This document shows positions 1 to 64,000 of a DNA stretch of 64,000 nt, in pieces. The stretch is from the NCBI GenBank assembly GCA_017435425.1, contig JAFSFC010000054.1, positions 31,595-95,594 on the forward strand, in the 5' to 3' direction. This stretch comes from Ruminiclostridium sp. (GTDB lineage Bacteria; Bacillota; Clostridia; Oscillospirales; Oscillospiraceae). Below the pieces are notes generated by a model. That model had not been told where the DNA came from. It saw nothing but the letters and a program-made list of their open reading frames with translations, and did no database searches. The translations under genes and the position numbers were made by a program. Each line of letters opens with the position of its first letter. Positions within the stretch are counted from its first letter, which is position 1.

Positions 1-1
1 C

Positions 2-673
2 GCCATGCAGAAGGCCCTCCAGGAGATGATCCGCAACAAGCTCACCTCCATCCAGCGCATCGAGGTGTCCAATGACATCATCGGCAGCCAGGACGTGGTC
101 TCCTCCATCATGCAGTCCGACATGGAAAAGATCCGCATGACCATGGAGGAGCTGGACCGGGATAGCTTTGATGCTGCCGTGGAGGCCATTGTCAACGCCA
201 AGAAGATCTACATTCTGGGCACCCGTTCTTCCGGCGCCCTGGCAGGCTTCATGTCCTTCTACTTTGGCCTCATGTTCGATAACGTGGTCCATGTGGGCGA
301 GTCTGCCAACCAGGAGATCTTTGACCAGATCGTCCAGGTGGGCGAGGGGGACGTGACCATTGGTCTGTCCTTCCCCCGGTACTCCCGCCGTACCGTCCGG
401 GCCATCAACTTTGCCCACGAGCGGGGCTCCAAGGTCATCGCCATCACCGACAGCCACTCCAACGCCATGGCTAAGGCGGCAGACTATGTGCTGCTGGCCA
501 AGTCCGACATGGCCTCTGTGGTGGACTCCCTGGTGGCACCTCTGAGCCTCATCAACGCCCTGCTGGTGGCCATTGCCCGGAGCAAGTCCGATGTGGTGGA
601 CCATTTCGAGCGCCTGGAGAACATCTGGGAGGAGCATGGCATTTTCGTCAGTATGGAGGAAGAAAACCAATGA
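2..673 (+). CDS. RpiR/MurR-family transcriptional regulator, C-terminal part (cut by window edge)
   Basis: The frame is open to the left edge, so the gene starts outside the window. What remains (about 222 residues) is the sugar-isomerase (SIS) domain of an RpiR-type regulator: the phosphosugar-binding stretch ILGTRSSGALAG is near residue 70 of the visible part, followed by a GLSFPRYSRRT loop and an AITDS strand. Family members carry an N-terminal helix-turn-helix of about 80 residues, which must lie upstream. Such proteins sense phosphosugars and control sugar or amino-sugar genes; the ligand cannot be told here. The stop overlaps the next start (ATGA), so the two are translationally coupled. 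Confidence 0.85.
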   Translation, partial: AMQKALQEMIRNKLTSIQRIEVSNDIIGSQDVVSSIMQSDMEKIRMTMEELDRDSFDAAVEAIVNAKKIYILGTRSSGALAGFMSFYFGLMFDNVVHVGESANQEIFDQIVQVGEGDVTIGLSFPRYSRRTVRAINFAHERGSKVIAITDSHSNAMAKAADYVLLAKSDMASVVDSLVAPLSLINALLVAIARSKSDVVDHFERLENIWEEHGIFVSMEEENQ

Positions 674-1923
674 TGCAGACCCATGTGGTCGTGGTGGGCG
701 GCGGCGCAGCCGGTATGATGGCTGCCCTGGCTGCCCGGGAAGCAGGGGCCGACGTGACCCTGCTGGAGCCCAACGAAAAGCTGGGCCGCAAGCTCTACAT
801 CACCGGCAAGGGCCGGTGCAACCTCACCAACAACACCACCGTGGAGGGGGTTTTGAACAACGTGCCCCGGAACAGCCGGTTCCTGTATAGTGCGGTCACC
901 AAGTTCCCTCCCTCCCAGGTGATGGAATATTTTGAGAAATTAGGCGTCCCCCTGAAGACCGAGCGGGGGGGACGCGTTTTTCCGTGTTCTGACAGGGCGG
1001 CCGATGTGATCGACGGCCTGTTTTTCGCATTGAAAAAGGCAAAGGTGACCATCCGCCGGGCCAAGGTCCAGAGCCTGGAACTGGATGAGTCCGGGGTCAC
1101 CGGGGTCCGTCTCACCGACGGGGAGACCGTCTCCGCCGACGGGGTCATTGTGGCCACCGGCGGCGTGTCCTACGTGGGCACCGGTTCCACCGGGGACGGC
1201 TACCGCCTGGCCCAGGAGGCCGGGCATAAGGTGGTCACCCCTCGGGCATCCCTGGTCCCCCTGGTGGAGGATGGGGAGACCTGCGCCAAAATGCAGGGAC
1301 TGTCCCTGAAGAACGTCACCCTCACCCTGAAGAACCAGAAGAAAAAGGTGGTCTTCCAGGAGCAGGGGGAGATGCTCTTCACCCACTTCGGCATCTCCGG
1401 CCCTCTGGTCCTGTCGGCCAGCGCCCACGGAGACTGGACCAAGGACAAGTACACCGCCATCATCGACCTGAAGCCCGCCCTGGATGAGGCCAAGCTGGAG
1501 GCCCGCATCCTGCGGGATGTCTCCGAGGCCCCCAACAAGGCCTTCCACAACTTCCTGGAGGGACTGGCCCCCCGGCTCATGGTCCCCGTCCTTTGCGAAA
1601 AGGCGGACATCGACCCTGACCTGCCGGTGAACGCCATGACCAAGGGCCAGCGCCGCCGTCTCATGGAGACCATGAAGCATTTTGTGATTCCCATTTCCGG
1701 CACCCGCCCGGTGAACGAGGCCATCATCACCGCCGGCGGTGTCAAGACCGGGGAGATCGACCCCGGCACCATGATGTCCAAGAAAACCCCCGGCCTTTTC
1801 TTTGCCGGCGAGGTCATGGACGTGGACGCCTACACCGGCGGCTTCAACCTGCAGATCGCCTGGTGCACCGGCCGGGCAGCCGGCCTCAGCGCCGCCGCTT
1901 ACAAAAAGGAGGAGCAGGCATGA
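670..1923 (+). CDS. HI0933/YhiN-family NAD(P)/FAD-dependent oxidoreductase
   Basis: A 417-residue flavoprotein of the HI0933 family. The N-terminus carries the dinucleotide-binding motif VVVVGGGAAGMMAA followed by the family signature GKGRCNLTN around residues 45-55. A C-terminal GG..DVDAYTGGFNLQIA segment closes the FAD site. The substrate of this family is not established. The gene overlaps its neighbours by 4 bases on both sides (ATGA) and so sits inside the operon with the RpiR-type gene and cmk. Confidence 0.9.
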   Translation: MMQTHVVVVGGGAAGMMAALAAREAGADVTLLEPNEKLGRKLYITGKGRCNLTNNTTVEGVLNNVPRNSRFLYSAVTKFPPSQVMEYFEKLGVPLKTERGGRVFPCSDRAADVIDGLFFALKKAKVTIRRAKVQSLELDESGVTGVRLTDGETVSADGVIVATGGVSYVGTGSTGDGYRLAQEAGHKVVTPRASLVPLVEDGETCAKMQGLSLKNVTLTLKNQKKKVVFQEQGEMLFTHFGISGPLVLSASAHGDWTKDKYTAIIDLKPALDEAKLEARILRDVSEAPNKAFHNFLEGLAPRLMVPVLCEKADIDPDLPVNAMTKGQRRRLMETMKHFVIPISGTRPVNEAIITAGGVKTGEIDPGTMMSKKTPGLFFAGEVMDVDAYTGGFNLQIAWCTGRAAGLSAAAYKKEEQA

Positions 1924-2597
1924 AAAAATACAGCATTGCCATCGACGGACCCTCCGGGGCCGGAAAGAGTACCCTGGCCAAGGCCCTGGCGGCCAAGCTG
2001 GGGTTCCTCTATGTGGATACCGGCGCTATCTACCGCACTGTGGGTCTGTACGTGGCCCGCAATGGGGGAGACTGCGCCGTGGAATCTGATGTCCTGGCCC
2101 GTTTGCCTGCAATCAAGATCACCATGACCTACGGGGAGGACGGCCTGCAGCGGATGATCCTCAACGGGGAGGACGTGACCACCGATATCCGGAAGAACGA
2201 GGTCTCCCGGTACGCCTCCCAGGTGTCTCCCATTCCCGGGGTCCGGGCATTTCTGCTGGAGATGCAGCGGTCCATGGCCCGGGAGCACAGCGTCATCATG
2301 GACGGCCGGGACATTGGCACCGTGGTCCTGCCCGATGCCGACCTGAAGATCTTCCTGACCGCTTCTGTGGAAGAGCGGGCCCGCCGCCGCCATAAAGAAC
2401 TTCTGGAAAAGGGCCAGCAGATCGATTTGGAAACGGTGAAGCAGGAAATTGCCGACCGGGACTATGCCGACAGCCATCGGGCTGTGGCTCCTCTGAAGCA
2501 GGCCGAGGACGCTGTGGTGGTGGACACCTCCGGCCTGGACCTGGAGGAAAGCCTGGAGACCCTGTATACCCTGGTGAAAGAGAGGCTTGACCTTTGA
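1920..2597 (+). CDS. cmk: Cytidylate kinase
   Basis: A 225-residue (d)CMP kinase that phosphorylates CMP/dCMP for nucleotide and lipid precursor supply. The P-loop GPSGAGKST lies at residues 9-17, followed by DTGAIYR (CMP-binding) and the DGRDIGTVVLP motif near residue 120. The start chosen is the ATG overlapping the upstream stop, preceded by AAAAGGAGGAG; a longer frame upstream belongs to a shadow. It overlaps plsC by TTGA. A cmk-plsC-ispH/rpsA order is common in Clostridia. Confidence 0.95.
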   Translation: MKKYSIAIDGPSGAGKSTLAKALAAKLGFLYVDTGAIYRTVGLYVARNGGDCAVESDVLARLPAIKITMTYGEDGLQRMILNGEDVTTDIRKNEVSRYASQVSPIPGVRAFLLEMQRSMAREHSVIMDGRDIGTVVLPDADLKIFLTASVEERARRRHKELLEKGQQIDLETVKQEIADRDYADSHRAVAPLKQAEDAVVVDTSGLDLEESLETLYTLVKERLDL

Positions 2598-3193
2598 CCA
2601 AGTTTGAATTTTTATATTCTGCCAGCAAGCTCGTCTTCAACGTGGTGAGCTTCCTGAAGCCCAAGCGCATTTACGGCGTGGAGAACGTGCCGGAAGGTCC
2701 TGCAGTCATCTGCGCCAACCACGTCCACTTCTCCGACCCCTTCTACATTGTCCATGCGATCCCCCGCAGACATAAGATTTGGATCATGTCCAAGGAAGAG
2801 GTCAGCCGCTGGCCGGTGGTGGGACCTCTTCTGAAATGGAGTGAGTTCATCATCTTCGTCAAGCGGGGTAAGTCGGATGTGGGGGCTGTGAAGAATGCCC
2901 TGAAAGCCCTGAAGGGGGGCGAGAAGCTTCTCATCTTCCCTGAGGGAACCCGCCACGATGAGATCGGCGAGGGCAAGACCGGCGCGGCCATGATGGCCAT
3001 TCGGACGGGTTCTCCTGTCCTGCCGGTGCACATCTCCCCCCAGCGGAAGCTCTTCCATCCCATTGAGATCCGGTTCGGCGAACCCTATATGCCCTTCACC
3101 GAGGACCGGAAGGCCAATGCGGAGGACTATCAAATCGCTACCGATGCCCTCATGGAGAAGATCAAGGCCCTGGGCCAGGAGGGGAAGGCATGA
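2594..3193 (+). CDS. plsC: 1-acyl-sn-glycerol-3-phosphate acyltransferase
   Basis: A 199-residue PlsC-type acyltransferase making phosphatidic acid at the membrane. The catalytic block NHVHFSD (NHxxxxD) lies near residue 40, and the phosphate-binding FPEGTR block near 118. The start is TTG overlapping the cmk stop, with AAAGAGAGG upstream. The stop overlaps the ispH start by 4 bases. Its length is at the short end for the family, with no N-terminal membrane helix. Confidence 0.92.
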   Translation: MTKFEFLYSASKLVFNVVSFLKPKRIYGVENVPEGPAVICANHVHFSDPFYIVHAIPRRHKIWIMSKEEVSRWPVVGPLLKWSEFIIFVKRGKSDVGAVKNALKALKGGEKLLIFPEGTRHDEIGEGKTGAAMMAIRTGSPVLPVHISPQRKLFHPIEIRFGEPYMPFTEDRKANAEDYQIATDALMEKIKALGQEGKA

Positions 3194-5145
3194 GAGAGGT
3201 CATCCTGGCCAAGTCTGCCGGGTTCTGCTTCGGCGTCCGCCGGGCAGTCCAATTGGCAGAGAAGATCGCAGAGGAGGGCAAGCCCTATGTGATGCTGGGG
3301 CCGGTCATCCACAACGACAACGTCATTGAGGACCTGGCTGCCCGTGGGGTAGGCTGCGTCCATTCCATCGAGGATGTGCCCCCGGGACACGGGGTCATCA
3401 TTCGCTCCCACGGAGAGCCCAAGGCGGTCTATGACAGGCTGGAAGAGATGGGCTGTCCCATCGCCGATGCTACCTGCGTGAAGGTCTCACAGATCCATCA
3501 AATTGTCAGGGAGGCCAGCGACCGTGGCCGGCAGGTCATCATCATCGGCTCCCCGGAGCACCCGGAAGTCAAGGCCATTGCGGGCTGGTGTGAGGGGGCA
3601 GAGATCTTCCGAAATGTGGAAGAACTGTCTGATTTTCTGAGCGCTGCCAAAGAAAATCCACAAAAACCGGTGACCCTGGTCTCCCAAACTACATCTACGG
3701 ATAAAATTTGGACTCCGTGCAGAGAAAAAGTAAAAAAAGAGTGTACAAACGCAGAAATTTTTGATACAATATGTGATGCTACGTGTAAGCGGCAATCAGA
3801 AGCACAGAGATTGGCGGAGCACTGCGGCGCAATGATCGTGATCGGCGACCGAAAAAGCTCCAACACAAACCGTCTTGCTGAGTTATGCCGGGCGCACTGC
3901 CCACTGGTTTTCCACATCAGCCGGGCTGAGGAGCTTGACCGGAGTATGGTAAGCGGGGTAGCTTCTGTGGGAATCACCGCCGGCGCGTCGACGCCGGGGT
4001 GGATAATAAAGGAGGTAAACAACAAAATGAGCGAAGAGCTGAACAACGTTATGGAGATCGAAGAGTCTTTCGCAGACATGCTGGAGAGATCCATCAAAAC
4101 TTTAAATACTGGTGATAAGGTCGTTGGTGTCGTTACCGGCATCACCAACACCGAAGTCAACGTCGACCTGGGCACCAAGCACGCAGGTTACATCCCCCTG
4201 TCCGAGCTGACCGACGACCCCTCCCTGAAGGTTGAGGACATCGTCAAGATCGGTGACGAGATCGAGACCTATGTCATGCGCGTCAACGACATGGAAGGCG
4301 TTGCTACCCTGTCCAAGAAGCGTCTGGACACCGTCAAGAACTGGGACACCATCGAGGCTGCTGTGGAAGACAAGACCGTCATGGAAGGCGTTGTCACCGA
4401 GGACAACAAGGGCGGCGTCGTTGTCAACGTCAAGGGCATCCGCGTGTTCGTTCCCGCTTCTCAGACCGGAATGCCCCGCGGCGCTGACCTGTCCGAGATG
4501 CTGAAGGAGCGCGTCCAGCTGCGCATCACCGAGGTCAACCGTTCCCGCCGTCGTGTGGTCGGTTCCATCCGTGCTGTTGCTGCTGAGGCTCGTGCTGCTA
4601 AGGCTGCAGAGGTCTGGGAAGGCATCGAGGTCGGCAAGAAGTACGAGGGTACCGTTAAGTCCCTGACTTCCTACGGCGCATTCGTCGACATCGGCGGCGT
4701 TGACGGCATGGTCCACGTTTCCGAGCTGTCCTGGAGCCGCATCAAGAACCCCGCTGAGGTTGTTGCTGTTGGCGACGCAGTTTCCGTCTATGTCATCTCC
4801 TTCGACCCCGAGAAGAAGAAGATCTCCCTGGGCATGAAGGATCACTCTCAGGATCCTTGGTCCGTCTTCACCTCCACCTACGAGGTGGGCTCCGTGGCTT
4901 CCGTCCGCGTTGTCAAGCTGATGACCTTCGGTGCTTTTGCTGAGATCGTTCCCGGCGTTGACGGTCTGATCCACATCTCTCAGATCGCTGATCACCGCAT
5001 CGAGAAGCCCGGCGACGTTCTGGAAGAGGGCCAGGTCGTTGACGTCAAGGTCACCGACATCGACATGGACCGCAAGAAGGTCTCCCTGTCCATCCGCGCA
5101 CTGCTGAACGACGCAGCTGAGGAAGAGGCAGAGGACGCTGAGTAA
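3190..5145 (+). CDS. ispH-rpsA: Fused HMBPP reductase (IspH) - ribosomal protein S1
   Basis: A 651-residue fusion. Residues 1-278 are IspH, the last step of the MEP isoprenoid pathway. The [4Fe-4S] ligands Cys13, Cys96 and Cys195 are present, with His41, His74, His124 and Glu126 in the expected spots. Residues about 300-640 contain four S1 RNA-binding domains, the third and fourth with the typical GAFV/GAFA and HVSEL/HISQI motifs. The fusion is known in Clostridia. An in-frame ATG at 4027 (residue 280) has a perfect GGAGGT at 4011-4016, so S1 can also be made alone. Codon choice shifts across the joint: the S1 half is rich in GCT/GTT, as in highly expressed genes. Confidence 0.95.
   Translation: MREVILAKSAGFCFGVRRAVQLAEKIAEEGKPYVMLGPVIHNDNVIEDLAARGVGCVHSIEDVPPGHGVIIRSHGEPKAVYDRLEEMGCPIADATCVKVSQIHQIVREASDRGRQVIIIGSPEHPEVKAIAGWCEGAEIFRNVEELSDFLSAAKENPQKPVTLVSQTTSTDKIWTPCREKVKKECTNAEIFDTICDATCKRQSEAQRLAEHCGAMIVIGDRKSSNTNRLAELCRAHCPLVFHISRAEELDRSMVSGVASVGITAGASTPGWIIKEVNNKMSEELNNVMEIEESFADMLERSIKTLNTGDKVVGVVTGITNTEVNVDLGTKHAGYIPLSELTDDPSLKVEDIVKIGDEIETYVMRVNDMEGVATLSKKRLDTVKNWDTIEAAVEDKTVMEGVVTEDNKGGVVVNVKGIRVFVPASQTGMPRGADLSEMLKERVQLRITEVNRSRRRVVGSIRAVAAEARAAKAAEVWEGIEVGKKYEGTVKSLTSYGAFVDIGGVDGMVHVSELSWSRIKNPAEVVAVGDAVSVYVISFDPEKKKISLGMKDHSQDPWSVFTSTYEVGSVASVRVVKLMTFGAFAEIVPGVDGLIHISQIADHRIEKPGDVLEEGQVVDVKVTDIDMDRKKVSLSIRALLNDAAEEEAEDAE
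3742..3770 (+). promoter_or_regulatory. Candidate internal promoter for rpsA inside ispH
   Basis: TGTACA (3742-3747), a 17-base spacer and TACAAT (3765-3770) preceded by TG (extended -10) lie within an unusually A+T-rich stretch of ispH. This is 257 bases before the internal ATG at 4027. The pattern is visible; promoter activity is inferred. Confidence 0.5.
4011..4029 (+). promoter_or_regulatory. Internal ribosome-binding site and start for stand-alone S1
   Basis: AAAGGAGGT followed after 10 bases by an in-frame ATG at 4027, exactly at the IspH/S1 joint. Initiation here would give a 372-residue, four-domain S1 protein. The match to the anti-Shine-Dalgarno sequence is better than that of the upstream ispH start. 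Confidence 0.75.
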
Positions 5146-5320
5146 TCTCAGTTTCTGAAAAAAGCTGGTAGGCGCGAGCGCCATCCAAACAAACACTTGC
5201 CGGCAGAACACAGAATCAAGAAAGGGGGACTGCCGTATGGCTGGTCCCTCTTTTTTTGACAAAATAAAAGGGTGGCTGTCAGGAGAACCTAACAACACCC
5301 GAAAGAATGGAGGACAAACC

Positions 5321-5530
5321 ATGGTTACCATTACCAAAGACACCATTGTGGGCGACATCCTGGATATCGCACCCGAGACCGCACCCGCATTCATCGAGAT
5401 CGGTATGCACTGCCTGGGCTGCCCCGCATCCCGCAATGAGACCGTGGAGATGGCTTGCATGGTCCACAACGAGAACGTTGACGACCTGGTCAAGAAGCTC
5501 AACGATCTGATCGCTGCCAACAAGAAGTAA
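5321..5530 (+). CDS. DUF1858 domain protein
   Basis: A 69-residue protein that is essentially one DUF1858 domain, with the CLGCPASRNETVEMAC core holding three cysteines. The domain occurs next to hybrid-cluster or ScdA-like redox proteins; its function is not established. Two starts are possible: ATG at 5321 after AATGGAGG, chosen because the domain begins there, or ATG at 5237 after AAAGGGGG, which adds 28 residues (97 in total). It stands alone, followed by a strong terminator. Confidence 0.75.
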   Translation: MVTITKDTIVGDILDIAPETAPAFIEIGMHCLGCPASRNETVEMACMVHNENVDDLVKKLNDLIAANKK

Positions 5531-5544
5531 TCAAACAACCGGAA

Positions 5545-5575
5545 AGGGGCGGGATTCCGCCCCTTTTTATTTTGT
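5545..5575 (+). terminator. Intrinsic terminator after the DUF1858 gene
   Basis: GGGGCGG-GATT-CCGCCCC stem-loop followed by TTTTTATTTT. Confidence 0.9.
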
Positions 5576-5591
5576 AAAGCGAGGAATTTCC

Positions 5592-6296
5592 ATGAGAGAA
5601 CTGGAATTGACCCCACGACTGATGGCCATTGCCGACCAGGTCCCACAGGGGGCCAAACTGGCCGACGTGGGCACCGACCACGCCTACCTGCCGGTATATC
5701 TGCTCCTTCGGGACCGCATCCAAAGTGCTGTGGCCTCTGATGTGAACGAAGGTCCTCTTCAGCGGGGCCGGGAGACCGCCCGGACCTATGGGGTGCCCGG
5801 GGAGAAGATCGCCTTCCGCATCTGCGACGGCCTGGCCGGGGTGGAGGCCTACGAGGCCGACACCGTGGCCATCTGCGGCATGGGAGGCGAGCTGATCTCC
5901 CGCATCCTGGGGGCTGCCCCCTGGACGAAAGAGGCCCTCCTGCTCCTCCAGCCCATGAGCTCCCAGCCGGAGCTCCGCCAGTGGCTCATGGCCAACGGCT
6001 ACACCATCGGGCGGGAGCAGGTGGTGAAGGAGGGGGAGAAGTATTACGTGATCCTCACTGTCACCGGCGGGGCCTCCGAACATTACACCCCGGCGGAGCT
6101 CTTTGTGGGCCGTCAGCGGGAAGGGGAGGACAACCCCCACCGGGGGGCCTACCTGACTGACCAGATCCGCCGCCGGGAACGGGCCCTGGCAGGGATGAAG
6201 CAGGGAACCCCCGACCCTGAGACTCTGGCCCGGGAGGAAGCCCTCCTTCAGGGCTTGAAAGACATGGAAAAGGAGTGGAAGGCATGGCAACGGTAA
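5592..6296 (+). CDS. trmK: tRNA (adenine(22)-N1)-methyltransferase
   Basis: A 234-residue TrmK-family SAM-dependent methyltransferase. The N-terminus LTPRLMAIADQV and the SAM-binding block LADVGTDHAYLPVYL (residues 22-36) are family signatures, and AICGMGGELI forms the next motif. TrmK methylates A22 of tRNA. The gene overlaps the NIF3 gene by 13 bases, the pairing usually seen in Firmicutes. Confidence 0.9.
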   Translation: MRELELTPRLMAIADQVPQGAKLADVGTDHAYLPVYLLLRDRIQSAVASDVNEGPLQRGRETARTYGVPGEKIAFRICDGLAGVEAYEADTVAICGMGGELISRILGAAPWTKEALLLLQPMSSQPELRQWLMANGYTIGREQVVKEGEKYYVILTVTGGASEHYTPAELFVGRQREGEDNPHRGAYLTDQIRRRERALAGMKQGTPDPETLAREEALLQGLKDMEKEWKAWQR

Positions 6297-7078
6297 AAGA
6301 GATCTACACTCTTCTGGACGGGAAGGCGCCCTTCCGGTACCAGATGGGTTTTGACAATGCAGGCTTCCTGGTGGGCCGGGGGAACGCAGAGGTTTCCAAG
6401 GTCCTGGTGGCCCTGGACATCACCCCGGCGGTCATCGCCGAGGCGGTGGAGCTGGGAGCTCAGCTCATCGTGGCCCACCACCCGGTGATTTTTGGCCAGA
6501 TCGGTCAGGTCACCGATGAGACCTCTACCGGCCGGAAGGTCCTGGCCCTCATTGAGAACGGCATCGCCGCCATCTGTGCCCACACCAACCTGGACGCCGC
6601 CGAGGGGGGCGTGAACTCCGAGCTGGCCCGCCGGATGGGCCTGGAGAACCCTGTGCCCCTGGAGGTGGATGGGGAGGACGAGAACGGGGTCCCCTACGGT
6701 ATTGGCCGGGTGGGCACTCTGCCCCAGGCCATGTCCCTGGCCGACTTCGCCGCCTACACCAAGCAGGCCCTGGACCTGGAAGGGGTCCGTGTCCTGGACG
6801 CTGGTGTCCCCGTGTCCAAGGTGGCAGTGGGAGGCGGCTCCTGCGGCTCCATGCTCCCTCTGGTCAAGGCCCAGGGCTGTGACACCTTCGTCACCTCGGA
6901 TCTGAAGCATGACCTGTATCTGGAGGCCCGGGACATGGGCATCAACCTGCTGGACGCCGGCCACTACTCCACCGAGACGGTGGTCTGCCCGGTGGTGAAG
7001 ACCTGGTTGGAAGAGGCTTTCCCCGGCCTGACCGTGGAAATTGCCCAGAACCAGGGCGAGGTTTTTACATATTTCTAA
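6284..7078 (+). CDS. NIF3-family dinuclear metal-centre protein
   Basis: A 264-residue NIF3/YqfO-type protein. Metal-ligand signatures are visible: GFDNAG (residues 20-25), the AHHPVIF motif near 65, the CAHTNLDAAEGGVN block near 99, and the C-terminal DAGHYSTE near 225. The biochemical role of the family is unsettled. The ATG at 6284 (after AAGGAG) was preferred over a GTG three codons upstream. The central PII-like insertion of longer homologues is absent. Confidence 0.9.
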   Translation: MATVKEIYTLLDGKAPFRYQMGFDNAGFLVGRGNAEVSKVLVALDITPAVIAEAVELGAQLIVAHHPVIFGQIGQVTDETSTGRKVLALIENGIAAICAHTNLDAAEGGVNSELARRMGLENPVPLEVDGEDENGVPYGIGRVGTLPQAMSLADFAAYTKQALDLEGVRVLDAGVPVSKVAVGGGSCGSMLPLVKAQGCDTFVTSDLKHDLYLEARDMGINLLDAGHYSTETVVCPVVKTWLEEAFPGLTVEIAQNQGEVFTYF

Positions 7079-7088
7079 GGTCAGCCCC

Positions 7089-7117
7089 TTGCCAAGGCCA
7101 GCCCTCTGTGATAAAAT
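7089..7117 (+). promoter_or_regulatory. Promoter of yebC
   Basis: TTGCCA (7089-7094), 17-base spacer, TAAAAT (7112-7117) with an upstream TG. Good match to a vegetative extended -10 promoter. Confidence 0.7.
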
Positions 7118-7189
7118 TAATTAGTTAAAGAGATACGCGGGGCAGGCTCTGTCCGGCGAACAATATATGATACGAAGGGAACGATACCT

Positions 7190-7924
7190 ATGTCCGGACA
7201 TTCCAAGTGGCATAATATTCAGAAGACCAAGGGTGCCGCTGACGCAAAGCGCAGCGCTGCCTTCACCAAGATCGCCAAGGAGATCATCGTGGCTGTTAAG
7301 GCCGGCGGCTCCGGCGACCCCGCAAACAACTCCCGCCTGGCTACCGTCATCGCCAAGGCAAAGTCCGCCAACATGCCCAACGACAACATCAAGCGCACCA
7401 TCGAGAAGGCACTGGGCGCCAACAACACCGACAACTACGAGTCCGTGGTTTACGAAGGCTACGGCCCCAACGGCGTTGCTGTTATCATCGAGGCTCTGAC
7501 CGACAACCGTCAGCGCACCGCTCCCGAAATGCGCCACCTGCTGGACAAGTACGGCAAGGGCCTGGGCGCTACCGGCTGCGTGTCCTGGTCCTTCGACCGC
7601 AAGGGCGTGCTGGTCATGGTGGACGAGGACGGCGAGCTGGACGAAGATACCGTCATGATGGACGCTCTGGACTGCGGCGCAGCCGACCTGGAAGTGGACG
7701 GCGAGGTCTTCACCGTCTACACCGAGCCCGATGATTGCGGCGCTGTGGCAGCTGCCATGCAGGAGAAGGGCTATGTCTTCGCCTCTGCCCAGGTGGAGAT
7801 GGTCCCCCAGAACTACGTGAAGCTGACCGACGCTGGCGACATCAAGAACATGGAGAAGCTCATCGACATGCTCGAGGACAACGACGACGTCCAGAACGTG
7901 TACCACAACTGGGACGAAGAATAA
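7190..7924 (+). CDS. yebC: YebC/PmpR-family protein
   Basis: A 244-residue YebC-family protein starting with the hallmark MSGHSKWHNIQKTKGAADAK. Members are described as transcription regulators or ribosome-associated factors that help translation through proline runs. Codon usage is highly biased, like the S1 segment, suggesting high expression. The gene is monocistronic between its own promoter and a terminator. Confidence 0.95.
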   Translation: MSGHSKWHNIQKTKGAADAKRSAAFTKIAKEIIVAVKAGGSGDPANNSRLATVIAKAKSANMPNDNIKRTIEKALGANNTDNYESVVYEGYGPNGVAVIIEALTDNRQRTAPEMRHLLDKYGKGLGATGCVSWSFDRKGVLVMVDEDGELDEDTVMMDALDCGAADLEVDGEVFTVYTEPDDCGAVAAAMQEKGYVFASAQVEMVPQNYVKLTDAGDIKNMEKLIDMLEDNDDVQNVYHNWDEE

Positions 7925-7931
7925 GTGATTC

Positions 7932-7966
7932 AAAAGACCGCTGGAATATTCCGGCGGTCTTTTCTT
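7932..7966 (+). terminator. Terminator of yebC
   Basis: AAAGACCGC...GCGGTCTTTT hairpin with a U-rich 3' arm. Confidence 0.85.
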
Positions 7967-7989
7967 TGGCCCCTAAGAGTCCCCGTGGC

Positions 7990-8017
7990 TTGCTTTTCGT
8001 TCTCAGTTTGATATAAT
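7990..8017 (+). promoter_or_regulatory. Promoter of the cas12f-like gene
   Basis: TTGCTT (7990-7995), 16-base spacer, perfect TATAAT (8012-8017) with TG one base upstream. It lies between the yebC terminator and the nuclease start, so the CRISPR locus has its own transcription unit. Confidence 0.65.
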
Positions 8018-8079
8018 AACAGCATAAGGAACATGACGTATGCGTAGTGCGCATAGTCCAATGGCTGAGAGGTGATGTC

Positions 8080-9372
8080 GTGGGAACTGTTACAAAGGTT
8101 ATGAAGTATGAGCTTCGCTATCTGGATGGAAGCGGCAGCTTCCATGATATGCAGAACTATGTTTGGCAGCTGCAAAGGCAGACAAGGGAAATCCTGAATC
8201 GCACCATACAGGAAGCGACCCTTTGGGATTATAGAAGCAGAGAGCACTTTCTGGAAGCAGAGGAATACCTTGATGTTTATGCAGAAACTGGTTACAAGAC
8301 ACTTGATGGCTACATATATAATCGCCTAAAAGGTTCCTATGGTGATTTTGCCGGAGCCAACCTGAACGCAACGTTGAGGAAGGCATGGAAGAAGTATAAA
8401 ACTTCTAAAACAGAAGTTCTTCGGGGGACAATGTCCCTTCCTTCCTATAAGGGAGACCAGCCGTTGGTTCTGCACAATGGTTCTGTGAAACTTCAGGGAG
8501 ATAGTCGGGATGCCGTTGTTGAATTGACGCTGTTTTCTAACACCTTCAAAAAGAGGGAGGGTATCAAAGGGAATCCAAGCTTTTCTTTGCTGGTTCGGGA
8601 TAACACACAACGGTCAATTTATCAGAGTTTAATAGATGGCGTCTATAAGCTTGGCGAATGCCAGTTGGTGTATCAGAAGAAAAAGTGGTTTCTTCTCTTG
8701 ACGTACACTTTTGAAGCCAGGCAGCATGAGGTGGACCCTGAAAAGATTCTGGGCGTTGATCTGGGAGAGGCCTATGCCATCTATGCAAGTTCCAAAGACA
8801 ATTTCGGAAGCTTGAAAATTGAAGGTGGAGAGGTAACCGACTACGCAAAAGGTCTTGAGCGACGGAAACGAGCCCTCCAGCAGCAGGCCCGCTACTGTGG
8901 CGAAGGCCGTGTTGGCCATGGAACGAAAACCAGAGTAACCGAGGCGTACAAGGCAGAAGACCGCCTTGCAAACTTCCGCAAGACCATCAATCACAGGTAC
9001 AGCAAGGCCTTGATTGACTATGCGGTAAAAAATGGGTATGGCACCATTCAGATGGAGGATCTCTCCGGCATTAAGGCGGATACAGGGTTTCCTAAGCGGC
9101 TGCAGCATTGGACCTACTATGATTTGCAGAGCAAGATTGAGGCCAAAGCCAAAGAATATGGAATCCATGTGGTGAAGGTTGACCCCAGCTATACCTCCCA
9201 GCGATGTAGCAAGTGCGGGCATATTGATTCGCAAAATCGAAAGACCCAGGAACGTTTTCTGTGCGTCAGTTGTGGCTTCAGTTGTAATGCAGACTTCAAT
9301 GCCTCTCAAAATCTCTCCATCAAGGGGATTGAAAAAATCATCAAAAAAACAAAAGGTGCGAAGGTGGAGTGA
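8080..9372 (+). CDS. cas12f1: Cas12f1-like miniature type V-F CRISPR nuclease
   Basis: A 430-residue RNA-guided nuclease from GTG 8080, which has GAGGT six bases upstream; ATG at 8047 would add 11 residues. RuvC-like acidic residues are Asp227 (GVDLG), Glu326 (QMEDL) and Asp405 (NADFNAS). A zinc ribbon with Cys376/379/395/398 sits between RuvC II and III. The N-terminal half (VLRGTMSLPSYKGDQPL) and the NHRYSKALID segment closely resemble AsCas12f1 as I remember it, whose catalytic residues lie at nearly the same positions. IS605 TnpB shares the RuvC/zinc core. The downstream tracrRNA-like region and CRISPR array, and the lack of TnpA or transposon ends, argue for Cas12f. No cas1, cas2 or cas4 is nearby. 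Base composition is visibly lower in G+C than its neighbours, suggesting transfer. Confidence 0.88.
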   Translation: MGTVTKVMKYELRYLDGSGSFHDMQNYVWQLQRQTREILNRTIQEATLWDYRSREHFLEAEEYLDVYAETGYKTLDGYIYNRLKGSYGDFAGANLNATLRKAWKKYKTSKTEVLRGTMSLPSYKGDQPLVLHNGSVKLQGDSRDAVVELTLFSNTFKKREGIKGNPSFSLLVRDNTQRSIYQSLIDGVYKLGECQLVYQKKKWFLLLTYTFEARQHEVDPEKILGVDLGEAYAIYASSKDNFGSLKIEGGEVTDYAKGLERRKRALQQQARYCGEGRVGHGTKTRVTEAYKAEDRLANFRKTINHRYSKALIDYAVKNGYGTIQMEDLSGIKADTGFPKRLQHWTYYDLQSKIEAKAKEYGIHVVKVDPSYTSQRCSKCGHIDSQNRKTQERFLCVSCGFSCNADFNASQNLSIKGIEKIIKKTKGAKVE

Positions 9373-9384
9373 CCAGACATACCT

Positions 9385-9536
9385 GGCCTCTTTCGCACTA
9401 GGTTCGGGGCGACTTCCCGTCCCAAAATCGAGAAAGTGGCTGTTAGCCCCGGATTATCCGGGCGGGCAATACACTCGAGAAGGTTAAGATGCACATAGTA
9501 ATCCGTGCATGAGTCACTGTGCTGTGCATATTTGCC
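9385..9536 (+). ncRNA. Candidate tracrRNA of the Cas12f-like system
   Basis: The non-coding stretch between the nuclease gene and the first repeat folds by eye into several helices: GGGGCG/CGUCCC (9406-9411 with 9418-9423); UCGAG/CUCGA (9428-9432 with 9474-9478) enclosing CCCGGA/UCCGGG (9448-9453 with 9457-9462); AUGCAC/GUGCAU (9489-9494 with 9505-9510). GAGUCAC at 9511-9517, then GUGC at 9519-9522, can pair with GUGACUU and the bases before it in the repeat, forming an anti-repeat. The UCGAGAA(A)GUG...CUCGA element recalls published Cas12f tracrRNAs. Exact ends are unknown. Confidence 0.7.
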
Positions 9537-9698
9537 GTTGCAACTTACACGTGTACGTGACTTGAAGGGGAAGGAGTCACCAACATGACAAACAATAATG
9601 TAGTTGCAACTTACACGTGTACGTGACTTGAAGGTCCATTGACGAGGGCAACAAGGGCGAGCAGTTCAAGTTGCAACTTACACGTGTACGTGACTTGA
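9537..9698 (+). CRISPR. Mini CRISPR array, three repeats and two spacers
   Basis: Three copies of a 32-base repeat start with GTTGCAAC and end GTGACTTGAAGG, at 9537-9568, 9603-9634 and 9670-9698. The third diverges after ...CTTGA, as expected for the leader-distal copy. The repeat contains the self-complementary CACGTGTACGTG. Spacers are 34 bases (9569-9602) and 35 bases (9635-9669). Orientation matches the nuclease gene and the anti-repeat. Spacer 1 reads like a gene start (AAGGAG, eight bases, ATG). Spacer 2 is open in one frame as SIDEGNKGEQF. Confidence 0.92.
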
Positions 9699-9744
9699 TA
9701 TGCTGTCAAGAAACGGCATATGTAATAAGAAACGAAATAGGCGT

Positions 9745-9778
9745 AAAAAAGCACCCGCTCAGCCGAGCGGGTGCTTTC
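9745..9778 (-). terminator. Terminator between the CRISPR array and the converging gene
   Basis: AAAGCACCCGCTC-agcc-GAGCGGGTGCTTT, a 13-bp perfect stem, with the run of A's on its left giving a U tract for the minus strand. It ends the minus-strand gene at 9783 and probably also the CRISPR transcript. Confidence 0.85.
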
Positions 9779-9782
9779 ACGT

Positions 9783-10160
9783 TTAGCCTTGCTTTCCCTT
9801 GGGGAACCAGTTGTAGGCGATGGTGGTGTAGAGGGTGACGGTGATGAGATACTCGATCACGTTCTGGGCGGTGAAAATGGACAGGTCGGCAGAGAAGAGA
9901 TACCGGCCTACCAGACCCAGGGAGGCGAAGATAAAGACCATAACCAGGATGCGGAGGGTGTAGCCCGAGCCGTAGATGCGGGTCATCAGGCTGCCCAGGG
10001 CACCGAAGAACAGCAGGAAGCAGAGGAGAGGAAAAATCTGAACGTCCGGCTCAAAGATCCGGCTCAGGGGGAACTGATAGCCGCTGAGGAGAGCGGTGCA
10101 CAGCCAGAGCATGGCCAGGAAAAAGAGTTGGGTTGCTCTGTCGTTTCGGGGTGTACTCAT
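9783..10160 (-). CDS. Small multi-spanning membrane protein, unknown function
   Basis: A 125-residue protein with four predicted membrane helices: about residues 11-28, 42-62, 68-88 and 95-118. No motif is recognised. AAGGAAG precedes the ATG by seven bases. It lies 21 bases after the phosphoesterase gene and is probably co-transcribed with it and the SLH protein gene. Confidence 0.7.
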   Translation of the reverse strand: MSTPRNDRATQLFFLAMLWLCTALLSGYQFPLSRIFEPDVQIFPLLCFLLFFGALGSLMTRIYGSGYTLRILVMVFIFASLGLVGRYLFSADLSIFTAQNVIEYLITVTLYTTIAYNWFPKGKQG

Positions 10161-10181
10161 GGGGATACTTCCTTTCTGTGT

Positions 10182-11015
10182 TCAGGTGATTTCGATGATG
10201 ACCAGCTCCGGGCTGTTGAAGAGCCGGGGGATGGAGGTGGACTCCCGGGCCAGGCCCCGGCTCACCAGGAAGGTGCAGTCGGGGAAGTCGTACCGGCCTC
10301 CGGCATACTTTGGGAAAAACCCCTGGTTGGGGGCCAGCAGACCGTTGAGGAGGCCGGGGATCCGCCACTGGCCTCCGTGGGCGTGGCCGGACAGGATCAG
10401 GTCAAAGGCCCCGAAGGACCGGTAGTGTTCGATCTGCTCCGGCCGGTGGGACAGGAGGACGGTAAAGCGGGCGGGGTCTGCCTGGGCGGCGGCCTGGGTC
10501 AGCTGGCGGTCCATGGCCTCCTGGCCGATCCCCTCGGGGTCGTCCACCCCGCAGATCTGGATGGTCTGCCCCTCTGCGGTCAGGGGAATACAGTCCCCTT
10601 CCAGGACATAGGCCCCGGCAGAGCGGATGAATTCCTTGATCCCATCCATGTCCTCGGTGCGGTACTCGTGATTGCCCGAGACGTAATAGGCGGGATAGGT
10701 TTTGGAAACTTCTGTTACAAATTGCTCGCCTTTTTCCCTGGGGATATCGTCGTCGATGATGTCGCCCCCCAGAAGGACAGCGTCCGGATTTTGGGCGGCG
10801 ATGGCATCCAGCAGTTCCCGCTGGCCCTCTCCGTAATCGCAGGAGTGGAGGTCGGTGACCAGGGCCAGCCGGATGGGCCGGTCCACTTCCGGGGCATCCA
10901 GCTCATAGGTGACAGTGATCATTTCGTCGGTAGAACCCACCAGGAAAAGGGCGGCCGTCCCCAGAAGGAGGACGGCCAGAGCTGCGAGCAGCCCATTTCT
11001 TGCAGATGCTTTCAT
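10182..11015 (-). CDS. Membrane-anchored metallophosphoesterase (YaeI-like)
   Basis: A 277-residue calcineurin-like phosphoesterase. An N-terminal membrane helix (residues 9-28) is followed by the metal-site motifs DLHS (near 55), GGDIIDD (near 80), GNHE (near 114) and SGHAHGGQWR (near 230). Homologues act on lipid-linked or exported phosphoesters; the substrate here is unknown. No clear ribosome site precedes the ATG, and the gap to the upstream stop is only 6 bases, so coupling is likely. Confidence 0.85.
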   Translation of the reverse strand: MKASARNGLLAALAVLLLGTAALFLVGSTDEMITVTYELDAPEVDRPIRLALVTDLHSCDYGEGQRELLDAIAAQNPDAVLLGGDIIDDDIPREKGEQFVTEVSKTYPAYYVSGNHEYRTEDMDGIKEFIRSAGAYVLEGDCIPLTAEGQTIQICGVDDPEGIGQEAMDRQLTQAAAQADPARFTVLLSHRPEQIEHYRSFGAFDLILSGHAHGGQWRIPGLLNGLLAPNQGFFPKYAGGRYDFPDCTFLVSRGLARESTSIPRLFNSPELVIIEIT

Positions 11016-11021
11016 GGTTCG

Positions 11022-12764
11022 TTAAGCCAGGTTGAACAGAACGCGGGCATTGGGGTCAGCCATGCGCACCAGGATGGTGGCAACCTCCGCGCGGGTGATG
11101 GGAGCGTTGGGGAGGAAGGTGCCTGCGCTGTCGTTGCCGGCCAGGATGCCTGCACGATAGAGCTTGTAGATGGAGGCATCGGAGCGGTACACATCGGGAA
11201 TGGAACCGAAGGGGACGTTGTTCACTGCAGGCAGGGCCTCGGCAGGCAAGGCGTTGGCCACGATGGCGGCAAACTCCTGACGGGTCAGGGTACAGTTCAT
11301 GTCGGAGGGGAGATTGCCGATGATGCCCTGGCTGATGGCGTAATCGGAATAGGCCTTGTACCAGGGGTTGGTGGCGGCAAAGGAACCGTTGCCGGTAACA
11401 AAGAGCTTCCGCATACGGGCGGCCAGGGTGATGGTCTGGGCAGCGGTGACCTGGGAAGTGGGCTCAAACTTGGCGGGCTCCACACCGTTCATCAGGCCGT
11501 AGGCGTAGACATTGGCGATGCTGTCGTAGTACCAGGCGTTTTTGGAGACATCCCGGAAGACGCCGTTGTACGTGTTGTTCTTATGGAAGCCCCTGCCGGT
11601 GGTGGTCCACTTGGCAGTGAGGGTGTGGCCGGTGGTGGTGGAGATCAGAGAGGAATTGTTCACCGGCTTGCCATTGGCGTTATACCAGCCCAGGAAAGCT
11701 GCCCCGTTTTTGGTGGGGGTGGGGAGCTGGTACTTGGTCCAGGCCTGGGCCAGCTGGTACTTGTTGGAGAGGGAGCCGCCGTTGGCATCGTATGTGACCG
11801 TCAGATAACCTTTCTTCACCTGGAAGGTCTGCCAGTCAGAGTTGGTGTAGGTCCAGGGATTGGCGTTGGCGTTGGTGGCCTGGACCTTCACCCGGTAGGT
11901 GCCGGCGGGCAGGGGCTCCAGAGAGAAGGGAGAGATCACATAGAAGTGGTAGCGGTAGTTTTGCTTCCAGGAGCCGTCGGCCTGCTTCTGCTCCACATAG
12001 ATGTTGTAGTGGGTGGCCAGGTTGGCGGCGCCCCAGGAAATTGCGATCTTATCCCCGGTGCCGTAGGCGTCGGCCAGGTCGGCCACCTGGGGGGTGGTGG
12101 GAAGGCCAAAGGCGGGCAGGATGGTGTCCTTGGCAGAGGGGTTGGCCTTGAAGCAGATCAGACCGCCGATGGTGCCGCTGTACTCGGACAGGAGCTTCTT
12201 GGCGGCCACGCCGGAGTCAAAGATCTTCACGTCAGAGCCGATCACCTGATCCACCGCCACAAAGTGGCCGCTGTACTTCACACGGGCGATGACATAGTAG
12301 CCGCTGGCCTGGAGCTGGCTGACCCGCAGGGCCACATCGGCCATGGGGGTGTCCGTGGAAAAGAACTCCTGGTTGGTGAAGTAGAACCGGGGGGAGGTGT
12401 TGTAGGTGATCTGCCCGAAGGACAGCAGGGCGTCCTGGGAACTGGTCTGGCTGTGGCTGATGTACCCCTGCTTGTCCAACCAGTCCCGGAGGGTGCCGGG
12501 GTTCAGCTGGGCGGGGTCATAGGCACCGGAGTGGCACATGAGCACAGCGATGGAGGAGATCAGGCAGCCGGAGCCGCCGAAGGTATGCAGATCACCCAGA
12601 GGGGTTTTGCCCCAGGCGGGGTCGCCCTGCCGCCAGGTGGTGTAGTCGGTGCTGTAGTTGGTGCCGTTATAGACAGAGGTTCCGGCGGCGCCGGCCAGGG
12701 GGACCGGCAGCAGGGTGAGGAGCATCACCAGGGCCAGGAACGCAGGTAACATTCTTTTTCGCAC
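11022..12764 (-). CDS. Exported SLH protein with C39-like peptidase, Fn3-like and InlB-type repeats
   Basis: About 580 residues from GTG 12764, which follows AAAGGAGG by eight bases. A signal peptide (MRKRMLPAFLALVMLL...AGAAG) leads. A C39-like papain-fold domain follows, with candidate Cys67 (GGSGC), His167 (SGHFVAV) and Asp183 (IFDSG). A fibronectin-type-III-like segment lies near residues 235-315, then an InlB B-repeat (TVTYDANGG...FLGWY...TAKW). Three SLH motifs (about 400-575) should anchor it to the S-layer or wall polymer. The substrate is unknown; it may bind or cleave peptides at the cell surface. Confidence 0.85.
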   Translation of the reverse strand: MRKRMLPAFLALVMLLTLLPVPLAGAAGTSVYNGTNYSTDYTTWRQGDPAWGKTPLGDLHTFGGSGCLISSIAVLMCHSGAYDPAQLNPGTLRDWLDKQGYISHSQTSSQDALLSFGQITYNTSPRFYFTNQEFFSTDTPMADVALRVSQLQASGYYVIARVKYSGHFVAVDQVIGSDVKIFDSGVAAKKLLSEYSGTIGGLICFKANPSAKDTILPAFGLPTTPQVADLADAYGTGDKIAISWGAANLATHYNIYVEQKQADGSWKQNYRYHFYVISPFSLEPLPAGTYRVKVQATNANANPWTYTNSDWQTFQVKKGYLTVTYDANGGSLSNKYQLAQAWTKYQLPTPTKNGAAFLGWYNANGKPVNNSSLISTTTGHTLTAKWTTTGRGFHKNNTYNGVFRDVSKNAWYYDSIANVYAYGLMNGVEPAKFEPTSQVTAAQTITLAARMRKLFVTGNGSFAATNPWYKAYSDYAISQGIIGNLPSDMNCTLTRQEFAAIVANALPAEALPAVNNVPFGSIPDVYRSDASIYKLYRAGILAGNDSAGTFLPNAPITRAEVATILVRMADPNARVLFNLA

Positions 12765-12817
12765 GTTCAATGCCTCCTTTTCATGGGTATGGAGTCTGTA
12801 CATAATAATACAGTTTC

Positions 12818-12846
12818 AGTATGGCATAAAATAGCGGAAAAGTCCA
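12818..12846 (-). promoter_or_regulatory. Possible promoter of the SLH/C39-like gene
   Basis: On the minus strand, TGGACT (12846-12841), 17-base spacer, CATACT (12823-12818) preceded by TG. A moderate match only. Confidence 0.4.
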
Positions 12847-12876
12847 GTAAATTGGGGGAACTGTAAGATTTCTGCA

Positions 12877-12921
12877 ATAAAAAGAGCCACAGGCCGGGAC
12901 TTTGCTGTCCCGGCCTGCGGC
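12877..12921 (-). terminator. Terminator downstream of the 35-residue ORF and dehydratase-like gene
   Basis: A 15-bp stem around CAGGCCGGGAC/GTCCCGGCCTG, followed on the minus strand by TCTTTTTATTG. Confidence 0.9.
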
Positions 12922-12946
12922 CCAAAGAGAGATAGGGAGAAACATA

Positions 12947-13054
12947 TCAATGGGGGCTTGACCGGCGGTGGCTTCCCAGGCAGACGGCAAAGACCAGAGC
13001 CAGGGACAGCAGACTTCGGATGATGGAGAGGATGGAGTGGATGCGCTTGACCAT
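12947..13054 (-). CDS. Small ORF: 35-residue single-helix membrane peptide
   Basis: ATG at 13054 is preceded by AAAGGAGC at six bases, as good as any ribosome site here. The product is a basic N-terminus (MVKRIHS), one hydrophobic helix (ILSIIRSLLSLALVFAVCLG) and a short basic tail. It starts 21 bases after the dehydratase-like gene stop and ends just before its terminator, so it is the last cistron of that transcript. No family is recognised. Confidence 0.55.
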   Translation of the reverse strand: MVKRIHSILSIIRSLLSLALVFAVCLGSHRRSSPH

Positions 13055-13075
13055 AAGAAGCTCCTTTCCGGTGGG

Positions 13076-14323
13076 TCACACGGCGGCAGTCTGCTGACGG
13101 AGACCGGCCTTCTCCCGAGCGGTGGCCAGCATGAGCTTGATGCGGTTTTCCTGGTTCACCCGGGAGGCGTTGGCATCGTAGTCGATGGAGCAGATGTTGG
13201 CGTTAGGGTAGAGCTCCTTGAATCGGCGGAAGGCACCACGGCCCACAATGTGGTTGGGCAGGCAGCCGAAGGGCTGGGCGCAGAGGATGTTCTCGTATCC
13301 GTGGCGGACCAGTTCGCTCATCTCGGCCGACAGGTACCAGCCCTCGCCCATCTTCACGCCTCGGTCCAGGATCTTTTCCCCTTGGGCCCGTATATGCCGG
13401 AAGGAGGAGGGGCGGACAAACTGGGGGAAGTCCTTCAGAGTGTGGTTCAGAACAGCCTCATAGGCGGTGATCACTCCGGTGGTGACCTTGCTGACCAGAG
13501 CCTTGATCCGGCTGTCCCCATAAAGGGCCCGGTCCACTGCCGGACCGTCCAGACAGTAGTGGAGGAAGCCCAGGACCCCGGGGAGCATATACTCGCAGTC
13601 CTGCTCCTGGAGGAATTCCTCCAGGTTGTTGTTGGCGAAGGGGGAATACTGGGCGTAGACCTCTCCCACGATACCCACCCTGACCTTCTTCTGGGTCTTG
13701 GTGGGGATGGCGGCAAAGTCTTCGGCCATCTGGCGCAGATGCTTTCTCAGCTGGAAGGGGAGGACCGAGGCGGAGAAGAGGAGACTCTTCATGTAGTCGT
13801 ACCATCGCTCCATGACGGCTTGGGTGTCCCCGGGGTTGACCTCATAGGGCCTGACCTGATTTTTCAGGAGCATCATCAGGTCCCCGTAGGTGACGGCGGC
13901 CAGAGCCCGGAGGCAGAGAATGGGGGTCAGGCGGAAGCCGCTGTCCCGGCTCAGGGTGGTGAAACCCAGGGTGATCACCGGGATGTGCTCCATGCCCAGC
14001 TTCTGCAGGGCTTTCTTCAGGGCCATCACGTAGTTGGAGGCCCGGCATCCGCCGCCGGTCTGAAACTGCATGAGGGCAATGGATCTGGTGTCATGGTCTC
14101 CGCTGATGACGGCGTGGAGCTGCTGACCCAGGGAGCAGATGGCGGGGTAGCACATGTCGTTGTGGATATACTTGAGGCCTGCCTCCAGAACGGAGGGACC
14201 CTGGGTCCGCAGGACCTGCGCCTTGTATCCGCTGGCCCGAATGGCGTTGGCCAGCAGCTCCATGTGGACGGGAAACAGATCGGGGATCAGCAAAGTATGC
14301 TGTGATTTGGAAAAAGCTGTCAC
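13076..14323 (-). CDS. 2-hydroxyacyl-CoA dehydratase-related protein (activase-associated DUF2229/HgdB-like)
   Basis: A 415-residue protein resembling the C-terminal third of the large 'CoA-substrate-specific enzyme activase' proteins. Conserved stretches are NDMCYPAICSLGQ near residue 55, QFQTGGGCRASNY near 88 and QPFGCLPNHIVGRGA near 355. The cysteines Cys58, Cys63 and Cys93 are candidate iron-sulfur ligands. The ATPase (BadF/HgdC) domains that usually sit in the same polypeptide are absent here and next door. It is divergent from a TetR-type gene and shares operators with it. Its role is unknown. Confidence 0.75.
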   Translation of the reverse strand: MTAFSKSQHTLLIPDLFPVHMELLANAIRASGYKAQVLRTQGPSVLEAGLKYIHNDMCYPAICSLGQQLHAVISGDHDTRSIALMQFQTGGGCRASNYVMALKKALQKLGMEHIPVITLGFTTLSRDSGFRLTPILCLRALAAVTYGDLMMLLKNQVRPYEVNPGDTQAVMERWYDYMKSLLFSASVLPFQLRKHLRQMAEDFAAIPTKTQKKVRVGIVGEVYAQYSPFANNNLEEFLQEQDCEYMLPGVLGFLHYCLDGPAVDRALYGDSRIKALVSKVTTGVITAYEAVLNHTLKDFPQFVRPSSFRHIRAQGEKILDRGVKMGEGWYLSAEMSELVRHGYENILCAQPFGCLPNHIVGRGAFRRFKELYPNANICSIDYDANASRVNQENRIKLMLATAREKAGLRQQTAAV

Positions 14324-14342
14324 TGTTCTCCCTCCTTTCGAA

Positions 14343-14371
14343 TTGACAATGGAAACGAAATGTGGTACAAT
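14343..14371 (+). promoter_or_regulatory. Promoter of the TetR-type regulator gene
   Basis: Perfect TTGACA (14343-14348), 17-base spacer, TACAAT (14366-14371). The -10 lies inside the palindrome 14364-14378. Confidence 0.8.
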
Positions 14372-14378
14372 TTGTACC
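14364..14378. promoter_or_regulatory. Operator 1, GGTACAATTTGTACC
   Basis: Perfect 15-bp inverted repeat covering the -10 of the TetR-type gene. Its core TACA-N3-TGTA is shared with operator 2, which adjoins it directly. Confidence 0.7.
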
Positions 14379-14395
14379 TGATACAGATTGTATCA
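14379..14395. promoter_or_regulatory. Operator 2, TGATACAGATTGTATCA
   Basis: Perfect 17-bp inverted repeat with the same TACA-N3-TGTA core. It covers the -10 of the minus-strand dehydratase-like gene. Confidence 0.7.
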
Positions 14396-14414
14396 AAATT
14401 GAATTTAATGTCAA
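14387..14414 (-). promoter_or_regulatory. Promoter of the dehydratase-like gene
   Basis: On the minus strand, TTGACA (14414-14409), 16-base spacer, TACAAT (14392-14387) with an extended TG. Confidence 0.75.
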
Positions 14415-14465
14415 CATTTGGAAGGAGGCAGAATCCGAAGTTCTGTCTCAAAGGGATGGGATAGG

Positions 14466-15050
14466 ATGGACAAACGCAAGGCAGCACGGCAGCGGGTGCG
14501 GACGAAGATCACAGAAGCTCTGCTGGAACTGATGGGGGAAAAACCCTTTTCTGAGATCTCGGTCATCGAGATCGTGAACCGGGCTGGGGTGGCCCGCCAG
14601 TCCTACTACCGAAACTTTTCCAGCAAGGAAAAGGTGGTGGAGGGGTTCTACTTCGGCCTGCGGGATCTGGGACTGGCAGAAATGCGGCGAAGGCAGCCGG
14701 AGAATGACTGCCAGTGGGTGTCTGTGATCCTTGAGGTCATGAGCACCAAGCGGGAGGAGCTTCTGCGCCTCTACCACGGCGGCTTTTCCAAGGTCCACCT
14801 GGATATCATCAATCAGTTTGTAGAGGATGCCGCAGGGGATATGCCGGCTTTTTCTCCGGATCGCTATAAGCTCTACTGCTATGCCGGGGCGGTCTACAAC
14901 ACCACCCTGGTTTGGTACCAGGGGGGATGCCGGGAGACCCCGGAAGAGGTGGCCCGGATCATCTGCAGCTTCCAGGCGGTCGATCTGCTCCCCAATCTGG
15001 TGGAGTACGCCTCCCGCCTGCGGGAGGAGCAGGCGCCTGCGGAGGAATAA
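14466..15050 (+). CDS. TetR/AcrR-family transcriptional regulator
   Basis: A 194-residue TetR-type repressor. The helix-turn-helix is residues 12-55 (ALLELMGEKPFSEISVIEIVNRAGVARQSYYRNFSSK). The C-terminal ligand domain resembles the TetR_C_8/DUF4447 type and its ligand cannot be inferred. Start ATG 14466 follows GGGATGGGATAGG; upstream in-frame codons lack a ribosome site. It probably binds the two palindromes in its own promoter region and so controls itself and the divergent dehydratase-like gene. Confidence 0.85.
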   Translation: MDKRKAARQRVRTKITEALLELMGEKPFSEISVIEIVNRAGVARQSYYRNFSSKEKVVEGFYFGLRDLGLAEMRRRQPENDCQWVSVILEVMSTKREELLRLYHGGFSKVHLDIINQFVEDAAGDMPAFSPDRYKLYCYAGAVYNTTLVWYQGGCRETPEEVARIICSFQAVDLLPNLVEYASRLREEQAPAEE

Positions 15051-15140
15051 AAAGGCTCCCTCGTCAGAGGGAAGCATAGATTGGCGCAAAAAAAGGAACC
15101 GGAGTGATCCGGTTCCTTTTTTATACGTTAGGTTGTGTAT
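15051..15140. repeat. Hairpin repeat and bidirectional terminator
   Basis: GGCTCCCTCGTCAGAGGGAAGC (15055-15076) is an imperfect hairpin like the short dispersed repeats of Faecalibacterium-type genomes (from memory). The following GGAACCGG-agtgat-CCGGTTCC stem (15095-15116), with A's before and T's after, is a terminator in both directions. Confidence 0.6.
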
Positions 15141-15196
15141 CTTACTTCAGGTTGAAGAAAGCGTCCTTGCCCAGGTAGACAGCCACGTCGTCCAGC
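15141..15196 (-). pseudogene. Duplicated eno 3' tail (last 17 codons and stop)
   Basis: 56 bases identical, apart from one G/A difference, to the end of eno at 15408-15463. In the minus-strand frame it encodes [17 protein letters not shown] and a stop. The 5' part of eno is missing; upstream of the fragment the frame is unrelated. It is a remnant of duplication or of an insertion at the eno 3' end. Confidence 0.85.
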
Positions 15197-15407
15197 GAAT
15201 CCCATCCGGCAATTCTGCCGTATGGGGACCCGTGGCTCGATTTGCCATCCTCGGGGGAAATGAATCCCCCCTGCGGGAACTCTGCGAGATTCACGCAGCA
15301 CCCGCTGCGGCCCGTCTGTAACGGGCTGGAAGAGCTGGCCGATGTGGCGGGGAAAAAGAAAGAGGACTGGAAGAACCAGTCCTCTTCTGTTTCGTTGGAG
15401 GGAGAAG
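15197..15407. other. Intergenic segment between the two eno tails
   Basis: About 210 bases flanked by the direct repeats. It contains the eno terminator (15361-15385) and otherwise no convincing gene. An imperfect CGGCCCGTCTGTAACGGGC hairpin lies near 15318. Origin not recognised. Confidence 0.5.
15350..15386 (-). terminator. Terminator of the glycolytic operon after eno
   Basis: AGAGGACTGG-aagaa-CCAGTCCTCT stem; the minus-strand 3' side runs TTTCTTTTT. Confidence 0.85.
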
Positions 15408-15408
15408 C

Positions 15409-18274
<2,866 letters not shown>

Positions 18275-18333
18275 AGGACCTCCTGGCTGTGGGATCCCCA
18301 CAGCCGATGATACTGATTTATCAAGAAAAAGTA

Positions 18334-19107
18334 TTATTCCTGATTTGCGATCTGAATGATCTTGAGGAAGCTCTCCACTTTCAGGGAGGCAGAGCCGATG
18401 AGGCCGCCGTCCACATCCTCTTGTGCAAGGAGAGCTTCTGCATTGTTTTCGTTCATGGAACCACCGTACTGGATGGTGGTGGAGCGGGCGATCCGGGCAC
18501 CGTAAAGCTTGCGCAGGATGCCGCGGATGGCAGAGCAGACCTCTCCTGCCTGCTCGGGGGTGGCGGTGTTGCCGGTGCCGATGGCCCAGATGGGCTCGTA
18601 GGCGATGACCACATGGCGCATCTGCTCAGGGGTGACCCCGGCCAGAGCGGTCTTGATCTGGTAGCTGATGAGCTCCAGGGTGACCCCCAGCTGGCGCTGG
18701 TCCCAGTCCTCGCCCACGCAGATGATGGGGTTCAGGCCGGCCTCCAGAGCGGCGTGGACCTTGCGGTTGACCACCAGGTCGTTTTCGCCAAAGAGATTCC
18801 GTCGTTCGCTGTGGCCCACGATGACGTACTTTACATCCAGGTCGGCCAGCATGTCAGCAGAGACCTCGCCGGTAAAGGTGCCTTCGTTGGCCCAGTGACA
18901 GTTCTGGGCGCCCACAGCGATGCGGCTGTCCTTCAGGATCTTGGATGCAGCGGGAATGTCCACATAGGGCACGCACAGGGCGATGCTGCACCGCTTGGCC
19001 CGGGGCAGGCCGGCCTTCAGTTCCTCAGCAAAGACTTTGGCCTCGGAAGGGGTCTTGAACATCTTCCAGTTGCCCGCAATGATGGTTTTACGATATTTTC
19101 TGTTCAT
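18334..19107 (-). CDS. tpiA: Triosephosphate isomerase
   Basis: A 257-residue TIM-barrel enzyme. The catalytic Lys in AGNWKM (near residue 13), His in VGHSERR (near 100) and Glu in AYEPIWAIGTG (near 170) are intact, as is YGGSMNENNA for phosphate binding. Central gene of the glycolytic operon; 25 bases separate it from pgk. Confidence 0.97.
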   Translation of the reverse strand: MNRKYRKTIIAGNWKMFKTPSEAKVFAEELKAGLPRAKRCSIALCVPYVDIPAASKILKDSRIAVGAQNCHWANEGTFTGEVSADMLADLDVKYVIVGHSERRNLFGENDLVVNRKVHAALEAGLNPIICVGEDWDQRQLGVTLELISYQIKTALAGVTPEQMRHVVIAYEPIWAIGTGNTATPEQAGEVCSAIRGILRKLYGARIARSTTIQYGGSMNENNAEALLAQEDVDGGLIGSASLKVESFLKIIQIANQE

Positions 19108-19132
19108 ATCCTTATTATCTGTTCCGAATGGA

Positions 19133-20329
19133 TCACTTATCGTTCAGGCAGACCACGCCGGGCAGGGCCAGACCCTCCAGGAACTCCAGGGAGGCACCGC
19201 CGCCGGTGGAGATGTGGGTGATCTTGTCTGCCAGGCCGGACTTTTCCACAGCAGAGGCGGAGTCGCCGCCGCCCACGATGGTGATGGCACCTTCCAGATC
19301 GGCCAGAGCCTTGGCCACAGCGTTGGTGCCTTCTGCGAAGGCGTCAAACTCGAAGACACCCATGGGACCGTTCCAGATGACGGTGCCTGCACCCTTAATG
19401 GCCTCGGAGAAGAGTTCCACGGTCTTGGGGCCGATGTCCATGCCCATCCAGCCGTCGGGGATCTGACCGGCGGTGACCACCTGGTACTCGGCATCGCCGG
19501 AGAACTCCTTGGTGATCTTGTTGTCCACGGGCAGCAGGAGCTTCACGCCCTTTTCCTTTGCCAGGGCGATCATGTTGCGGGCGTAGTTCAGGCGATCCTC
19601 GTCCAGGAGGGATTCGCCGATGTCGCCGCCCATGGCCTTCTGGAAGGTGTAAGCCATGCCGCCGCCGATGATGATGGTGTCAGCAATGTTCAGCAGATTG
19701 TTGATGACGCCGATCTTGTCGGCCACCTTAGCGCCGCCCAGGATAGAGACCAGAGGACGCTGGGGGTTTTCCAGGGCACCGCCCATGACGGCCAGCTCCT
19801 TTTCCACCAGGAAGCCTGCCACGGCGGGCATGTAGTCGGCAACACCAGCGGTGGAGGCGTGGGCACGATGGGAGCAGCCGAAGGCGTCAAAGACGAAGAT
19901 GTCGGCCAGGGAAGCCAGTTCCTTGGCGAATTCGGGGTCGTTCTTCTCCTCTTCCTTACGGAAGCGCAGGTTTTCCACCAGCATGACCTGACCGGGCTGC
20001 AGGGCAGCGGCCATCTCCTTGGTGTTGGGGCCCAGCACGTCGGTGGTCATGGGCACGGGAATGCCCATCAACTTTTCCAGGTGCTCCCGGGCGGAGTACA
20101 GGGAGTTCTCCTTCTTCCACTCGCCCTTGGGACGGCCCAGGTGGGAGGTCAGGATAACGGCGGCGTTCTGGTCCAGCAGGTAGCGGATGGTGGGGATGGT
20201 GGCGATGATACGGGTGTCGTCCAGGATCTCGCCGGTCTTCTTGTCGTAGGGAACGTTAAAGTCGCAGCGCATCAGGATCTTCTTGCCGGCGACGTCGATA
20301 TCACGAATGTTCTTCTTGTTGTAATTCAT
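19133..20329 (-). CDS. pgk: Phosphoglycerate kinase
   Basis: A 398-residue two-domain kinase making ATP and 3-phosphoglycerate. Signatures: MRCDFNVP (N-terminal substrate site), [18 protein letters not shown] near 200, [13 protein letters not shown] [11 protein letters not shown] near 325 and TIVGGGDSA near 360. The gene is second in the operon, 37 bases after trmL. The GAPDH gene usually found with pgk is not in this operon. Confidence 0.97.
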
Positions 20330-20366
20330 AGGAAAAAAGCCCCTTCTCTTTTTTTCAATGGTTGAT

Positions 20367-20870
20367 TCATTCTTCGTGGGTAATACTCTCTTGTTTCATT
20401 TCGCCCTCTCCGGTCAGGCCGGGAAAGTCCAGCTGACGGAGGGCCTCGTAGGTCACAACGGCCACAGAGTTTGCCAGGTTCAGGCTGCGGGCGTCGGGAC
20501 GCATGGGGATGCGGATACACCGATGGGCATGGGCCTCGCGGAACCACTGGGGCAGACCGGCGGTCTCTTTTCCGAAAAAGAGCCAGGAGTCCTGGGTGAA
20601 GGCTGCCTTGCTGTAGTCCTGGGGGGCCTTGGTGGTGGCCAACCACAGATCGGTGATGGTGTTTTTGCGAAACAGATCTTCCAGGTTGTCATAGACCTGG
20701 ACATCCACCATGTGCCAGTAGTCCAGACCTGCTCGCTTCACTGCCTTGTCGCTGATGTCAAACCCAAGGGGTCTGACCAGGTGCAGACGGCTGCGGGTGG
20801 CGGCGCAGGTGCGGGCGATGTTGCCGGTGTTCATGGGGATCTCCGGTTCTACGAGAACGATGTTAAGCAT
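20367..20870 (-). CDS. trmL: tRNA (cytidine(34)-2'-O)-methyltransferase
   Basis: A 167-residue SPOUT-class enzyme. The N-terminal IVLVEPEIPMNTGNIARTC and the C-terminal knot FGKETAGLP ... RIPMRPDARSLNLANSV are TrmL signatures. It methylates the wobble base of certain tRNA-Leu. Here it is the first gene of the glycolytic operon, an unusual partner, though the 37-base gap and shared promoter support co-transcription. Confidence 0.9.
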   Translation of the reverse strand: MLNIVLVEPEIPMNTGNIARTCAATRSRLHLVRPLGFDISDKAVKRAGLDYWHMVDVQVYDNLEDLFRKNTITDLWLATTKAPQDYSKAAFTQDSWLFFGKETAGLPQWFREAHAHRCIRIPMRPDARSLNLANSVAVVTYEALRQLDFPGLTGEGEMKQESITHEE

Positions 20871-20914
20871 GATATCTGTCGCCTCGATCCTTCTTTGCTG
20901 TCATTCTGATACAG

Positions 20915-20948
20915 CTTGCATTTTACTGCAAGTGGGTCTGGAATTCAA
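20915..20948 (-). promoter_or_regulatory. Promoter of the trmL-glycolysis operon with overlapping inverted repeat
   Basis: On the minus strand, TTGAAT (20948-20943), 17-base spacer, TAAAAT (20925-20920). The -10 lies in CTTGCA-N6-TGCAAG (20915-20932), a perfect 6+6 inverted repeat placed where a repressor would block initiation. Confidence 0.6.
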
Positions 20949-21120
20949 CCAAAATGTTTTGAAAAGTGAGAAAAATCCGGAAATTGAGATAAAGTATCAA
21001 ATTTCAGAGCCGATTTTTAGATAATTCGTTCCCTTTGCCTATTGGACAGTGACAAGAAAATGCAGGAAATCCGTCGTGTTGGGCGAAATGCCAAAGAACT
21101 GATGCCCCGAAAAAATGGAC
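20949..21120. other. Intergenic A+T-rich spacer between divergent units
   Basis: About 170 bases with no open frame of note and no clear RNA structure. It separates the glycolytic promoter from the promoter of the membrane protein at 21183. Confidence 0.5.
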
Positions 21121-21168
21121 TTGACAAAAGTCGTGTTATAGATTACTCTATTTTGTAGAATAATCTAT
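21121..21168 (+). promoter_or_regulatory. Promoter region with long inverted repeat
   Basis: A perfect TTGACA is at 21121-21126. The inverted repeat ATAGATTACTCTA-ttttg-TAGAATAATCTAT (21138-21168, one mismatch) overlaps the possible -10s, TACTCT (21144-21149) or TAGAAT (21156-21161). It is a likely operator of the regulator encoded at 21937. Confidence 0.65.
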
Positions 21169-21182
21169 AAAGAGGTGATAGT

Positions 21183-21947
21183 ATGAACCAAACCAACAAG
21201 GCGCTTCACGGGGCCATGGAGGACCTGCATCACATTCGATCTGTGCTGGATGGTCCGGCGGCCCTCCGGCCTCTGGCTCCCTACTTCCTGTGCACCGGGG
21301 TGGTGTGGCTGACCTATGCCGTCATCATGGCCTCCATCACTGTCCCTGACACGCTGGGATATTTGTGGCCCAATGTTTCGGCCTTTGTCTTTGAGTCCTT
21401 CGGGGCCCTCACCATGGTGGTGTACGACTATGGCAAATGGGTCATCTGGGCCTTCCTTCTGGTCCAGTGCGGCCTGTGGCAGAGAGAGAAGACCGCCCAG
21501 GCCCTGACCGGGACCGCCCGTCGGAGCCTTACCACCTGGCAGGTCTTTTTGCTCCTGTACCTGGTCTTTGTCATCGCCCTGGAGGTGGCCCGGGGTGCCG
21601 CCACCAATGAGGTGCAGATGCTTTCCGAGGGTATGTTCTACTTTTGGCAGACTGCCGGGCTGCTGCAGAACGCCCTGCCCATTCTTTTCCCGGCTCTGCC
21701 CCTGATCCTCATGGGGAACCAGTTGGAGGACAAGGCTCTCTCCCTGTGGGGCTGGCTGAGCCTGGTCTGGGGTGTGGCATTGGTTGCCATCTCCCTGTAC
21801 GGTCTGTCCTTGAATGGGACCATGATGGAGACGGGCCTGCTTTTGGTCAGTACTTTCCTGTCTCTGCTTATGGGTTTCCTGGCCCCCATCGGTCTGCTGC
21901 TGACCGCCTGGCGGCTGGGAAGGAAAGGAGAATACCATGAAACTTGA
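21183..21947 (+). CDS. Polytopic membrane protein, unknown function
   Basis: A 254-residue protein with about six membrane helices: roughly residues 33-52, 76-98, 118-138, 155-175, 185-205 and 212-238. No catalytic motif is recognised. AAAGAGGTGATA precedes the ATG. It overlaps the winged-helix regulator gene by 11 bases. Such membrane-protein/regulator pairs in Firmicutes are often self-regulated, but the function is unknown. Confidence 0.75.
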   Translation: MNQTNKALHGAMEDLHHIRSVLDGPAALRPLAPYFLCTGVVWLTYAVIMASITVPDTLGYLWPNVSAFVFESFGALTMVVYDYGKWVIWAFLLVQCGLWQREKTAQALTGTARRSLTTWQVFLLLYLVFVIALEVARGAATNEVQMLSEGMFYFWQTAGLLQNALPILFPALPLILMGNQLEDKALSLWGWLSLVWGVALVAISLYGLSLNGTMMETGLLLVSTFLSLLMGFLAPIGLLLTAWRLGRKGEYHET

Positions 21948-22290
21948 TCAGATCCCCTCTGCGTTTCAATCCCGTCTGCGGCTGTCGGTCATCGCTGCCT
22001 TGTTGACTGGCCCTCAGAACTTCCGGGCCCTTCAGGACCTCACCGGGGCAACCCCCGGCAACCTGGGCAAGCAGCTGGAGCTGCTGGAAGGAGAGGGCTA
22101 CATTCAAAGTAAGAAGGAATTCGTAGGCCGTCGGCCCAACACCACCTACACCCTTCTGCCCTTCGGCCGGGATCAGTTCGCCCAGTATGTGGCCCTGCTG
22201 GAATCTGTCCTGGCCCAGGCGGCCCCTGTGGAGGAGGAACCCGAACCGGAGCCCCTGCCCCAGGGGAAACAGGCCCCTGGATTTGCCTGA
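21937..22290 (+). CDS. Winged-helix transcriptional regulator
   Basis: A 117-residue MarR/PadR-like winged-helix protein. Residues 10-75 form the domain: RLRLSVIAALLTGPQNFRALQDLTGATPGNLGKQLELLEGEGYI followed by the wing RRPNTTYTLL. The tail is Pro/Glu-rich. It presumably senses a signal with its membrane partner and binds the inverted repeat at 21138-21168; both statements are inference. Confidence 0.8.
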   Translation: MKLDQIPSAFQSRLRLSVIAALLTGPQNFRALQDLTGATPGNLGKQLELLEGEGYIQSKKEFVGRRPNTTYTLLPFGRDQFAQYVALLESVLAQAAPVEEEPEPEPLPQGKQAPGFA

Positions 22291-22300
22291 AAGACCGTGA

Positions 22301-22334
22301 AAACCGCGCCGTTGTAGTCGGCGCGGTTTTTCTG
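22301..22334 (+). terminator. Terminator after the winged-helix gene
   Basis: ACCGCGCCG-ttgtagt-CGGCGCGGT stem followed by TTTTC. Confidence 0.9.
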
Positions 22335-22359
22335 TCCTCAAACTTGTTTGATTTTTCTG

Positions 22360-22388
22360 TTGAGAAACGGCGGCGGCTGTGCTAGAAT
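22360..22388 (+). promoter_or_regulatory. Promoter of ychF
   Basis: TTGAGA (22360-22365), 17-base spacer, TAGAAT (22383-22388). The 5' leader is about 85 bases. Confidence 0.7.
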
Positions 22389-22479
22389 TATCCTGTTGCA
22401 TTGGGTCCATTTTTAGGGCCCCCGCACCCTACATATAAAATAGGTGCCAACCGCACCCTGGAGATAAAGGAGAACCGCT

Positions 22480-23574
22480 ATGAAATTAGGTATCGTGGGT
22501 CTGCCCAACGTGGGCAAGAGCACCCTGTTCAATGCCATCACCAATGCAGGCGCAGAGTCCGCCAACTACCCCTTCTGCACCATCGATCCCAATGTGGGCA
22601 TGGTCACCGTCCCCGACGCCCGTCTGGACAAGCTGGCCGAGATCTACAACCCCAAGAAGAAGACCCCCGCCGTCATCGAGTTCGTGGACATCGCCGGTCT
22701 GGTGAAGGGCGCCTCCAAGGGCGAGGGCCTGGGCAACAAGTTCCTGGCCAACATCCGTGAGACCGACGCCATCGTCCATGTGGTCCGCTGCTTCGACGAC
22801 AGCAACATCATCCATGTGGAGGGCTCCTGCGACCCCGCCCGTGACATCGAGATCATCGACATTGAGCTCATCATGGCCGACATGGAAATGGTGGAGCGCC
22901 GCATCGACAAGGACACCAAGGCCGCCAAGGGCGACAAGAAGTTCCTCCACTCTGCCGAGGTCTTCAAGGGCCTGCTGGCCTGGCTGGGTGACGGCAAGTC
23001 CGCCCGCAGCTACCCCTGCGACCCCGAGGACATGGAGATCCTCCAGACCTCTGACCTGCTGACCCTGAAGCCCATCATCTTCGCCGCCAACATGGACGAG
23101 GAGGGCTTTAAGAACCATGAGAACAACCCCTACTACCAGGCCGTCCTGAAGGCTGCTGAGGGTGAGAATGCCCAGGTGGTGCCCATCTGCGCCAACGTGG
23201 AGGCTGACATCGCCCAGATGGACCCCGAAGACCGGGAGATCTTCCTGGAGGACCTGGGGGTGGAGGAGTCCGGTCTGGACCGTCTCATCAAGGCCAGCTA
23301 CACCCTGCTGGGCCTGATCTCCTACCTGACCGCCGGCGAGGACGAGTGCCGTGCCTGGACCATCACCCGGGGCACCAAGGCACCCAAGGCCGCCGGTAAA
23401 ATCCACACCGACTTCGAGCGTGGCTTCATCCGTGCAGAAGTGGTGGGCTTTGAGGACCTGGACGCTTGCGGCGGCTCCATGACCGCTGCCAAGGAGAAGG
23501 GCCTGGTCCGTTCCGAGGGCAAGGAGTACGTGATGCAGGACGGCGACGTGGTCCTGTTCCGCTTCAATGTCTAA
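22480..23574 (+). CDS. ychF: Redox-regulated ATPase YchF (OLA1 family)
   Basis: A 364-residue Obg-related protein that binds ATP rather than GTP. The P-loop GLPNVGKST is at residues 7-15, with DPNVG, DIAGLVKGA and a TGS domain near the C-terminus (GAKIHTDFERGFIRAEV-type sequence). It is ribosome-associated and linked to stress responses. The stop overlaps the next gene by 8 bases. Confidence 0.95.
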   Translation: MKLGIVGLPNVGKSTLFNAITNAGAESANYPFCTIDPNVGMVTVPDARLDKLAEIYNPKKKTPAVIEFVDIAGLVKGASKGEGLGNKFLANIRETDAIVHVVRCFDDSNIIHVEGSCDPARDIEIIDIELIMADMEMVERRIDKDTKAAKGDKKFLHSAEVFKGLLAWLGDGKSARSYPCDPEDMEILQTSDLLTLKPIIFAANMDEEGFKNHENNPYYQAVLKAAEGENAQVVPICANVEADIAQMDPEDREIFLEDLGVEESGLDRLIKASYTLLGLISYLTAGEDECRAWTITRGTKAPKAAGKIHTDFERGFIRAEVVGFEDLDACGGSMTAAKEKGLVRSEGKEYVMQDGDVVLFRFNV

Positions 23575-24301
23575 GACTGTTCTCATCACCGGGGCCTCCC
23601 GGGGCATCGGGGCGGAGACCGCCCGGCGGTTCGCCCGGGAGGGCTATGCCGTTGGCGTGAACTACTGCAGCTCCCAGGCCCGGGCGGAAGAACTGGTCCG
23701 GGAGCTGGAGGCCATGGGGGTGTCCGCCAAAGCCTATGGGGCGGATGTCTCCGACCGGGCCCAGGTGGATCGGATGGTTGGTGACTTCCTGTCTGACTTT
23801 GGCCATATGGATGTGCTGGTGTGCAACGCCGGCATCGCCCGGCAAGAGCTCTTCACCGACGTGACCGAGGCCCAGTGGCGGCAGATGCTGGGCATCAACC
23901 TGGACGGGGTCTTCCACTGCTGCCAGGCTGCCCTGCCGGATATGATCCGCCGGAAGTCCGGTCGGGTCATCACCCTGTCCTCCATGTGGGGCCAGGTGGG
24001 GGCCTCCTGCGAGGTGGCCTATTCCGCTGCTAAGGCGGGGGTCATCGGCCTGACAAAAGCTCTGGCCAAGGAGGTGGGTCCTTCGGGGATCACCGTCAAC
24101 TGCGTGGCCCCCGGGGTCATCGAGACCGAGATGAACGGCCTCCTGGACCAGGAGACCAAGGATGCTCTGGCGGAGGAGACCCCTCTGGAGCGGATGGGCA
24201 CCCCGGCTGACGTAGCCGAGGCCATCTGGTTTTTGGCCAGCCAGGGTGGCAGCTTCTTCACCGGTCAGGTGCTGGCCCCCAACGGCGGCTTTATCATTTA
24301 A
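23567..24301 (+). CDS. Short-chain dehydrogenase, 3-oxoacyl-ACP reductase (FabG)-like
   Basis: A 244-residue classical SDR. TGASRGIG binds NADP(H) (residues 8-15), NAG lies near 88, and the catalytic Ser is in TLSSMWG with the YSAAK Tyr/Lys pair near residue 150. It ends NGGFII. It looks like FabG, but the gene is beside ychF and not in a fatty-acid cluster, so another carbonyl substrate is possible. Confidence 0.85.
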   Translation: MSKTVLITGASRGIGAETARRFAREGYAVGVNYCSSQARAEELVRELEAMGVSAKAYGADVSDRAQVDRMVGDFLSDFGHMDVLVCNAGIARQELFTDVTEAQWRQMLGINLDGVFHCCQAALPDMIRRKSGRVITLSSMWGQVGASCEVAYSAAKAGVIGLTKALAKEVGPSGITVNCVAPGVIETEMNGLLDQETKDALAEETPLERMGTPADVAEAIWFLASQGGSFFTGQVLAPNGGFII

Positions 24302-24314
24302 TACCAGTGATTGG

Positions 24315-24346
24315 AAAGGACGAAACCTGCGGGTTTCGTCCTTTTT
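24315..24346 (+). terminator. Terminator after the SDR gene
   Basis: AAAGGACGAAACC-tgcg-GGTTTCGTCCTTT followed by TT. Confidence 0.9.
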
Positions 24347-24378
24347 CATAGTATTTTCTCCCAAACAGTCGATTCTCC

Positions 24379-24407
24379 TTGCTCTAAGCACAAAAATACG
24401 GTATCAT
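24379..24407 (+). promoter_or_regulatory. Promoter of the phospholipase-like gene
   Basis: TTGCTC (24379-24384), 17-base spacer, TATCAT (24402-24407). Confidence 0.5.
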
Positions 24408-24446
24408 GACAGTAATAATATCTTTGTAAAGACAAGGAGTGACGGC

Positions 24447-25085
24447 ATGGCAGACGGGAATACTCACATCTATTTCGGCATTGGGGTGCTGGCTGCCCTG
24501 CCGGAACGGATCAGCCAGAAGCTGGCCCGGGATATGGACGCCTTTTATCTGGGCCTTCAGGGACCGGACCCCTTGATCTTCGATCCCCGCACCCAAAAGG
24601 AAGCCCGGGGCTTCCATAAACGATGGGAAGTGGCCCTGCCCGGTCTGGTGAATGCCATGCTGTACGGCGGAGAGAGCATGTGCAGCTTTGCGGCAGGGGG
24701 ATACCTCCATTACGTCCTGGACGATATCGTCCATCCCCCCATCTGGGAATGGATGAAGGAGGGGGCCAACCACATGCGCATGGAACTGGCCCTGGACTTC
24801 ATGATCCTGGCTGAGGAGGGCATCAAAAAGATGCCCCGTCTTTTCACCCAGGGGCGGAAGCGGGTGGCCCCCTATGCTTACTTGATTCTTCCCACCGCCA
24901 CCCCCAACCAGTACCTCACCGGCCTGCGCCATATGCAGGTGACCATCGACTACCTCCGCCAGCGGGGGCCCGATAGTCTTGGACGGCTGACCCTGGCGGA
25001 AAAAGACCATGTGGCAGACCTTCGCCGCCGGGTGGACGAGGGCATCCAGCCCACAGCCGACCGGCTGGTGGAGCTCATTGGATGA
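24447..25085 (+). CDS. Zinc-dependent phospholipase C-like protein
   Basis: A 212-residue helical protein of the zinc-dependent phospholipase C/'zf-PLC' group. Candidate zinc ligands: His7 in NTHIYFG, GPDPL near residue 41, the HKRW histidine near 58, and GYLHYVLDDIVHP near 95. There is no signal peptide, so it acts in the cytoplasm or the substrate is not an extracellular lipid. Start ATG 24447 follows AAGGAG; the longer upstream frame has none. Just upstream of a coiled-coil gene. Confidence 0.75.
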   Translation: MADGNTHIYFGIGVLAALPERISQKLARDMDAFYLGLQGPDPLIFDPRTQKEARGFHKRWEVALPGLVNAMLYGGESMCSFAAGGYLHYVLDDIVHPPIWEWMKEGANHMRMELALDFMILAEEGIKKMPRLFTQGRKRVAPYAYLILPTATPNQYLTGLRHMQVTIDYLRQRGPDSLGRLTLAEKDHVADLRRRVDEGIQPTADRLVELIG

Positions 25086-25098
25086 GAAAGGAGCGGCC

Positions 25099-26046
25099 AT
25101 GGCCAACTACAGAGCACAGCTGCGGGACCTTCAGCAGAAGGCATACCAGAAAAACCATCTGGAGAACCTGGCGGCAGAACTGGAAAAGGAATACGAGGAC
25201 CTGAAGCAAAAGGTCTTCCTCTATGAGGCCCAGATGAACCAGGAGCAGGCCGACGTGGATAAGCTGGAGGGCCGCAGTCTGTCCGCCTTCTTTGCCGGCC
25301 TTCGGGGCAACAAGGAGGAGCGGCTGGACAAGGAACGCCAGGAGGCCCGGGCAGCCCGGGTGAAGTACGATATGGCTCTTCTGGAGCGAAATCAGGTGGA
25401 GGATCAGCTCCGCCGGACCCGGGAGGAACTGGCCGACCTGGAGACCATCCCTGCCCAGCGGGAAGCCATTCTGGACCAGTGGGCCCAGGCGGTGAAGGCC
25501 GTGGGCGGCGCTGCAGGCAAGGCCGTCCTGGACCTGGAGGAGAAACGGGCCTGGTATGAGGGCCAGCGCCGGGAGATCAGCGAGGCTGTGGCAGCGGGAC
25601 AGGAAGCCCTGACCCATGCTGATGGTATTTTAGATAGTCTAAACTCGGCAGATGGATGGGCCACGATGGATGTTTTTGGAGGCGGTCTGTTGTCCTCTGT
25701 GTTTAAGTATGACGCCATCGACCAGGCCCAGGCCAAGGTGGAGGGGCTGCAGCTGGCTCTGCGCCGGTTCCGGACCGAGCTGGTGGATGTCTCCGTGGAT
25801 GCTGACCTGAACTTCACCATGGATGGGACTACCCAGTTCTTTGATGTCTTCCTTGATAATATCTGCACAGATTTTCGCGTTATGGATGAGATCAACAAGT
25901 CTCAGGAACGGGTGTGGCAGGTGAAGAAAGAGATCCAGTCTCTGCAGGAACATCTGACCCAGCAGGACAGCCAGCACCAGGCCGACCTGGAACAGCTGGA
26001 CCGAGACCTGGAAGAACTGCTTTTGAACATGGAACAGGACACGTAA
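25099..26046 (+). CDS. Coiled-coil protein, unknown function
   Basis: A 315-residue, strongly charged, largely helical protein. Residues 1-135 and 260-312 have heptad-like coiled coils (LENLAAELEKEYEDLKQKV; QADLEQLDRDLEELLL). The centre (about 175-245) has a glycine-rich FGGGLLSSVFKYDAIDQA motif and conserved-looking DVFLDNI. No signal peptide or enzyme motif. It starts 13 bases after the phospholipase-like gene (AAAGGAG), hence one operon. Confidence 0.7.
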   Translation: MANYRAQLRDLQQKAYQKNHLENLAAELEKEYEDLKQKVFLYEAQMNQEQADVDKLEGRSLSAFFAGLRGNKEERLDKERQEARAARVKYDMALLERNQVEDQLRRTREELADLETIPAQREAILDQWAQAVKAVGGAAGKAVLDLEEKRAWYEGQRREISEAVAAGQEALTHADGILDSLNSADGWATMDVFGGGLLSSVFKYDAIDQAQAKVEGLQLALRRFRTELVDVSVDADLNFTMDGTTQFFDVFLDNICTDFRVMDEINKSQERVWQVKKEIQSLQEHLTQQDSQHQADLEQLDRDLEELLLNMEQDT

Positions 26047-26047
26047 A

Positions 26048-26098
26048 CAGTACGGCAGAGAGTGGCGGTTGGCCGCTCTCTGCTGTTGTACTTTTTTC
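26048..26098 (+). terminator. Terminator after the coiled-coil gene
   Basis: GGCAGAGAG.GGC...GCCGCTCTCTGC stem followed by TTGTACTTTTTT. Confidence 0.8.
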
Positions 26099-26121
26099 GG
26101 AGAAATATGGAGGGATATGCT

Positions 26122-28386
26122 ATGAAAAAACGTATGTTGAGTCTGGCGTTGGTCTTTTCCTTTCTGTTGGCGCTGTGCCCCTTGCCGGTTGCCCTGGCGG
26201 CCGACCTATCCGGTGCGGAGGTGACCGTCCTTGGTGGCTCCTTTGTGTATAACGGCAAAGCCCAGGAACCGAACGTCACCGTGAGCCTGGACGGAATGGT
26301 TCTGAACGAGGAGGCAGACTATACCCTGTCTTACGGGAATAACGTCAACGCCGGAGAGGGGCGGGTGACAGTCACCGGAACAGGAAATTATGGTGGAACT
26401 GCCGGTGCAACGTTCACCATTGAGCCCTATACCCTGACGGCAAAGCATTTGGAAGGGCAGGATGTTTGCAAGAAAACCTTTGATGAGAGAGCAAAAGCTT
26501 ATCCTGAGATCAAAGCCTCTGCCAATGGAGAAACAGTAAAAGTGGACTACAACAAGGCGCTCTATTCCCAGAAGGGAGCAGGGGCTGCCTCCGTTACGGT
26601 TTCCGGTTTGAAATTGCCGGCTGGGTGCGAGAACTATGTCCTGGAGGAGGGACTGACCGAGCTTGTCCTGGATGGACAGATCCTTCCTCAGCAGACAAAG
26701 GTAAACAATGGCACGGTTGAAGTGGGCCAGACCCTGGACCTCTGGACCCTGGTGGAGAATGCAGGGGTGGTTGGCAGCGACGGCGGTCCCACCGCATCCT
26801 TTGATATCATCGAACCGGCGGACAAGCTAGGCTGTGCCGAGCCCTCGCCGGAGCATGTTTTTACCGCAGGCAGCAAACCCGGTGTGCTCACCTTGTCTGC
26901 CAGCATATCGGAAAGCTACTGGGACGAGGATGAGACCCCTGATTACACAGGTGTGGTGGCAGAGACATTTACCATCACCATCACCGAACCTAAGCAGGAG
27001 GAAACACCGCCTGCTTCTCCGCCCGAACCCTCGGTTCCAACCCCGATTCCGCCTTCGGTCACCCAGAATCAGCCCCAGGAGAAACTGGTCATCACCGGAG
27101 CCAAAGACATCACCTATGGCCAGACCCTTCAGCTGTCCTGCAAAGGCGGCAGCACCAATGGGGCTGTGACCTGGGGCATTGCCGCGTTTGCAGCCAGCGG
27201 CCAGGCAGACATCAGCCCTGCCGGATTGCTTACGCCCACCAAGGCGGGCACGGTGTGGGTCACAGCCACCATGGCGGGGAATGACACCTATCAGGATGTG
27301 ACCGCCGATGCAGTGAAGCTCACCATCCGGCAAGCGCCGATTCGCATTACCGTGTCCAACAAAACAGCCCAGATGGGAGACCCGGTCCCGGCCCTGACCA
27401 CCTCGGACTATTCCGTTTCCGGTCTGGTGGGAAGGGATAAGCTGGCCACCCTGCCTACCCTGTCCTACGAGACCACCCCTGACATGACCCGGGCGGGAAC
27501 GGTGGCCATCCTGGCCTCGGGAGCTGCTGTCCCGGCTGGCGGAAACTACGATCCCAACATCACCTATTTGCCCGGTAAGCTGACCATTGGCGCAGCCTAT
27601 CCTATCACCATCCTTGCGGCTGAAGGCGGCGTGGTCACTGCCGATGCCGCTCAGGCCCCGGAGGGAGCGGTTGTCACCCTGACGGCCCAGCCTGAGAAAG
27701 GGTTCGTGTTGGATTCCCTCAAAGTGGAGTCCGGCAGCACCGTCATCCAGACAAGGGAAGCAGGGAAGGGGAAGGTTACCTTTACCATGCCGGATGGCGG
27801 CGTTCTGGTCACGCCAACCTTTGTGACAAAAGAACTGCCGTTCACCGATGTGAAGACCCAGGACTGGTTCTATGAGAGCGTGGCTTATGTGTACGAAAAT
27901 GGTCTGATGAATGGCACCTCGGACACTGCCCTTACCCCCAACGGGACCACCACCCGAGGGATGATCGTCACCATCCTCTATCGCCTGGCGGGCAGCCCCG
28001 AGGCGGCGGCATGGTCTCCCTTCCATGATGTGGCGCCCGGCAAGTATTACGCCGAGCCCATTGCCTGGGCGGCCTGGAACGGTATCGTCAACGGCAAGAC
28101 GGCCACCAGCTTTGGGCCCAACGATCCCATTACCCGGGAGCAGATGGCGGCCATCCTGTACCGCTATGCCGGGTTCCGGGAGATGGATGTGTCCCAGCGA
28201 GGGGACCTGACCCAGTTCGGAGATCAGGAGAAGGTCAGTTCCTATGCCCGGGAGGCTCTGGCCTGGGCCAACGGTGCCGGACTCATCACCGGCAAGGGCG
28301 GCGGTGTCCTGGACCCCAAGGGGCCGGCTACCAGAGCCCAGGTGGCAGCCATTTTCCAGCGATTCTGTGAGGGAACCAACCAGTGA
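26122..28386 (+). CDS. Exported SLH protein with MBG/Ig-like adhesin domains
   Basis: A 754-residue surface protein. The signal peptide is residues 1-27 (MKKRMLSLALVFSFLLALC...ALA). Then come several immunoglobulin-like/MBG-type modules with the YNGKAQEP, YTLSYGNNVNAGEG and VTGTGNYGGT motifs (about 30-120), a Pro-rich linker near 300-320, a TYGQTLQL...GAVTW module near 335-420, an MBG-like module (420-500) and an InlB-like repeat (500-570). Three SLH motifs (about 575-750) anchor it. An adhesin or structural role is inferred. Start ATG 26122 follows GGAGGG. Confidence 0.85.
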   Translation: MKKRMLSLALVFSFLLALCPLPVALAADLSGAEVTVLGGSFVYNGKAQEPNVTVSLDGMVLNEEADYTLSYGNNVNAGEGRVTVTGTGNYGGTAGATFTIEPYTLTAKHLEGQDVCKKTFDERAKAYPEIKASANGETVKVDYNKALYSQKGAGAASVTVSGLKLPAGCENYVLEEGLTELVLDGQILPQQTKVNNGTVEVGQTLDLWTLVENAGVVGSDGGPTASFDIIEPADKLGCAEPSPEHVFTAGSKPGVLTLSASISESYWDEDETPDYTGVVAETFTITITEPKQEETPPASPPEPSVPTPIPPSVTQNQPQEKLVITGAKDITYGQTLQLSCKGGSTNGAVTWGIAAFAASGQADISPAGLLTPTKAGTVWVTATMAGNDTYQDVTADAVKLTIRQAPIRITVSNKTAQMGDPVPALTTSDYSVSGLVGRDKLATLPTLSYETTPDMTRAGTVAILASGAAVPAGGNYDPNITYLPGKLTIGAAYPITILAAEGGVVTADAAQAPEGAVVTLTAQPEKGFVLDSLKVESGSTVIQTREAGKGKVTFTMPDGGVLVTPTFVTKELPFTDVKTQDWFYESVAYVYENGLMNGTSDTALTPNGTTTRGMIVTILYRLAGSPEAAAWSPFHDVAPGKYYAEPIAWAAWNGIVNGKTATSFGPNDPITREQMAAILYRYAGFREMDVSQRGDLTQFGDQEKVSSYAREALAWANGAGLITGKGGGVLDPKGPATRAQVAAIFQRFCEGTNQ

Positions 28387-28391
28387 AAAAC

Positions 28392-28440
28392 AGCCCGGAG
28401 GGGGAGAAAACACTCCTCCTCCGGGCTCCAAAATATTTTT
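28392..28440 (+). terminator. Terminator after the SLH protein gene
   Basis: AGCCCGGAGG...CCTCCGGGCT hairpin (28392-28427) followed by a T-rich tail. Confidence 0.8.
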
Positions 28441-28460
28441 CAAAAAGTGTAAAATAATGC

Positions 28461-28488
28461 TTGACTTTTGCAGAAAGGGTGGTATAAT
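28461..28488 (+). promoter_or_regulatory. Promoter of tRNA-Gln
   Basis: TTGACT (28461-28466), 16-base spacer, perfect TATAAT (28483-28488). Confidence 0.85.
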
Positions 28489-28528
28489 CATTTTTGTCGG
28501 TTGCGAGAGAGCACCGAACAAAGGAAAT

Positions 28529-28602
28529 AGCGGGTTTGTGTAAAGGTAGCACAGCAGACTCTGACTCTGTTTGTGAGGGTTCGAATCCTTCACCCGCTGC
28601 CA
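28529..28602 (+). tRNA. tRNA-Gln (CUG anticodon)
   Basis: A 74-base cloverleaf: acceptor AGCGGGT/ACCCGCT with G73 and encoded CCA. Anticodon loop CTCTGAC has anticodon CTG at 28561-28563; TTCGAAT is the T loop. It has its own promoter and terminator. Confidence 0.95.
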
Positions 28603-28633
28603 AAGCCGAGGACGAAAGTCCTCGGCTTTTTCG
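28602..28633 (+). terminator. Terminator after tRNA-Gln
   Basis: AAAGCCGAGGAC-gaaa-GTCCTCGGCTTTTT. Confidence 0.9.
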
Positions 28634-28669
28634 TTAATATTTCCGCATTTCGATATAGAGGAAGAAACA

Positions 28670-29497
28670 ATGGCTAACATCATCGAAGTCACCGAATTCA
28701 ACGCCCCTGAGCTGGATGTCTTTGCCCGGCTCACGGAAGCCCAGCTCCGCAACCGGATGGAGCCGGAAAAGGGCGTGTTCATTGCCGAAAGCCCCAAAGT
28801 CATCAGCGTGGCCCTGGATGCGGGGTGCCAGCCCAAGGCTCTGCTCATGGAGCGCAAGCACATTGAGGGCCAGGCCAGGGAGATCATCGCCCGCTGCGGG
28901 GACATTCCTGTGTACACAGCAGACCGGGAGGTCCTGGCCGGTCTCACCGGCTTCCAGCTGACCCGGGGCATCCTGTGCGCCATGAGCCGCCCCAAGCAGC
29001 CCTCTGTGGAGGAGATCTGCGCCAAGGCCCGCCGGGTGGCCGTCCTGGAGGGGATCGTGGACACCACCAATGTGGGTGCCATCTTCCGTTCTGCTGCCGC
29101 TCTGGGCATGGATGCGGTCCTCCTGAGCCCCACCTGCTGCGACCCTCTGAATCGCCGTGCCGTCCGGGTGAGCATGGGTACGGTCTTCCAGATCCCCTGG
29201 GCCCGCCTGGGGGAGGAGGCCAGCCAGTGGCCGGGTGAGGGGATGGCCCGCCTCAAGGCCATGGGCTTCCGAACTGCCGCCATGGCCCTGAAGGAGGACT
29301 CTGTCTCTGTGGAGGATCCCATACTCATGGCCGAGGACAAGCTGGCCATCATCCTGGGCACCGAGGGGGATGGCCTGGGAGCTGAGACCATCGACAGCTG
29401 CGACTACACCGTCCTCATCCCTATGGCACACGGGGTGGACTCCCTGAATGTGGCAGCCGCCAGCGCCGTGGCCTTCTGGCAGCTGCGGGCAAGATAA
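28670..29497 (+). CDS. TrmH/SpoU-family RNA 2'-O-methyltransferase
   Basis: A 275-residue SPOUT methyltransferase. The N-terminal substrate-binding part is residues 1-100. Motif 1 VDTTNVGAIFRSAAALG is near residue 130, and the knot motifs LAIILGTEGDGL and IPMAHGVDSLNVAAASAVAFW close the C-terminus. It acts on rRNA or tRNA; the target base cannot be read from sequence. Monocistronic between two terminators. Confidence 0.88.
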   Translation: MANIIEVTEFNAPELDVFARLTEAQLRNRMEPEKGVFIAESPKVISVALDAGCQPKALLMERKHIEGQAREIIARCGDIPVYTADREVLAGLTGFQLTRGILCAMSRPKQPSVEEICAKARRVAVLEGIVDTTNVGAIFRSAAALGMDAVLLSPTCCDPLNRRAVRVSMGTVFQIPWARLGEEASQWPGEGMARLKAMGFRTAAMALKEDSVSVEDPILMAEDKLAIILGTEGDGLGAETIDSCDYTVLIPMAHGVDSLNVAAASAVAFWQLRAR

Positions 29498-29502
29498 ACG
29501 CA

Positions 29503-29541
29503 AAAATACCTGAGAGGAGATTTCCTCTCAGGTATTTTTTA
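29503..29541. terminator. Bidirectional terminator
   Basis: AATACCTGAGAGGA-gatt-TCCTCTCAGGTATT with A's left and T's right; serves the converging genes. Confidence 0.9.
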
Positions 29542-30297
29542 TAGGTAGAGTTGATTGGGCTTTCGGCCCTTGCAGGACTTCCGCATGGCAAGGCCTGCGG
29601 GAATCAGGACCAGAGGACTGACCTTTCGGGCCCGCTGGGGGCAGAAGGCTGTGCATGCCATGCAGGAGATGCAGATCTTTGTGTTGGTATGGTTGGGGGC
29701 ATCCTGGGGGATGGCGCCAACAGGACAGTGCCGGGCGCAGTGTCCGCAGCGGATGCAGCCGTGGTCTGCCTTGGGCTTCATGGGAATGCCGTTGTACGCC
29801 CGATAGGGGAAATGACCGGGGACGGTCAGGTCTTCAGAGGTCTCGCAGGACAGCTTCTCTTTGATCTGTTTAGCAAAGTCCATCAGCTCCCGATGATCCT
29901 GGTTGTCGGGGCGGCCCGGGCCGAACTGCGGCATGATGGAGTGCTGGGCCACGGCTTCCAGTGCGGCCACGGGACGGAACCCTGCCTGGGTGAGCACGTC
30001 CTTCAGTTCCAGCAGGGTGTCATCAATGGCTCGGTTGCCGTAAACTGCCATGAGAATGGCCCTGGCCCCGTTTCCTTTCATCCTGGAAAGCCGCTTGACC
30101 GCAGGGGCAGGGACCCGCCCGCCGAAGGAAGGAACGGCCACGATACAGAGGTCCTCCTGGGTAAGGGGGATGGCAGAGAAGTCTGCCGTCCGGTCCATCA
30201 GGTCCACCACACGAACATCGGCGGAGAATTCTTTGGTCAGCAGGTTGGCTGTTTTCATGGTGCCGCCGGTGGGGCTGAAGAGGATCTCATAGGTCAT
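29539..30297 (-). CDS. EFR1-type flavodoxin-ferredoxin protein
   Basis: A 252-residue fusion of a flavodoxin-like domain (FSPTGGTMK for FMN phosphate at residues 7-15) with a C-terminal pair of [4Fe-4S] motifs, CIRCGHCARHCP and CISCMACTAFCP (about 180-220). It is an anaerobic electron carrier whose partners are unknown. Seems to be a single gene. Confidence 0.88.
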   Translation of the reverse strand: MTYEILFSPTGGTMKTANLLTKEFSADVRVVDLMDRTADFSAIPLTQEDLCIVAVPSFGGRVPAPAVKRLSRMKGNGARAILMAVYGNRAIDDTLLELKDVLTQAGFRPVAALEAVAQHSIMPQFGPGRPDNQDHRELMDFAKQIKEKLSCETSEDLTVPGHFPYRAYNGIPMKPKADHGCIRCGHCARHCPVGAIPQDAPNHTNTKICISCMACTAFCPQRARKVSPLVLIPAGLAMRKSCKGRKPNQLYL

Positions 30298-30376
30298 GTC
30301 AGGGGCTCCCTTCCTTGGATATCTTTGGTTCCATTATACAGGAAGATTGGGAAGGGTGCAACGGCTCCGGAGCAAT

Positions 30377-31132
30377 TCAGGCGGGTTCCGGGGACTGAAA
30401 TTCTGTGAGATCCCCCCAGAATCTCTTGGGCATATGGGTCTGGCGGCACTTGGGGTTATGCCGGGAGGGGATGGCGATGGTGTTATAAAATTTTCGCCAC
30501 AATGCTTGGCATTCCAGCTCTGCCTGGTCGGGCTTGTCCAGGTCCAGATGGTCCACGGGACGGATCTTCCACTTGCCCCCGGCGTAGAATAGGGCCTCCT
30601 TGTGGGTCTTGTCGTGGAGGAGGAAGGCCTCGTTGGGGAGCCGCTGGCAGAAGTGGGGCCGCAGGAGGGGGAGGACCCGGTTTTTGGGGGTGATCTGCCC
30701 CACCAGCACCCCGTGGTAGTCGGCGAACCGGACAAAGCCCTTGTACTGGTGGGCCTCGTGAGTCAGGTGGTGGATGGCCCGGTCCAGGATGAGGATCCGC
30801 TGGTCGGTGACGTTCTGGGGAAGGGCGTGGGAGAAGGCCAGATAGATCAGGTCGAACATATGCCGCTCCTTTTGGGGCAGATCGGTGAGGAAGGCATAGG
30901 TCATCATCCGGCGGAAGGATTCGGAGACCTCCTGTTCCAGGTCCTGGTAGACCTGACGTGCCAGATGGGGGTCGGTGACGATCTCCCGCAGGGGATACAG
31001 GGAGAACTGTCGGTTGCCGGGAGTCAGGAAGTAGAAGGGGTATTCCTTGCGCCGGAAGCTGTCCCCCACGCAGGTGAGAAAGCCGGTGAAGGTGCCGTCG
31101 TAAGCCAGGGTGCACTGGGGCCAGGTAGACAT
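30377..31132 (-). CDS. DUF4130 putative DNA repair protein (TIGR03915 family)
   Basis: A 251-residue protein of the family that always accompanies the radical-SAM protein encoded just upstream (TIGR03915/TIGR03916 pair, from memory). Recognisable features are the N-terminal LAYDGTFTGFLTCVGDSF and the C-terminal AELECQALWRKFYNTIAI and KCRQTHMPKRFW segments. Start ATG 31132 follows AAAGGAGT. The catalytic role is unproven; uracil-DNA-glycosylase-like folds have been proposed for the family. Confidence 0.8.
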   Translation of the reverse strand: MSTWPQCTLAYDGTFTGFLTCVGDSFRRKEYPFYFLTPGNRQFSLYPLREIVTDPHLARQVYQDLEQEVSESFRRMMTYAFLTDLPQKERHMFDLIYLAFSHALPQNVTDQRILILDRAIHHLTHEAHQYKGFVRFADYHGVLVGQITPKNRVLPLLRPHFCQRLPNEAFLLHDKTHKEALFYAGGKWKIRPVDHLDLDKPDQAELECQALWRKFYNTIAIPSRHNPKCRQTHMPKRFWGDLTEFQSPEPA

Positions 31133-31178
31133 AAAGATGACTCCTTTCCTTAAAAAATCAAGTGATAAAATGAAACAT

Positions 31179-32426
31179 TCAGGTGAAAAGGGAGAGCTGT
31201 TCATACTGGGGTTGGATGGCCGGAGCCTCCAGAGCGGTGAGGGCACGAAGGACGTTTTCCGGCCTGGTCCGCAGGGCGGGGGTCATCCGCCCCGAGCAGG
31301 TGAGGAAGTATTGGGCCCGTTTCATGACGATACCCAGCTTTTTCAGGCTGTCCTCGTCCAGGGACCGCCAACGGCGGGCAGACAGGATCTTCCGGGCACC
31401 GATGACTCCAATGCCCGGGACCCGCAGGAGGGTCCGATAGTCGGCGGTATTTACCTCCACGGGAAAGTGTTCCAGGTGGTTCATGGCCCAGTTGCACTTG
31501 GGGTCCAGCAGGGGGTTCAGGTTGGGCTGGTCGGGAGAGAGGATCTCATCCGCCTGAAAGTGGTAAAACCGCAGGAGCCAGTCGGACTGGTACAGCCGAT
31601 GCTCCCGGAGAAGGGGCGGCTTGAAGTCCAGGGGAGAGGGGAGAAGGGGGCTGTCTGCCACGGGGATGTAGGCAGAGAAAAAGACACGCTTCAGGGCGTA
31701 TTTTTGGTACATTCCCTCGGAGAGCTTGAGGATGTGGTAGTCGGTTTCATCCGAGGCCCCCACGATCATCTGGGTGGATTGCCCCGCCGGGGCGAATTCC
31801 GGGGTGTGGCGGAACTTCAGTTTGTCTGCCTTGGTTTGGAGGATGCCCTCCCGGATCTGGGCCATGGGCCGGAAGATGTCGTCCTTTTTCTTGTCCGGGG
31901 CCAGCAGTGCCAGGCTTTTGGAGGAGGGGAGCTCGATGTTCACGGAAAGCCGGTCAGCCAGAAGGCCCAATCGGTGGGTGAGAAGGGGGTCCGCCCCGGG
32001 GATGGCTTTGGCGTGGATGTACCCGGAAAACCCGTACTCCTCCCGGAGGATGGTGAGGGTCTTGATCATGAGTTCGGTGGTGTAGTCCGGGCTGCGGACC
32101 ACAGCGGAGCTGAGGAAGAGCCCCTCGATGTAGTTCCGCCGGTAGAAGTTGATGGTCAGGTCGGCCAGCTCCCGGGGGGTGAACATGGCTCGGGGCAGGT
32201 CGTTGGAGGTCCGGTTCACGCAGTAGCGGCAGTCGTAGCAGCAGATGTTGGTGAGCAGGACCTTCAGCAGGGTGATGCACCGGCCGTCAGCCGAGAAGGA
32301 GTGACAGCACCCGGCGGCGATGGTCTTGCCCAGCTGGCCGCCCCGGCGGTCACCGCCGCTGGAGGTGCAGGCGACGTCGTACTTGGCGGCATCGGTGAGG
32401 ATCTGGAGCTTTTCGGCAATGGTCAC
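31179..32426 (-). CDS. Putative DNA modification/repair radical SAM protein (TIGR03916 family)
   Basis: A 415-residue radical-SAM enzyme. The cluster motif is CCYDCRYC (Cx3Cx2C) near residue 65, preceded by the family-specific TSSGGDRRGG and CCHSFSADGRC. A helix-hairpin-helix (VNTADYRTLLRVPGIGVIGARKIL, near 330) suggests DNA binding. Start GTG 32426 was chosen because GGAGGT lies seven bases upstream. It sits 46 bases before its DUF4130 partner; the pair forms one operon. Confidence 0.85.
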   Translation of the reverse strand: MTIAEKLQILTDAAKYDVACTSSGGDRRGGQLGKTIAAGCCHSFSADGRCITLLKVLLTNICCYDCRYCVNRTSNDLPRAMFTPRELADLTINFYRRNYIEGLFLSSAVVRSPDYTTELMIKTLTILREEYGFSGYIHAKAIPGADPLLTHRLGLLADRLSVNIELPSSKSLALLAPDKKKDDIFRPMAQIREGILQTKADKLKFRHTPEFAPAGQSTQMIVGASDETDYHILKLSEGMYQKYALKRVFFSAYIPVADSPLLPSPLDFKPPLLREHRLYQSDWLLRFYHFQADEILSPDQPNLNPLLDPKCNWAMNHLEHFPVEVNTADYRTLLRVPGIGVIGARKILSARRWRSLDEDSLKKLGIVMKRAQYFLTCSGRMTPALRTRPENVLRALTALEAPAIQPQYEQLSLFT

Positions 32427-32485
32427 GGTTCTCACCTCCAAAGAATCGAACTAATGTACGATTATTATATACCCCTGCGGGGCAC

Positions 32486-32521
32486 AAAAAAACCGCCGGA
32501 GAAACACTTCTCCGGCGGTCA
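32486..32521 (-). terminator. Terminator for the old-yellow-enzyme gene
   Basis: ACCGCCGGAGAA-acac-TTCTCCGGCGGT with a minus-strand T run (32485-32492). It lies about 130 bases after the stop codon. Confidence 0.8.
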
Positions 32522-32647
32522 GGGTCAAATATGGGACTTGGTTAGCAATATCGTAAAAAGCAGGAATGAATCAAATCATCGCAAAGCGATACCATACTTC
32601 TTACCTATTCACTCTTACTTCTTACTTGGAACTGCTGCAGCAGTTCC
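32522..32647. other. 3' leader with pyrimidine-rich tract and 20-bp palindrome
   Basis: Contains the hairpin ATCGC-aaa-GCGAT, a low-complexity CTTAC/TTCAC tract (32596-32626) and the perfect palindrome GGAACTGCTGCAGCAGTTCC (32628-32647), directly after the reductase stop codon. No gene seen. Confidence 0.6.
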
Positions 32648-33745
32648 TCACTCCTTGGGGAAGCCCTCGGGGATCTCGTGGGTCACGCAGCGGCGGCCTT
32701 CCTTGGTCCAGATGTTGCCCAGGCACTTGGTGCAGCCGATGCACTTGGACTCCTCACCCTTCTCCAGGACGTTGTAGAAGTCAGGCTGGCAGATGAAGGG
32801 ACGGGAAGCGGAGACGAACTCGATGCCGGCAGCCAGGATCTGGTCCACCTGCTCCATGTTGCGGATGCCGCCAACCAGGATGGTGGGGATCTTCACTTCC
32901 TTGGCGATCTTGGAAGCGCGCTCCAGGTAGAAGGTGGGGACCTTCTTCTTGCCCAGGCCTAGCCAGTTGTAGCCGGACAGCTCGATGGCATCAGCGCCCA
33001 GAGCCTCGAACTGATTGCAGTAGTAGACGATGTCTTCTGCGTAAGCGGCGTCAGCCTCACCGGCGCAGTTGGTGTTGACCTTCACCAGGACGGGGTAGTC
33101 AGCGCCAACAGCCTCACGGATGGCGGTCAGACAGCGGGCGGGGAAGCGCATGCGGTTCTCAGCGGAGCCGCCGAAGTCGTCGGTACGCAGGTTGGAGTTG
33201 GGGTCCAGGAACTGGCTCAGCAGGTAGCCGTGGGCGCAGTGGAGCTGGACGCCGTCAAAGCCCATAGCCTTGGCGGTGACGGCTGCGTCCACGAAGTCAG
33301 CGCAGATCTTGTCCATGTCAGCCATGGTGATCTCGGTGGTCTCCATCTCGTTGGCGCCCTTCATGCCGCCGGAGGGAGCGAAGATCTTGCCGCCCTCCAC
33401 ACGCTTTTCGGGCATGAAGATGTTCATGCCGGCGTGCATGATCTGGAGGATCAGGCGGCCGCCCTTGGCGTGGACTGCGTCCAGGACTTCCTTCTGGGAA
33501 GCACGCTGCTCCTCGGTGGCGAAGCCAACCTGGATGCCGGTGGAGCGGGACTCGGTGGAGATGTAGCTGTAGGCAGTGATGATGGCGCCCACGCCGCTCT
33601 GGGCCACTTCGCCGTACAGAGCCACCTGCTCAGGAGCGCAGGTGCCGTCGCGGCGGCCGAAGGGATCCTGGGTGGCGGAACGGATCAGGCGGTTGGGCAG
33701 TTCCAGGGTGCCGATCTTGCCGGGAGTAAAGAGTTTAGATGCCAT
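32648..33745 (-). CDS. NADH:flavin oxidoreductase (old yellow enzyme family)
   Basis: A 365-residue FMN TIM-barrel. Features: LPNRLIRSATQDPFG (N-terminus), QIMHAG near 103, and the catalytic block VQLHCAHGYLLSQFLDPNSN near 170. The C-terminus has KCIGCTKC...RRC, as in the [4Fe-4S] members related to 2,4-dienoyl-CoA reductase, but the extra C-terminal FAD domain is absent. Substrate unknown; a reductase of unsaturated acids or sterol-like ketones is possible. Confidence 0.88.
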   Translation of the reverse strand: MASKLFTPGKIGTLELPNRLIRSATQDPFGRRDGTCAPEQVALYGEVAQSGVGAIITAYSYISTESRSTGIQVGFATEEQRASQKEVLDAVHAKGGRLILQIMHAGMNIFMPEKRVEGGKIFAPSGGMKGANEMETTEITMADMDKICADFVDAAVTAKAMGFDGVQLHCAHGYLLSQFLDPNSNLRTDDFGGSAENRMRFPARCLTAIREAVGADYPVLVKVNTNCAGEADAAYAEDIVYYCNQFEALGADAIELSGYNWLGLGKKKVPTFYLERASKIAKEVKIPTILVGGIRNMEQVDQILAAGIEFVSASRPFICQPDFYNVLEKGEESKCIGCTKCLGNIWTKEGRRCVTHEIPEGFPKE

Positions 33746-33807
33746 TGGTATCGTTCTCCTTTGTTGTCATATTGGGTTATCCTCTGGGGATTTTTCGGTT
33801 ATCACTC

Positions 33808-33836
33808 ATTATATCAAAGAAGAAGGGTGGTGGCAA
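33808..33836 (-). promoter_or_regulatory. Promoter of the old-yellow-enzyme gene
   Basis: On the minus strand, TTGCCA (33836-33831), 17-base spacer, TATAAT (33813-33808) with TG upstream. Confidence 0.8.
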
Positions 33837-33861
33837 CTGTGTTTTTCCGGGGAATCCTCTC

Positions 33862-33891
33862 TTGACAGGCCGCCTTTTTGGGGGATAAGAT
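33862..33891 (+). promoter_or_regulatory. Promoter of rarD
   Basis: TTGACA (33862-33867), 18-base spacer, TAAGAT (33886-33891). Transcription would begin near 33898, so the start at 33922 is preferred over the ATG at 33898. Confidence 0.65.
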
Positions 33892-33921
33892 AGCTCCATG
33901 AGAATTTTGGAGGAATGTGTC

Positions 33922-34818
33922 GTGGAAGGAAAGAAGAAAATGGGCTTTCTGACCGTGCTGGGGTCTTACGTCCTGTGGGGTCTCCTGCCGGGGTTCTGGA
34001 CTCTGCTGGCCCCGGTGAACTCGGTCTACATCCTGGCCCAGCGGATCATCTGGTCCCTGGTCATCATGGGCATCTACCTGGTGCTGGTCCGGGCCTGGGG
34101 TGAGGTAAAGTTTGCTTTCACGGACAAGCCCACCTTCTGGCGGAGCCTGGCCAGCGGTGTGTTCATTACGGTCAACTGGGGCCTGTATATCTATGCGGTG
34201 AACTCCGGCCACGTGCTGGATGCCAGCATGGGCTACTTCATCCAGCCAGTGGTGGTTGCCCTCATCGGCTTCCTGGTCTTCCGGGAGCGGCCCACCCGGG
34301 GAGAGTGGCTCACCTTCGGTTTTGCGGCGGCGGGTATTCTGTACCTGCTCGTTACCACGGGGACAGTCCCCGTTCTGGCCCTGGCTATTGTGGTCCCCTT
34401 TGCCATCTATGGAGCGGTAAAGAAGGACCTGAAGCTCACCGCCCACACCTCCCTCTTTATGGAGACCCTCCTCATGACCCCCCTGGCCCTGGCCTTCTGC
34501 TGGTGGTGGAGCGGTCAAGTGGGGGGCTTTGAGGCCGTCATGGGGGGCTGCTCCTTCTGGCTGCTCCCTGCCTGCGGCCTGGTGACCTCCATCCCCCTGC
34601 TCCTGTTCAACATGGGCGTGAAGGTGATCCCCTACTACTTTACCGGTATCCTCATGTACATCAACCCCACCCTCCAGTTCCTAGTGGGCCTGTACATGGG
34701 TGAGCCCCTGAACCAGGACCGCCTCATCGCCTTTGTCATCATCTGGATCGGTATCCTCTTTACCCTGTGGGACAAGATCAAACTTATCCGTGCCGAAAAA
34801 AAGAACTCTCTCGCTTGA
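33922..34818 (+). CDS. rarD: EamA-family transporter RarD
   Basis: A 298-residue, ten-helix drug/metabolite transporter. It starts at GTG 33922 eight bases after TTGGAGGA. Family signatures are GSYVLWGLLPGFW (residues 11-23), ILAQRIIWS, NWGLYIYAVNSGHVLDASMGYFIQP and PYYFTGILMYINPTLQF. The name comes from chloramphenicol sensitivity in E. coli; the physiological substrate is unknown. Confidence 0.9.
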   Translation: MEGKKKMGFLTVLGSYVLWGLLPGFWTLLAPVNSVYILAQRIIWSLVIMGIYLVLVRAWGEVKFAFTDKPTFWRSLASGVFITVNWGLYIYAVNSGHVLDASMGYFIQPVVVALIGFLVFRERPTRGEWLTFGFAAAGILYLLVTTGTVPVLALAIVVPFAIYGAVKKDLKLTAHTSLFMETLLMTPLALAFCWWWSGQVGGFEAVMGGCSFWLLPACGLVTSIPLLLFNMGVKVIPYYFTGILMYINPTLQFLVGLYMGEPLNQDRLIAFVIIWIGILFTLWDKIKLIRAEKKNSLA

Positions 34819-34837
34819 CGAGAGAGTTCTTTTTTAT
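34799..34837 (+). terminator. Terminator between rarD and thiC
   Basis: AAGAACTCTCTCG-cttga-CGAGAGAGTTCTT followed by TTTT; usable in both directions. Confidence 0.9.
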
Positions 34838-34839
34838 GC

Positions 34840-36144
<1,305 letters not shown>

Positions 36145-36167
36145 CGTATCGTTTCCTTTCAAGCAGA

Positions 36168-36968
36168 TCATAGTTTTTCGGTGCGCAGGGCAAAGGCGTG
36201 GTCCATGGGGCCGGAGCCCTGGCCCAGGTCCAGCATGGCGGCCAGAGCGCCGGAGATGTAGCCCTTGGCCTGGTGGACGGCCTGGGTCAGAGGGAGTCCC
36301 TTGGCCAGGTTTGCGGCGATGGCGCTGGAGAGAGTGCAGCCGGTGCCGTGGGTGTTGGGATTGTGGATGCGTTTTCCCTGGAACCAGACCAGCTCCCCGT
36401 CGGCATAGAGCAGGTCGCTGGCGTCCTGAATGCCGTGGCCGCCTTTGAGGAGAACGGCGCAGCCATAGGTGTCACCGATCTTTCTTGCGGCTGCCTCCAT
36501 ATCCTCCTTGGTTTCCACCGGGAAGCCGGAGAGGACCCGGGCCTCCGGGAGATTGGGGGTTACCAGGTCGGCCAGGGGGAACAGCTCGGCTGTGAGGGCC
36601 TGCAGGGCATCGCTTTTCATAAGAGCGGAGCCGCTGGTGGACACCATGACTGGATCCACCACAACGTTTCTGGCGCGGTAGTGATCCAGCCTCTGGGCGA
36701 TCACCCGGATGAGCTGGCTGGAAGAGACCATGCCGATCTTTACCGCATCAGGGTAGATGTCCTCAAAGACGGCATCGATCTGCTGCTGTAAAAAATCGGG
36801 GGTGGACTCCTGGATGGCCCGGACGCCGGTGGTGTTCTGGGCGGTCAGAGCCGTGACGGCGCTCATGGCGTAGACTCCGTTTAGGGTCATGGTTTTCAGA
36901 TCTGCCTGAATTCCGGCGCCTCCGCTGCAGTCGCTGCCTGCAATGGTCAATGCTGTTTTCAGCTTCAT
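36168..36968 (-). CDS. thiD: Hydroxymethylpyrimidine/phosphomethylpyrimidine kinase
   Basis: A 266-residue ribokinase-fold kinase. [19 protein letters not shown] is at residues 8-26, [10 protein letters not shown] near 105, and [18 protein letters not shown] near 210 gives the anion hole. It phosphorylates HMP-P to HMP-PP for ThiE. 23 bases upstream of thiC in the operon. Confidence 0.96.
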
Positions 36969-37007
36969 TGCTTTCTTCTCCTTTCTGGTGTCAGCATCGT
37001 TTTATAG

Positions 37008-37040
37008 AGCGGCATAAGGTGGTGCCCCCAATATGCCGCT
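37008..37040 (-). other. Hairpin between thiE and thiD
   Basis: AGCGGCATA/TATGCCGCT, 9-bp perfect stem with a 15-base loop and no U run. Probably an mRNA processing or stability element rather than a terminator. Confidence 0.5.
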
Positions 37041-37046
37041 GAGGGA

Positions 37047-37682
37047 TTATAAAATTTTGAGCTCTCTGGCCCGTTCCTTCAGTTCCTGGGCGGCCAGGGT
37101 GGGGTCGTCTGCCTTCATGATGGCGGAAACCACACAGATGCCGGCAATGGGGATCCCTGCCAACACGTGAATGTTGTCCTTATTGAGACCGCCGATGGCA
37201 TTGACGGGGATGGGCACGGCGGCGCAGATCTCCCGGAGGGTATCGGTGGAAGTCAGGACGGTTCGCACCTTGGTGGTGGTGGGATAGATGGCTCCCACCC
37301 CCAGGTAGTCCGCTCCCTGTTCCCAGGCCTCCTTTGCCCAGGGGACAGTCTTGGCGGTGGCCCCGATGATTTTGTGGGGGCCCATAAGCTTTCGGGCAAC
37401 GGCAACGGGCAGGTCGCTGGTTCCCACGTGGACCCCTTCGGCATCTACGGCCAGAGCCACGTCTACCCGGTCGTCAATGATGAGGGGGACCTGGTACCGC
37501 TGGGTGAGCTGGTGGACCTTTTCCGCAAGCTCCATATATTCCCGGGTGGACCGTTCCTTTTCCCGCAGCTGCAGGAGGGTCACACCTCCTTCCAGGGCCT
37601 GCTCGACCCGGCGGAGGAAGACCTCCTCGGTGAGATTTGTGCTGTCGGTAATAAAATATAAACTGGGATCAAAGGGTTTCAT
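37047..37682 (-). CDS. thiE: Thiamine-phosphate synthase
   Basis: A 211-residue TIM-barrel joining HMP-PP and thiazole phosphate. Signatures: LQLREKE (near 42), IIDDRVDVALAVDAEGVHVG (near 72-91), YLGVGAIYPTTTK (near 132) and NAIGGLNKDN (near 170). Start ATG 37682 is seven bases after the thiH stop with GAGG before it. Confidence 0.95.
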   Translation of the reverse strand: MKPFDPSLYFITDSTNLTEEVFLRRVEQALEGGVTLLQLREKERSTREYMELAEKVHQLTQRYQVPLIIDDRVDVALAVDAEGVHVGTSDLPVAVARKLMGPHKIIGATAKTVPWAKEAWEQGADYLGVGAIYPTTTKVRTVLTSTDTLREICAAVPIPVNAIGGLNKDNIHVLAGIPIAGICVVSAIMKADDPTLAAQELKERARELKIL

Positions 37683-37689
37683 GGCATCC

Positions 37690-38943
37690 TCACACATACA
37701 CGTAGTCATTCAGGACCGGCTGGAGACCCTCTCCGGACATATCCCGGTACATGGTGTCCAGGCTGCGGTCGTCGTCGATCTCAAACTGCTCGTCTCCCTT
37801 GGCGGCATCATCTTCCTTCCCTGTGTACTTGCTCTCGTGGTCACCGATGCCGGTGGAGACCCCGGCGGAGACCTTGGTGGCGGCGATCTTCACGATGCCG
37901 TTGCGGAAGGATGCGCTCTCCCGGGAGGAGACGGTGATGCCCACGAAGGGCAGGAAGATGCGGTAGGCGCAGATCACCTGACAGAGCTGGGTCTCCCCCA
38001 CATCCAGGGGGTTGATCTTGTCGTTGTTGATGATGGGGCGCAGTCTGGGGCAGGAGAGGGACATCTCCGCATGGGGATATTTCCGCTGGAGGTAGTATAC
38101 GTGCAGGGCGCTGGCCAGGGCATCCTTCCGGAAGTCGGAGAGGCCCAGCAGGGCAGAAAAGGCGACCCCTCGCATCCCGCCCCGCAGGGCCCGCTCCTGG
38201 GCGTCGAACCGGTAAGGCCACACCCGCTTGTGGCCCTGGAGGTGGAGGGACTCGTATCTGTCCCTGTCGTAGGTCTCCTGGAAGACCGTCACATAGTCCG
38301 CCCCGCACTGATGGAGATACTGGTACTCATCGGTGTTTACGGGGTAGATCTCCAAGCCCACCAGACGGAAATACTTTCGGGCCAGCTTGCAGGCCTCTCC
38401 AATGTACTGCACATCGCTTTGGGCCCGGCTCTCGCCGGTGAGAAGGAGGATCTCCTCCATACCGGAGTCGGCAATGATCTGCATCTCATGCTCGATCTGC
38501 TCCAGGTCCAGCTTCATGCGTCTGATGTGGTTGTAGCAGTTGAACCCGCAGTACACGCAGTAGTTTTCACAGTAGTTGGCGATGTACAAGGGGGTGAACA
38601 GGTATACCGTGTTGCCGAAGTGCTTGCTGGTCTCCATCCGGGCCCTCTGGGCCATTTCCTCCAGGAAGGGCTCTGCCGCAGGGGAAAGGAGGGCTTTGAA
38701 GTCCTCTATGCTGCAGGTGTCGTGGTCCAGAGCGGTGCGGACATCCTGGGCAGTATAGGCGGAGGGATCGTAGTCCTCCATCTGGGACAGGACCTGGCGG
38801 CAGACGTCGGATTCGATCACTTCCATTCCCGGCAGGTATTCCATGTGGCTTTTCCGGCTGGAGGGGTCGGTCTCCAGCAGATGCTTCTTTTCCAGAGCAG
38901 CCGGAGACAGATGCTCGGAATCGACAAAGAATTGATTCTCCAT
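37690..38943 (-). CDS. thiH: 2-iminoacetate synthase (radical SAM)
   Basis: A 417-residue tyrosine lyase supplying dehydroglycine for the thiazole ring. The cluster motif CENYCVYC (Cx3Cx2C) is near residue 127. LTGESRAQSDVQYI and SCPRLRPI are family blocks. Use of ThiH rather than oxygen-dependent ThiO fits an anaerobe. 10 bases downstream of thiG. Confidence 0.95.
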   Translation of the reverse strand: MENQFFVDSEHLSPAALEKKHLLETDPSSRKSHMEYLPGMEVIESDVCRQVLSQMEDYDPSAYTAQDVRTALDHDTCSIEDFKALLSPAAEPFLEEMAQRARMETSKHFGNTVYLFTPLYIANYCENYCVYCGFNCYNHIRRMKLDLEQIEHEMQIIADSGMEEILLLTGESRAQSDVQYIGEACKLARKYFRLVGLEIYPVNTDEYQYLHQCGADYVTVFQETYDRDRYESLHLQGHKRVWPYRFDAQERALRGGMRGVAFSALLGLSDFRKDALASALHVYYLQRKYPHAEMSLSCPRLRPIINNDKINPLDVGETQLCQVICAYRIFLPFVGITVSSRESASFRNGIVKIAATKVSAGVSTGIGDHESKYTGKEDDAAKGDEQFEIDDDRSLDTMYRDMSGEGLQPVLNDYVYV

Positions 38944-38953
38944 ACCGTTCTCC

Positions 38954-39727
38954 TTAGTCCCGGAGGAAGCCGGTCAGGGGGTCGGAGGCGGAAGCCCCCC
39001 GGGTCAGCACCCGGCCCAGGCCGGACAGGTATGCCTTACGGCCGGCTTCGATGGCCTGACGGAAAGCGGCTGCCATGAGGGGGAGGTCTCCGGCGGTGGC
39101 CAGGGCGGTGTTGGCCATGATGGCGGCGGCGCCCATCTCCATGGCCTCGCAGGCCTGGGAGGGTCTGCCGATGCCGGCGTCCACGATGATGGGCAGGTCG
39201 ATCTCGTCAATGAGGATCTGGATGAACTCCCGGGTGGCAAGGCCCTTGTTGGAGCCGATGGGGGAGGCCAGGGGCATGATGGTGGCGGCGCCGGCATTGA
39301 CCATGTCCCGGGCGGCATTCAGATCGGGATACATATAGGGCATGACCACAAAGCCCTCCTTGGCCAGGATCTCGGTGGCCTTGATGGTCTCCTGGTTGTC
39401 GGGGAGGAGATACTTGGTGTCCCGCATGATCTCCACCTTGATAAAGTTGCCGCAGCCCAGCTCTCTGGCCAGGCGGGCAATGCGGACGGCCTCCTGGGCG
39501 TTTCTGGCGCCGGAGGTGTTGGGCAGCAGGGTGACCCCTTCCGGGATGTGGTCCAGGATGCTCTCCTGGTCCTTGGTGTTGGCCCGGCGGACTGCCAGGG
39601 TGATGATCTCGGCACCGGCATCCCGGATGGCGGCCTCGATGAGCTTCATGGAGTACTTGCCGGAGCCGAGAATGAACCGGGACTGGAACTCGTGTCCGCC
39701 GATGATCAGCTTGTCATTGTTTTTCAT
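38954..39727 (-). CDS. thiG: Thiazole synthase
   Basis: A 257-residue ThiG. FILGSGKY and the RRAN segment lie in the N-terminal third, IKVEIMRD holds the Schiff-base lysine near residue 97, and [13 protein letters not shown] (near 175) and [10 protein letters not shown] (near 205) follow. Forms the thiazole ring from DXP, iminoacetate and ThiS thiocarboxylate. Confidence 0.96.
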
Positions 39728-39744
39728 GGTTGGATCCTTCTTTC

Positions 39745-40380
39745 TTATACGTCAAATTCGCCTGCCAGAATGCGCAGGACGGTGTGGGCCTGATGGGCGG
39801 CGCAGACCATGACCCGGGGGGCCACCAGACCGATGGTGTTGGCTGTGTCGCTGGTCCCATCGCCGCAGAGGTAAAACCGCTTCGTGATCTTTCTGGTTCG
39901 GATGGTGTTGGGGGTTCCCATGCCGGCCATGCCGGAGGCTGCCACCAGATAGACCGAGGGAAACTGCTCCAGCACGCCGTTCACCAGCATGGCTTTTGCC
40001 TCCGGGTCATCAAAGGCCTCGCAGACCACATCCACACCATCCAACAGGGCAGAGAGGTTGTCCTCAGTGATCCGCTCGGTGACGAGTTCAATGCTGAGGT
40101 AGGGGGCCATCTCCCGAAGATTCTCGGCCAGGGCCTCTGTTTTGTATTGGCCGATCTGATGGGCCTTGTACTGCTGCCGGTGGAGATTGGTGATGTCCAC
40201 CCGATCGAAGTCCAGGAGGCGCAGTCTGCCGATCCCTGCCCTGGCCAGGGCGATCGCAATGTTGGACCCCAACCCGCCCAGGCCGCAGATGGCGGCGGAT
40301 GCGGCGGAAAACCTCTCCTGCAGGTCCGGGCCATGCCGTTGGATGAGGGCCTCCTGCCATTCCTTTTGTGAGGGGATCAC
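39745..40380 (-). CDS. thiF: ThiS adenylyltransferase ThiF
   Basis: A 211-residue E1-like enzyme that adenylates the ThiS C-terminus. ATP-binding GLGGLGSN is at about residues 33-40, with [15 protein letters not shown] near 55. It starts at GTG 40380 immediately after the thiS stop. It is shorter than E. coli ThiF and the paired zinc CxxC motifs are not evident, as in other Clostridial forms. Confidence 0.9.
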
Positions 40381-40575
40381 TCAACCACCCCCCACAAAGC
40401 TGACGATTTCCAATGTATCGCCGTCTTCCAGGACCGTGTCCCCGTACTGGGACTTAAACACGATGTCCTGGTTCCGTTCCACAGCGATCCGCTTGGGGTC
40501 GTACTCTGTGGCGGCCAGGAATTCCAAGATGGTTTTCCCTGCGATGTCTCGTTCTGTTCCGTTTACTTTGACCAT
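40381..40575 (-). CDS. thiS: Sulfur carrier protein ThiS
   Basis: A 64-residue ubiquitin-like sulfur carrier ending in the required Gly-Gly (SFVGGG). Start ATG 40575 follows GGGAGGT. First gene of the operon and directly downstream of the second TPP riboswitch. Confidence 0.93.
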   Translation of the reverse strand: MVKVNGTERDIAGKTILEFLAATEYDPKRIAVERNQDIVFKSQYGDTVLEDGDTLEIVSFVGGG

Positions 40576-40595
40576 GTATACACCTCCCAAAGCAT

Positions 40596-40633
40596 AAAAA
40601 ATACGGGGATCCCCTGATCTGGAGACTCCCCGT
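40596..40633 (-). terminator. Attenuator of the thiS-proximal TPP riboswitch
   Basis: ACGGGGA...TCCCCGT stem (40603-40609 with 40627-40633) followed on the minus strand by ATTTTTT. It lies between aptamer 2 and thiS. Confidence 0.7.
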
Positions 40634-40638
40634 CAAAC

Positions 40639-40725
40639 GGTTCCCTACGGCGGCATTATCCACATCAGGTTATAAGGGTCGAAGGTGAAACCTTCCTCTC
40701 AGCCTGTTGCACAAGCTCCCCGCGT
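40639..40725 (-). ncRNA. TPP riboswitch 2 (thiS-proximal)
   Basis: On the minus strand: GGGGAGCUUG, GGCUGAGAGGA, CGACCCUU, ACCUGAUGUGGAUAAUGCCG and GUAGGGAA in the order and spacing of the THI element. It should reduce thi transcription when thiamin pyrophosphate is plentiful. Confidence 0.95.
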
Positions 40726-40735
40726 ATGCGATTGT

Positions 40736-40772
40736 AAATAAAAACAGGAGACACCCTTTGGATGCCTCCTGT
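40736..40772 (-). terminator. Attenuator of the upstream TPP riboswitch
   Basis: ACAGGAGGCAUCC-aaa-GGGUGUCUCCUGU followed by UUUUAUUU on the minus strand. It sits between the two aptamers. Confidence 0.85.
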
Positions 40773-40787
40773 AAAAAATCCATGTGA

Positions 40788-40872
40788 CTTCCTACGGCGG
40801 CATTATCCGCATCAGGTGTAAGGGTCGAAGTTTGATTACTTCCTCTCAGCCTGCAAAACAAGCTCCCCTGTA
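40788..40872 (-). ncRNA. TPP riboswitch 1 (upstream)
   Basis: Second full THI element on the minus strand: GGGGAGCUUG, GGCUGAGAGGA, CGACCCUU, ACCUGAUGCGGAUAAUGCCG and GUAGGAA. About 70 bases separate it from aptamer 2, with a terminator between. Confidence 0.95.
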
Positions 40873-40885
40873 TTTACTTGAGATG

Positions 40886-40914
40886 AGTGTACACCTATCT
40901 GGTTCGGTAGTCAA
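40886..40914 (-). promoter_or_regulatory. Promoter of the thiamin operon
   Basis: On the minus strand, TTGACT (40914-40909), 17-base spacer, TACACT (40891-40886). Confidence 0.65.
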
Positions 40915-40921
40915 GTGTTTT

Positions 40922-41602
40922 TTAAAGTTTGGTGGGCACCGGCTTGGTGATGACCACGGTACCGGGTTCCACCTGGCATTCCATGGCCAGGACCTGGACC
41001 CCTGCCGCCTGGACCTCCCGCAGGGCCTGACCAAAGGCGGGGTGGGTCACGTCGTTGGGGGAGAAGGCGGAGATATCCGCCATCTGGATGACGAAGCAGA
41101 CGGCGGCCTCATAGCCCTCAGACAGGCAGTCTGCCAGCCCCCGCAGGTGCTTGATGCCCCGCTCGGTGGGGGCGTCCGGGAAGTAGGCGTGGCCGTCCGT
41201 TTCCAGGGTGACCCCCTTCACCTCCACGAAGCCCTTGCGGTTCCCTGCCTCCCAGTAGAAGTCGAACCGGGAATCCCCGTGCTTCTGCTCGCCTTTTAAT
41301 ACCGTCAGGCCCGGGACAAAGTGCCCCGCCAGGGCCCATTCTTTGAAGAGGTGGTTGGGGGCCTGGGAGTCCATGTTCACCGCCCGGTCCCCCTTCCAGA
41401 CCCCGATGAGGTCGTAGGCCGTCTTGCGGTTGGGGTTGTCGCTTTTGGTGAGCCAGACGGTTGCGCCGGGGATGAGCAGCTCCCTGCACCGGCCGGTGTT
41501 CTTCACGTGGACGGTGACCGGCTGGCCCTCTAGTTCAACCTCTGCCACGAAGCGGTTGGGCCGGGCGAGGAATTTGGCAAAGGTAATGTTGGGATAGGTC
41601 AA
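40922..41602 (-). CDS. sfsA: SfsA-family protein (sugar fermentation stimulation homologue)
   Basis: A 226-residue SfsA protein. The N-terminus FAKFLARPNRFVAEVEL is an OB-like nucleic-acid-binding part; HVKNTGRCRELL, DFYWE and FVEVKGVTLE (nuclease-like E-x-K) follow. Function unsettled; DNA binding is reported in E. coli. Start TTG 41602 has AAGGAGGG seven bases before. Confidence 0.9.
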   Translation of the reverse strand: MTYPNITFAKFLARPNRFVAEVELEGQPVTVHVKNTGRCRELLIPGATVWLTKSDNPNRKTAYDLIGVWKGDRAVNMDSQAPNHLFKEWALAGHFVPGLTVLKGEQKHGDSRFDFYWEAGNRKGFVEVKGVTLETDGHAYFPDAPTERGIKHLRGLADCLSEGYEAAVCFVIQMADISAFSPNDVTHPAFGQALREVQAAGVQVLAMECQVEPGTVVITKPVPTKL

Positions 41603-41649
41603 AGAATCTCCCTCCTTGGGGAAAATGGGTGGAAAAATGTCGGATGGCA

Positions 41650-41680
41650 TGATACACTAAACTTAGTTTAATGGTAAGAA
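41650..41680. promoter_or_regulatory. sfsA promoter with embedded near-palindrome
   Basis: On the minus strand TTACCA-N17-TATCAT reads toward sfsA. The spacer contains TAAACTTAGTTTA (41658-41670), a 13-bp palindrome apart from its centre, which may be an operator shared with glpK. Confidence 0.4.
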
Positions 41681-41711
41681 CCCCATTCGTCAACAAAGGA
41701 GGGGCAAGACG

Positions 41712-43205
41712 ATGAAGAATTATCTGCTGGCTCTGGACCAGGGCACCACCAGCTCCCGGGCCATTCTGTTTACCGCAGGGGGAGAGGTGGTCTCCACGGC
41801 CCAGTACCCCTTTACCCAGCACTACCCCCAGCCCGGCTGGGTGGAGCACGACCCCATGGAGATCCTGAACACCCAGCTGAAGGCCGCCGCTGACTGTGTG
41901 GCCCAGAGCGGGGTGGCGGTGAAGGACATCGCTGCCGTTGGCCTGGCCAACCAGCGTGAGACCGCCGTGGTTTGGGAGAGAAAGACCGGTAAGCCGGTCT
42001 CCAATGCCATCGTCTGGCAGTGCCGCCGGACGGCTGACTTCTGCTCCTGGCTCCAGGTGGCGGGCCACACAGATGCCATCCGGGCCAAGACCGGCCTGGT
42101 GGCCGACGCCTACTTCTCCGGCACCAAGTACCGCTGGATCCTCAAGAACATTCCCGGCGTGCGGGAAAAGGCCTTGCGGGGAGAACTCCTCTGCGGCACC
42201 GTGGACAGCTGGCTCCTGTGGAACCTCACCGGGGGAAAGATCCACGCCTCGGACTACTCCAACTGCTGCCGCACCATGCTCTTTGACATCCACAAGCTGG
42301 CCTGGGACGAGGACCTTTGCCGCCTGATGGAGGTCCCCATGGACTGGCTGCCCCAGCCCGTGGAGAACAGCGGGGATCTGGGGGTCATTGCCCAGGGGGT
42401 CCCCTACCTGGAAGAGCTGGCAGGGCTGCCCATTCGGGGTGCCGCCGGCGACCAGCAGGCCGCCCTCTTCGGTCAGGGCTGTTTTAAGCCCGGCCAGCTG
42501 AAGAACACCTATGGTACCGGCTGTTTCACCCTGCTTAACACCGGCAAGGCGGTGACCTCCCGGAACGGTCTGCTCACCTGCGTGGGCTGGGGCCTGAAGG
42601 GGGAGACCACCTACGTTCTGGAGGGCAGTGTCTTCAATGCAGGCTCCTCCATCCAGTGGCTCCGGGATGAGCTGGGGATCATCAAGAGCGCACCGGAGAT
42701 CAACGGCCTGGCCGAGTCCGTGCCGGACAACGGCGGCGTGTACCTGGTTTCCGCCTTTACCGGTCTGGGTTCTCCCCACTGGGATATGTTTGCCCGGGGA
42801 ACCATCATAGGCATCACCCGTGGCACCACCAAGGCCCACATCTGCCGGGCCACCCTGGAGGGCATTGCCTACCAGACCGCCGACCTGATCCGGGCCATGG
42901 AAAAGGATGCCGGCCAGCCCATCAGCGGTCTGCGGGTGGACGGCGGCGCCAGCGTCAGCGACTTCATGATGCAGTACCAGGCTGATCTGCTGGGAGTTCC
43001 CGTAGAGCGGCCCCAGGTGGTGGAGACCACCGCATGGGGTGCTGCCTGCCTGGCCGGTTTGGGTGTGGGCCTGTGGGACAGCCCCGAGGCCCTGTTAAAA
43101 GACCAGAAACCGGGCAAAATATATCTGCCGGAACATGACCGGACCAAGGAGTACGCCAAGTGGCAGAAGGCCCTGGAGCGGGCCAAGGCGTGGGAGGAAC
43201 TTTGA
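41712..43205 (+). CDS. glpK: Glycerol kinase
   Basis: A 497-residue FGGY kinase phosphorylating glycerol to sn-glycerol 3-phosphate. Nucleotide and substrate motifs: LDQGTTSSRAI (residues 6-16), the NQRET and WQCRRT blocks (near 82 and 103), GDQQAALFGQ near 245, NTYGTGCF near 263 and RVDGGASVSDFMMQ near 405. Full length for the family. No glycerol facilitator or dehydrogenase nearby. Confidence 0.96.
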   Translation: MKNYLLALDQGTTSSRAILFTAGGEVVSTAQYPFTQHYPQPGWVEHDPMEILNTQLKAAADCVAQSGVAVKDIAAVGLANQRETAVVWERKTGKPVSNAIVWQCRRTADFCSWLQVAGHTDAIRAKTGLVADAYFSGTKYRWILKNIPGVREKALRGELLCGTVDSWLLWNLTGGKIHASDYSNCCRTMLFDIHKLAWDEDLCRLMEVPMDWLPQPVENSGDLGVIAQGVPYLEELAGLPIRGAAGDQQAALFGQGCFKPGQLKNTYGTGCFTLLNTGKAVTSRNGLLTCVGWGLKGETTYVLEGSVFNAGSSIQWLRDELGIIKSAPEINGLAESVPDNGGVYLVSAFTGLGSPHWDMFARGTIIGITRGTTKAHICRATLEGIAYQTADLIRAMEKDAGQPISGLRVDGGASVSDFMMQYQADLLGVPVERPQVVETTAWGAACLAGLGVGLWDSPEALLKDQKPGKIYLPEHDRTKEYAKWQKALERAKAWEEL

Positions 43206-43393
43206 CACATTTGGAAACTGCTTCGCTGGGTTTCCAAATGTGTGGGGTTGCGGCCTGCTGCGCGCACCCCTTGGGCACACTGGCAGGCCGAGAAGAGTTT
43301 TTTCCCACGCACATGTCGTGAAAAAAACGGATTTGACTTTATTTTGTCCTCTGCGGAGGCCAAAACTCTGCGAGGCTTTTATAGGAGGACAGT
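43206..43393 (+). other. Hairpin-rich spacer between glpK and pepT
   Basis: CACATTTGGAAAC...GTTTCCAAATGTG (43206-43218 with 43230-43242) is a 13-bp stem without a U run. A second GGCCTGC...GCAGGCC stem follows (43252-43290). No gene seen. Confidence 0.6.
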
Positions 43394-44602
43394 ATGACTG
43401 CAACTGAGCGATTTTTGAAATACATCACTTTCGATACCCAGTCGGATGAGGGGAGCACCACCGTTCCCACCACCCCCAAGCAGAAGGTCCTGGGGGCCTG
43501 TCTGGCCCAGGAACTGGCCGACCTAGGACTGGAGAACCCCCACATGGACGACCTGGGCTACGTCTACGGCTGGCTGCCTGCCACCACCGACAGGGAAAAG
43601 GACCCCGTGGTGGCCCTTATCGCCCATATGGACACCGCACCCCGGGTCTCCGGCGAGAATGTGAACGCCCGGATCGTCCACTACACCGGGGGCGACCTGG
43701 TGCTGAACGCCGAGAAGGGCATCGTTATGACCCAGAAGGAATTTCCTGACCTGACCGCAAACATCGGCAAGCACCTGATCGTCACCGACGGCACCACCCT
43801 CCTGGGGGCCGACGACAAGGCCGGTGTGGCCGAGATCCTCTCTGCAGTGGCCTGGCTGCAGGACCATCCCGAAGTCCCCCACGGCCGGGTGGCCGTGTGC
43901 ATCACCCCCGACGAGGAGGTGGGCCGGGGGGCCGACCATGTGGACCTGGAAAAGCTGGGGGCTGCCTACGGCTACACCGTGGACGGCGGCCCCATTGGCT
44001 TCCTGGAATACGAGAACTTCAACGCCGCCAGTGCGGATATCACCATCCACGGGGTGAACATCCATCCCGGTGCTGCGAAAAACAAGATGAAGAACGCCTG
44101 TCTGATGGCCGCCCAGTTCATTGGCATGGTGCCCGCCGCAGAGTCCCCCGCCCACACCGAGGGCTATGAGGGGTTCTACCACCTGTGCACCATGGAAGGG
44201 GACGAGAGCCTGGCCAGGCTGGAATGGATCCTCCGTGACCACGACAGCGAAAAACTGGAGGAGAAGAAGGCCCGGATGGAGGCCATCGGTGCCTATTTGA
44301 ACGGCTTGTACGGCTCGGGCACCGTGGAGGTGGAGATCCAGGATTCCTACCGGAACATGAAGGAGATGGTCCTGCCCCATCCCGAGATTTTGGACCGGGC
44401 CCGGGCGGCCTTCCGCAAGGCCGGCATTGAGCCCGTGGACGTGGCCATCCGGGGCGGCACCGACGGGGCCAAGCTCAGCTTCCTGGGCCTGCCCTGCCCC
44501 AATCTGTCCACCGGCGGCTACCATTTCCATGGGGTCTATGAGTATATTCCTCAGGAGTCTTTGGAGAAAATGACGGAGGTTCTGGTGAATCTGCTGGCCT
44601 GA
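43394..44602 (+). CDS. pepT: Peptidase T (tripeptide aminopeptidase)
   Basis: A 402-residue M20B di-zinc tripeptidase. Metal and catalytic motifs: ALIAHMDTAP (near 78), TTLLGADDKAG (bridging Asp near 140) and TPDEEVGRG (Glu pair near 175). RGGTDGAKLSF and the terminal GGYHFHG (last ligand His near 380) complete the site. Preceded by TAGGAGG. Confidence 0.96.
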   Translation: MTATERFLKYITFDTQSDEGSTTVPTTPKQKVLGACLAQELADLGLENPHMDDLGYVYGWLPATTDREKDPVVALIAHMDTAPRVSGENVNARIVHYTGGDLVLNAEKGIVMTQKEFPDLTANIGKHLIVTDGTTLLGADDKAGVAEILSAVAWLQDHPEVPHGRVAVCITPDEEVGRGADHVDLEKLGAAYGYTVDGGPIGFLEYENFNAASADITIHGVNIHPGAAKNKMKNACLMAAQFIGMVPAAESPAHTEGYEGFYHLCTMEGDESLARLEWILRDHDSEKLEEKKARMEAIGAYLNGLYGSGTVEVEIQDSYRNMKEMVLPHPEILDRARAAFRKAGIEPVDVAIRGGTDGAKLSFLGLPCPNLSTGGYHFHGVYEYIPQESLEKMTEVLVNLLA

Positions 44603-44654
44603 TTTGACGGAAAGATAAAACGAGGGATTTTTCCAAAAAACTTGAAAAAAACCG

Positions 44655-44683
44655 TTGACAAAATCGATTTCAGCGGTTATACT
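44655..44683 (+). promoter_or_regulatory. Promoter of the tRNA cluster
   Basis: TTGACA (44655-44660), 17-base spacer, TATACT (44678-44683). Confidence 0.85.
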
Positions 44684-44724
44684 AATCATCGTTCCGCCGG
44701 TCAAGGCGCCGGCGACGATGATAT

Positions 44725-44801
44725 GGCGGCATAGCTCAGTTGGCTAGAGCATTCGGTTCATACCCGGAGTGTCACTGGTTCGAATCCAGTTGCCGCTACC
44801 A
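44725..44801 (+). tRNA. tRNA-Met (CAU anticodon), elongator type
   Basis: A 77-base cloverleaf with anticodon stem TCGG/CCGG, loop TTCATAC (anticodon CAT) and T loop TTCGAAT. Acceptor GGCGGCA/TGCCGCT with A73 and encoded CCA. The G1-U72 pair and lack of the initiator GGG/CCC anticodon stem fit the elongator. Confidence 0.93.
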
Positions 44802-44824
44802 TCTCTCCTTTTGGAGAGATATCT

Positions 44825-44899
44825 GGCCCGTTGGTCAAGTGGTTAAGACACCGCCCTTTCACGGCGGTAACATGGGTTCGAGTCCCGTACGGGTCACCA
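44825..44899 (+). tRNA. tRNA-Glu (UUC anticodon)
   Basis: A 75-base cloverleaf with loop CTTTCAC, anticodon TTC, stem CCGCC/GGCGG and encoded CCA. Second of three tandem tRNAs. Confidence 0.94.
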
Positions 44900-44902
44900 C
44901 AT

Positions 44903-44978
44903 GGAGGCATAGCTCAGCTGGTAGAGCGCTCGCCTCACACGCGAGAGGTCACAGATTCGAGTTCTGTTGTCTCCACCA
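44903..44978 (+). tRNA. tRNA-Val (CAC anticodon)
   Basis: A 76-base cloverleaf with stem CTCGC/GCGAG, loop CTCACAC (anticodon CAC), T loop TTCGAGT and encoded CCA. Only three bases after tRNA-Glu. Confidence 0.94.
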
Positions 44979-44982
44979 TTGA

Positions 44983-45018
44983 ACACCTGAGATCGTGAGA
45001 TTTCGGGTGTTTTTTGTT
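44983..45018 (+). terminator. Terminator of the tRNA cluster
   Basis: AACACCTGAGATC-gtga-GATTTCGGGTGTT followed by TTTTG; a few mismatches in the stem. Confidence 0.8.
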
Positions 45019-45100
45019 TGTTCAGAAATGGAAGATTTATTCGTTTTTGAAAGCCACAAATTTACTTCGTTCAAAATACAGAATTTATGCGGGAAAGCTC

Positions 45101-45129
45101 TTGCAAATATGCAGGATTGAAAGTATAAT
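45101..45129 (+). promoter_or_regulatory. Promoter of the aminotransferase gene
   Basis: TTGCAA (45101-45106), 17-base spacer, perfect TATAAT (45124-45129). Confidence 0.8.
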
Positions 45130-45184
45130 AATTCGTCAAGAGAGACTTCATTTGGAGAGATAATAAATAAGGGAGGCTTGTCTT

Positions 45185-46540
45185 ATGAAGGCACTGTCTA
45201 AGCTGGCCCAGTCCGTCCGGGCCTCTACCACCATTGAAATTGACACCAAGTACAAGCGCATGAAGGCCGACGGCATCGACGTCATCGGTTTCGGCATGGG
45301 TGAACCCGACTTCAACACCCCCGAAAACGTCAAGCAGGCCGGCATCCGCGCCATTGAAAATAACCTGACCCGCTACACCCCTGCAGCCGGCACCATGGAC
45401 GTGCGCAACGCCGTCAGCTACCGCCTGAAGGAGGACTGGGGCCTGGAGTACGCCACCGACGAGATCGTGGTCACCGGCGGCGCCAAGCACATGGTCTACG
45501 TGGTCCTGAAGGCCCTGGTGAATCCCGGTGACGAGGTCATCCTGCCCGCACCCTACTGGGTCACCTACTATGAAGCCATCAAGATGGTGGGCGGCGTGCC
45601 CGTCATCCTGGAGACCACCGCAGAGACCGGCCTGAAGATCACCCCCGAGCTGCTGAAGGAGGCCATCTGCCTCGAGACCAAGGCCATCATTCTGAACAAC
45701 CCTTCCAACCCCTCCGGCATCATGTACACCAAGGAGGAACTGGAAGCTCTGGCCCAGGTCTGCGTGGAGGGCGACACCTACATCATTGCTGACGAGATCT
45801 ACGACAAGCTGGTCTTTGACGGCCAGGCCTTTACCCCCATCGCCACCCTGGGCGAGGAAGTCAAGGAGCGTACCATCCTCATCAACGGCGTCTCCAAGAC
45901 CTACGCCATGACCGGCTGGCGTATCGGCTACGCCTGCGGCCGCAAGGACATCATGAAGGTTATCAGCAACTACCTGAGCCACTGCATGTCCGGCACTGCC
46001 AGCATGGCCCAGGCCGCTGCTGTGGAGGCCCTCACCGGCCCCCAGGACAGCGTGGAGGCCATGCGCCAGGAGTTCCAGACCCGCCGCGACTACATGTACG
46101 CCCGCATCGAGAACATCCCTGGTGTCAGCGCCATCAAGTCCCCCGCCACCTTCTATATGTTTATGAACCTGGACGGCTACATCGGCAAGAAGCTCTACGG
46201 TGTGCCCGTCCGTGACGCAGATGACTTTGCCAATCTGCTGCTGGAAAAGGGTCTGGTGGCTGTGGTCCCCGGCACCGGTTTCGGCGCACCCAACTATGTC
46301 CGCTGGTCTTTCGCTGTCTCCATGGAGAACATCGAGAAGGGCATGGACCGCCTGGAGGCCTTCCTGGATGGGGCCCAGGCCGAGGAGATCGCCCACTTCA
46401 ACTTCGACCTGGATGCGGCCCAGTCTGAGATGGCTGCCCTGGAGGCTTTCATTGAAGCCAACCGTGCCGCCTACGAGGCTGAGCTGGCCGCCGAGCAGGC
46501 CGCCAAAGAAGCAGAAGCCAAAGGTGATCTGCTGAGCTAA
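45185..46540 (+). CDS. PLP-dependent aminotransferase, aspartate aminotransferase type
   Basis: A 451-residue class I aminotransferase. GMGEPDFNTPENV (residues 37-49), YTPAAGTMDVR, NNPSNPSG near 175, DEIYDKL near 200 and the PLP lysine in NGVSKTYAMTGWRIG near 240 are conserved. The catalytic core ends near residue 400. A further tail of about 45 residues, rich in Ala/Glu and helical, is not typical of the family. A GGGAGG site precedes the ATG. The substrate could be aspartate or an aromatic acid. Confidence 0.9.
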   Translation: MKALSKLAQSVRASTTIEIDTKYKRMKADGIDVIGFGMGEPDFNTPENVKQAGIRAIENNLTRYTPAAGTMDVRNAVSYRLKEDWGLEYATDEIVVTGGAKHMVYVVLKALVNPGDEVILPAPYWVTYYEAIKMVGGVPVILETTAETGLKITPELLKEAICLETKAIILNNPSNPSGIMYTKEELEALAQVCVEGDTYIIADEIYDKLVFDGQAFTPIATLGEEVKERTILINGVSKTYAMTGWRIGYACGRKDIMKVISNYLSHCMSGTASMAQAAAVEALTGPQDSVEAMRQEFQTRRDYMYARIENIPGVSAIKSPATFYMFMNLDGYIGKKLYGVPVRDADDFANLLLEKGLVAVVPGTGFGAPNYVRWSFAVSMENIEKGMDRLEAFLDGAQAEEIAHFNFDLDAAQSEMAALEAFIEANRAAYEAELAAEQAAKEAEAKGDLLS

Positions 46541-46548
46541 TCAAAGCA

Positions 46549-46580
46549 AAGCCCCTGCCGAGAGGCGGGGGCTTTTTTTA
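46549..46580 (+). terminator. Terminator after the aminotransferase gene
   Basis: AAGCCCCTGCC-gaga-GGCGGGGGCTT followed by TTTT. Confidence 0.9.
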
Positions 46581-46596
46581 CGAGAGGAGGACTGCC

Positions 46597-47520
46597 ATGA
46601 CCTGGCTCATCGTCCTGGAAAAAATGATCATGCTGGTCCTGCTGATGCTGGTGGGCTTCGGCTGCGCCAAGGCGGGCTGGGTGGATGGCGACTTCAGCCA
46701 GAAAGCCAGCCGCCTGGTGATGAACGTCTTCGTGGTGGGCCTCATCGTCAGCTCTGTGGTGAATACAGAGCCCATCATGACCAACGGGGAGCTGGCGGTG
46801 GCCATTGCTTCGGTCTTCCTGGTATTTTTCATCGGGGGAGCCCTGGGGTGGCTGGCCGCCCGTCTGCTCCGGTTTCGGGGAAGGGACCGAAACGTAGCCT
46901 GGCTGTCGGTCTTCTTCATGAACAACGTTTTCATCGGTTTCCCTGTGGTGGAGGCCCTCTTTGGCGGGGAGGCCATCTTCTGCGCCTCCCTGTCCAACCT
47001 GCCCTTCAACCTTCTGCTCTACACCGTGGGGGTAGCCTACCTCCAGGCGGGGGAGGGGAGAGGTCGGGTGAAGCTCCGGGAGGTCTTTTCCATCCCCCTG
47101 GTGGCCACCCTGCTGGCCATCGTCCTGTTCCTGTTCCAGGTCCCTGTGCCGGAACTGGTGGTGGATACCTGCAAGACCCTGGGGGCGGCCACGGTGCCTG
47201 TGTCCATGATCATCGTGGGCATCTCCCTGAGCCATGTGCCCATCCGGGAGGCCCTCCTGGACGGGAAGGCCTACGCCGTGAGCCTGGTGAAGCTCATCCT
47301 ATGCCCCCTGGTCACCTGGGCGGTCCTCCGGCTGTTCCTGGACCCGGGAAGCCTCGTTTTTGGGGTGCTGGTGGTCATCGCCGCCTGTCCCAGCGCCGCT
47401 ATGATCACCATTCTCAGTGTCCGCTTTGGGGCGGACGACACCCTGGCCTCCAAGATCAAGTTCCTCAGCACCGTTCTCAGTGCCGTGACCCTGCCCCTCA
47501 TGACCTATCTGCTGCTATAA
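46597..47520 (+). CDS. AEC-family transporter
   Basis: A 307-residue auxin-efflux-carrier-type permease with about ten membrane helices in two sets of five. The helix-4 region MNNVFIGFPVVEALFG and the later VPVSMIIVGISLS and ACPSAAMITILSVRFG are family features. Related proteins move organic acids such as malate. Single gene between two terminators. Confidence 0.88.
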   Translation: MTWLIVLEKMIMLVLLMLVGFGCAKAGWVDGDFSQKASRLVMNVFVVGLIVSSVVNTEPIMTNGELAVAIASVFLVFFIGGALGWLAARLLRFRGRDRNVAWLSVFFMNNVFIGFPVVEALFGGEAIFCASLSNLPFNLLLYTVGVAYLQAGEGRGRVKLREVFSIPLVATLLAIVLFLFQVPVPELVVDTCKTLGAATVPVSMIIVGISLSHVPIREALLDGKAYAVSLVKLILCPLVTWAVLRLFLDPGSLVFGVLVVIAACPSAAMITILSVRFGADDTLASKIKFLSTVLSAVTLPLMTYLLL

Positions 47521-47552
47521 AAAACCGCTCTCATTTGAGAGCGGATTTTTTG
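47520..47552. terminator. Terminator between the AEC and NhaC-type genes
   Basis: AACCGCTCTCA-tt-TGAGAGCGGATT followed by TTTT; lies in the gap of converging genes. Confidence 0.85.
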
Positions 47553-48835
47553 CGCTTTTTCAGGTGGACCAGCAGATTCCACAGGGGGATGAGATAGAGG
47601 TAACAGGCCGCCAGCATGGCCTCCGGGGGAGCCCCCAGAGAGGCCAGGGGAACGGTGCCCGCAATGGACCAGGGGATGAGGGGCGCGATAACCACCACGG
47701 TGTTTTCCAGGCCAATGGCCAGGTCCTGCCGGGTGAAATCTTCCTCACACAGGCTGTGGGACAGCATGATGGCCAGGGACTGGTTGCAGGAGATCATGGA
47801 GGTGAGGATGGAGGTACCAAAGAGGGAGCCGAAGGGGGTGATCCTGCCTGCCAGCTTGTGGACCGCATCCTTCAGCCCGTCCAGCAGGCCGGTGCCGTTG
47901 AACAGGCCGGAGAAGGTGGAGGACACCGACACGATGCACAGAGGGGTGGCCATGGAGAGAATGCCGCCCCCCGAGAGGAGATCCTTCAGCTCCGGCAGGG
48001 AGGGGGTGTGGCCCAGCAGGGCGGACCGCAGCAGTTCCACAGGCCCCATGTCCTGAAGGGTGAGGCAGAGGACGGCGCTGGCCAGAATGCTCAGACCCAT
48101 GGTGAGCTTCACCGGGCATCGGGCCAGGGAGAGGACAATGATGACCACAGCGGGCAGGACCGTGATCCAGTGAAGGTCGAACCCTTGGGCGAAGGGAGCC
48201 AGCAGGTCCCGGGAGAAGGTCCCCTCTGGGTGGCTCAGACCGAAGGCCAGGTAGATGCTGCAGGTGAGGAGCAGAGGGACCCAGGCAGTGCGGACCATAC
48301 CACGGATGTTGTCGTAGATATCGGTCTTGGTCAGGGCGGCCACCAGCAGGGCGCTGGTGGACATGGGGGAGCAGCGGTCCCCGAAAAATGCCCCCGACAG
48401 GATGGCTCCGGCAGCCAGGGCCGAGTTCAGGCCCATGGTCTGGGCGATGGACATGCAGATGACCCCGATGGTGGCGGCAGTGCCGAAGGAGGTGCCCGTC
48501 AGCACGGACATCGCCGAGCACAGCAGGAAGGCCAGCAAGGGGAAGACCGCCGGGGAGATAAGCCCCGCCGCATGGTAGATCAGGAAGGGGATGGTGCCCG
48601 AGGCCCGCCACAGGGCGGTGATCATGCCGATGAGCAGGAAGAGGAACAGGATGGTTTTCACCGTCCGCAGTCCCTCCCAGGACATGGCCAAGAGGGCTTT
48701 GGGGCTATTGCCTTTCAAAAGACCGTAGGAGAAAAAGAGGAGGTAGCCTCCCAGCAGGGCCCAGAGGATGAAGAAGTCCAGGGCAAGGCTGGCGGTGAGC
48801 AGGACGCAGAAGCCCCCCAGAAAAAGCCATTCCAT
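47531..48835 (-). CDS. NhaC-family Na+/H+ antiporter-like membrane protein
   Basis: A 434-residue protein with about 11 membrane helices. Motifs typical of the NhaC/ArsB-like superfamily are LTGTSFGTAATIGVICM (near 113), GAFFGDRCSPMSTSALL (near 150) and GTSILTSMISCNQSLAIML (near 335). Start ATG 48835 is spaced correctly from AAGGAGGG; the ATG at 48841 touches it. Possibly an Na+/H+ or amino-acid/H+ exchanger. Confidence 0.85.
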   Translation of the reverse strand: MEWLFLGGFCVLLTASLALDFFILWALLGGYLLFFSYGLLKGNSPKALLAMSWEGLRTVKTILFLFLLIGMITALWRASGTIPFLIYHAAGLISPAVFPLLAFLLCSAMSVLTGTSFGTAATIGVICMSIAQTMGLNSALAAGAILSGAFFGDRCSPMSTSALLVAALTKTDIYDNIRGMVRTAWVPLLLTCSIYLAFGLSHPEGTFSRDLLAPFAQGFDLHWITVLPAVVIIVLSLARCPVKLTMGLSILASAVLCLTLQDMGPVELLRSALLGHTPSLPELKDLLSGGGILSMATPLCIVSVSSTFSGLFNGTGLLDGLKDAVHKLAGRITPFGSLFGTSILTSMISCNQSLAIMLSHSLCEEDFTRQDLAIGLENTVVVIAPLIPWSIAGTVPLASLGAPPEAMLAACYLYLIPLWNLLVHLKKRKKSALK

Positions 48836-48928
48836 CTCCATCCCTCCTTGCATTTTTGGTCGCTGGATATTATCATAGAGGAAAACACTGGACTTGTCCA
48901 GATTTCTTTCTCAAAGGAGAACCCATCC

Positions 48929-50715
48929 ATGCTCCTGACAGCAGAACACATTTCTTTGAACTTTGGTCTCAAGCAGCTCCTTGACGACGTTACCTTATAT
49001 TTGAATGAAGGGGACAAGATCGGCATCATCGGCATCAACGGCACCGGAAAGAGCAGTTTTCTCCGGGTCCTGGCCGGGGACCAGGTTCCCGATGAGGGCA
49101 AGGTCTCCCTGGACCCCAACGTCCAGGTGAGCTTTTTAAGCCAGAACCCCAAGATGGACGAGGACAACACCGTTCTGGAGCAGGTCTTTGCCGACTTCTC
49201 CCCCGATGTGCGCACCCTCATGGAGTACGAGGCCAAGACCATGCTCACCCGCCTGGGGATCACCGACTTTGACCAGACTGTAGGGACCCTCTCCGGCGGC
49301 CAGCGGAAGCGTGTGGCCTGGCGGCCGTCCTCCTGCACCCGGCAGACGTCCTCATCCTGGACGAGCCCACCCACCACCTGGACAGCGACATGATCCTTTG
49401 GCTGGAGGGCCACCTGCAGAAGTTCACCGGGGGCCTGGTAATGGTCACCCATGACCGCTACTTCCTGGAGCGGGTGGCCAACCGGATCACCGAGCTGTCC
49501 CACTGCCACATCCGCCACTATGAGGCCAACTATTCCAAGTACCTGGAGCTGAAGACCCAGCAGGAGGAGATGGAGCAGGCCGCCCAGCGCAAGCGTATGT
49601 CCATCCTCCGGGTGGAGTACCAGTGGATCATGCGAGGGGCTCAGGCCCGCCGCACCAAGAACAAGGACCGCATCGCCCGGTATGAGGAGCTGAAGAACCA
49701 GTCCGGGCCTGAGGTGGACCAGTCCGTCCAGATGGCCACCCTGTCCAGCCGTCTGGGCCGAAAGACCGTGGAACTGAAAGAGGTCTGGAAGGCCTTTGGG
49801 GACAAGACCGTCCTGTCCAACTTCTCCTATGGGGTGGCCCGGGATGCCCGGGTGGGCATCGTGGGCCGGAACGGGGCAGGGAAGTCCACTCTGCTGAACC
49901 TGATCGCAGGAAAGATGGCTCCTGATGCCGGCACCATCGACTGGGGCGAGACCGTCCGCATCGGCTACTTCTCCCAGGAGGGCCGGGAGCTGGACCTGGA
50001 CCAGCGGGTCTACGACTTCATCCACGAGATCGCCGGGGAGGTCAAGACCCGGGAGGGTAACTTCTCCGCCACCCAGATGATGGAGCGGTTCCTCTTCCCC
50101 ACCCAGCTTCAGGGCCAGCCCATCGGCAAGCTCTCCGGCGGCGAGCGGCGGAGACTCTACCTGCTGTCCGTCCTCATGGAGGCCCCCAACATCCTCCTGC
50201 TGGACGAGCCCACCAACGACCTGGACGTGACCACCCTGGCCATTCTGGAGGAGTACCTGGAGACCTTCCCCGGGGCGGTCATTGCCGTGTCCCATGACCG
50301 GTACTTCCTGGACAAGGTAGCCGAGGAGATCTTCGAGGTGGGAGAGGGGGGCATCATCACCCGCTACACCGGCAACTTCACCGACTATCTGGAAAAGCGC
50401 CGGGCGGAGGAACGGGCCCTGGAAAAGGCCGAAAAAAAGGACAAGGCCCCCAAGCAGGAAAAGCCCACCCGCCAGAAGAAGCTGAAGTTTACCTTCAAGG
50501 AGCAGCACGAGTTCAACACCATTGAGGAGGACATTGCCGCCCTGGAGGAGACCATCGCCCAGGTGGAGACCGACATGTCCGCTGCCGGCAGTGACTATGT
50601 GAAGCTCCAGGAGCTCACCGAAAAACAGACCCAGCTCTCGGCAGAACTGGAAGAAAAAATGGATCGGTGGATGTACCTCACCGATCTGGCCGAGCGGATC
50701 GCCGCACAAGAGTGA
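48929..50715 (+). pseudogene. ABC-F ATPase interrupted by a one-base deletion
   Basis: ATG 48929 (after AAAGGAG) opens a frame with Walker A GINGTGKSS and LSGGQRKRVA, then shifts at 49317-49318. One extra C there (GTGGCCCTGGCG) would restore LAAVLLHPADVLILDEPTHHLDS and join the downstream frame. That frame carries the linker, the second Walker A (GRNGAGKST), LSGGERRRLYLL, LLDEPTNDLD and a coiled-coil tail, as in Uup-like proteins. Repaired length is about 595 residues. Either a recent mutation or a sequencing error; no slippery sequence suggests programmed shifting. Confidence 0.88.
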
Positions 50716-50757
50716 AAAAGAGCACGGAACCCGGGAGAAGGGTTCCGTGCTCTTTTT
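50714..50757 (+). terminator. Terminator after the ABC-F gene
   Basis: AAAGAGCACGGAACCC-gggagaa-GGGTTCCGTGCTCTTT followed by TT. Confidence 0.9.
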
Positions 50758-50760
50758 GTG

Positions 50761-50794
50761 GGTGGTCTCTGCTGTGCTGGCAGCAGAGACCACC
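50761..50794. other. Long perfect hairpin at the end of the rib operon
   Basis: GGTGGTCTCTGCTG-tgctgg-CAGCAGAGACCACC, 14-bp perfect stem between the ABC-F terminator and the ribH stop. No U run directly beside it on either strand. Confidence 0.7.
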
Positions 50795-50830
50795 TGACAG
50801 GAGGGAGTGTATGACAGGAGATGGAGAAGA

Positions 50831-51298
50831 TCAGGATTCAATGTCCCGGATGAGGTTGACCATTTCCACGGCACCCAGGGCGCAGTCATAGCCCTTGTTG
50901 CCCGCCTTGGTGCCGGCCCGCTCGATGGCCTGCTCAATGGTGTCGGTGGTGAGGACACCGAACATCACGGGGATGTCGCTCTCCAGGGAGACGTGGGCGA
51001 TGCCCTTGGAGACCTCGGCGCAGACGTAATCGTAGTGGCTGGTGCTGCCCCGGATGACCGCCCCCAGGCAGATGACGGCGTCGTACTTGCCGCTTTTGGC
51101 CATCTTACCGGCGATGAGGGGGATCTCAAAGGCCCCGGGGACCCAGGCGATCTGAACGTCCTCTTCGCTGACCCCATGGCGGACCAGGCCGTCCATGGCG
51201 CCTCCCAGAAGCTTGGAGGTGATGAATTCGTTGAAACGGGCGGCCACAATGCCCACCTTCATGTTGTTGGCCACCAGGCTGCCTTCAAAGGTTCTCAT
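50831..51298 (-). CDS. ribH: 6,7-dimethyl-8-ribityllumazine synthase
   Basis: A 155-residue lumazine synthase. [16 protein letters not shown] (near 20), [10 protein letters not shown] (near 53), [16 protein letters not shown] (near 78, catalytic His) and [24 protein letters not shown] (near 113) are all conserved. Last gene of the rib operon. Confidence 0.97.
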
Positions 51299-51336
51299 AG
51301 GATAGTCCTCCTTGTAATATGTTTAGGAAATGTTGA

Positions 51337-52536
51337 TTAATAGTCCAGGATATGACCCATCTTTTTCTTCTTGGTCTGGAGATAGAAGAGGTCGTGGGTG
51401 GTGGCCTCCATCTGGATGGGGACCCGCTCCTGGATGGCCAGGCCGAAGTCCGAGAGCTGGTAGACCTTGTCGGGGTTGTTGGTGAGCAGCCGCATGGTCT
51501 TCACACCCAGATCCCGCAGGATCTGAGCGCCGATGTAGTACTCCCGCAGGTCCCCGGCAAAGCCCAGGGCCAGGTTGGCCTCCAGGGTGTCCATGCCGGT
51601 GTCCTGGAGCTCATAGGCCCGCAGCTTGTTGATGAGGCCGATGCCCCGGCCCTCCTGGCGCATGTAGAGGAGGACGCCCCGGCCTTCCTTTTCGATCTGG
51701 TTCATGGCGGCGGCGAACTGCTGGCCGCAGTCGCAGCGGAGGGAACCGAAGGTGTCGCCGGTGAGGCATTCGGAGTGGACCCGGCACAGGAGGTCCTGGC
51801 CGTCCCCGATGTCTCCCTTCACCAGGGCCACGTGGTGCTGGCCGTCCAGCTTGCTCACGTAGCCGTAGGCGGTGAAGTCGCCGTATTTGGTGGGCATTTT
51901 GGTCTCGGTGACCTGCTCCACCAGGATATCGGTGCGCTTGCGGTAGTCCTGGAGATCCTTGATGGTGATGAACTTGATGTCCCATTTTTTGGCCAGTTCC
52001 ATGAGGCGGGGGGTCTGCATCATGGTGCCGTCCTCCTCCATGATCTCGCAGCACAGACCCACTTCCTTGAGACCTGCCAGGCGCATCAGGTCTACGGTGG
52101 CCTCGGTGTGGCCGTTGCGCTCCAGAACGCCGTTCTTCTTGGCCAGCAGAGGGAACATGTGGCCGGGTCGGCGGAAGTCCTCGGGGCGGACGTCTTCCTC
52201 CACGCACTTGAGGGCGGTGATGGAACGCTCAGCGGCGGAGATGCCGGTGGTGGTGTCCACGTGGTCGATGGAGACGGTGAAGGCGGTCTCGTGGTTGTCG
52301 GTGTTCCGGGTGACCATCTGGGGGATCTGGAGTTTCCGGACATATTCCTCGGACATGGGCATGCAGATGAGGCCCTTGCCATGGGTGGCCATGAAGTTGA
52401 TGTTCTCCGTGGTGGCGAACTGGGCGGCGCAGATGAAGTCGCCCTCATTTTCCCGGTCGGGGTCATCGGTGACCAGGATGATCTTGCCTTGGCGCAGGGC
52501 CTCCAGGGCCTCTTCAATGGTGTTGAACTGGAACAT
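51337..52536 (-). CDS. ribBA: Bifunctional DHBP synthase / GTP cyclohydrolase II
   Basis: A 399-residue fusion. RibB (residues 1-200): [11 protein letters not shown] near 24, [10 protein letters not shown] and [12 protein letters not shown] near 140. RibA (200-399): zinc-binding [17 protein letters not shown] near 255 and [16 protein letters not shown] near 293. It makes both branches' first intermediates of riboflavin synthesis. Confidence 0.97.
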
Positions 52537-52553
52537 ACTTGTTCTCCTTTCGC

Positions 52554-53201
52554 TCAGAATCCGTATTTGGTCAGGAAGTCCCGGGTGATGCCCGAGGTCT
52601 GTTTGGGTATTTCTTTGGGTTGGAGAAGTTTCTCCACGTATTTGCCGATGATGTCGGTCTCCAGGTTGACCTTGTCTCCGGGCTTTCGATCCTGGAGAAC
52701 GGTGACCGCCACGGTGTGGGGGATGGCAGAGATGGCGAAGGACTGGTCATCTACCTTTGCCACCGTCAGACTGATGCCGTCGATGGTGATGGAGCCTTTT
52801 TCCACCACATACCGCAGGACCTCGGGAGAAGCCCCGATGGTGTACCAGATGGCGTTGTCATCCTTTTGGGTGGAAAGGACAGTGCCCAGACCGTCCACAT
52901 GGCCGGAGACGATGTGACCGCCGAACCGACCGTTTGCCGCCATGGCCCGCTCCAGGTTCACCCGGCTCCCCGGATGGAGAGCGGCCAGGGAGGAACGATT
53001 CAGGGTCTCATGCATTACATCGGCGGTGAAGGTGGAGGGGGTAAAGGAGGTTGCCGTGAGGCAGACCCCGTTGACAGCGATGCTGTCCCCCACATGGATG
53101 TCCTCCAGGACCACCTTGGCCTGGATCTCCAGCACGGCGCTGTGGGTCCCTTTTCGGATGGACCGGATGGTCCCCATTTCTTCCACGATGCCGGTAAACA
53201 T
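52554..53201 (-). CDS. ribE: Riboflavin synthase alpha chain
   Basis: A 215-residue protein with two tandem lumazine-binding barrels. N-terminal [23 protein letters not shown] (near 37) and the second-barrel [10 protein letters not shown] (near 138) are family signatures. Start ATG shares its A with the ribD stop (TAATG). Confidence 0.97.
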
Positions 53202-54289
53202 TAGGCATCCACCTCGCTTTCTATCAGGAAGTCGTCACCGATTTGGGTGACCACAGGGTTCTTCAGCCGGACGGCAAGGTCCGGATGGGGGAAGCCCTGG
53301 CCGCCAATGGGGGATTTGGCGGCGGAGCCTCCCAGAAGTTTGGGGGCAATGTAGGCCTGGACTTTGTTTACCAGGCCCTGCTCCAGGGCGGACCAGTGGA
53401 GGGCAGAGCCGCCTTCCAGAAGGATACTGTCGATCCCTTCCCGGCCCAGGATATCCCAAAGAGCATGGAGGTCCACCATCCCTGCCCGTTCCGGAAGGGT
53501 CAGGACCCGGCAGCCCAGGGCTTCGTAGGGGGCCTTGGCCTGGGGATCGGCCACGCAGGTGGCCATGAGAGTGGGGACCTTACGGGCGGTTTGGACCACC
53601 TGGGCAGTGAGGGGGGTACCCAGGTGGGTGTCGCAGACGATGCGGAGGGGAGTCCGTCCTCCCTCCATCCGGCAGGTGAGCTGGGGATCGTCTGCCAGGA
53701 CGGTCCCAACCCCCACCAGGATGGCCCGGTATCGGCCCCGGCTTCGGTGGACGTGGCGGCGGGCCTCCTCCCCGGTGATCCATTGGGAGGCTCCGGTGTA
53801 GGCCGCCAGCTTGCCGTCCAGGGTCATGGCGTACTTCAGGACGGTGTAGGGCCGTCCGGTGGAGATGAAATGAAAGAAGACATCGTTCAGAGCCCTGCAC
53901 TCCTGTTCCAATACCCCTTCGGTGACCTGGATGCCGCTGGCCCGGAGAACGCCGAGCCCTTTACCGGCCACCTGAGGGTTTGGATCTCCCGAGCCCACCA
54001 CCACCCGGCTGATCCCAGCTTCCAGAATGGCTTCTGTGCAGGGGGGCTGTCTGCCGTGGTGGCAGCAGGGCTCCAGGGTGACGTACATGGTGGAACCTTG
54101 GGGATCTTCGGTGCAGGCGGCCAGAGCAGCCCGCTCTGCGTGGAGGTCTCCGCACCGGGCGTGGTAGCCTTGGCCGATGATCCGACCGCCCTTGACGATG
54201 ACAGCTCCCACCATGGGGTTAGGACTGGTCCAGCCCCAGCCCTGCCGGGCCAGGTCCAGAGCCATCTGCATATAGGTCTGATCGGTCAT
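53201..54289 (-). CDS. ribD: Bifunctional riboflavin deaminase/reductase
   Basis: A 362-residue RibD. The deaminase zinc site HAERAAL (near 50) and EPCCHHGRQPPC (near 73-84) come first, then the NADPH reductase domain (VLKYAMTLDGKLA near 147, LLEGGSALHWS near 290). First gene of the operon, with GGAGGT before the ATG and the FMN riboswitch upstream. Confidence 0.97.
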   Translation of the reverse strand: MTDQTYMQMALDLARQGWGWTSPNPMVGAVIVKGGRIIGQGYHARCGDLHAERAALAACTEDPQGSTMYVTLEPCCHHGRQPPCTEAILEAGISRVVVGSGDPNPQVAGKGLGVLRASGIQVTEGVLEQECRALNDVFFHFISTGRPYTVLKYAMTLDGKLAAYTGASQWITGEEARRHVHRSRGRYRAILVGVGTVLADDPQLTCRMEGGRTPLRIVCDTHLGTPLTAQVVQTARKVPTLMATCVADPQAKAPYEALGCRVLTLPERAGMVDLHALWDILGREGIDSILLEGGSALHWSALEQGLVNKVQAYIAPKLLGGSAAKSPIGGQGFPHPDLAVRLKNPVVTQIGDDFLIESEVDA

Positions 54290-54304
54290 GAAAGCACCTC
54301 CGGA

Positions 54305-54342
54305 AAAACAAAAATGCGCTCTGAACGGTCTTCAGAGCGCAC
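54305..54342 (-). terminator. Second attenuator just before ribD
   Basis: On the minus strand GUGCGCUCUGAA-gaccg-UUCAGAGCGCA followed by UUUUUGUUUUU, ending only about 15 bases before the ribD start. Confidence 0.75.
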
Positions 54343-54374
54343 TCCAACAGCACAGGACACCGCGCCCTCTGCCA

Positions 54375-54410
54375 ACAAAAAAGCTCCGGAATCAAAAAAT
54401 TCCAGAGCAA
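54375..54410 (-). terminator. Attenuator beside the FMN aptamer
   Basis: On the minus strand GCUCUGGAAU-uuuuug-AUUCCGGAGC followed by UUUUUUG. Confidence 0.8.
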
Positions 54411-54461
54411 AAAATGTACAGCAAATGAGCGCAGGCCAGCCTGCGATAACTGTAGCGTACC

Positions 54462-54570
54462 ATCTTCTCCCATCCAGACTTTGACTGTCGGCTCCGGAAT
54501 TTCACCGGGATCATGCCTTTCGGCTCGCGGGCTTTACCGCCGGTAGGGACTTTCACCCTGCCCTGAAGAT
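54462..54570 (-). ncRNA. FMN riboswitch (RFN element)
   Basis: On the minus strand AUCUUCAGGGCAGGGUGAAA, CCCUACCGGCGGU, AAGCCCGCGAGCC, GGUGAAAUUCCGGAGCCGAC and AGUCUGGAUGGGAGAAGAU in canonical order; the ends pair (AUCUUC/GAAGAU). It controls the ribDEBAH operon. Confidence 0.97.
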
Positions 54571-54592
54571 CGCTGTGCAATTGTCGTTTTTT

Positions 54593-54622
54593 ACGATACA
54601 CGGTGGGATGGCGGTTTGTCAA
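54593..54622 (-). promoter_or_regulatory. Promoter of the riboflavin operon
   Basis: On the minus strand, TTGACA (54622-54617), 18-base spacer, TATCGT (54598-54593). Confidence 0.65.
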
Positions 54623-54724
54623 GATGAATTTTGAAAGTTTTGAAAATATAGTAAAACCAAACAAATCAAAGGGGTAAGATTTTTGCTATATACACAAGAA
54701 TTGTGTGCAATCTGTTTGTTGTAT

Positions 54725-54768
54725 CTACGCAGCGTAGGTTGCCAAAGAGGCAAGTTCTGGGGTACAAT
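54725..54768 (+). promoter_or_regulatory. Promoter and candidate operator of the HTH-desulfoferrodoxin gene
   Basis: TTGCCA (54739-54744), 18-base spacer, TACAAT (54763-54768). Directly before the -35 is the perfect palindrome CTACGC-A-GCGTAG (54725-54737). Confidence 0.55.
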
Positions 54769-54796
54769 GGCCCCAGAAAAAACAGGAGGGAATAGC

Positions 54797-55399
54797 ATGG
54801 AACACTATGTGACCGGGGCGGTTGTGAAGGCCCTGCGGGAGAAAAAAGAATTGACCCAGAAGGATCTGGCGGAACAGATCGGGGTCAGCGACAAGACCGT
54901 CAGCAAATGGGAGACCGGAAAAGGTCTGCCGGATATCACTCTGTTGGAACCGCTTTCTGCTGCTTTGGGGGTGTCCGTGACGGAGCTGCTCGCCGGTGAG
55001 ATCCGAATGAATACCAACCGGGCGGGGAATATGCTCCGTAGCCGGTTCTATGTCTGTCCGGTCTGTGGGAACGTGATCCACGCGGTGGGTCAGGGGAGTT
55101 TCCACTGCTGCGGGGTGACTCTGCCGCCTTTGGAGGCTGAGGACCCCGACGAAGATCACGGGATCTGCGTGGAAAAGATGGAGGACGACTGGTACATCAC
55201 CATGGACCATCCCATGACCAAGACCCACCACATCACCTTCGTTGCCTATGTGACTGCCGACCGTATTTTGCTCCAGCGGACCTACCCGGAGCAGGACTGT
55301 GCCCTGCGCTTTCCCCGGATGGGATTCGGGCGGCTGTATGCTCACTGTAACCACCACGGTCTGTTTCAAATTAAACTGACAAGAGATAATTTGTTATAA
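54797..55399 (+). CDS. XRE-type regulator fused to a desulfoferrodoxin/superoxide reductase-like domain
   Basis: A 200-residue protein. Residues 8-64 are a Cro/cI helix-turn-helix (LTQKDLAEQIGVSDKTVSKW). Residues 86-106 match the desulforedoxin iron site: Cys87, Cys90, Cys104, Cys105. The rest matches the superoxide-reductase centre: His121, His138 (DHPM), His144, Cys184 and His187 (CNHHG). The lysine preceding the first ligand histidine in active enzymes (EKH) is Asp here (EDH). It looks like a redox-sensing transcription factor; target genes are unknown. Start ATG 54797 follows CAGGAGGG. Confidence 0.85.
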   Translation: MEHYVTGAVVKALREKKELTQKDLAEQIGVSDKTVSKWETGKGLPDITLLEPLSAALGVSVTELLAGEIRMNTNRAGNMLRSRFYVCPVCGNVIHAVGQGSFHCCGVTLPPLEAEDPDEDHGICVEKMEDDWYITMDHPMTKTHHITFVAYVTADRILLQRTYPEQDCALRFPRMGFGRLYAHCNHHGLFQIKLTRDNLL

Positions 55400-55429
55400 A
55401 AAAGCCTGGGTAAAACCCAGGCTTTTTTA
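55398..55429. terminator. Bidirectional terminator
   Basis: AAAAAAGCCTGGGT-aaa-ACCCAGGCTTTTTT between converging genes. Confidence 0.92.
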
Positions 55430-56533
55430 TGCTTTCATGATTTCGTGGATGACCTGCGGGGCATTTTCCTTGGGGAGACGGGCCAGGGCGGCGGACATTT
55501 CCGTCCGCTTCTCCTGGCTGGCCAGTAAATCAAGGCAGACCTTGGCTAGATCCTTGGGTGTGTCGGCAGTGCGGGCTCCGCCGGCATTCAGATAATGCAG
55601 GCGGTTGGAAGTTTCACATCCGGCTACTGCGTCGATAAAGACCATGGGGAGGTTTTTCAGGCTGGCTTCGGTGACACTGATGCCGCCGGGTTTGGTGAGG
55701 TAGAGGTCGGCGCTGTCCATCAAGGTGGACATATCCCGGACGAAACCCTGGATGTGGAAGTTTTTCTGCTGACCATACTGCCGGGAGAGCTGGCGGTACA
55801 GCCCTTTGTTGGTGCCGCAGACAATGGTCAGGTGCCAGTCCTCCGGCATCCAGTGGGCCAGGCGCAGGGCGATTTTGGAGATGGGTCCGCATCCCATGCT
55901 GCCGCACATCATGAGGAGGTGAGGGGTATTGGGCGGGATGCCAAACTGTGTTTTTGCCTCGGTTTTTTCTGCTATTTTATAAAACATCTGCCGGACGGGG
56001 ATGCCGCAGGGGATGATCTTCTCCTGGGTGATGTTCTGGCAGAGGAACTCCTCGGTCAGGTCTGGGGTAGGGATGAAGTAGGTTTGCAGACAGCTGTCCT
56101 TCACGCTGGGGCTGCAGGTGTGGTCGGTGGCGACAAAGGCGGTGCGCAGGTCCATAGGGTGTCTGCGCAGGACGTCCGTGAGCATCAGGGCAGAGAACAT
56201 ATGGGGGCAAATCACGGTGTCGTAGCCGCAGTCCCGGATGTATCGGTACATCCGCTCGGAACCCAGGCTCAGGAACCGATAGATGCCGGAGCGTTCCTGA
56301 AAGAGGGCCTCGTGTCGTTCGGAAAAGGCGTATCCTGCTTTCCAAAGGCCGGGCATATGGCGATAGAGTTTGGTGTGTCCCTGGGAGATGACGGCAGAGG
56401 CTGATTCTGAGATAAAAGCCAGGGCATCTTTGATGGTGCAGGGGTCCCCCTGGGCATCAAAGTACTCCTTGATGGCCTTGGCGCAGGAATTATGACCCTC
56501 GCCGGTGTTGCTGCTTAAAATCAGACATTTCAT
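55427..56533 (-). CDS. MGDG synthase/UgtP-like glycolipid glycosyltransferase
   Basis: A 368-residue GT28-type enzyme. N-terminal LILSSNTGEGHNSCAKAI is the nucleotide-sugar/acceptor loop; the second domain has MMCGSMGCG (near 205) and TKPGGISVTEA (near 282). Such enzymes add sugar to diacylglycerol at the membrane. An undecaprenyl acceptor (MurG-like) is less likely. Confidence 0.85.
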   Translation of the reverse strand: MKCLILSSNTGEGHNSCAKAIKEYFDAQGDPCTIKDALAFISESASAVISQGHTKLYRHMPGLWKAGYAFSERHEALFQERSGIYRFLSLGSERMYRYIRDCGYDTVICPHMFSALMLTDVLRRHPMDLRTAFVATDHTCSPSVKDSCLQTYFIPTPDLTEEFLCQNITQEKIIPCGIPVRQMFYKIAEKTEAKTQFGIPPNTPHLLMMCGSMGCGPISKIALRLAHWMPEDWHLTIVCGTNKGLYRQLSRQYGQQKNFHIQGFVRDMSTLMDSADLYLTKPGGISVTEASLKNLPMVFIDAVAGCETSNRLHYLNAGGARTADTPKDLAKVCLDLLASQEKRTEMSAALARLPKENAPQVIHEIMKA

Positions 56534-56569
56534 GGAGCGGCAGCTCCTTTCTTTTGTACTTAACGTATT

Positions 56570-56599
56570 ATTTTACCTTGCTTTGAGCGGAAAAACCAA
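56570..56599 (-). promoter_or_regulatory. Possible promoter of the glycosyltransferase gene
   Basis: On the minus strand, TTGGTT (56599-56594), 18-base spacer, TAAAAT (56575-56570). Confidence 0.45.
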
Positions 56600-56622
56600 G
56601 GGACAATATACGGAGAGTGTAA

Positions 56623-56658
56623 AAGAATCATTTTCGACGATAGCCGAAAATGATTCTT
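56623..56658. promoter_or_regulatory. 14-bp inverted repeat overlapping a -35 box
   Basis: AAGAATCATTTTCG-N8-CGAAAATGATTCTT, perfect. Its right end covers the first bases of the -35 of the DUF134-NifX gene. A candidate operator between divergent genes; the binding protein is unknown. Confidence 0.65.
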
Positions 56659-56684
56659 GACAAATGGTCTGGAAAGAGTATAAT
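56657..56684 (+). promoter_or_regulatory. Promoter of the DUF134-NifX gene
   Basis: Perfect TTGACA (56657-56662), 16-base spacer, perfect TATAAT (56679-56684). Confidence 0.8.
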
Positions 56685-56714
56685 CGACATATGACGAAAA
56701 AGGAGGGGGTCTCA

Positions 56715-57524
56715 ATGGCAAGACCCAGACGCTGCCGGCGGGTGTGCCGGGAGCCGGAATATGGGGGCTTCTCCCCAGATGGGATCGCCGGGGCTTTTGA
56801 GGTGATCCTGTCTGTAGATGAGTTTGAGGTCCTGCGGCTGGTGGATCTGGAAAAGAAGACCCACAGTGAATGCGCAGCCCAGATGGAGGTCTCCCGGACG
56901 ACCATCACGGAGATCTACGAGAGCGCCCGATACAAGGTGGCCGACAGTTTGGTCAACGGGAAACGGTTGGTCATCACCGGCGGTTCCTACCGTCTGTGCA
57001 ACGGGACTTCTCAGACTTGCGGGAACCACTGCCGAAAAGACCCTGCATCCAATGAAATAATGACTCCCAGGAAAGAAGGAATTGAAATGCGTATCGCAGC
57101 AACCTATGACAGCCAGACCGGCGACATCTTCCAGCACTTTGGCCACACCGAGGCCTTTAAAATCTATGACGTGGAGGACGGCAAGATAATCTCTTCCCAG
57201 GTGGTGGGCACCAACGGCAGCGGCCACGGTGCCCTGGCCGGGTTCCTGCTGGGGGGCGGTGTGAACGTCCTCATCTGCGGCGGCATCGGCATGGGTGCCC
57301 AGAACGCCCTGGCGCAGGCCGGGATCCAGCTCTTCGGCGGTGTTTCCGGCTCTGCCGATGGAGCAGTGGAGGCTTTGCTGGCCGGTACCCTCCTCTACAA
57401 CCCTGATGTCCAGTGCAATCACCACGGCCACGGCCATGAACACGGGCACAACTGCGGCGGCCACGGTCACGGTCATGACCATGGGCACAACTGCGGCAGC
57501 CACGGCGGCTCCTGCCACAACTAA
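56715..57524 (+). CDS. Fused DUF134 DNA-binding / NifX-type iron-molybdenum cluster protein with His-rich tail
   Basis: A 269-residue protein. Residues 1-100 are DUF134, a winged-helix-like domain (MARPRRCRRVC, LSVDEFEVLRLVDLE, SRTTITEIYESARYKV). Residues 125-235 are a NifX/NifB-C dinitrogenase-cofactor domain (FQHFGHTEAFKIYDVEDG, LICGGIGMGAQNAL). The last 35 residues are His/Gly/Cys-rich and should bind metal. An internal ATG at 57087 behind AAAGAAGGAA could give the second domain alone. No nitrogenase genes are near, so the domain is likely a metal or redox sensor. Start 56715 follows AAAAGGAGG. Confidence 0.85.
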   Translation: MARPRRCRRVCREPEYGGFSPDGIAGAFEVILSVDEFEVLRLVDLEKKTHSECAAQMEVSRTTITEIYESARYKVADSLVNGKRLVITGGSYRLCNGTSQTCGNHCRKDPASNEIMTPRKEGIEMRIAATYDSQTGDIFQHFGHTEAFKIYDVEDGKIISSQVVGTNGSGHGALAGFLLGGGVNVLICGGIGMGAQNALAQAGIQLFGGVSGSADGAVEALLAGTLLYNPDVQCNHHGHGHEHGHNCGGHGHGHDHGHNCGSHGGSCHN

Positions 57525-57554
57525 GGAGAAGAACGGCAAAGGAGGTCTTGCTCT

Positions 57555-58211
57555 ATGGAGCTTCTGGAAGTTCATCTGTCGACCCTCCCGTTTTGGGGTG
57601 ATTTGAACGAAACACAGCGCCAGACTCTCCTGCGGGGAACGGCAGAGCAAGCCTTCTCTGAGGGGAATCTCCTGGAAGGGGAACCAGGGCTGCTCCTGCT
57701 CATCAAGGGAAGTGTCCGGGTCTATCTTCTGTCCGAAGAGGGACGAGAGGTCACCCTCTTCCATCTGCGGTCGGGGGACATCTGCACCCTGGGCGGGGCC
57801 CGTGTGTCGGACCAGCTTCCCTTTGCGCCACAGATGATCGTGGAGGAGGGTTGTCAGTTCCTGGCGATCCGGCCCTCGCCGCTGAAAAGCGTGATGGAGG
57901 AATGCTCTGGGGTTCGCGCCTTTGTCTATGAGCAGGGGAGCCGCCATTTGGTCCAGATGGTTTGGGCCATGGAGCAGATCCTCTTTCTCCGTGTGGACCG
58001 GAGGCTGGCGTCCTTCCTGCTGGCGGAAAGCCGGCGGACGGGCAGCCGGGAGCTTCGGATGACCCATGAGGAGATCGCCCGGCAGATATCCTCTGCCCGG
58101 GAGGTGGTGGCCCGGATGATCAAGCGCTTCTCCGCCCAGGGGCTGGTGGAGTCCAGACGGGGCTCCATCCGGCTGGTGGACCTGGAGGGCCTTCAAAAAT
58201 TGAACCAGTGA
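57555..58211 (+). CDS. Crp/Fnr-family regulator
   Basis: A 218-residue regulator with an N-terminal cyclic-nucleotide-type barrel (GSVRVYLLSEEGREVTLFHLRSGDICTLGG, residues 52-80) and a C-terminal HTH (MTHEEIARQISSAREVVARMIKRF, near 172). It lacks an FNR-type N-terminal Cys cluster. It follows the DUF134-NifX gene by 30 bases and converges on hcp. Confidence 0.88.
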   Translation: MELLEVHLSTLPFWGDLNETQRQTLLRGTAEQAFSEGNLLEGEPGLLLLIKGSVRVYLLSEEGREVTLFHLRSGDICTLGGARVSDQLPFAPQMIVEEGCQFLAIRPSPLKSVMEECSGVRAFVYEQGSRHLVQMVWAMEQILFLRVDRRLASFLLAESRRTGSRELRMTHEEIARQISSAREVVARMIKRFSAQGLVESRRGSIRLVDLEGLQKLNQ

Positions 58212-58242
58212 AAAAGCGGACGCTGTAAGCGTCCGCTTTTTG
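58211..58242. terminator. Bidirectional terminator
   Basis: AAAAAGCGGACGC-tgtaa-GCGTCCGCTTTTT between the Crp/Fnr gene and hcp. Confidence 0.92.
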
Positions 58243-58243
58243 C

Positions 58244-59842
58244 TTAGTTCAGGATGGCCGCCAGGTCTTCCTCGGGAGTGCCGGTGGGGTGGATATCGAA
58301 GTTCTCCACCAGGAAGTTCAGCACGTTGGGGGACAGGAAGGCCGGCAGGGTGGGACCCAGGTAGATGTTCTTCAGGCCTAAGTGCAGGAGGGTCAGCAGG
58401 ATGCAGACCGCCTTCTGTTCGTACCAGGACAGCACCAGGGTCAGGGGCAGGTCGTTGACGCCGCACTGGAAGACCTCAGCAAGGGCCACAGCCACCTTGA
58501 TGGCGCTGTAGGCGTCGTTGCACTGGCCCATGTCCATGATTCGGGGCAGACCGCCGATGGTGCCCAGATCCAGGTCGTTGAAGCGGAACTTACCACAGGC
58601 CAGGGTGAGAACGGCGGTGTCGGCGGGGGTCTGCTTCACGAACTCGGTGTAGTAGTTCCGGCCGGGGCGTGCGCCGTCGCAGCCGCCCACCAGGAAGATG
58701 TGCCGCAGGGCACCGGCCTTCACAGCCTCCACCACGGTGTCGGCAGCGGACAGGACGGTGTTATGGCCGAAGCCGGTGGTGACTTCCTTGCCGCCGTTGA
58801 TGCCGGTGAACTCCCGGTCCTCGGGGAACCCGCCCAGTTCCAGAGCCTTCTGGATGACGGGGGTGAAATCCTTGTCCTCCCCGATGTGGGTCATGCCGGG
58901 GTAGGCCACCACCTCGGTGGTGAAGACCCGGTCGGCGTAGCTGGCCTTGGGGGGCATCAGACAGTTGGTGGTGAAGAGGATGGGGGCGGGCAGGTCGGCA
59001 AACTCTCTCTGCTGGTTCTGCCAGGCGGTGCCGAAGTTGCCCTTCAGGTGGGGGAACTTCTTCAGCTGGGGATAGGCGTGGGCGGGGAGCATCTCACCGT
59101 GGGTGTAGACGTTCACACCTTTTCCCTCGGTCTGTTCCAGCAGGAGCTGAAGGTCTCGCAGGTCGTGGCCGGTGATGACGATGAAGGGGCCTTTCTCCAC
59201 GGACAGGGAGACGGTGGTGGGGACGGGATGGCCATACGTCTCGGTGTTGGCCTGATCCAGCAGGGCCATACAGGTCAGATTGACCTCACCCACTTCCATC
59301 ACAATGGGGAGAAGCTCATCCATGCCGTACTGATCGTTGCCCACGGCGGCCAGGGCCTTGTAGAAGAAGCGGCTGACCGTCTTGTCCTGGTAGCCCAGGA
59401 CCCAGGCGTGGTAGGCGTAGGCAGCCATGCCCCGGACGCCGAAGAGGATGAGGGACTTCAGGGAGCGGATGTCCTCGTTGGCCTGCCAGAGGCTATCCAT
59501 ATCGTAGTCCTCTGCTGCACAGGAGGCGCAGGGGACGCAGGAGGGGGTGAGGACGATGCCTGCCTCGTGGACCCGGTCGGTGAGGGCCTGGATGGCGTCG
59601 TCGTCAAAGCTTACGTTGGTGACGGTAGCGAAGAGGGCTTCCAGCATCAGCTGGTCGATTTCCTTGGTCAGGAGGCCTTCTCTGCCCTGGGCGGTCTTGG
59701 ACAGACCGATGAGGGCGCCGGTCAGTTCATCCTGGAGCCTGGCGTTGCCGGCGGTCTTGCCGCACACACCCTTCTTGCCTGCGCAGCCGCTGCAGCCGGC
59801 GGTCTGCTCACACTGGAAGCAAAACATATTCTGGTTCATCAT
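58244..59842 (-). CDS. hcp: Hydroxylamine reductase (hybrid cluster protein)
   Basis: A 532-residue Hcp. The N-terminal Cys pattern MFCFQCEQT...C...C (Cx2Cx8Cx6C, with an additional Cys inside) holds the cubane cluster. Hybrid-cluster ligands appear in ITGHDLRDL, FTTNCLMPP, GGCDGARPGRNYYT, TLACGKFRFN and DMGQCNDAYS. Hcp handles nitric oxide or hydroxylamine in anaerobes. A GGAGGA site precedes the ATG. Confidence 0.96.
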   Translation of the reverse strand: MMNQNMFCFQCEQTAGCSGCAGKKGVCGKTAGNARLQDELTGALIGLSKTAQGREGLLTKEIDQLMLEALFATVTNVSFDDDAIQALTDRVHEAGIVLTPSCVPCASCAAEDYDMDSLWQANEDIRSLKSLILFGVRGMAAYAYHAWVLGYQDKTVSRFFYKALAAVGNDQYGMDELLPIVMEVGEVNLTCMALLDQANTETYGHPVPTTVSLSVEKGPFIVITGHDLRDLQLLLEQTEGKGVNVYTHGEMLPAHAYPQLKKFPHLKGNFGTAWQNQQREFADLPAPILFTTNCLMPPKASYADRVFTTEVVAYPGMTHIGEDKDFTPVIQKALELGGFPEDREFTGINGGKEVTTGFGHNTVLSAADTVVEAVKAGALRHIFLVGGCDGARPGRNYYTEFVKQTPADTAVLTLACGKFRFNDLDLGTIGGLPRIMDMGQCNDAYSAIKVAVALAEVFQCGVNDLPLTLVLSWYEQKAVCILLTLLHLGLKNIYLGPTLPAFLSPNVLNFLVENFDIHPTGTPEEDLAAILN

Positions 59843-59859
59843 ACTTGGGTTCCTCCTGA

Positions 59860-60558
59860 TTAAGTCTTGTCGATGATTCTGCCATCGGTGGAGATGGTCA
59901 CCACCTGCCAGGGGATGAATTTGCCGCTGGCCTGCAGGGCTCTCTGAGCGGCCATCTGGATACCGCCGCAGCAGGGGACCTCCATCCGCACCACGGTCAG
60001 GCTCTTGATATCATTGTTCTGCAGAATGGCGGTGAGTTTTTCGGTGTAGTCCACCATGTCCAGCTTGGGGCAGCCCACCAGGGTGATGTGGTCCTTTATG
60101 AAGTCCTGGTGGAAGTTGGCGTAGGCGAAGGCGGTGCAGTCGGCGGCGATGAGGAGCTTGGCACCCTGGAACCAGGGAGCGGCCACGGGGACCAGCTTGA
60201 TCTGGACCGGCCACTGGCGCAGCTGGGAGGTCTGGCGGGGAGCCTCTGCCTGAGCGGGAACCTCCGTCCGGTGGATGGCCTTTGCCATGGAGCCGGGGCA
60301 GCCCCCGGTGGTGCAGGCAGACTGCTTTTTGTTGGCCAGCACAGCGGCCTCGTCATAAGGAGCGGCCTCCCGCTCCACGAAGGTAATGGCCCCCTGGGGA
60401 CATGCAGGGAGGCAGTCTCCCAGGCCGTCGCAGTAGTCGTCCCGCAGGAGCTTTGCCTTGCCGTCTACCATACCGATGGCCCCTTCGTGGCAAGCCTCCA
60501 CGCAGATGCCGCAGCCGTCACATTTATTTTCATCGATCTGAATGATTTTTCTAATCAT
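59860..60558 (-). CDS. [4Fe-4S] ferredoxin-type partner of Hcp
   Basis: A 232-residue protein. CDGCGICVEACHEGA (residues 13-27) is a standard cluster motif. The second, CDGLGDCLPACPQGA, lacks one cysteine of the usual spacing. A C-terminal domain has CPKLDMVD and VPCCGGIQ cysteine motifs. Found next to hcp in many Clostridia and presumably its electron donor. 17 bases upstream of hcp. Confidence 0.88.
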   Translation of the reverse strand: MIRKIIQIDENKCDGCGICVEACHEGAIGMVDGKAKLLRDDYCDGLGDCLPACPQGAITFVEREAAPYDEAAVLANKKQSACTTGGCPGSMAKAIHRTEVPAQAEAPRQTSQLRQWPVQIKLVPVAAPWFQGAKLLIAADCTAFAYANFHQDFIKDHITLVGCPKLDMVDYTEKLTAILQNNDIKSLTVVRMEVPCCGGIQMAAQRALQASGKFIPWQVVTISTDGRIIDKT

Positions 60559-60576
60559 AATTCAGGCCTCCTGTTC

Positions 60577-60605
60577 TTGACTTTGTGGCTTAAGCTTACT
60601 ATACT
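60577..60605 (+). promoter_or_regulatory. Promoter of the HcpR-like regulator
   Basis: TTGACT (60577-60582), 17-base spacer, TATACT (60600-60605). The opposite strand reads TATAGT (60603-60598), a possible hcp -10. Confidence 0.65.
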
Positions 60606-60619
60606 GGAGTTGGAAAGTA

Positions 60620-60635
60620 TGTTGGAAATCCAACA
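60620..60635. promoter_or_regulatory. Crp/Fnr-type operator, TGTTGGAAATCCAACA
   Basis: Perfect 7+7 inverted repeat with a 2-base centre, and a further GTTGGAAA half-site at 60609-60616. It is centred about 36 bases upstream of a predicted minus-strand hcp start, where a class II activator sits, and just after the regulator's own start. Confidence 0.65.
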
Positions 60636-60647
60636 AAGGAGGGCGAA

Positions 60648-61328
60648 ATGGAAAAATATTTTGCCATTCTGTCCCGGTGTTCCCTGTTTGCAGGGGTGGG
60701 CCGGGAAGAGATGGGCCTGATGCTGAACTGCCTGGGGGCCCGGGAGCGGGACATCCCCAAGGGAGAACCGGTCTTTCTGGAGGGTGACCCGGCTGGATTT
60801 ATCGGGGTGGTCCTGGAGGGGGCCGTCCAGGTGGTCCGGGATGACTACTATGGGACCCGCAGCGTGCTGACCGTGGTCCAGCCGGGAGAGATCTTCGGAG
60901 AGGCATTCTCCTGCGCCGGAGTGGAGACTATGCCGGTGAGTGCCTTCGCCCTGAAGGGGGGCAAGGTCCTGTGGCTGGACTGCAAGCGGATGCTCACCGT
61001 GTGCAGCAATGCCTGTCAGTTCCACAACCGGATGGTGGCCAACCTGCTCCGGGCGGTGGCACGGAAAAACCTGGCCCTCAGCCGGAAGATCCAGTTCATG
61101 TCCCAGCGGACCACCAAGGAGAAGATCATGGCCTACCTGCTGGACCAGGCCAAGGCCCAGGGCAGCTCGGAGTTCACCATTCCCCACGACCGTCAGGCTT
61201 TGGCGGATTTTCTGGGGGTGGAGCGGAGCGCCATGTCCGCCGAGATCGGCAAGCTGAAAAGGGCGGGGATTCTGGACTGCAAGGGTCCTTGGTTCCATCT
61301 GCGGGACACTGTGGAAGAAATTGATTGA
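60648..61328 (+). CDS. Crp/Fnr-family regulator, HcpR-like
   Basis: A 226-residue regulator divergent from the ferredoxin-hcp operon. Sensor barrel residues about 12-115; HTH near 175-200 (DRQALADFLGVERSAMSAEIGKL). Several cysteines (Cys11, Cys28, plus CAGVE, DCKRM and VCSNAC) could serve a redox or NO-sensing cofactor. Position and the operator make it the likely nitrosative-stress activator of hcp. AAAGGAGGG precedes the ATG. Confidence 0.88.
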   Translation: MEKYFAILSRCSLFAGVGREEMGLMLNCLGARERDIPKGEPVFLEGDPAGFIGVVLEGAVQVVRDDYYGTRSVLTVVQPGEIFGEAFSCAGVETMPVSAFALKGGKVLWLDCKRMLTVCSNACQFHNRMVANLLRAVARKNLALSRKIQFMSQRTTKEKIMAYLLDQAKAQGSSEFTIPHDRQALADFLGVERSAMSAEIGKLKRAGILDCKGPWFHLRDTVEEID

Positions 61329-61394
61329 GAAAAGTTCCTTTCAACGGGAAAACTATGGTATACTGAAAAAAACCAATGGGAAAGGAGATCGACC

Positions 61395-61724
61395 ATGGGA
61401 ATTACCAGTTTATTCGGAAAAAAAGACATCAACGCCGGCATGATGCAGTATCAGCAGGAGACCAGAGCTGTCCTTCTGGATGTACGCACCCCGGCGGAGC
61501 ACATGGAAAAGCGTATCCCCGGCAGTGTCAACCTGCCCCTGGATGAGATCGGTAAGATCAAGTTCAAGGTGACCGACCTGACCACCCCCATCTATATTTA
61601 CTGCCGCAGCGGCAACCGGAGCCACAGCGCCCTGGGGATCCTCCAGAAGCTGGGCTATACCACCGTCTTTGATATCGGCGGCATCAAGCACTACCGGGGC
61701 CGCACCGAGGGCGGGCCCAAGTGA
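61395..61724 (+). CDS. Rhodanese-like domain protein
   Basis: A 109-residue single-domain sulfurtransferase-like protein. LLDVRTPAEHMEKRIPGSVNLPL (near 27-49) and the active-site loop YCRSGNRS (catalytic Cys near 70) are intact. It overlaps the helicase gene by 4 bases (GTGA). Extended TGG-TATACT (61359-61364) upstream is a possible -10. Confidence 0.9.
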   Translation: MGITSLFGKKDINAGMMQYQQETRAVLLDVRTPAEHMEKRIPGSVNLPLDEIGKIKFKVTDLTTPIYIYCRSGNRSHSALGILQKLGYTTVFDIGGIKHYRGRTEGGPK

Positions 61725-63805
61725 CCTGGGAGCAATTTCGTGCCCGGGTCCCGGTTCCACTGAACCGGCAGCAGGAGGCGGCAGTCCAGGCTGTGGACGG
61801 CCCTGTTCTCCTGCTGGCTGTGCCCGGGAGCGGCAAGACCACCGTCCTCATCCTCCGGCTGGGATATATGCTCTTCTGCAAAAAGATCCCGCCGGAGCGC
61901 ATTCTGACCATGACCTACACTGTAGCCGCCACCCGTGACATGGCGGCTCGTTTTGCTGCGTATTTTGGGGAGGAACTGGCCGGGCGGCTGGAATTCCGTA
62001 CCATCAACGGAGTATCCGCCCGGATCATCCGCCACTATGAGCAGACCATGGGTCGTCAGGCCTTCCAGCTCATCACAGACGAGGGAAAGCTTTCCGCTCT
62101 GGTGGGGGAGCTCTGCCGGAAGGCCACCGGGGAGTTTGCCACAGAGAGCACCATCAAATCCCTTCGGACGGCCATCACCTACATCAAGAATATGCAGCTG
62201 ACCAAAGAGGAGATCGACCGGTACCAGGCGGAGGACCTGCCGGTGGCCCGGGTGTACCGGGATTACTGTGCCGCCCTCCGGGAGCGGGGCTGGATGGACT
62301 ACGACGACCAGATGGTCTATGCGGCTCAGATCCTTAGACAATACCCGGAAATTTTGAAACATTTCCAGGATAAGTATCCCTATCTCTGTGTGGACGAGGC
62401 CCAGGATACCTCCAGGATCCAGCACAGCATCATCCGCCTGCTGGCGGGTCGGGAACCCAACCTGTTCATGGTGGGGGACGAGGACCAGAGCATCTATGGC
62501 TTCCGGGCGGCCTATCCCGCTGCCCTCATGGACTTCGAGGAGGTCTATCCTGGGGCGAAGGTCCTGCTCATGGAGAAGAACTACCGCTCCACCGCTACCA
62601 TCGTGGCGGCGGCGGGGAAGTTCATCCGGCAGAACACCAATCGACGGGATAAGAATATGACGGCCTCCCGCGGGGAGGGACCGGCCATCCGGGAGCTCTG
62701 GGCCTATGATCGGGCTGACCAGTACAAGTACCTGGCCCGACTGGCCGCCCACTGCGACCGGGAGACTGCCGTTCTCTATCGGAACAACGACAGCGCCCTG
62801 CCTGTCCTGGACCTGTTGGACCGCCAGGGTATCGGCTACCGGTGCCGCCAGGTGGAGGGGAGCTTCTTTTCCCACCGAGTGGTCCGGGATGTGCTGGACA
62901 TGGTGGCCTTTGCTCATCATCCAGACGACGGCGAGATTTTCTCCCGCATCTACTACAAGCTCCATGCAGGGATCACCAGGGCGGCGGTGGAGGCGGTCAT
63001 CCGGGAGGGAGGCGAACTCCTTCCTCAACTGGCAGAACTCCGGGGGGTGTCTCCCTGGACTCAGATGCAGTGCAAGTCCCTGTCCACCCACTTTGCCCAC
63101 ATGCTGGACGAGGGGGCGGACAAAGCCATCTATCGCATCCGACACTTCATGGGCTATGGCGAGTACCTGGAGGAGCGGGGCGGCGACCTGGGAAAGCTGG
63201 ACATTCTGGAAGCCCTGGGTAAGCAGGAGCCCAACCTGGATGGGCTGGTCCTTCGGCTGAACGCCCTTCAGGCTTTGGTCCAGGAGGGGTCCACCGACCG
63301 GGACAGCAATTTCATCCTGTCCACCATCCACTCCAGCAAGGGATTGGAGTATCAGCGGGTCATCCTGATGGATGTAGCCGACGGTATCCTGCCCAGTGTG
63401 GAGGCTCCCACCGACAGCTCGCCTCAGGAGGATGTGGAGGCCTACGAGGAGGAGCGGCGTCTCTTCTATGTGGGCATGACCCGGGCCGAGGAGGAGCTGA
63501 GTGTCTTCCGGTTCAAGAAGGTGGGCCTGACTTCGGCATTTTCTGCCAAGCTGTTCCCCAAGAAGCCGGTCCCCGTCCGGAGGGAGTCCAAACCCCTTCC
63601 CAAGCCGGCCTACAAGGTGGAGGCGGTCATCGATGCTGCGCCCTACATCCCGGGGGTTCGGGTGGTCCACCAGCAGTTCGGTTCAGGAAAAATCGTCAAT
63701 AAGCTGGGGGATGTGGCGACCATTCTCTTCGACAACGGAGAGGAGAAGCGTTTCTCCCTGGCCACTGCCCTGCGGCAGAAGCAACTGAAACTGGAGAAAA
63801 ACTGA
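61721..63805 (+). CDS. UvrD/PcrA-family ATP-dependent DNA helicase
   Basis: A 694-residue superfamily 1 helicase starting at GTG. Motifs in order: QxxA (RQQEAAV), Walker A VPGSGKTT (near 35), MTYTVAAT, DEAQD (near 224), GDEDQSIYGFRAA (near 250), NYRS, TIHSSKGLEY (near 535) and VGMTRA (near 585). The C-terminus ends in a PcrA-type tudor-like segment (HQQFGSGKIV). Shorter than typical PcrA/UvrD (about 720-750). Confidence 0.93.
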   Translation: MTWEQFRARVPVPLNRQQEAAVQAVDGPVLLLAVPGSGKTTVLILRLGYMLFCKKIPPERILTMTYTVAATRDMAARFAAYFGEELAGRLEFRTINGVSARIIRHYEQTMGRQAFQLITDEGKLSALVGELCRKATGEFATESTIKSLRTAITYIKNMQLTKEEIDRYQAEDLPVARVYRDYCAALRERGWMDYDDQMVYAAQILRQYPEILKHFQDKYPYLCVDEAQDTSRIQHSIIRLLAGREPNLFMVGDEDQSIYGFRAAYPAALMDFEEVYPGAKVLLMEKNYRSTATIVAAAGKFIRQNTNRRDKNMTASRGEGPAIRELWAYDRADQYKYLARLAAHCDRETAVLYRNNDSALPVLDLLDRQGIGYRCRQVEGSFFSHRVVRDVLDMVAFAHHPDDGEIFSRIYYKLHAGITRAAVEAVIREGGELLPQLAELRGVSPWTQMQCKSLSTHFAHMLDEGADKAIYRIRHFMGYGEYLEERGGDLGKLDILEALGKQEPNLDGLVLRLNALQALVQEGSTDRDSNFILSTIHSSKGLEYQRVILMDVADGILPSVEAPTDSSPQEDVEAYEEERRLFYVGMTRAEEELSVFRFKKVGLTSAFSAKLFPKKPVPVRRESKPLPKPAYKVEAVIDAAPYIPGVRVVHQQFGSGKIVNKLGDVATILFDNGEEKRFSLATALRQKQLKLEKN

Positions 63806-63848
63806 ACCCTGATTTGTCGAAGCATCCCTTGACAAATCAGGGTTTTCT
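63805..63848 (+). terminator. Terminator after the helicase gene
   Basis: AACCCTGATTTGTC...GACAAATCAGGGTT, 14-bp perfect stem with a 12-base loop, followed by TT. Its 3' arm contains the next TTGACA. Confidence 0.85.
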
Positions 63849-63858
63849 GTGCTATCCT
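63829..63858 (+). promoter_or_regulatory. Candidate promoter of the glycine riboswitch transcript
   Basis: TTGACA (63829-63834), 18-base spacer, TATCCT (63853-63858). The -35 is part of the preceding terminator stem. Confidence 0.45.
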
Positions 63859-63884
63859 GACCACAATATGATATGGTTGATGAT

Positions 63885-64000
63885 TTCCCGAGAGACCGAA
63901 AGGCACCGAAGAAGCAATACGGATGGGTCCGTCTTACCCACCGTGGAAACTGAGCAGGTAAAAGGAAGGAAATCGGACAGATCTTTGGAGAGAGCATCCC
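63885..64000 (+). ncRNA. Glycine riboswitch, probably tandem, cut by the window edge
   Basis: CGAGAGACCGAAAGGCACCGAAGAAGCAA, then GGAAACUGAGCAGGUAAAAGGA, match the glycine aptamer order of motifs; GGACAGAUCUUUGGAGAGAGC at the edge looks like the linker and start of a second aptamer. The regulated gene lies outside the window. Confidence 0.75.

What the first reader, a model, noticed from the sequence alone, without database searches (positions are those of the whole stretch)
8080..9372. Miniature Cas12f1-like nuclease that would be annotated as a TnpB transposase
Only about 430 residues, with an intact RuvC triad (Asp227, Glu326, Asp405) and four zinc cysteines. It sits beside a tracrRNA-like region and a CRISPR array, and no TnpA, transposon end or adaptation gene is visible. 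Compact Cas12f effectors with complete guides are rare, and this one comes from a gut Clostridium. As I recall, an Oscillibacter Cas12f1 of similar size has been described, so family novelty is uncertain.
Basis: partly seen in the sequence, partly recalled or inferred. Interest (0 to 1): 0.93.

Follow-up and report, generated by a model that had tools for sequence, protein, structure and literature searches.

The report
Tiny Cas12f CRISPR unit with guide
This bacterial chromosome carries a very small CRISPR unit (a 430-residue Cas12f nuclease gene, a predicted guide-RNA gene and a two-spacer array) that likely cuts phage DNA; it is a new relative of the known genome-editing enzyme OsCas12f1, not a new kind of system.

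Summary
The ORF at 8080-9372 (430 aa) is a type V-F1 Cas12f, 63% identical to OsCas12f1, with the RuvC triad and four zinc cysteines invariant in 22 aligned proteins. It groups with OsCas12f1 and AsCas12f1, apart from rows annotated TnpB. A tracrRNA-like scaffold (9406-9535) shows compensatory changes over 15 aligned copies; three 32-nt repeats with two spacers follow. No TnpA was identified beside it, and profile searches found no Cas1 or Cas2 in its genome. It is AT-rich for its chromosome (47% against 60% GC) and found in 1 of 16 genus genomes, so it was likely acquired.

No target was found for the window's two spacers. In sister locus L002 (65% identity, same layout), the three spacers tested, of four, match viral contigs (35/35, 35/35, 32/34), each with 5'-TTTC, which fits OsCas12f1's published PAM. 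Its genome also shows no Cas1. Such units look like phage immunity with an unknown spacer source. It is a new member of a known kind.

The parts
8080..9372 (+). cas12f1 (GTG start, 430 aa); RuvC D227/E326/D405, zinc finger C376/C379/C395/C398
9373..9405 (+). possible 5' part of the tracrRNA (start of transcript unknown)
   Evidence: position only; inferred
9406..9423 (+). tracrRNA stem GGGGCG/CGTCCC (conserved, compensatory changes)
9427..9487 (+). tracrRNA core TCGAG...CTCGA with variable inner stem, then AAGGTT
9488..9511 (+). tracrRNA hairpin GATGCAC...GTGCATG
9511..9535 (+). anti-repeat, predicted to pair with the repeat
9537..9568 (+). CRISPR repeat 1
9569..9602 (+). spacer 1 (34 nt); no target found
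9603..9634 (+). CRISPR repeat 2
9635..9669 (+). spacer 2 (35 nt); no target found
9670..9701 (+). CRISPR repeat 3 (terminal, 3' end diverged, 91%)
7190..7924 (+). yebC, left flank shared with genus relatives

Best explanation
The locus is a type V-F1 CRISPR unit (cas12f1, a predicted tracrRNA and a three-repeat array) that likely cuts invading DNA matching its two spacers beside a 5' T-rich PAM. Steps: (1) the gene-array stretch would be transcribed as tracrRNA and pre-crRNA (inferred). (2) The anti-repeat is predicted to pair with the repeat to give a dual guide. (3) Two Cas12f molecules would bind one guide (from solved homologues). (4) The complex would find a protospacer 3' of a YTTH-type PAM and cut both strands with RuvC (from OsCas12f1 biochemistry; TTTC is seen at the natural targets of sister locus L002). 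(5) Spacers come from an unknown source, since no cas1 or cas2 was found in the genome. The unit was likely acquired horizontally (from base composition and patchy distribution).
Against: No target was found for the window's own spacers. No sigma-70-like promoter was found in 7900-9850, where shuffles give 2.3 on average, so expression is unproven. The duplex is not clearly cognate-specific: with the short anti-repeat 4 of 6 loci bind their own repeat best and the window does not (L055's repeat, -22.4), and with a 45-nt stretch only 2 of 6 do, the window's own energy being reached by 38 of 500 shuffles. L056 (171 of 1000) and L003 (36 of 1000) score poorly. One of five structure measures does not exceed its control (further pair types, 252 of 500 shuffles). 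The contiguous window guide region folds only modestly better than shuffles (z -1.5, 15 of 200). The core motif was found in 13 of the 27 related loci, not in the other 14. The model is poor in the RuvC part (pLDDT under 50 at 216-249).
Confidence: 0.9

Rival explanations
1. It is a TnpB (or a TnpB-CRISPR intermediate) guided by an omega RNA at its 3' end, with the repeats only accidentally beside it.
For: NCBIfam guided_TnpB is above its cut-off while the Cas12f2 model is far below its own. RuvC and the zinc finger are shared with TnpB. The scaffold core starts 34 nt after the stop codon.
Against: Tree, PADLOC and fold ranking favour Cas12f1. LaTranC is a weak hit (E 0.002). No TnpA family was matched among nine neighbours. 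Single copy in the genome. Scaffold core and repeats occur together in loci down to about 40% protein identity.
Confidence: 0.04
2. It is a decaying unit: the nuclease is intact but the two-spacer array is a frozen relic without adaptation or current targets.
For: Only two spacers, neither with a target. The terminal repeat is diverged. No cas1 or cas2 in the genome. Homologue L003 carries visibly degenerate repeats.
Against: Catalytic and zinc residues are all intact. The first two repeats are identical. Sister L002, also without a detected cas1, holds phage-matching spacers with the right PAM.
Confidence: 0.2
3. The unit no longer defends but represses chosen genes by partial guide matches.
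For: Spacer 1 reads like a ribosome-binding site followed by an ATG (sequence).
Against: RuvC residues are intact, and no second genomic copy of either spacer was found at up to 3 mismatches over its first 25 nt.
Confidence: 0.03

Closest known systems
OsCas12f1 (Oscillibacter sp., 433 aa; PDB 9NZQ/9NZS/9NZT)
   Same: Subtype V-F1, size, RuvC and zinc residues, same 14-row clade; natural PAM of sister L002 (TTTC) falls within its published YTTH
   Different: 63% identity. Its native locus DNA was not seen here, so guide-to-guide comparison with OsCas12f1 was not made.
AsCas12f1 (PDB 8J12, 8DZJ)
   Same: Cas12f1 fold and clade
   Different: 33-36% identity in the fold alignments. The Os/Rh scaffolds have four stem loops where AsCas12f has five (PMC13186708, section 8 read).
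Cas12f of RUG518 (locus L002, ONPN01000025.1)
   Same: Gene-tracr-array order, 65% protein identity, conserved tracr core, 32-nt repeat
   Different: Five repeats and four spacers; different site (between ORFs that read by eye as mnmA and thrB)
IS200/IS605 TnpB
   Same: Shared RuvC and zinc-finger ancestry
   Different: No TnpA identified, tracrRNA-like scaffold plus array present, outside the annotated TnpB rows of the tree

Membership tests
Type V-F1 (Cas12f1) | Compact effector with RuvC D/E/D and a four-cysteine zinc finger | tested here: met
Type V-F1 (Cas12f1) | Profile and tree placement with characterised Cas12f1 | tested here: met
   PADLOC Cas12f; 31-row set with AsCas12f1 and OsCas12f1, SH-aLRT 97, quick search without bootstrap
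Type V-F1 (Cas12f1) | tracrRNA with anti-repeat between gene and array | tested here: met
   (structure by comparison; transcript not seen; duplex not clearly cognate-specific)
Type V-F1 (Cas12f1) | CRISPR array next to the gene | tested here: met
Type V-F1 (Cas12f1) | 5' T-rich (or C-rich) PAM | tested here: inconclusive
   No target for the window's spacers; TTTC at 3 of 3 tested spacers (of 4) of sister L002
Type V-F1 (Cas12f1) | Guide-dependent dimer that cuts dsDNA | not testable with these tools
   needs protein work; shown for OsCas12f1 in PMC10090079 (section 6)
IS200/IS605 or IS607 TnpB | Best placement among TnpB proteins | tested here: not met
IS200/IS605 or IS607 TnpB | Transposase partner next to the gene | tested here: not met
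   nine neighbouring proteins 3190-14323, none with a transposase domain; two had no family match
IS200/IS605 or IS607 TnpB | Transposon ends with the guide reaching the right end | tested here: inconclusive
   No dedicated LE/RE test was run; comparison with G004-G006 shows different cargo, not an empty site

The most novel reading that the evidence does not exclude
Os-type Cas12f1 units are self-sufficient immune cassettes of about 1.6 kb that jump between unrelated chromosomal sites without any integrase, and whose phage spacers are written by Cas1-Cas2 borrowed from other systems or other cells.
Probability: 0.3. Interest if true: 0.55.

Novelty: new member of a known kind. Interest (0 to 1): 0.36.

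Why it matters
The effector adds a natural variant, 63% identical to OsCas12f1, to a clade used for compact genome editing, with its own guide scaffold. The more general point is that the sister locus holds phage-matching spacers with the expected PAM although no cas1 was found in its genome. That makes 'who writes the spacers of adaptation-free Cas12f loci' directly testable.

Tried and rejected
TnpB reading: rejected on tree, profiles, fold ranking and guide anatomy. TranC reading: my recollection of a TnpB-CRISPR intermediate called TranC was followed; LaTranC is only a weak PDB hit. A paper search for TranC with TnpB and Cas12 gave two papers, of which I saw the listing only, neither about a CRISPR TranC by its title. 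Mobile-end reading: the intergenic site after yebC holds different cargo in G004, G005 and G006. Two genus genomes have integrase elements at the yebC 3' end, but no second yebC tail was found in the window, so I do not claim the unit came in that way.

Target search for the window's spacers: no exact 20-nt seed in the viral collection; no codon-degenerate match for spacer 2. In 350 genomes drawn from the family, spacer 1 hit only itself; spacer 2 hit itself and one 3-mismatch place in G144, which I treat as chance. Weak phage hits with E 0.1 to 0.4 were set aside.

Close protein relatives in the viral collection: none with the window protein alone, 19 loci at 33-48% identity with an alignment. 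Phage relatives of the L002 target: none in the phage collection for the one stretch tried. Literature: searches for Cas12f with yebC (no paper), for adaptation-free Cas12f and for yebC as an integration site gave listings. From these I read passages of PMC7229846 and nothing of the others. PMC10090079: abstract and sections 6 and 14 read. PMC13186708: abstract, sections 7 and 8 and passages read. Supplements could not be read, so whether this protein is among the 34 systems of PMC10090079 is unknown.

Rows dropped: in the RNA alignment the second L056 copy (cut by the locus end) and L076 (same as L075), so 15 of 17 places were used. In the tree, loci whose open frame was under 300 aa (four: L007, L014, L019, L077) and loci without a tblastn match at E 0.001.

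Full report
What is there. A 430-codon gene starts with GTG at 8080 and ends at 9372. It is followed by 164 bases without a listed gene of its own and by three copies of a 32-nt repeat (9537-9701) with spacers of 34 and 35 nt. The repeat is found only here in the 2.2 Mb genome, and the protein has one match there.

The guide. A motif for the scaffold core was found in 14 loci including the window, at 17 places; 14 of the 27 related loci tested did not show it. In 15 aligned copies, two named helices pair in 94.5% of cells, with six pairs changing on both sides; no shuffle of 500 reaches the covariation score, which is lower at all six slid registers, while the count of further pair types is no better than shuffles. 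The structure was taken from the window's own fold, which favours the unslid register. In six loci RNAalifold finds 26 pairs, 13 with compensatory changes. The anti-repeat and repeat form a similar duplex in the window and its relatives, with changes on both strands between the window and L002. The shuffled-repeat test is passed moderately (12 of 1000 for the window; 38 of 500 with a longer stretch). The duplex is not clearly cognate-specific: 4 of 6 anti-repeats prefer their own repeat and 2 of 6, the window's in neither.

Where it lives. The chromosome stretch is about 60% GC; the gene is 46.9% GC, and 0 of 314 tiled stretches are as low. Only 1 of 16 genus genomes, the own one, has the gene, while 15 of 16, own included, match the yebC flank; G004, G005 and G006 match on both sides. 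At the same place after yebC they hold other material: G004 a small ORF, G005 a long ORF that I read by eye as an adenine-deaminase-like gene, and G006 another short ORF. The unit is therefore likely an acquired insert in a variable intergenic site. In sister locus L002 the same unit lies between different genes, which I read by eye as mnmA and thrB.

Does it defend? No target was found for the window's spacers. For L002, three of its four spacers were searched as 20-nt seeds in the viral collection and all three hit. The full matches are 32/34 (spacer 1, in L089 and L090), 35/35 (spacer 2, L089) and 35/35 (spacer 3, L088). Each protospacer is preceded by TTTC, with G, C or A before it, and the two mismatches of spacer 1 lie beyond the first 20 nt. 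The three contigs carry one IMG sample number. L088 and L089 hold phage genes such as a major head protein and a DnaC-like helicase loader; L090 was not examined. OsCas12f1's PAM is YTTH (PMC10090079). So a close relative of the window's system carries phage-matching spacers with the PAM its effector would need. That the window's unit works the same way is an inference from shared protein, guide and layout.

Who writes the spacers? No Cas1 or Cas2 was found in the window's genome, and no Cas1 in L002's genome, each with one Pfam profile. The Cas1 profile rings in 9 of 14 control genomes and the Cas2 profile in 7 of 14; the Cas2 profile does not ring in E. coli, although the Cas1 profile does, so that search would miss some Cas2 types. 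Absence of adaptation genes was already noted for the type V-U3 group (PMC7229846, passage). A missing contig remains possible for the L002 genome, whose completeness is not given; the window's genome is rated 100% complete. PMC10090079 predicted PAMs from natural targets for ten of 34 Cas12f1 systems (section 14), so natural targets are known for some family members.

Verdict. It is a new member of a known kind, close to an enzyme already engineered and solved. What is of interest beyond that is the unexplained source of phage spacers in an adaptation-free unit.

Noticed in passing
L086 (G015), L087 (G012); window 7784-7925: The 3' end of yebC looks like an integration site in this genus: tyrosine-integrase elements of about 10 and 17 kb are bracketed by a second copy of the end of yebC (119 bp, 100%; 150 bp, 99%); one carries a type I restriction-modification set.
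   Followed up: partly
window 40623-40732 and 40772-40879, - strand: Two TPP riboswitch aptamers in tandem, 39 bases apart.
   Followed up: no
window 54458-54574, - strand: FMN riboswitch.
   Followed up: no
window 3190-5145: One ORF joins a LytB (IspH) domain to four S1 domains.
   Followed up: no
L057 2655-3150; L060 4498 and 6304: Some Cas12f loci carry two tracrRNA cores: in L057 each is followed by its own short set of repeats, and in L060 one lies on either side of the gene.
   Followed up: no
L003: A 42% relative keeps a tracrRNA core but only diverged repeats, as if its array were decaying.
   Followed up: no
L007 (G379): A contig end in another family genome holds an N-terminal fragment 56% identical over residues 4-57.
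   Followed up: no
window 9569-9602: Spacer 1 reads like a ribosome-binding site followed by ATG and five codons, as if taken from a gene start (sequence).
   Followed up: partly
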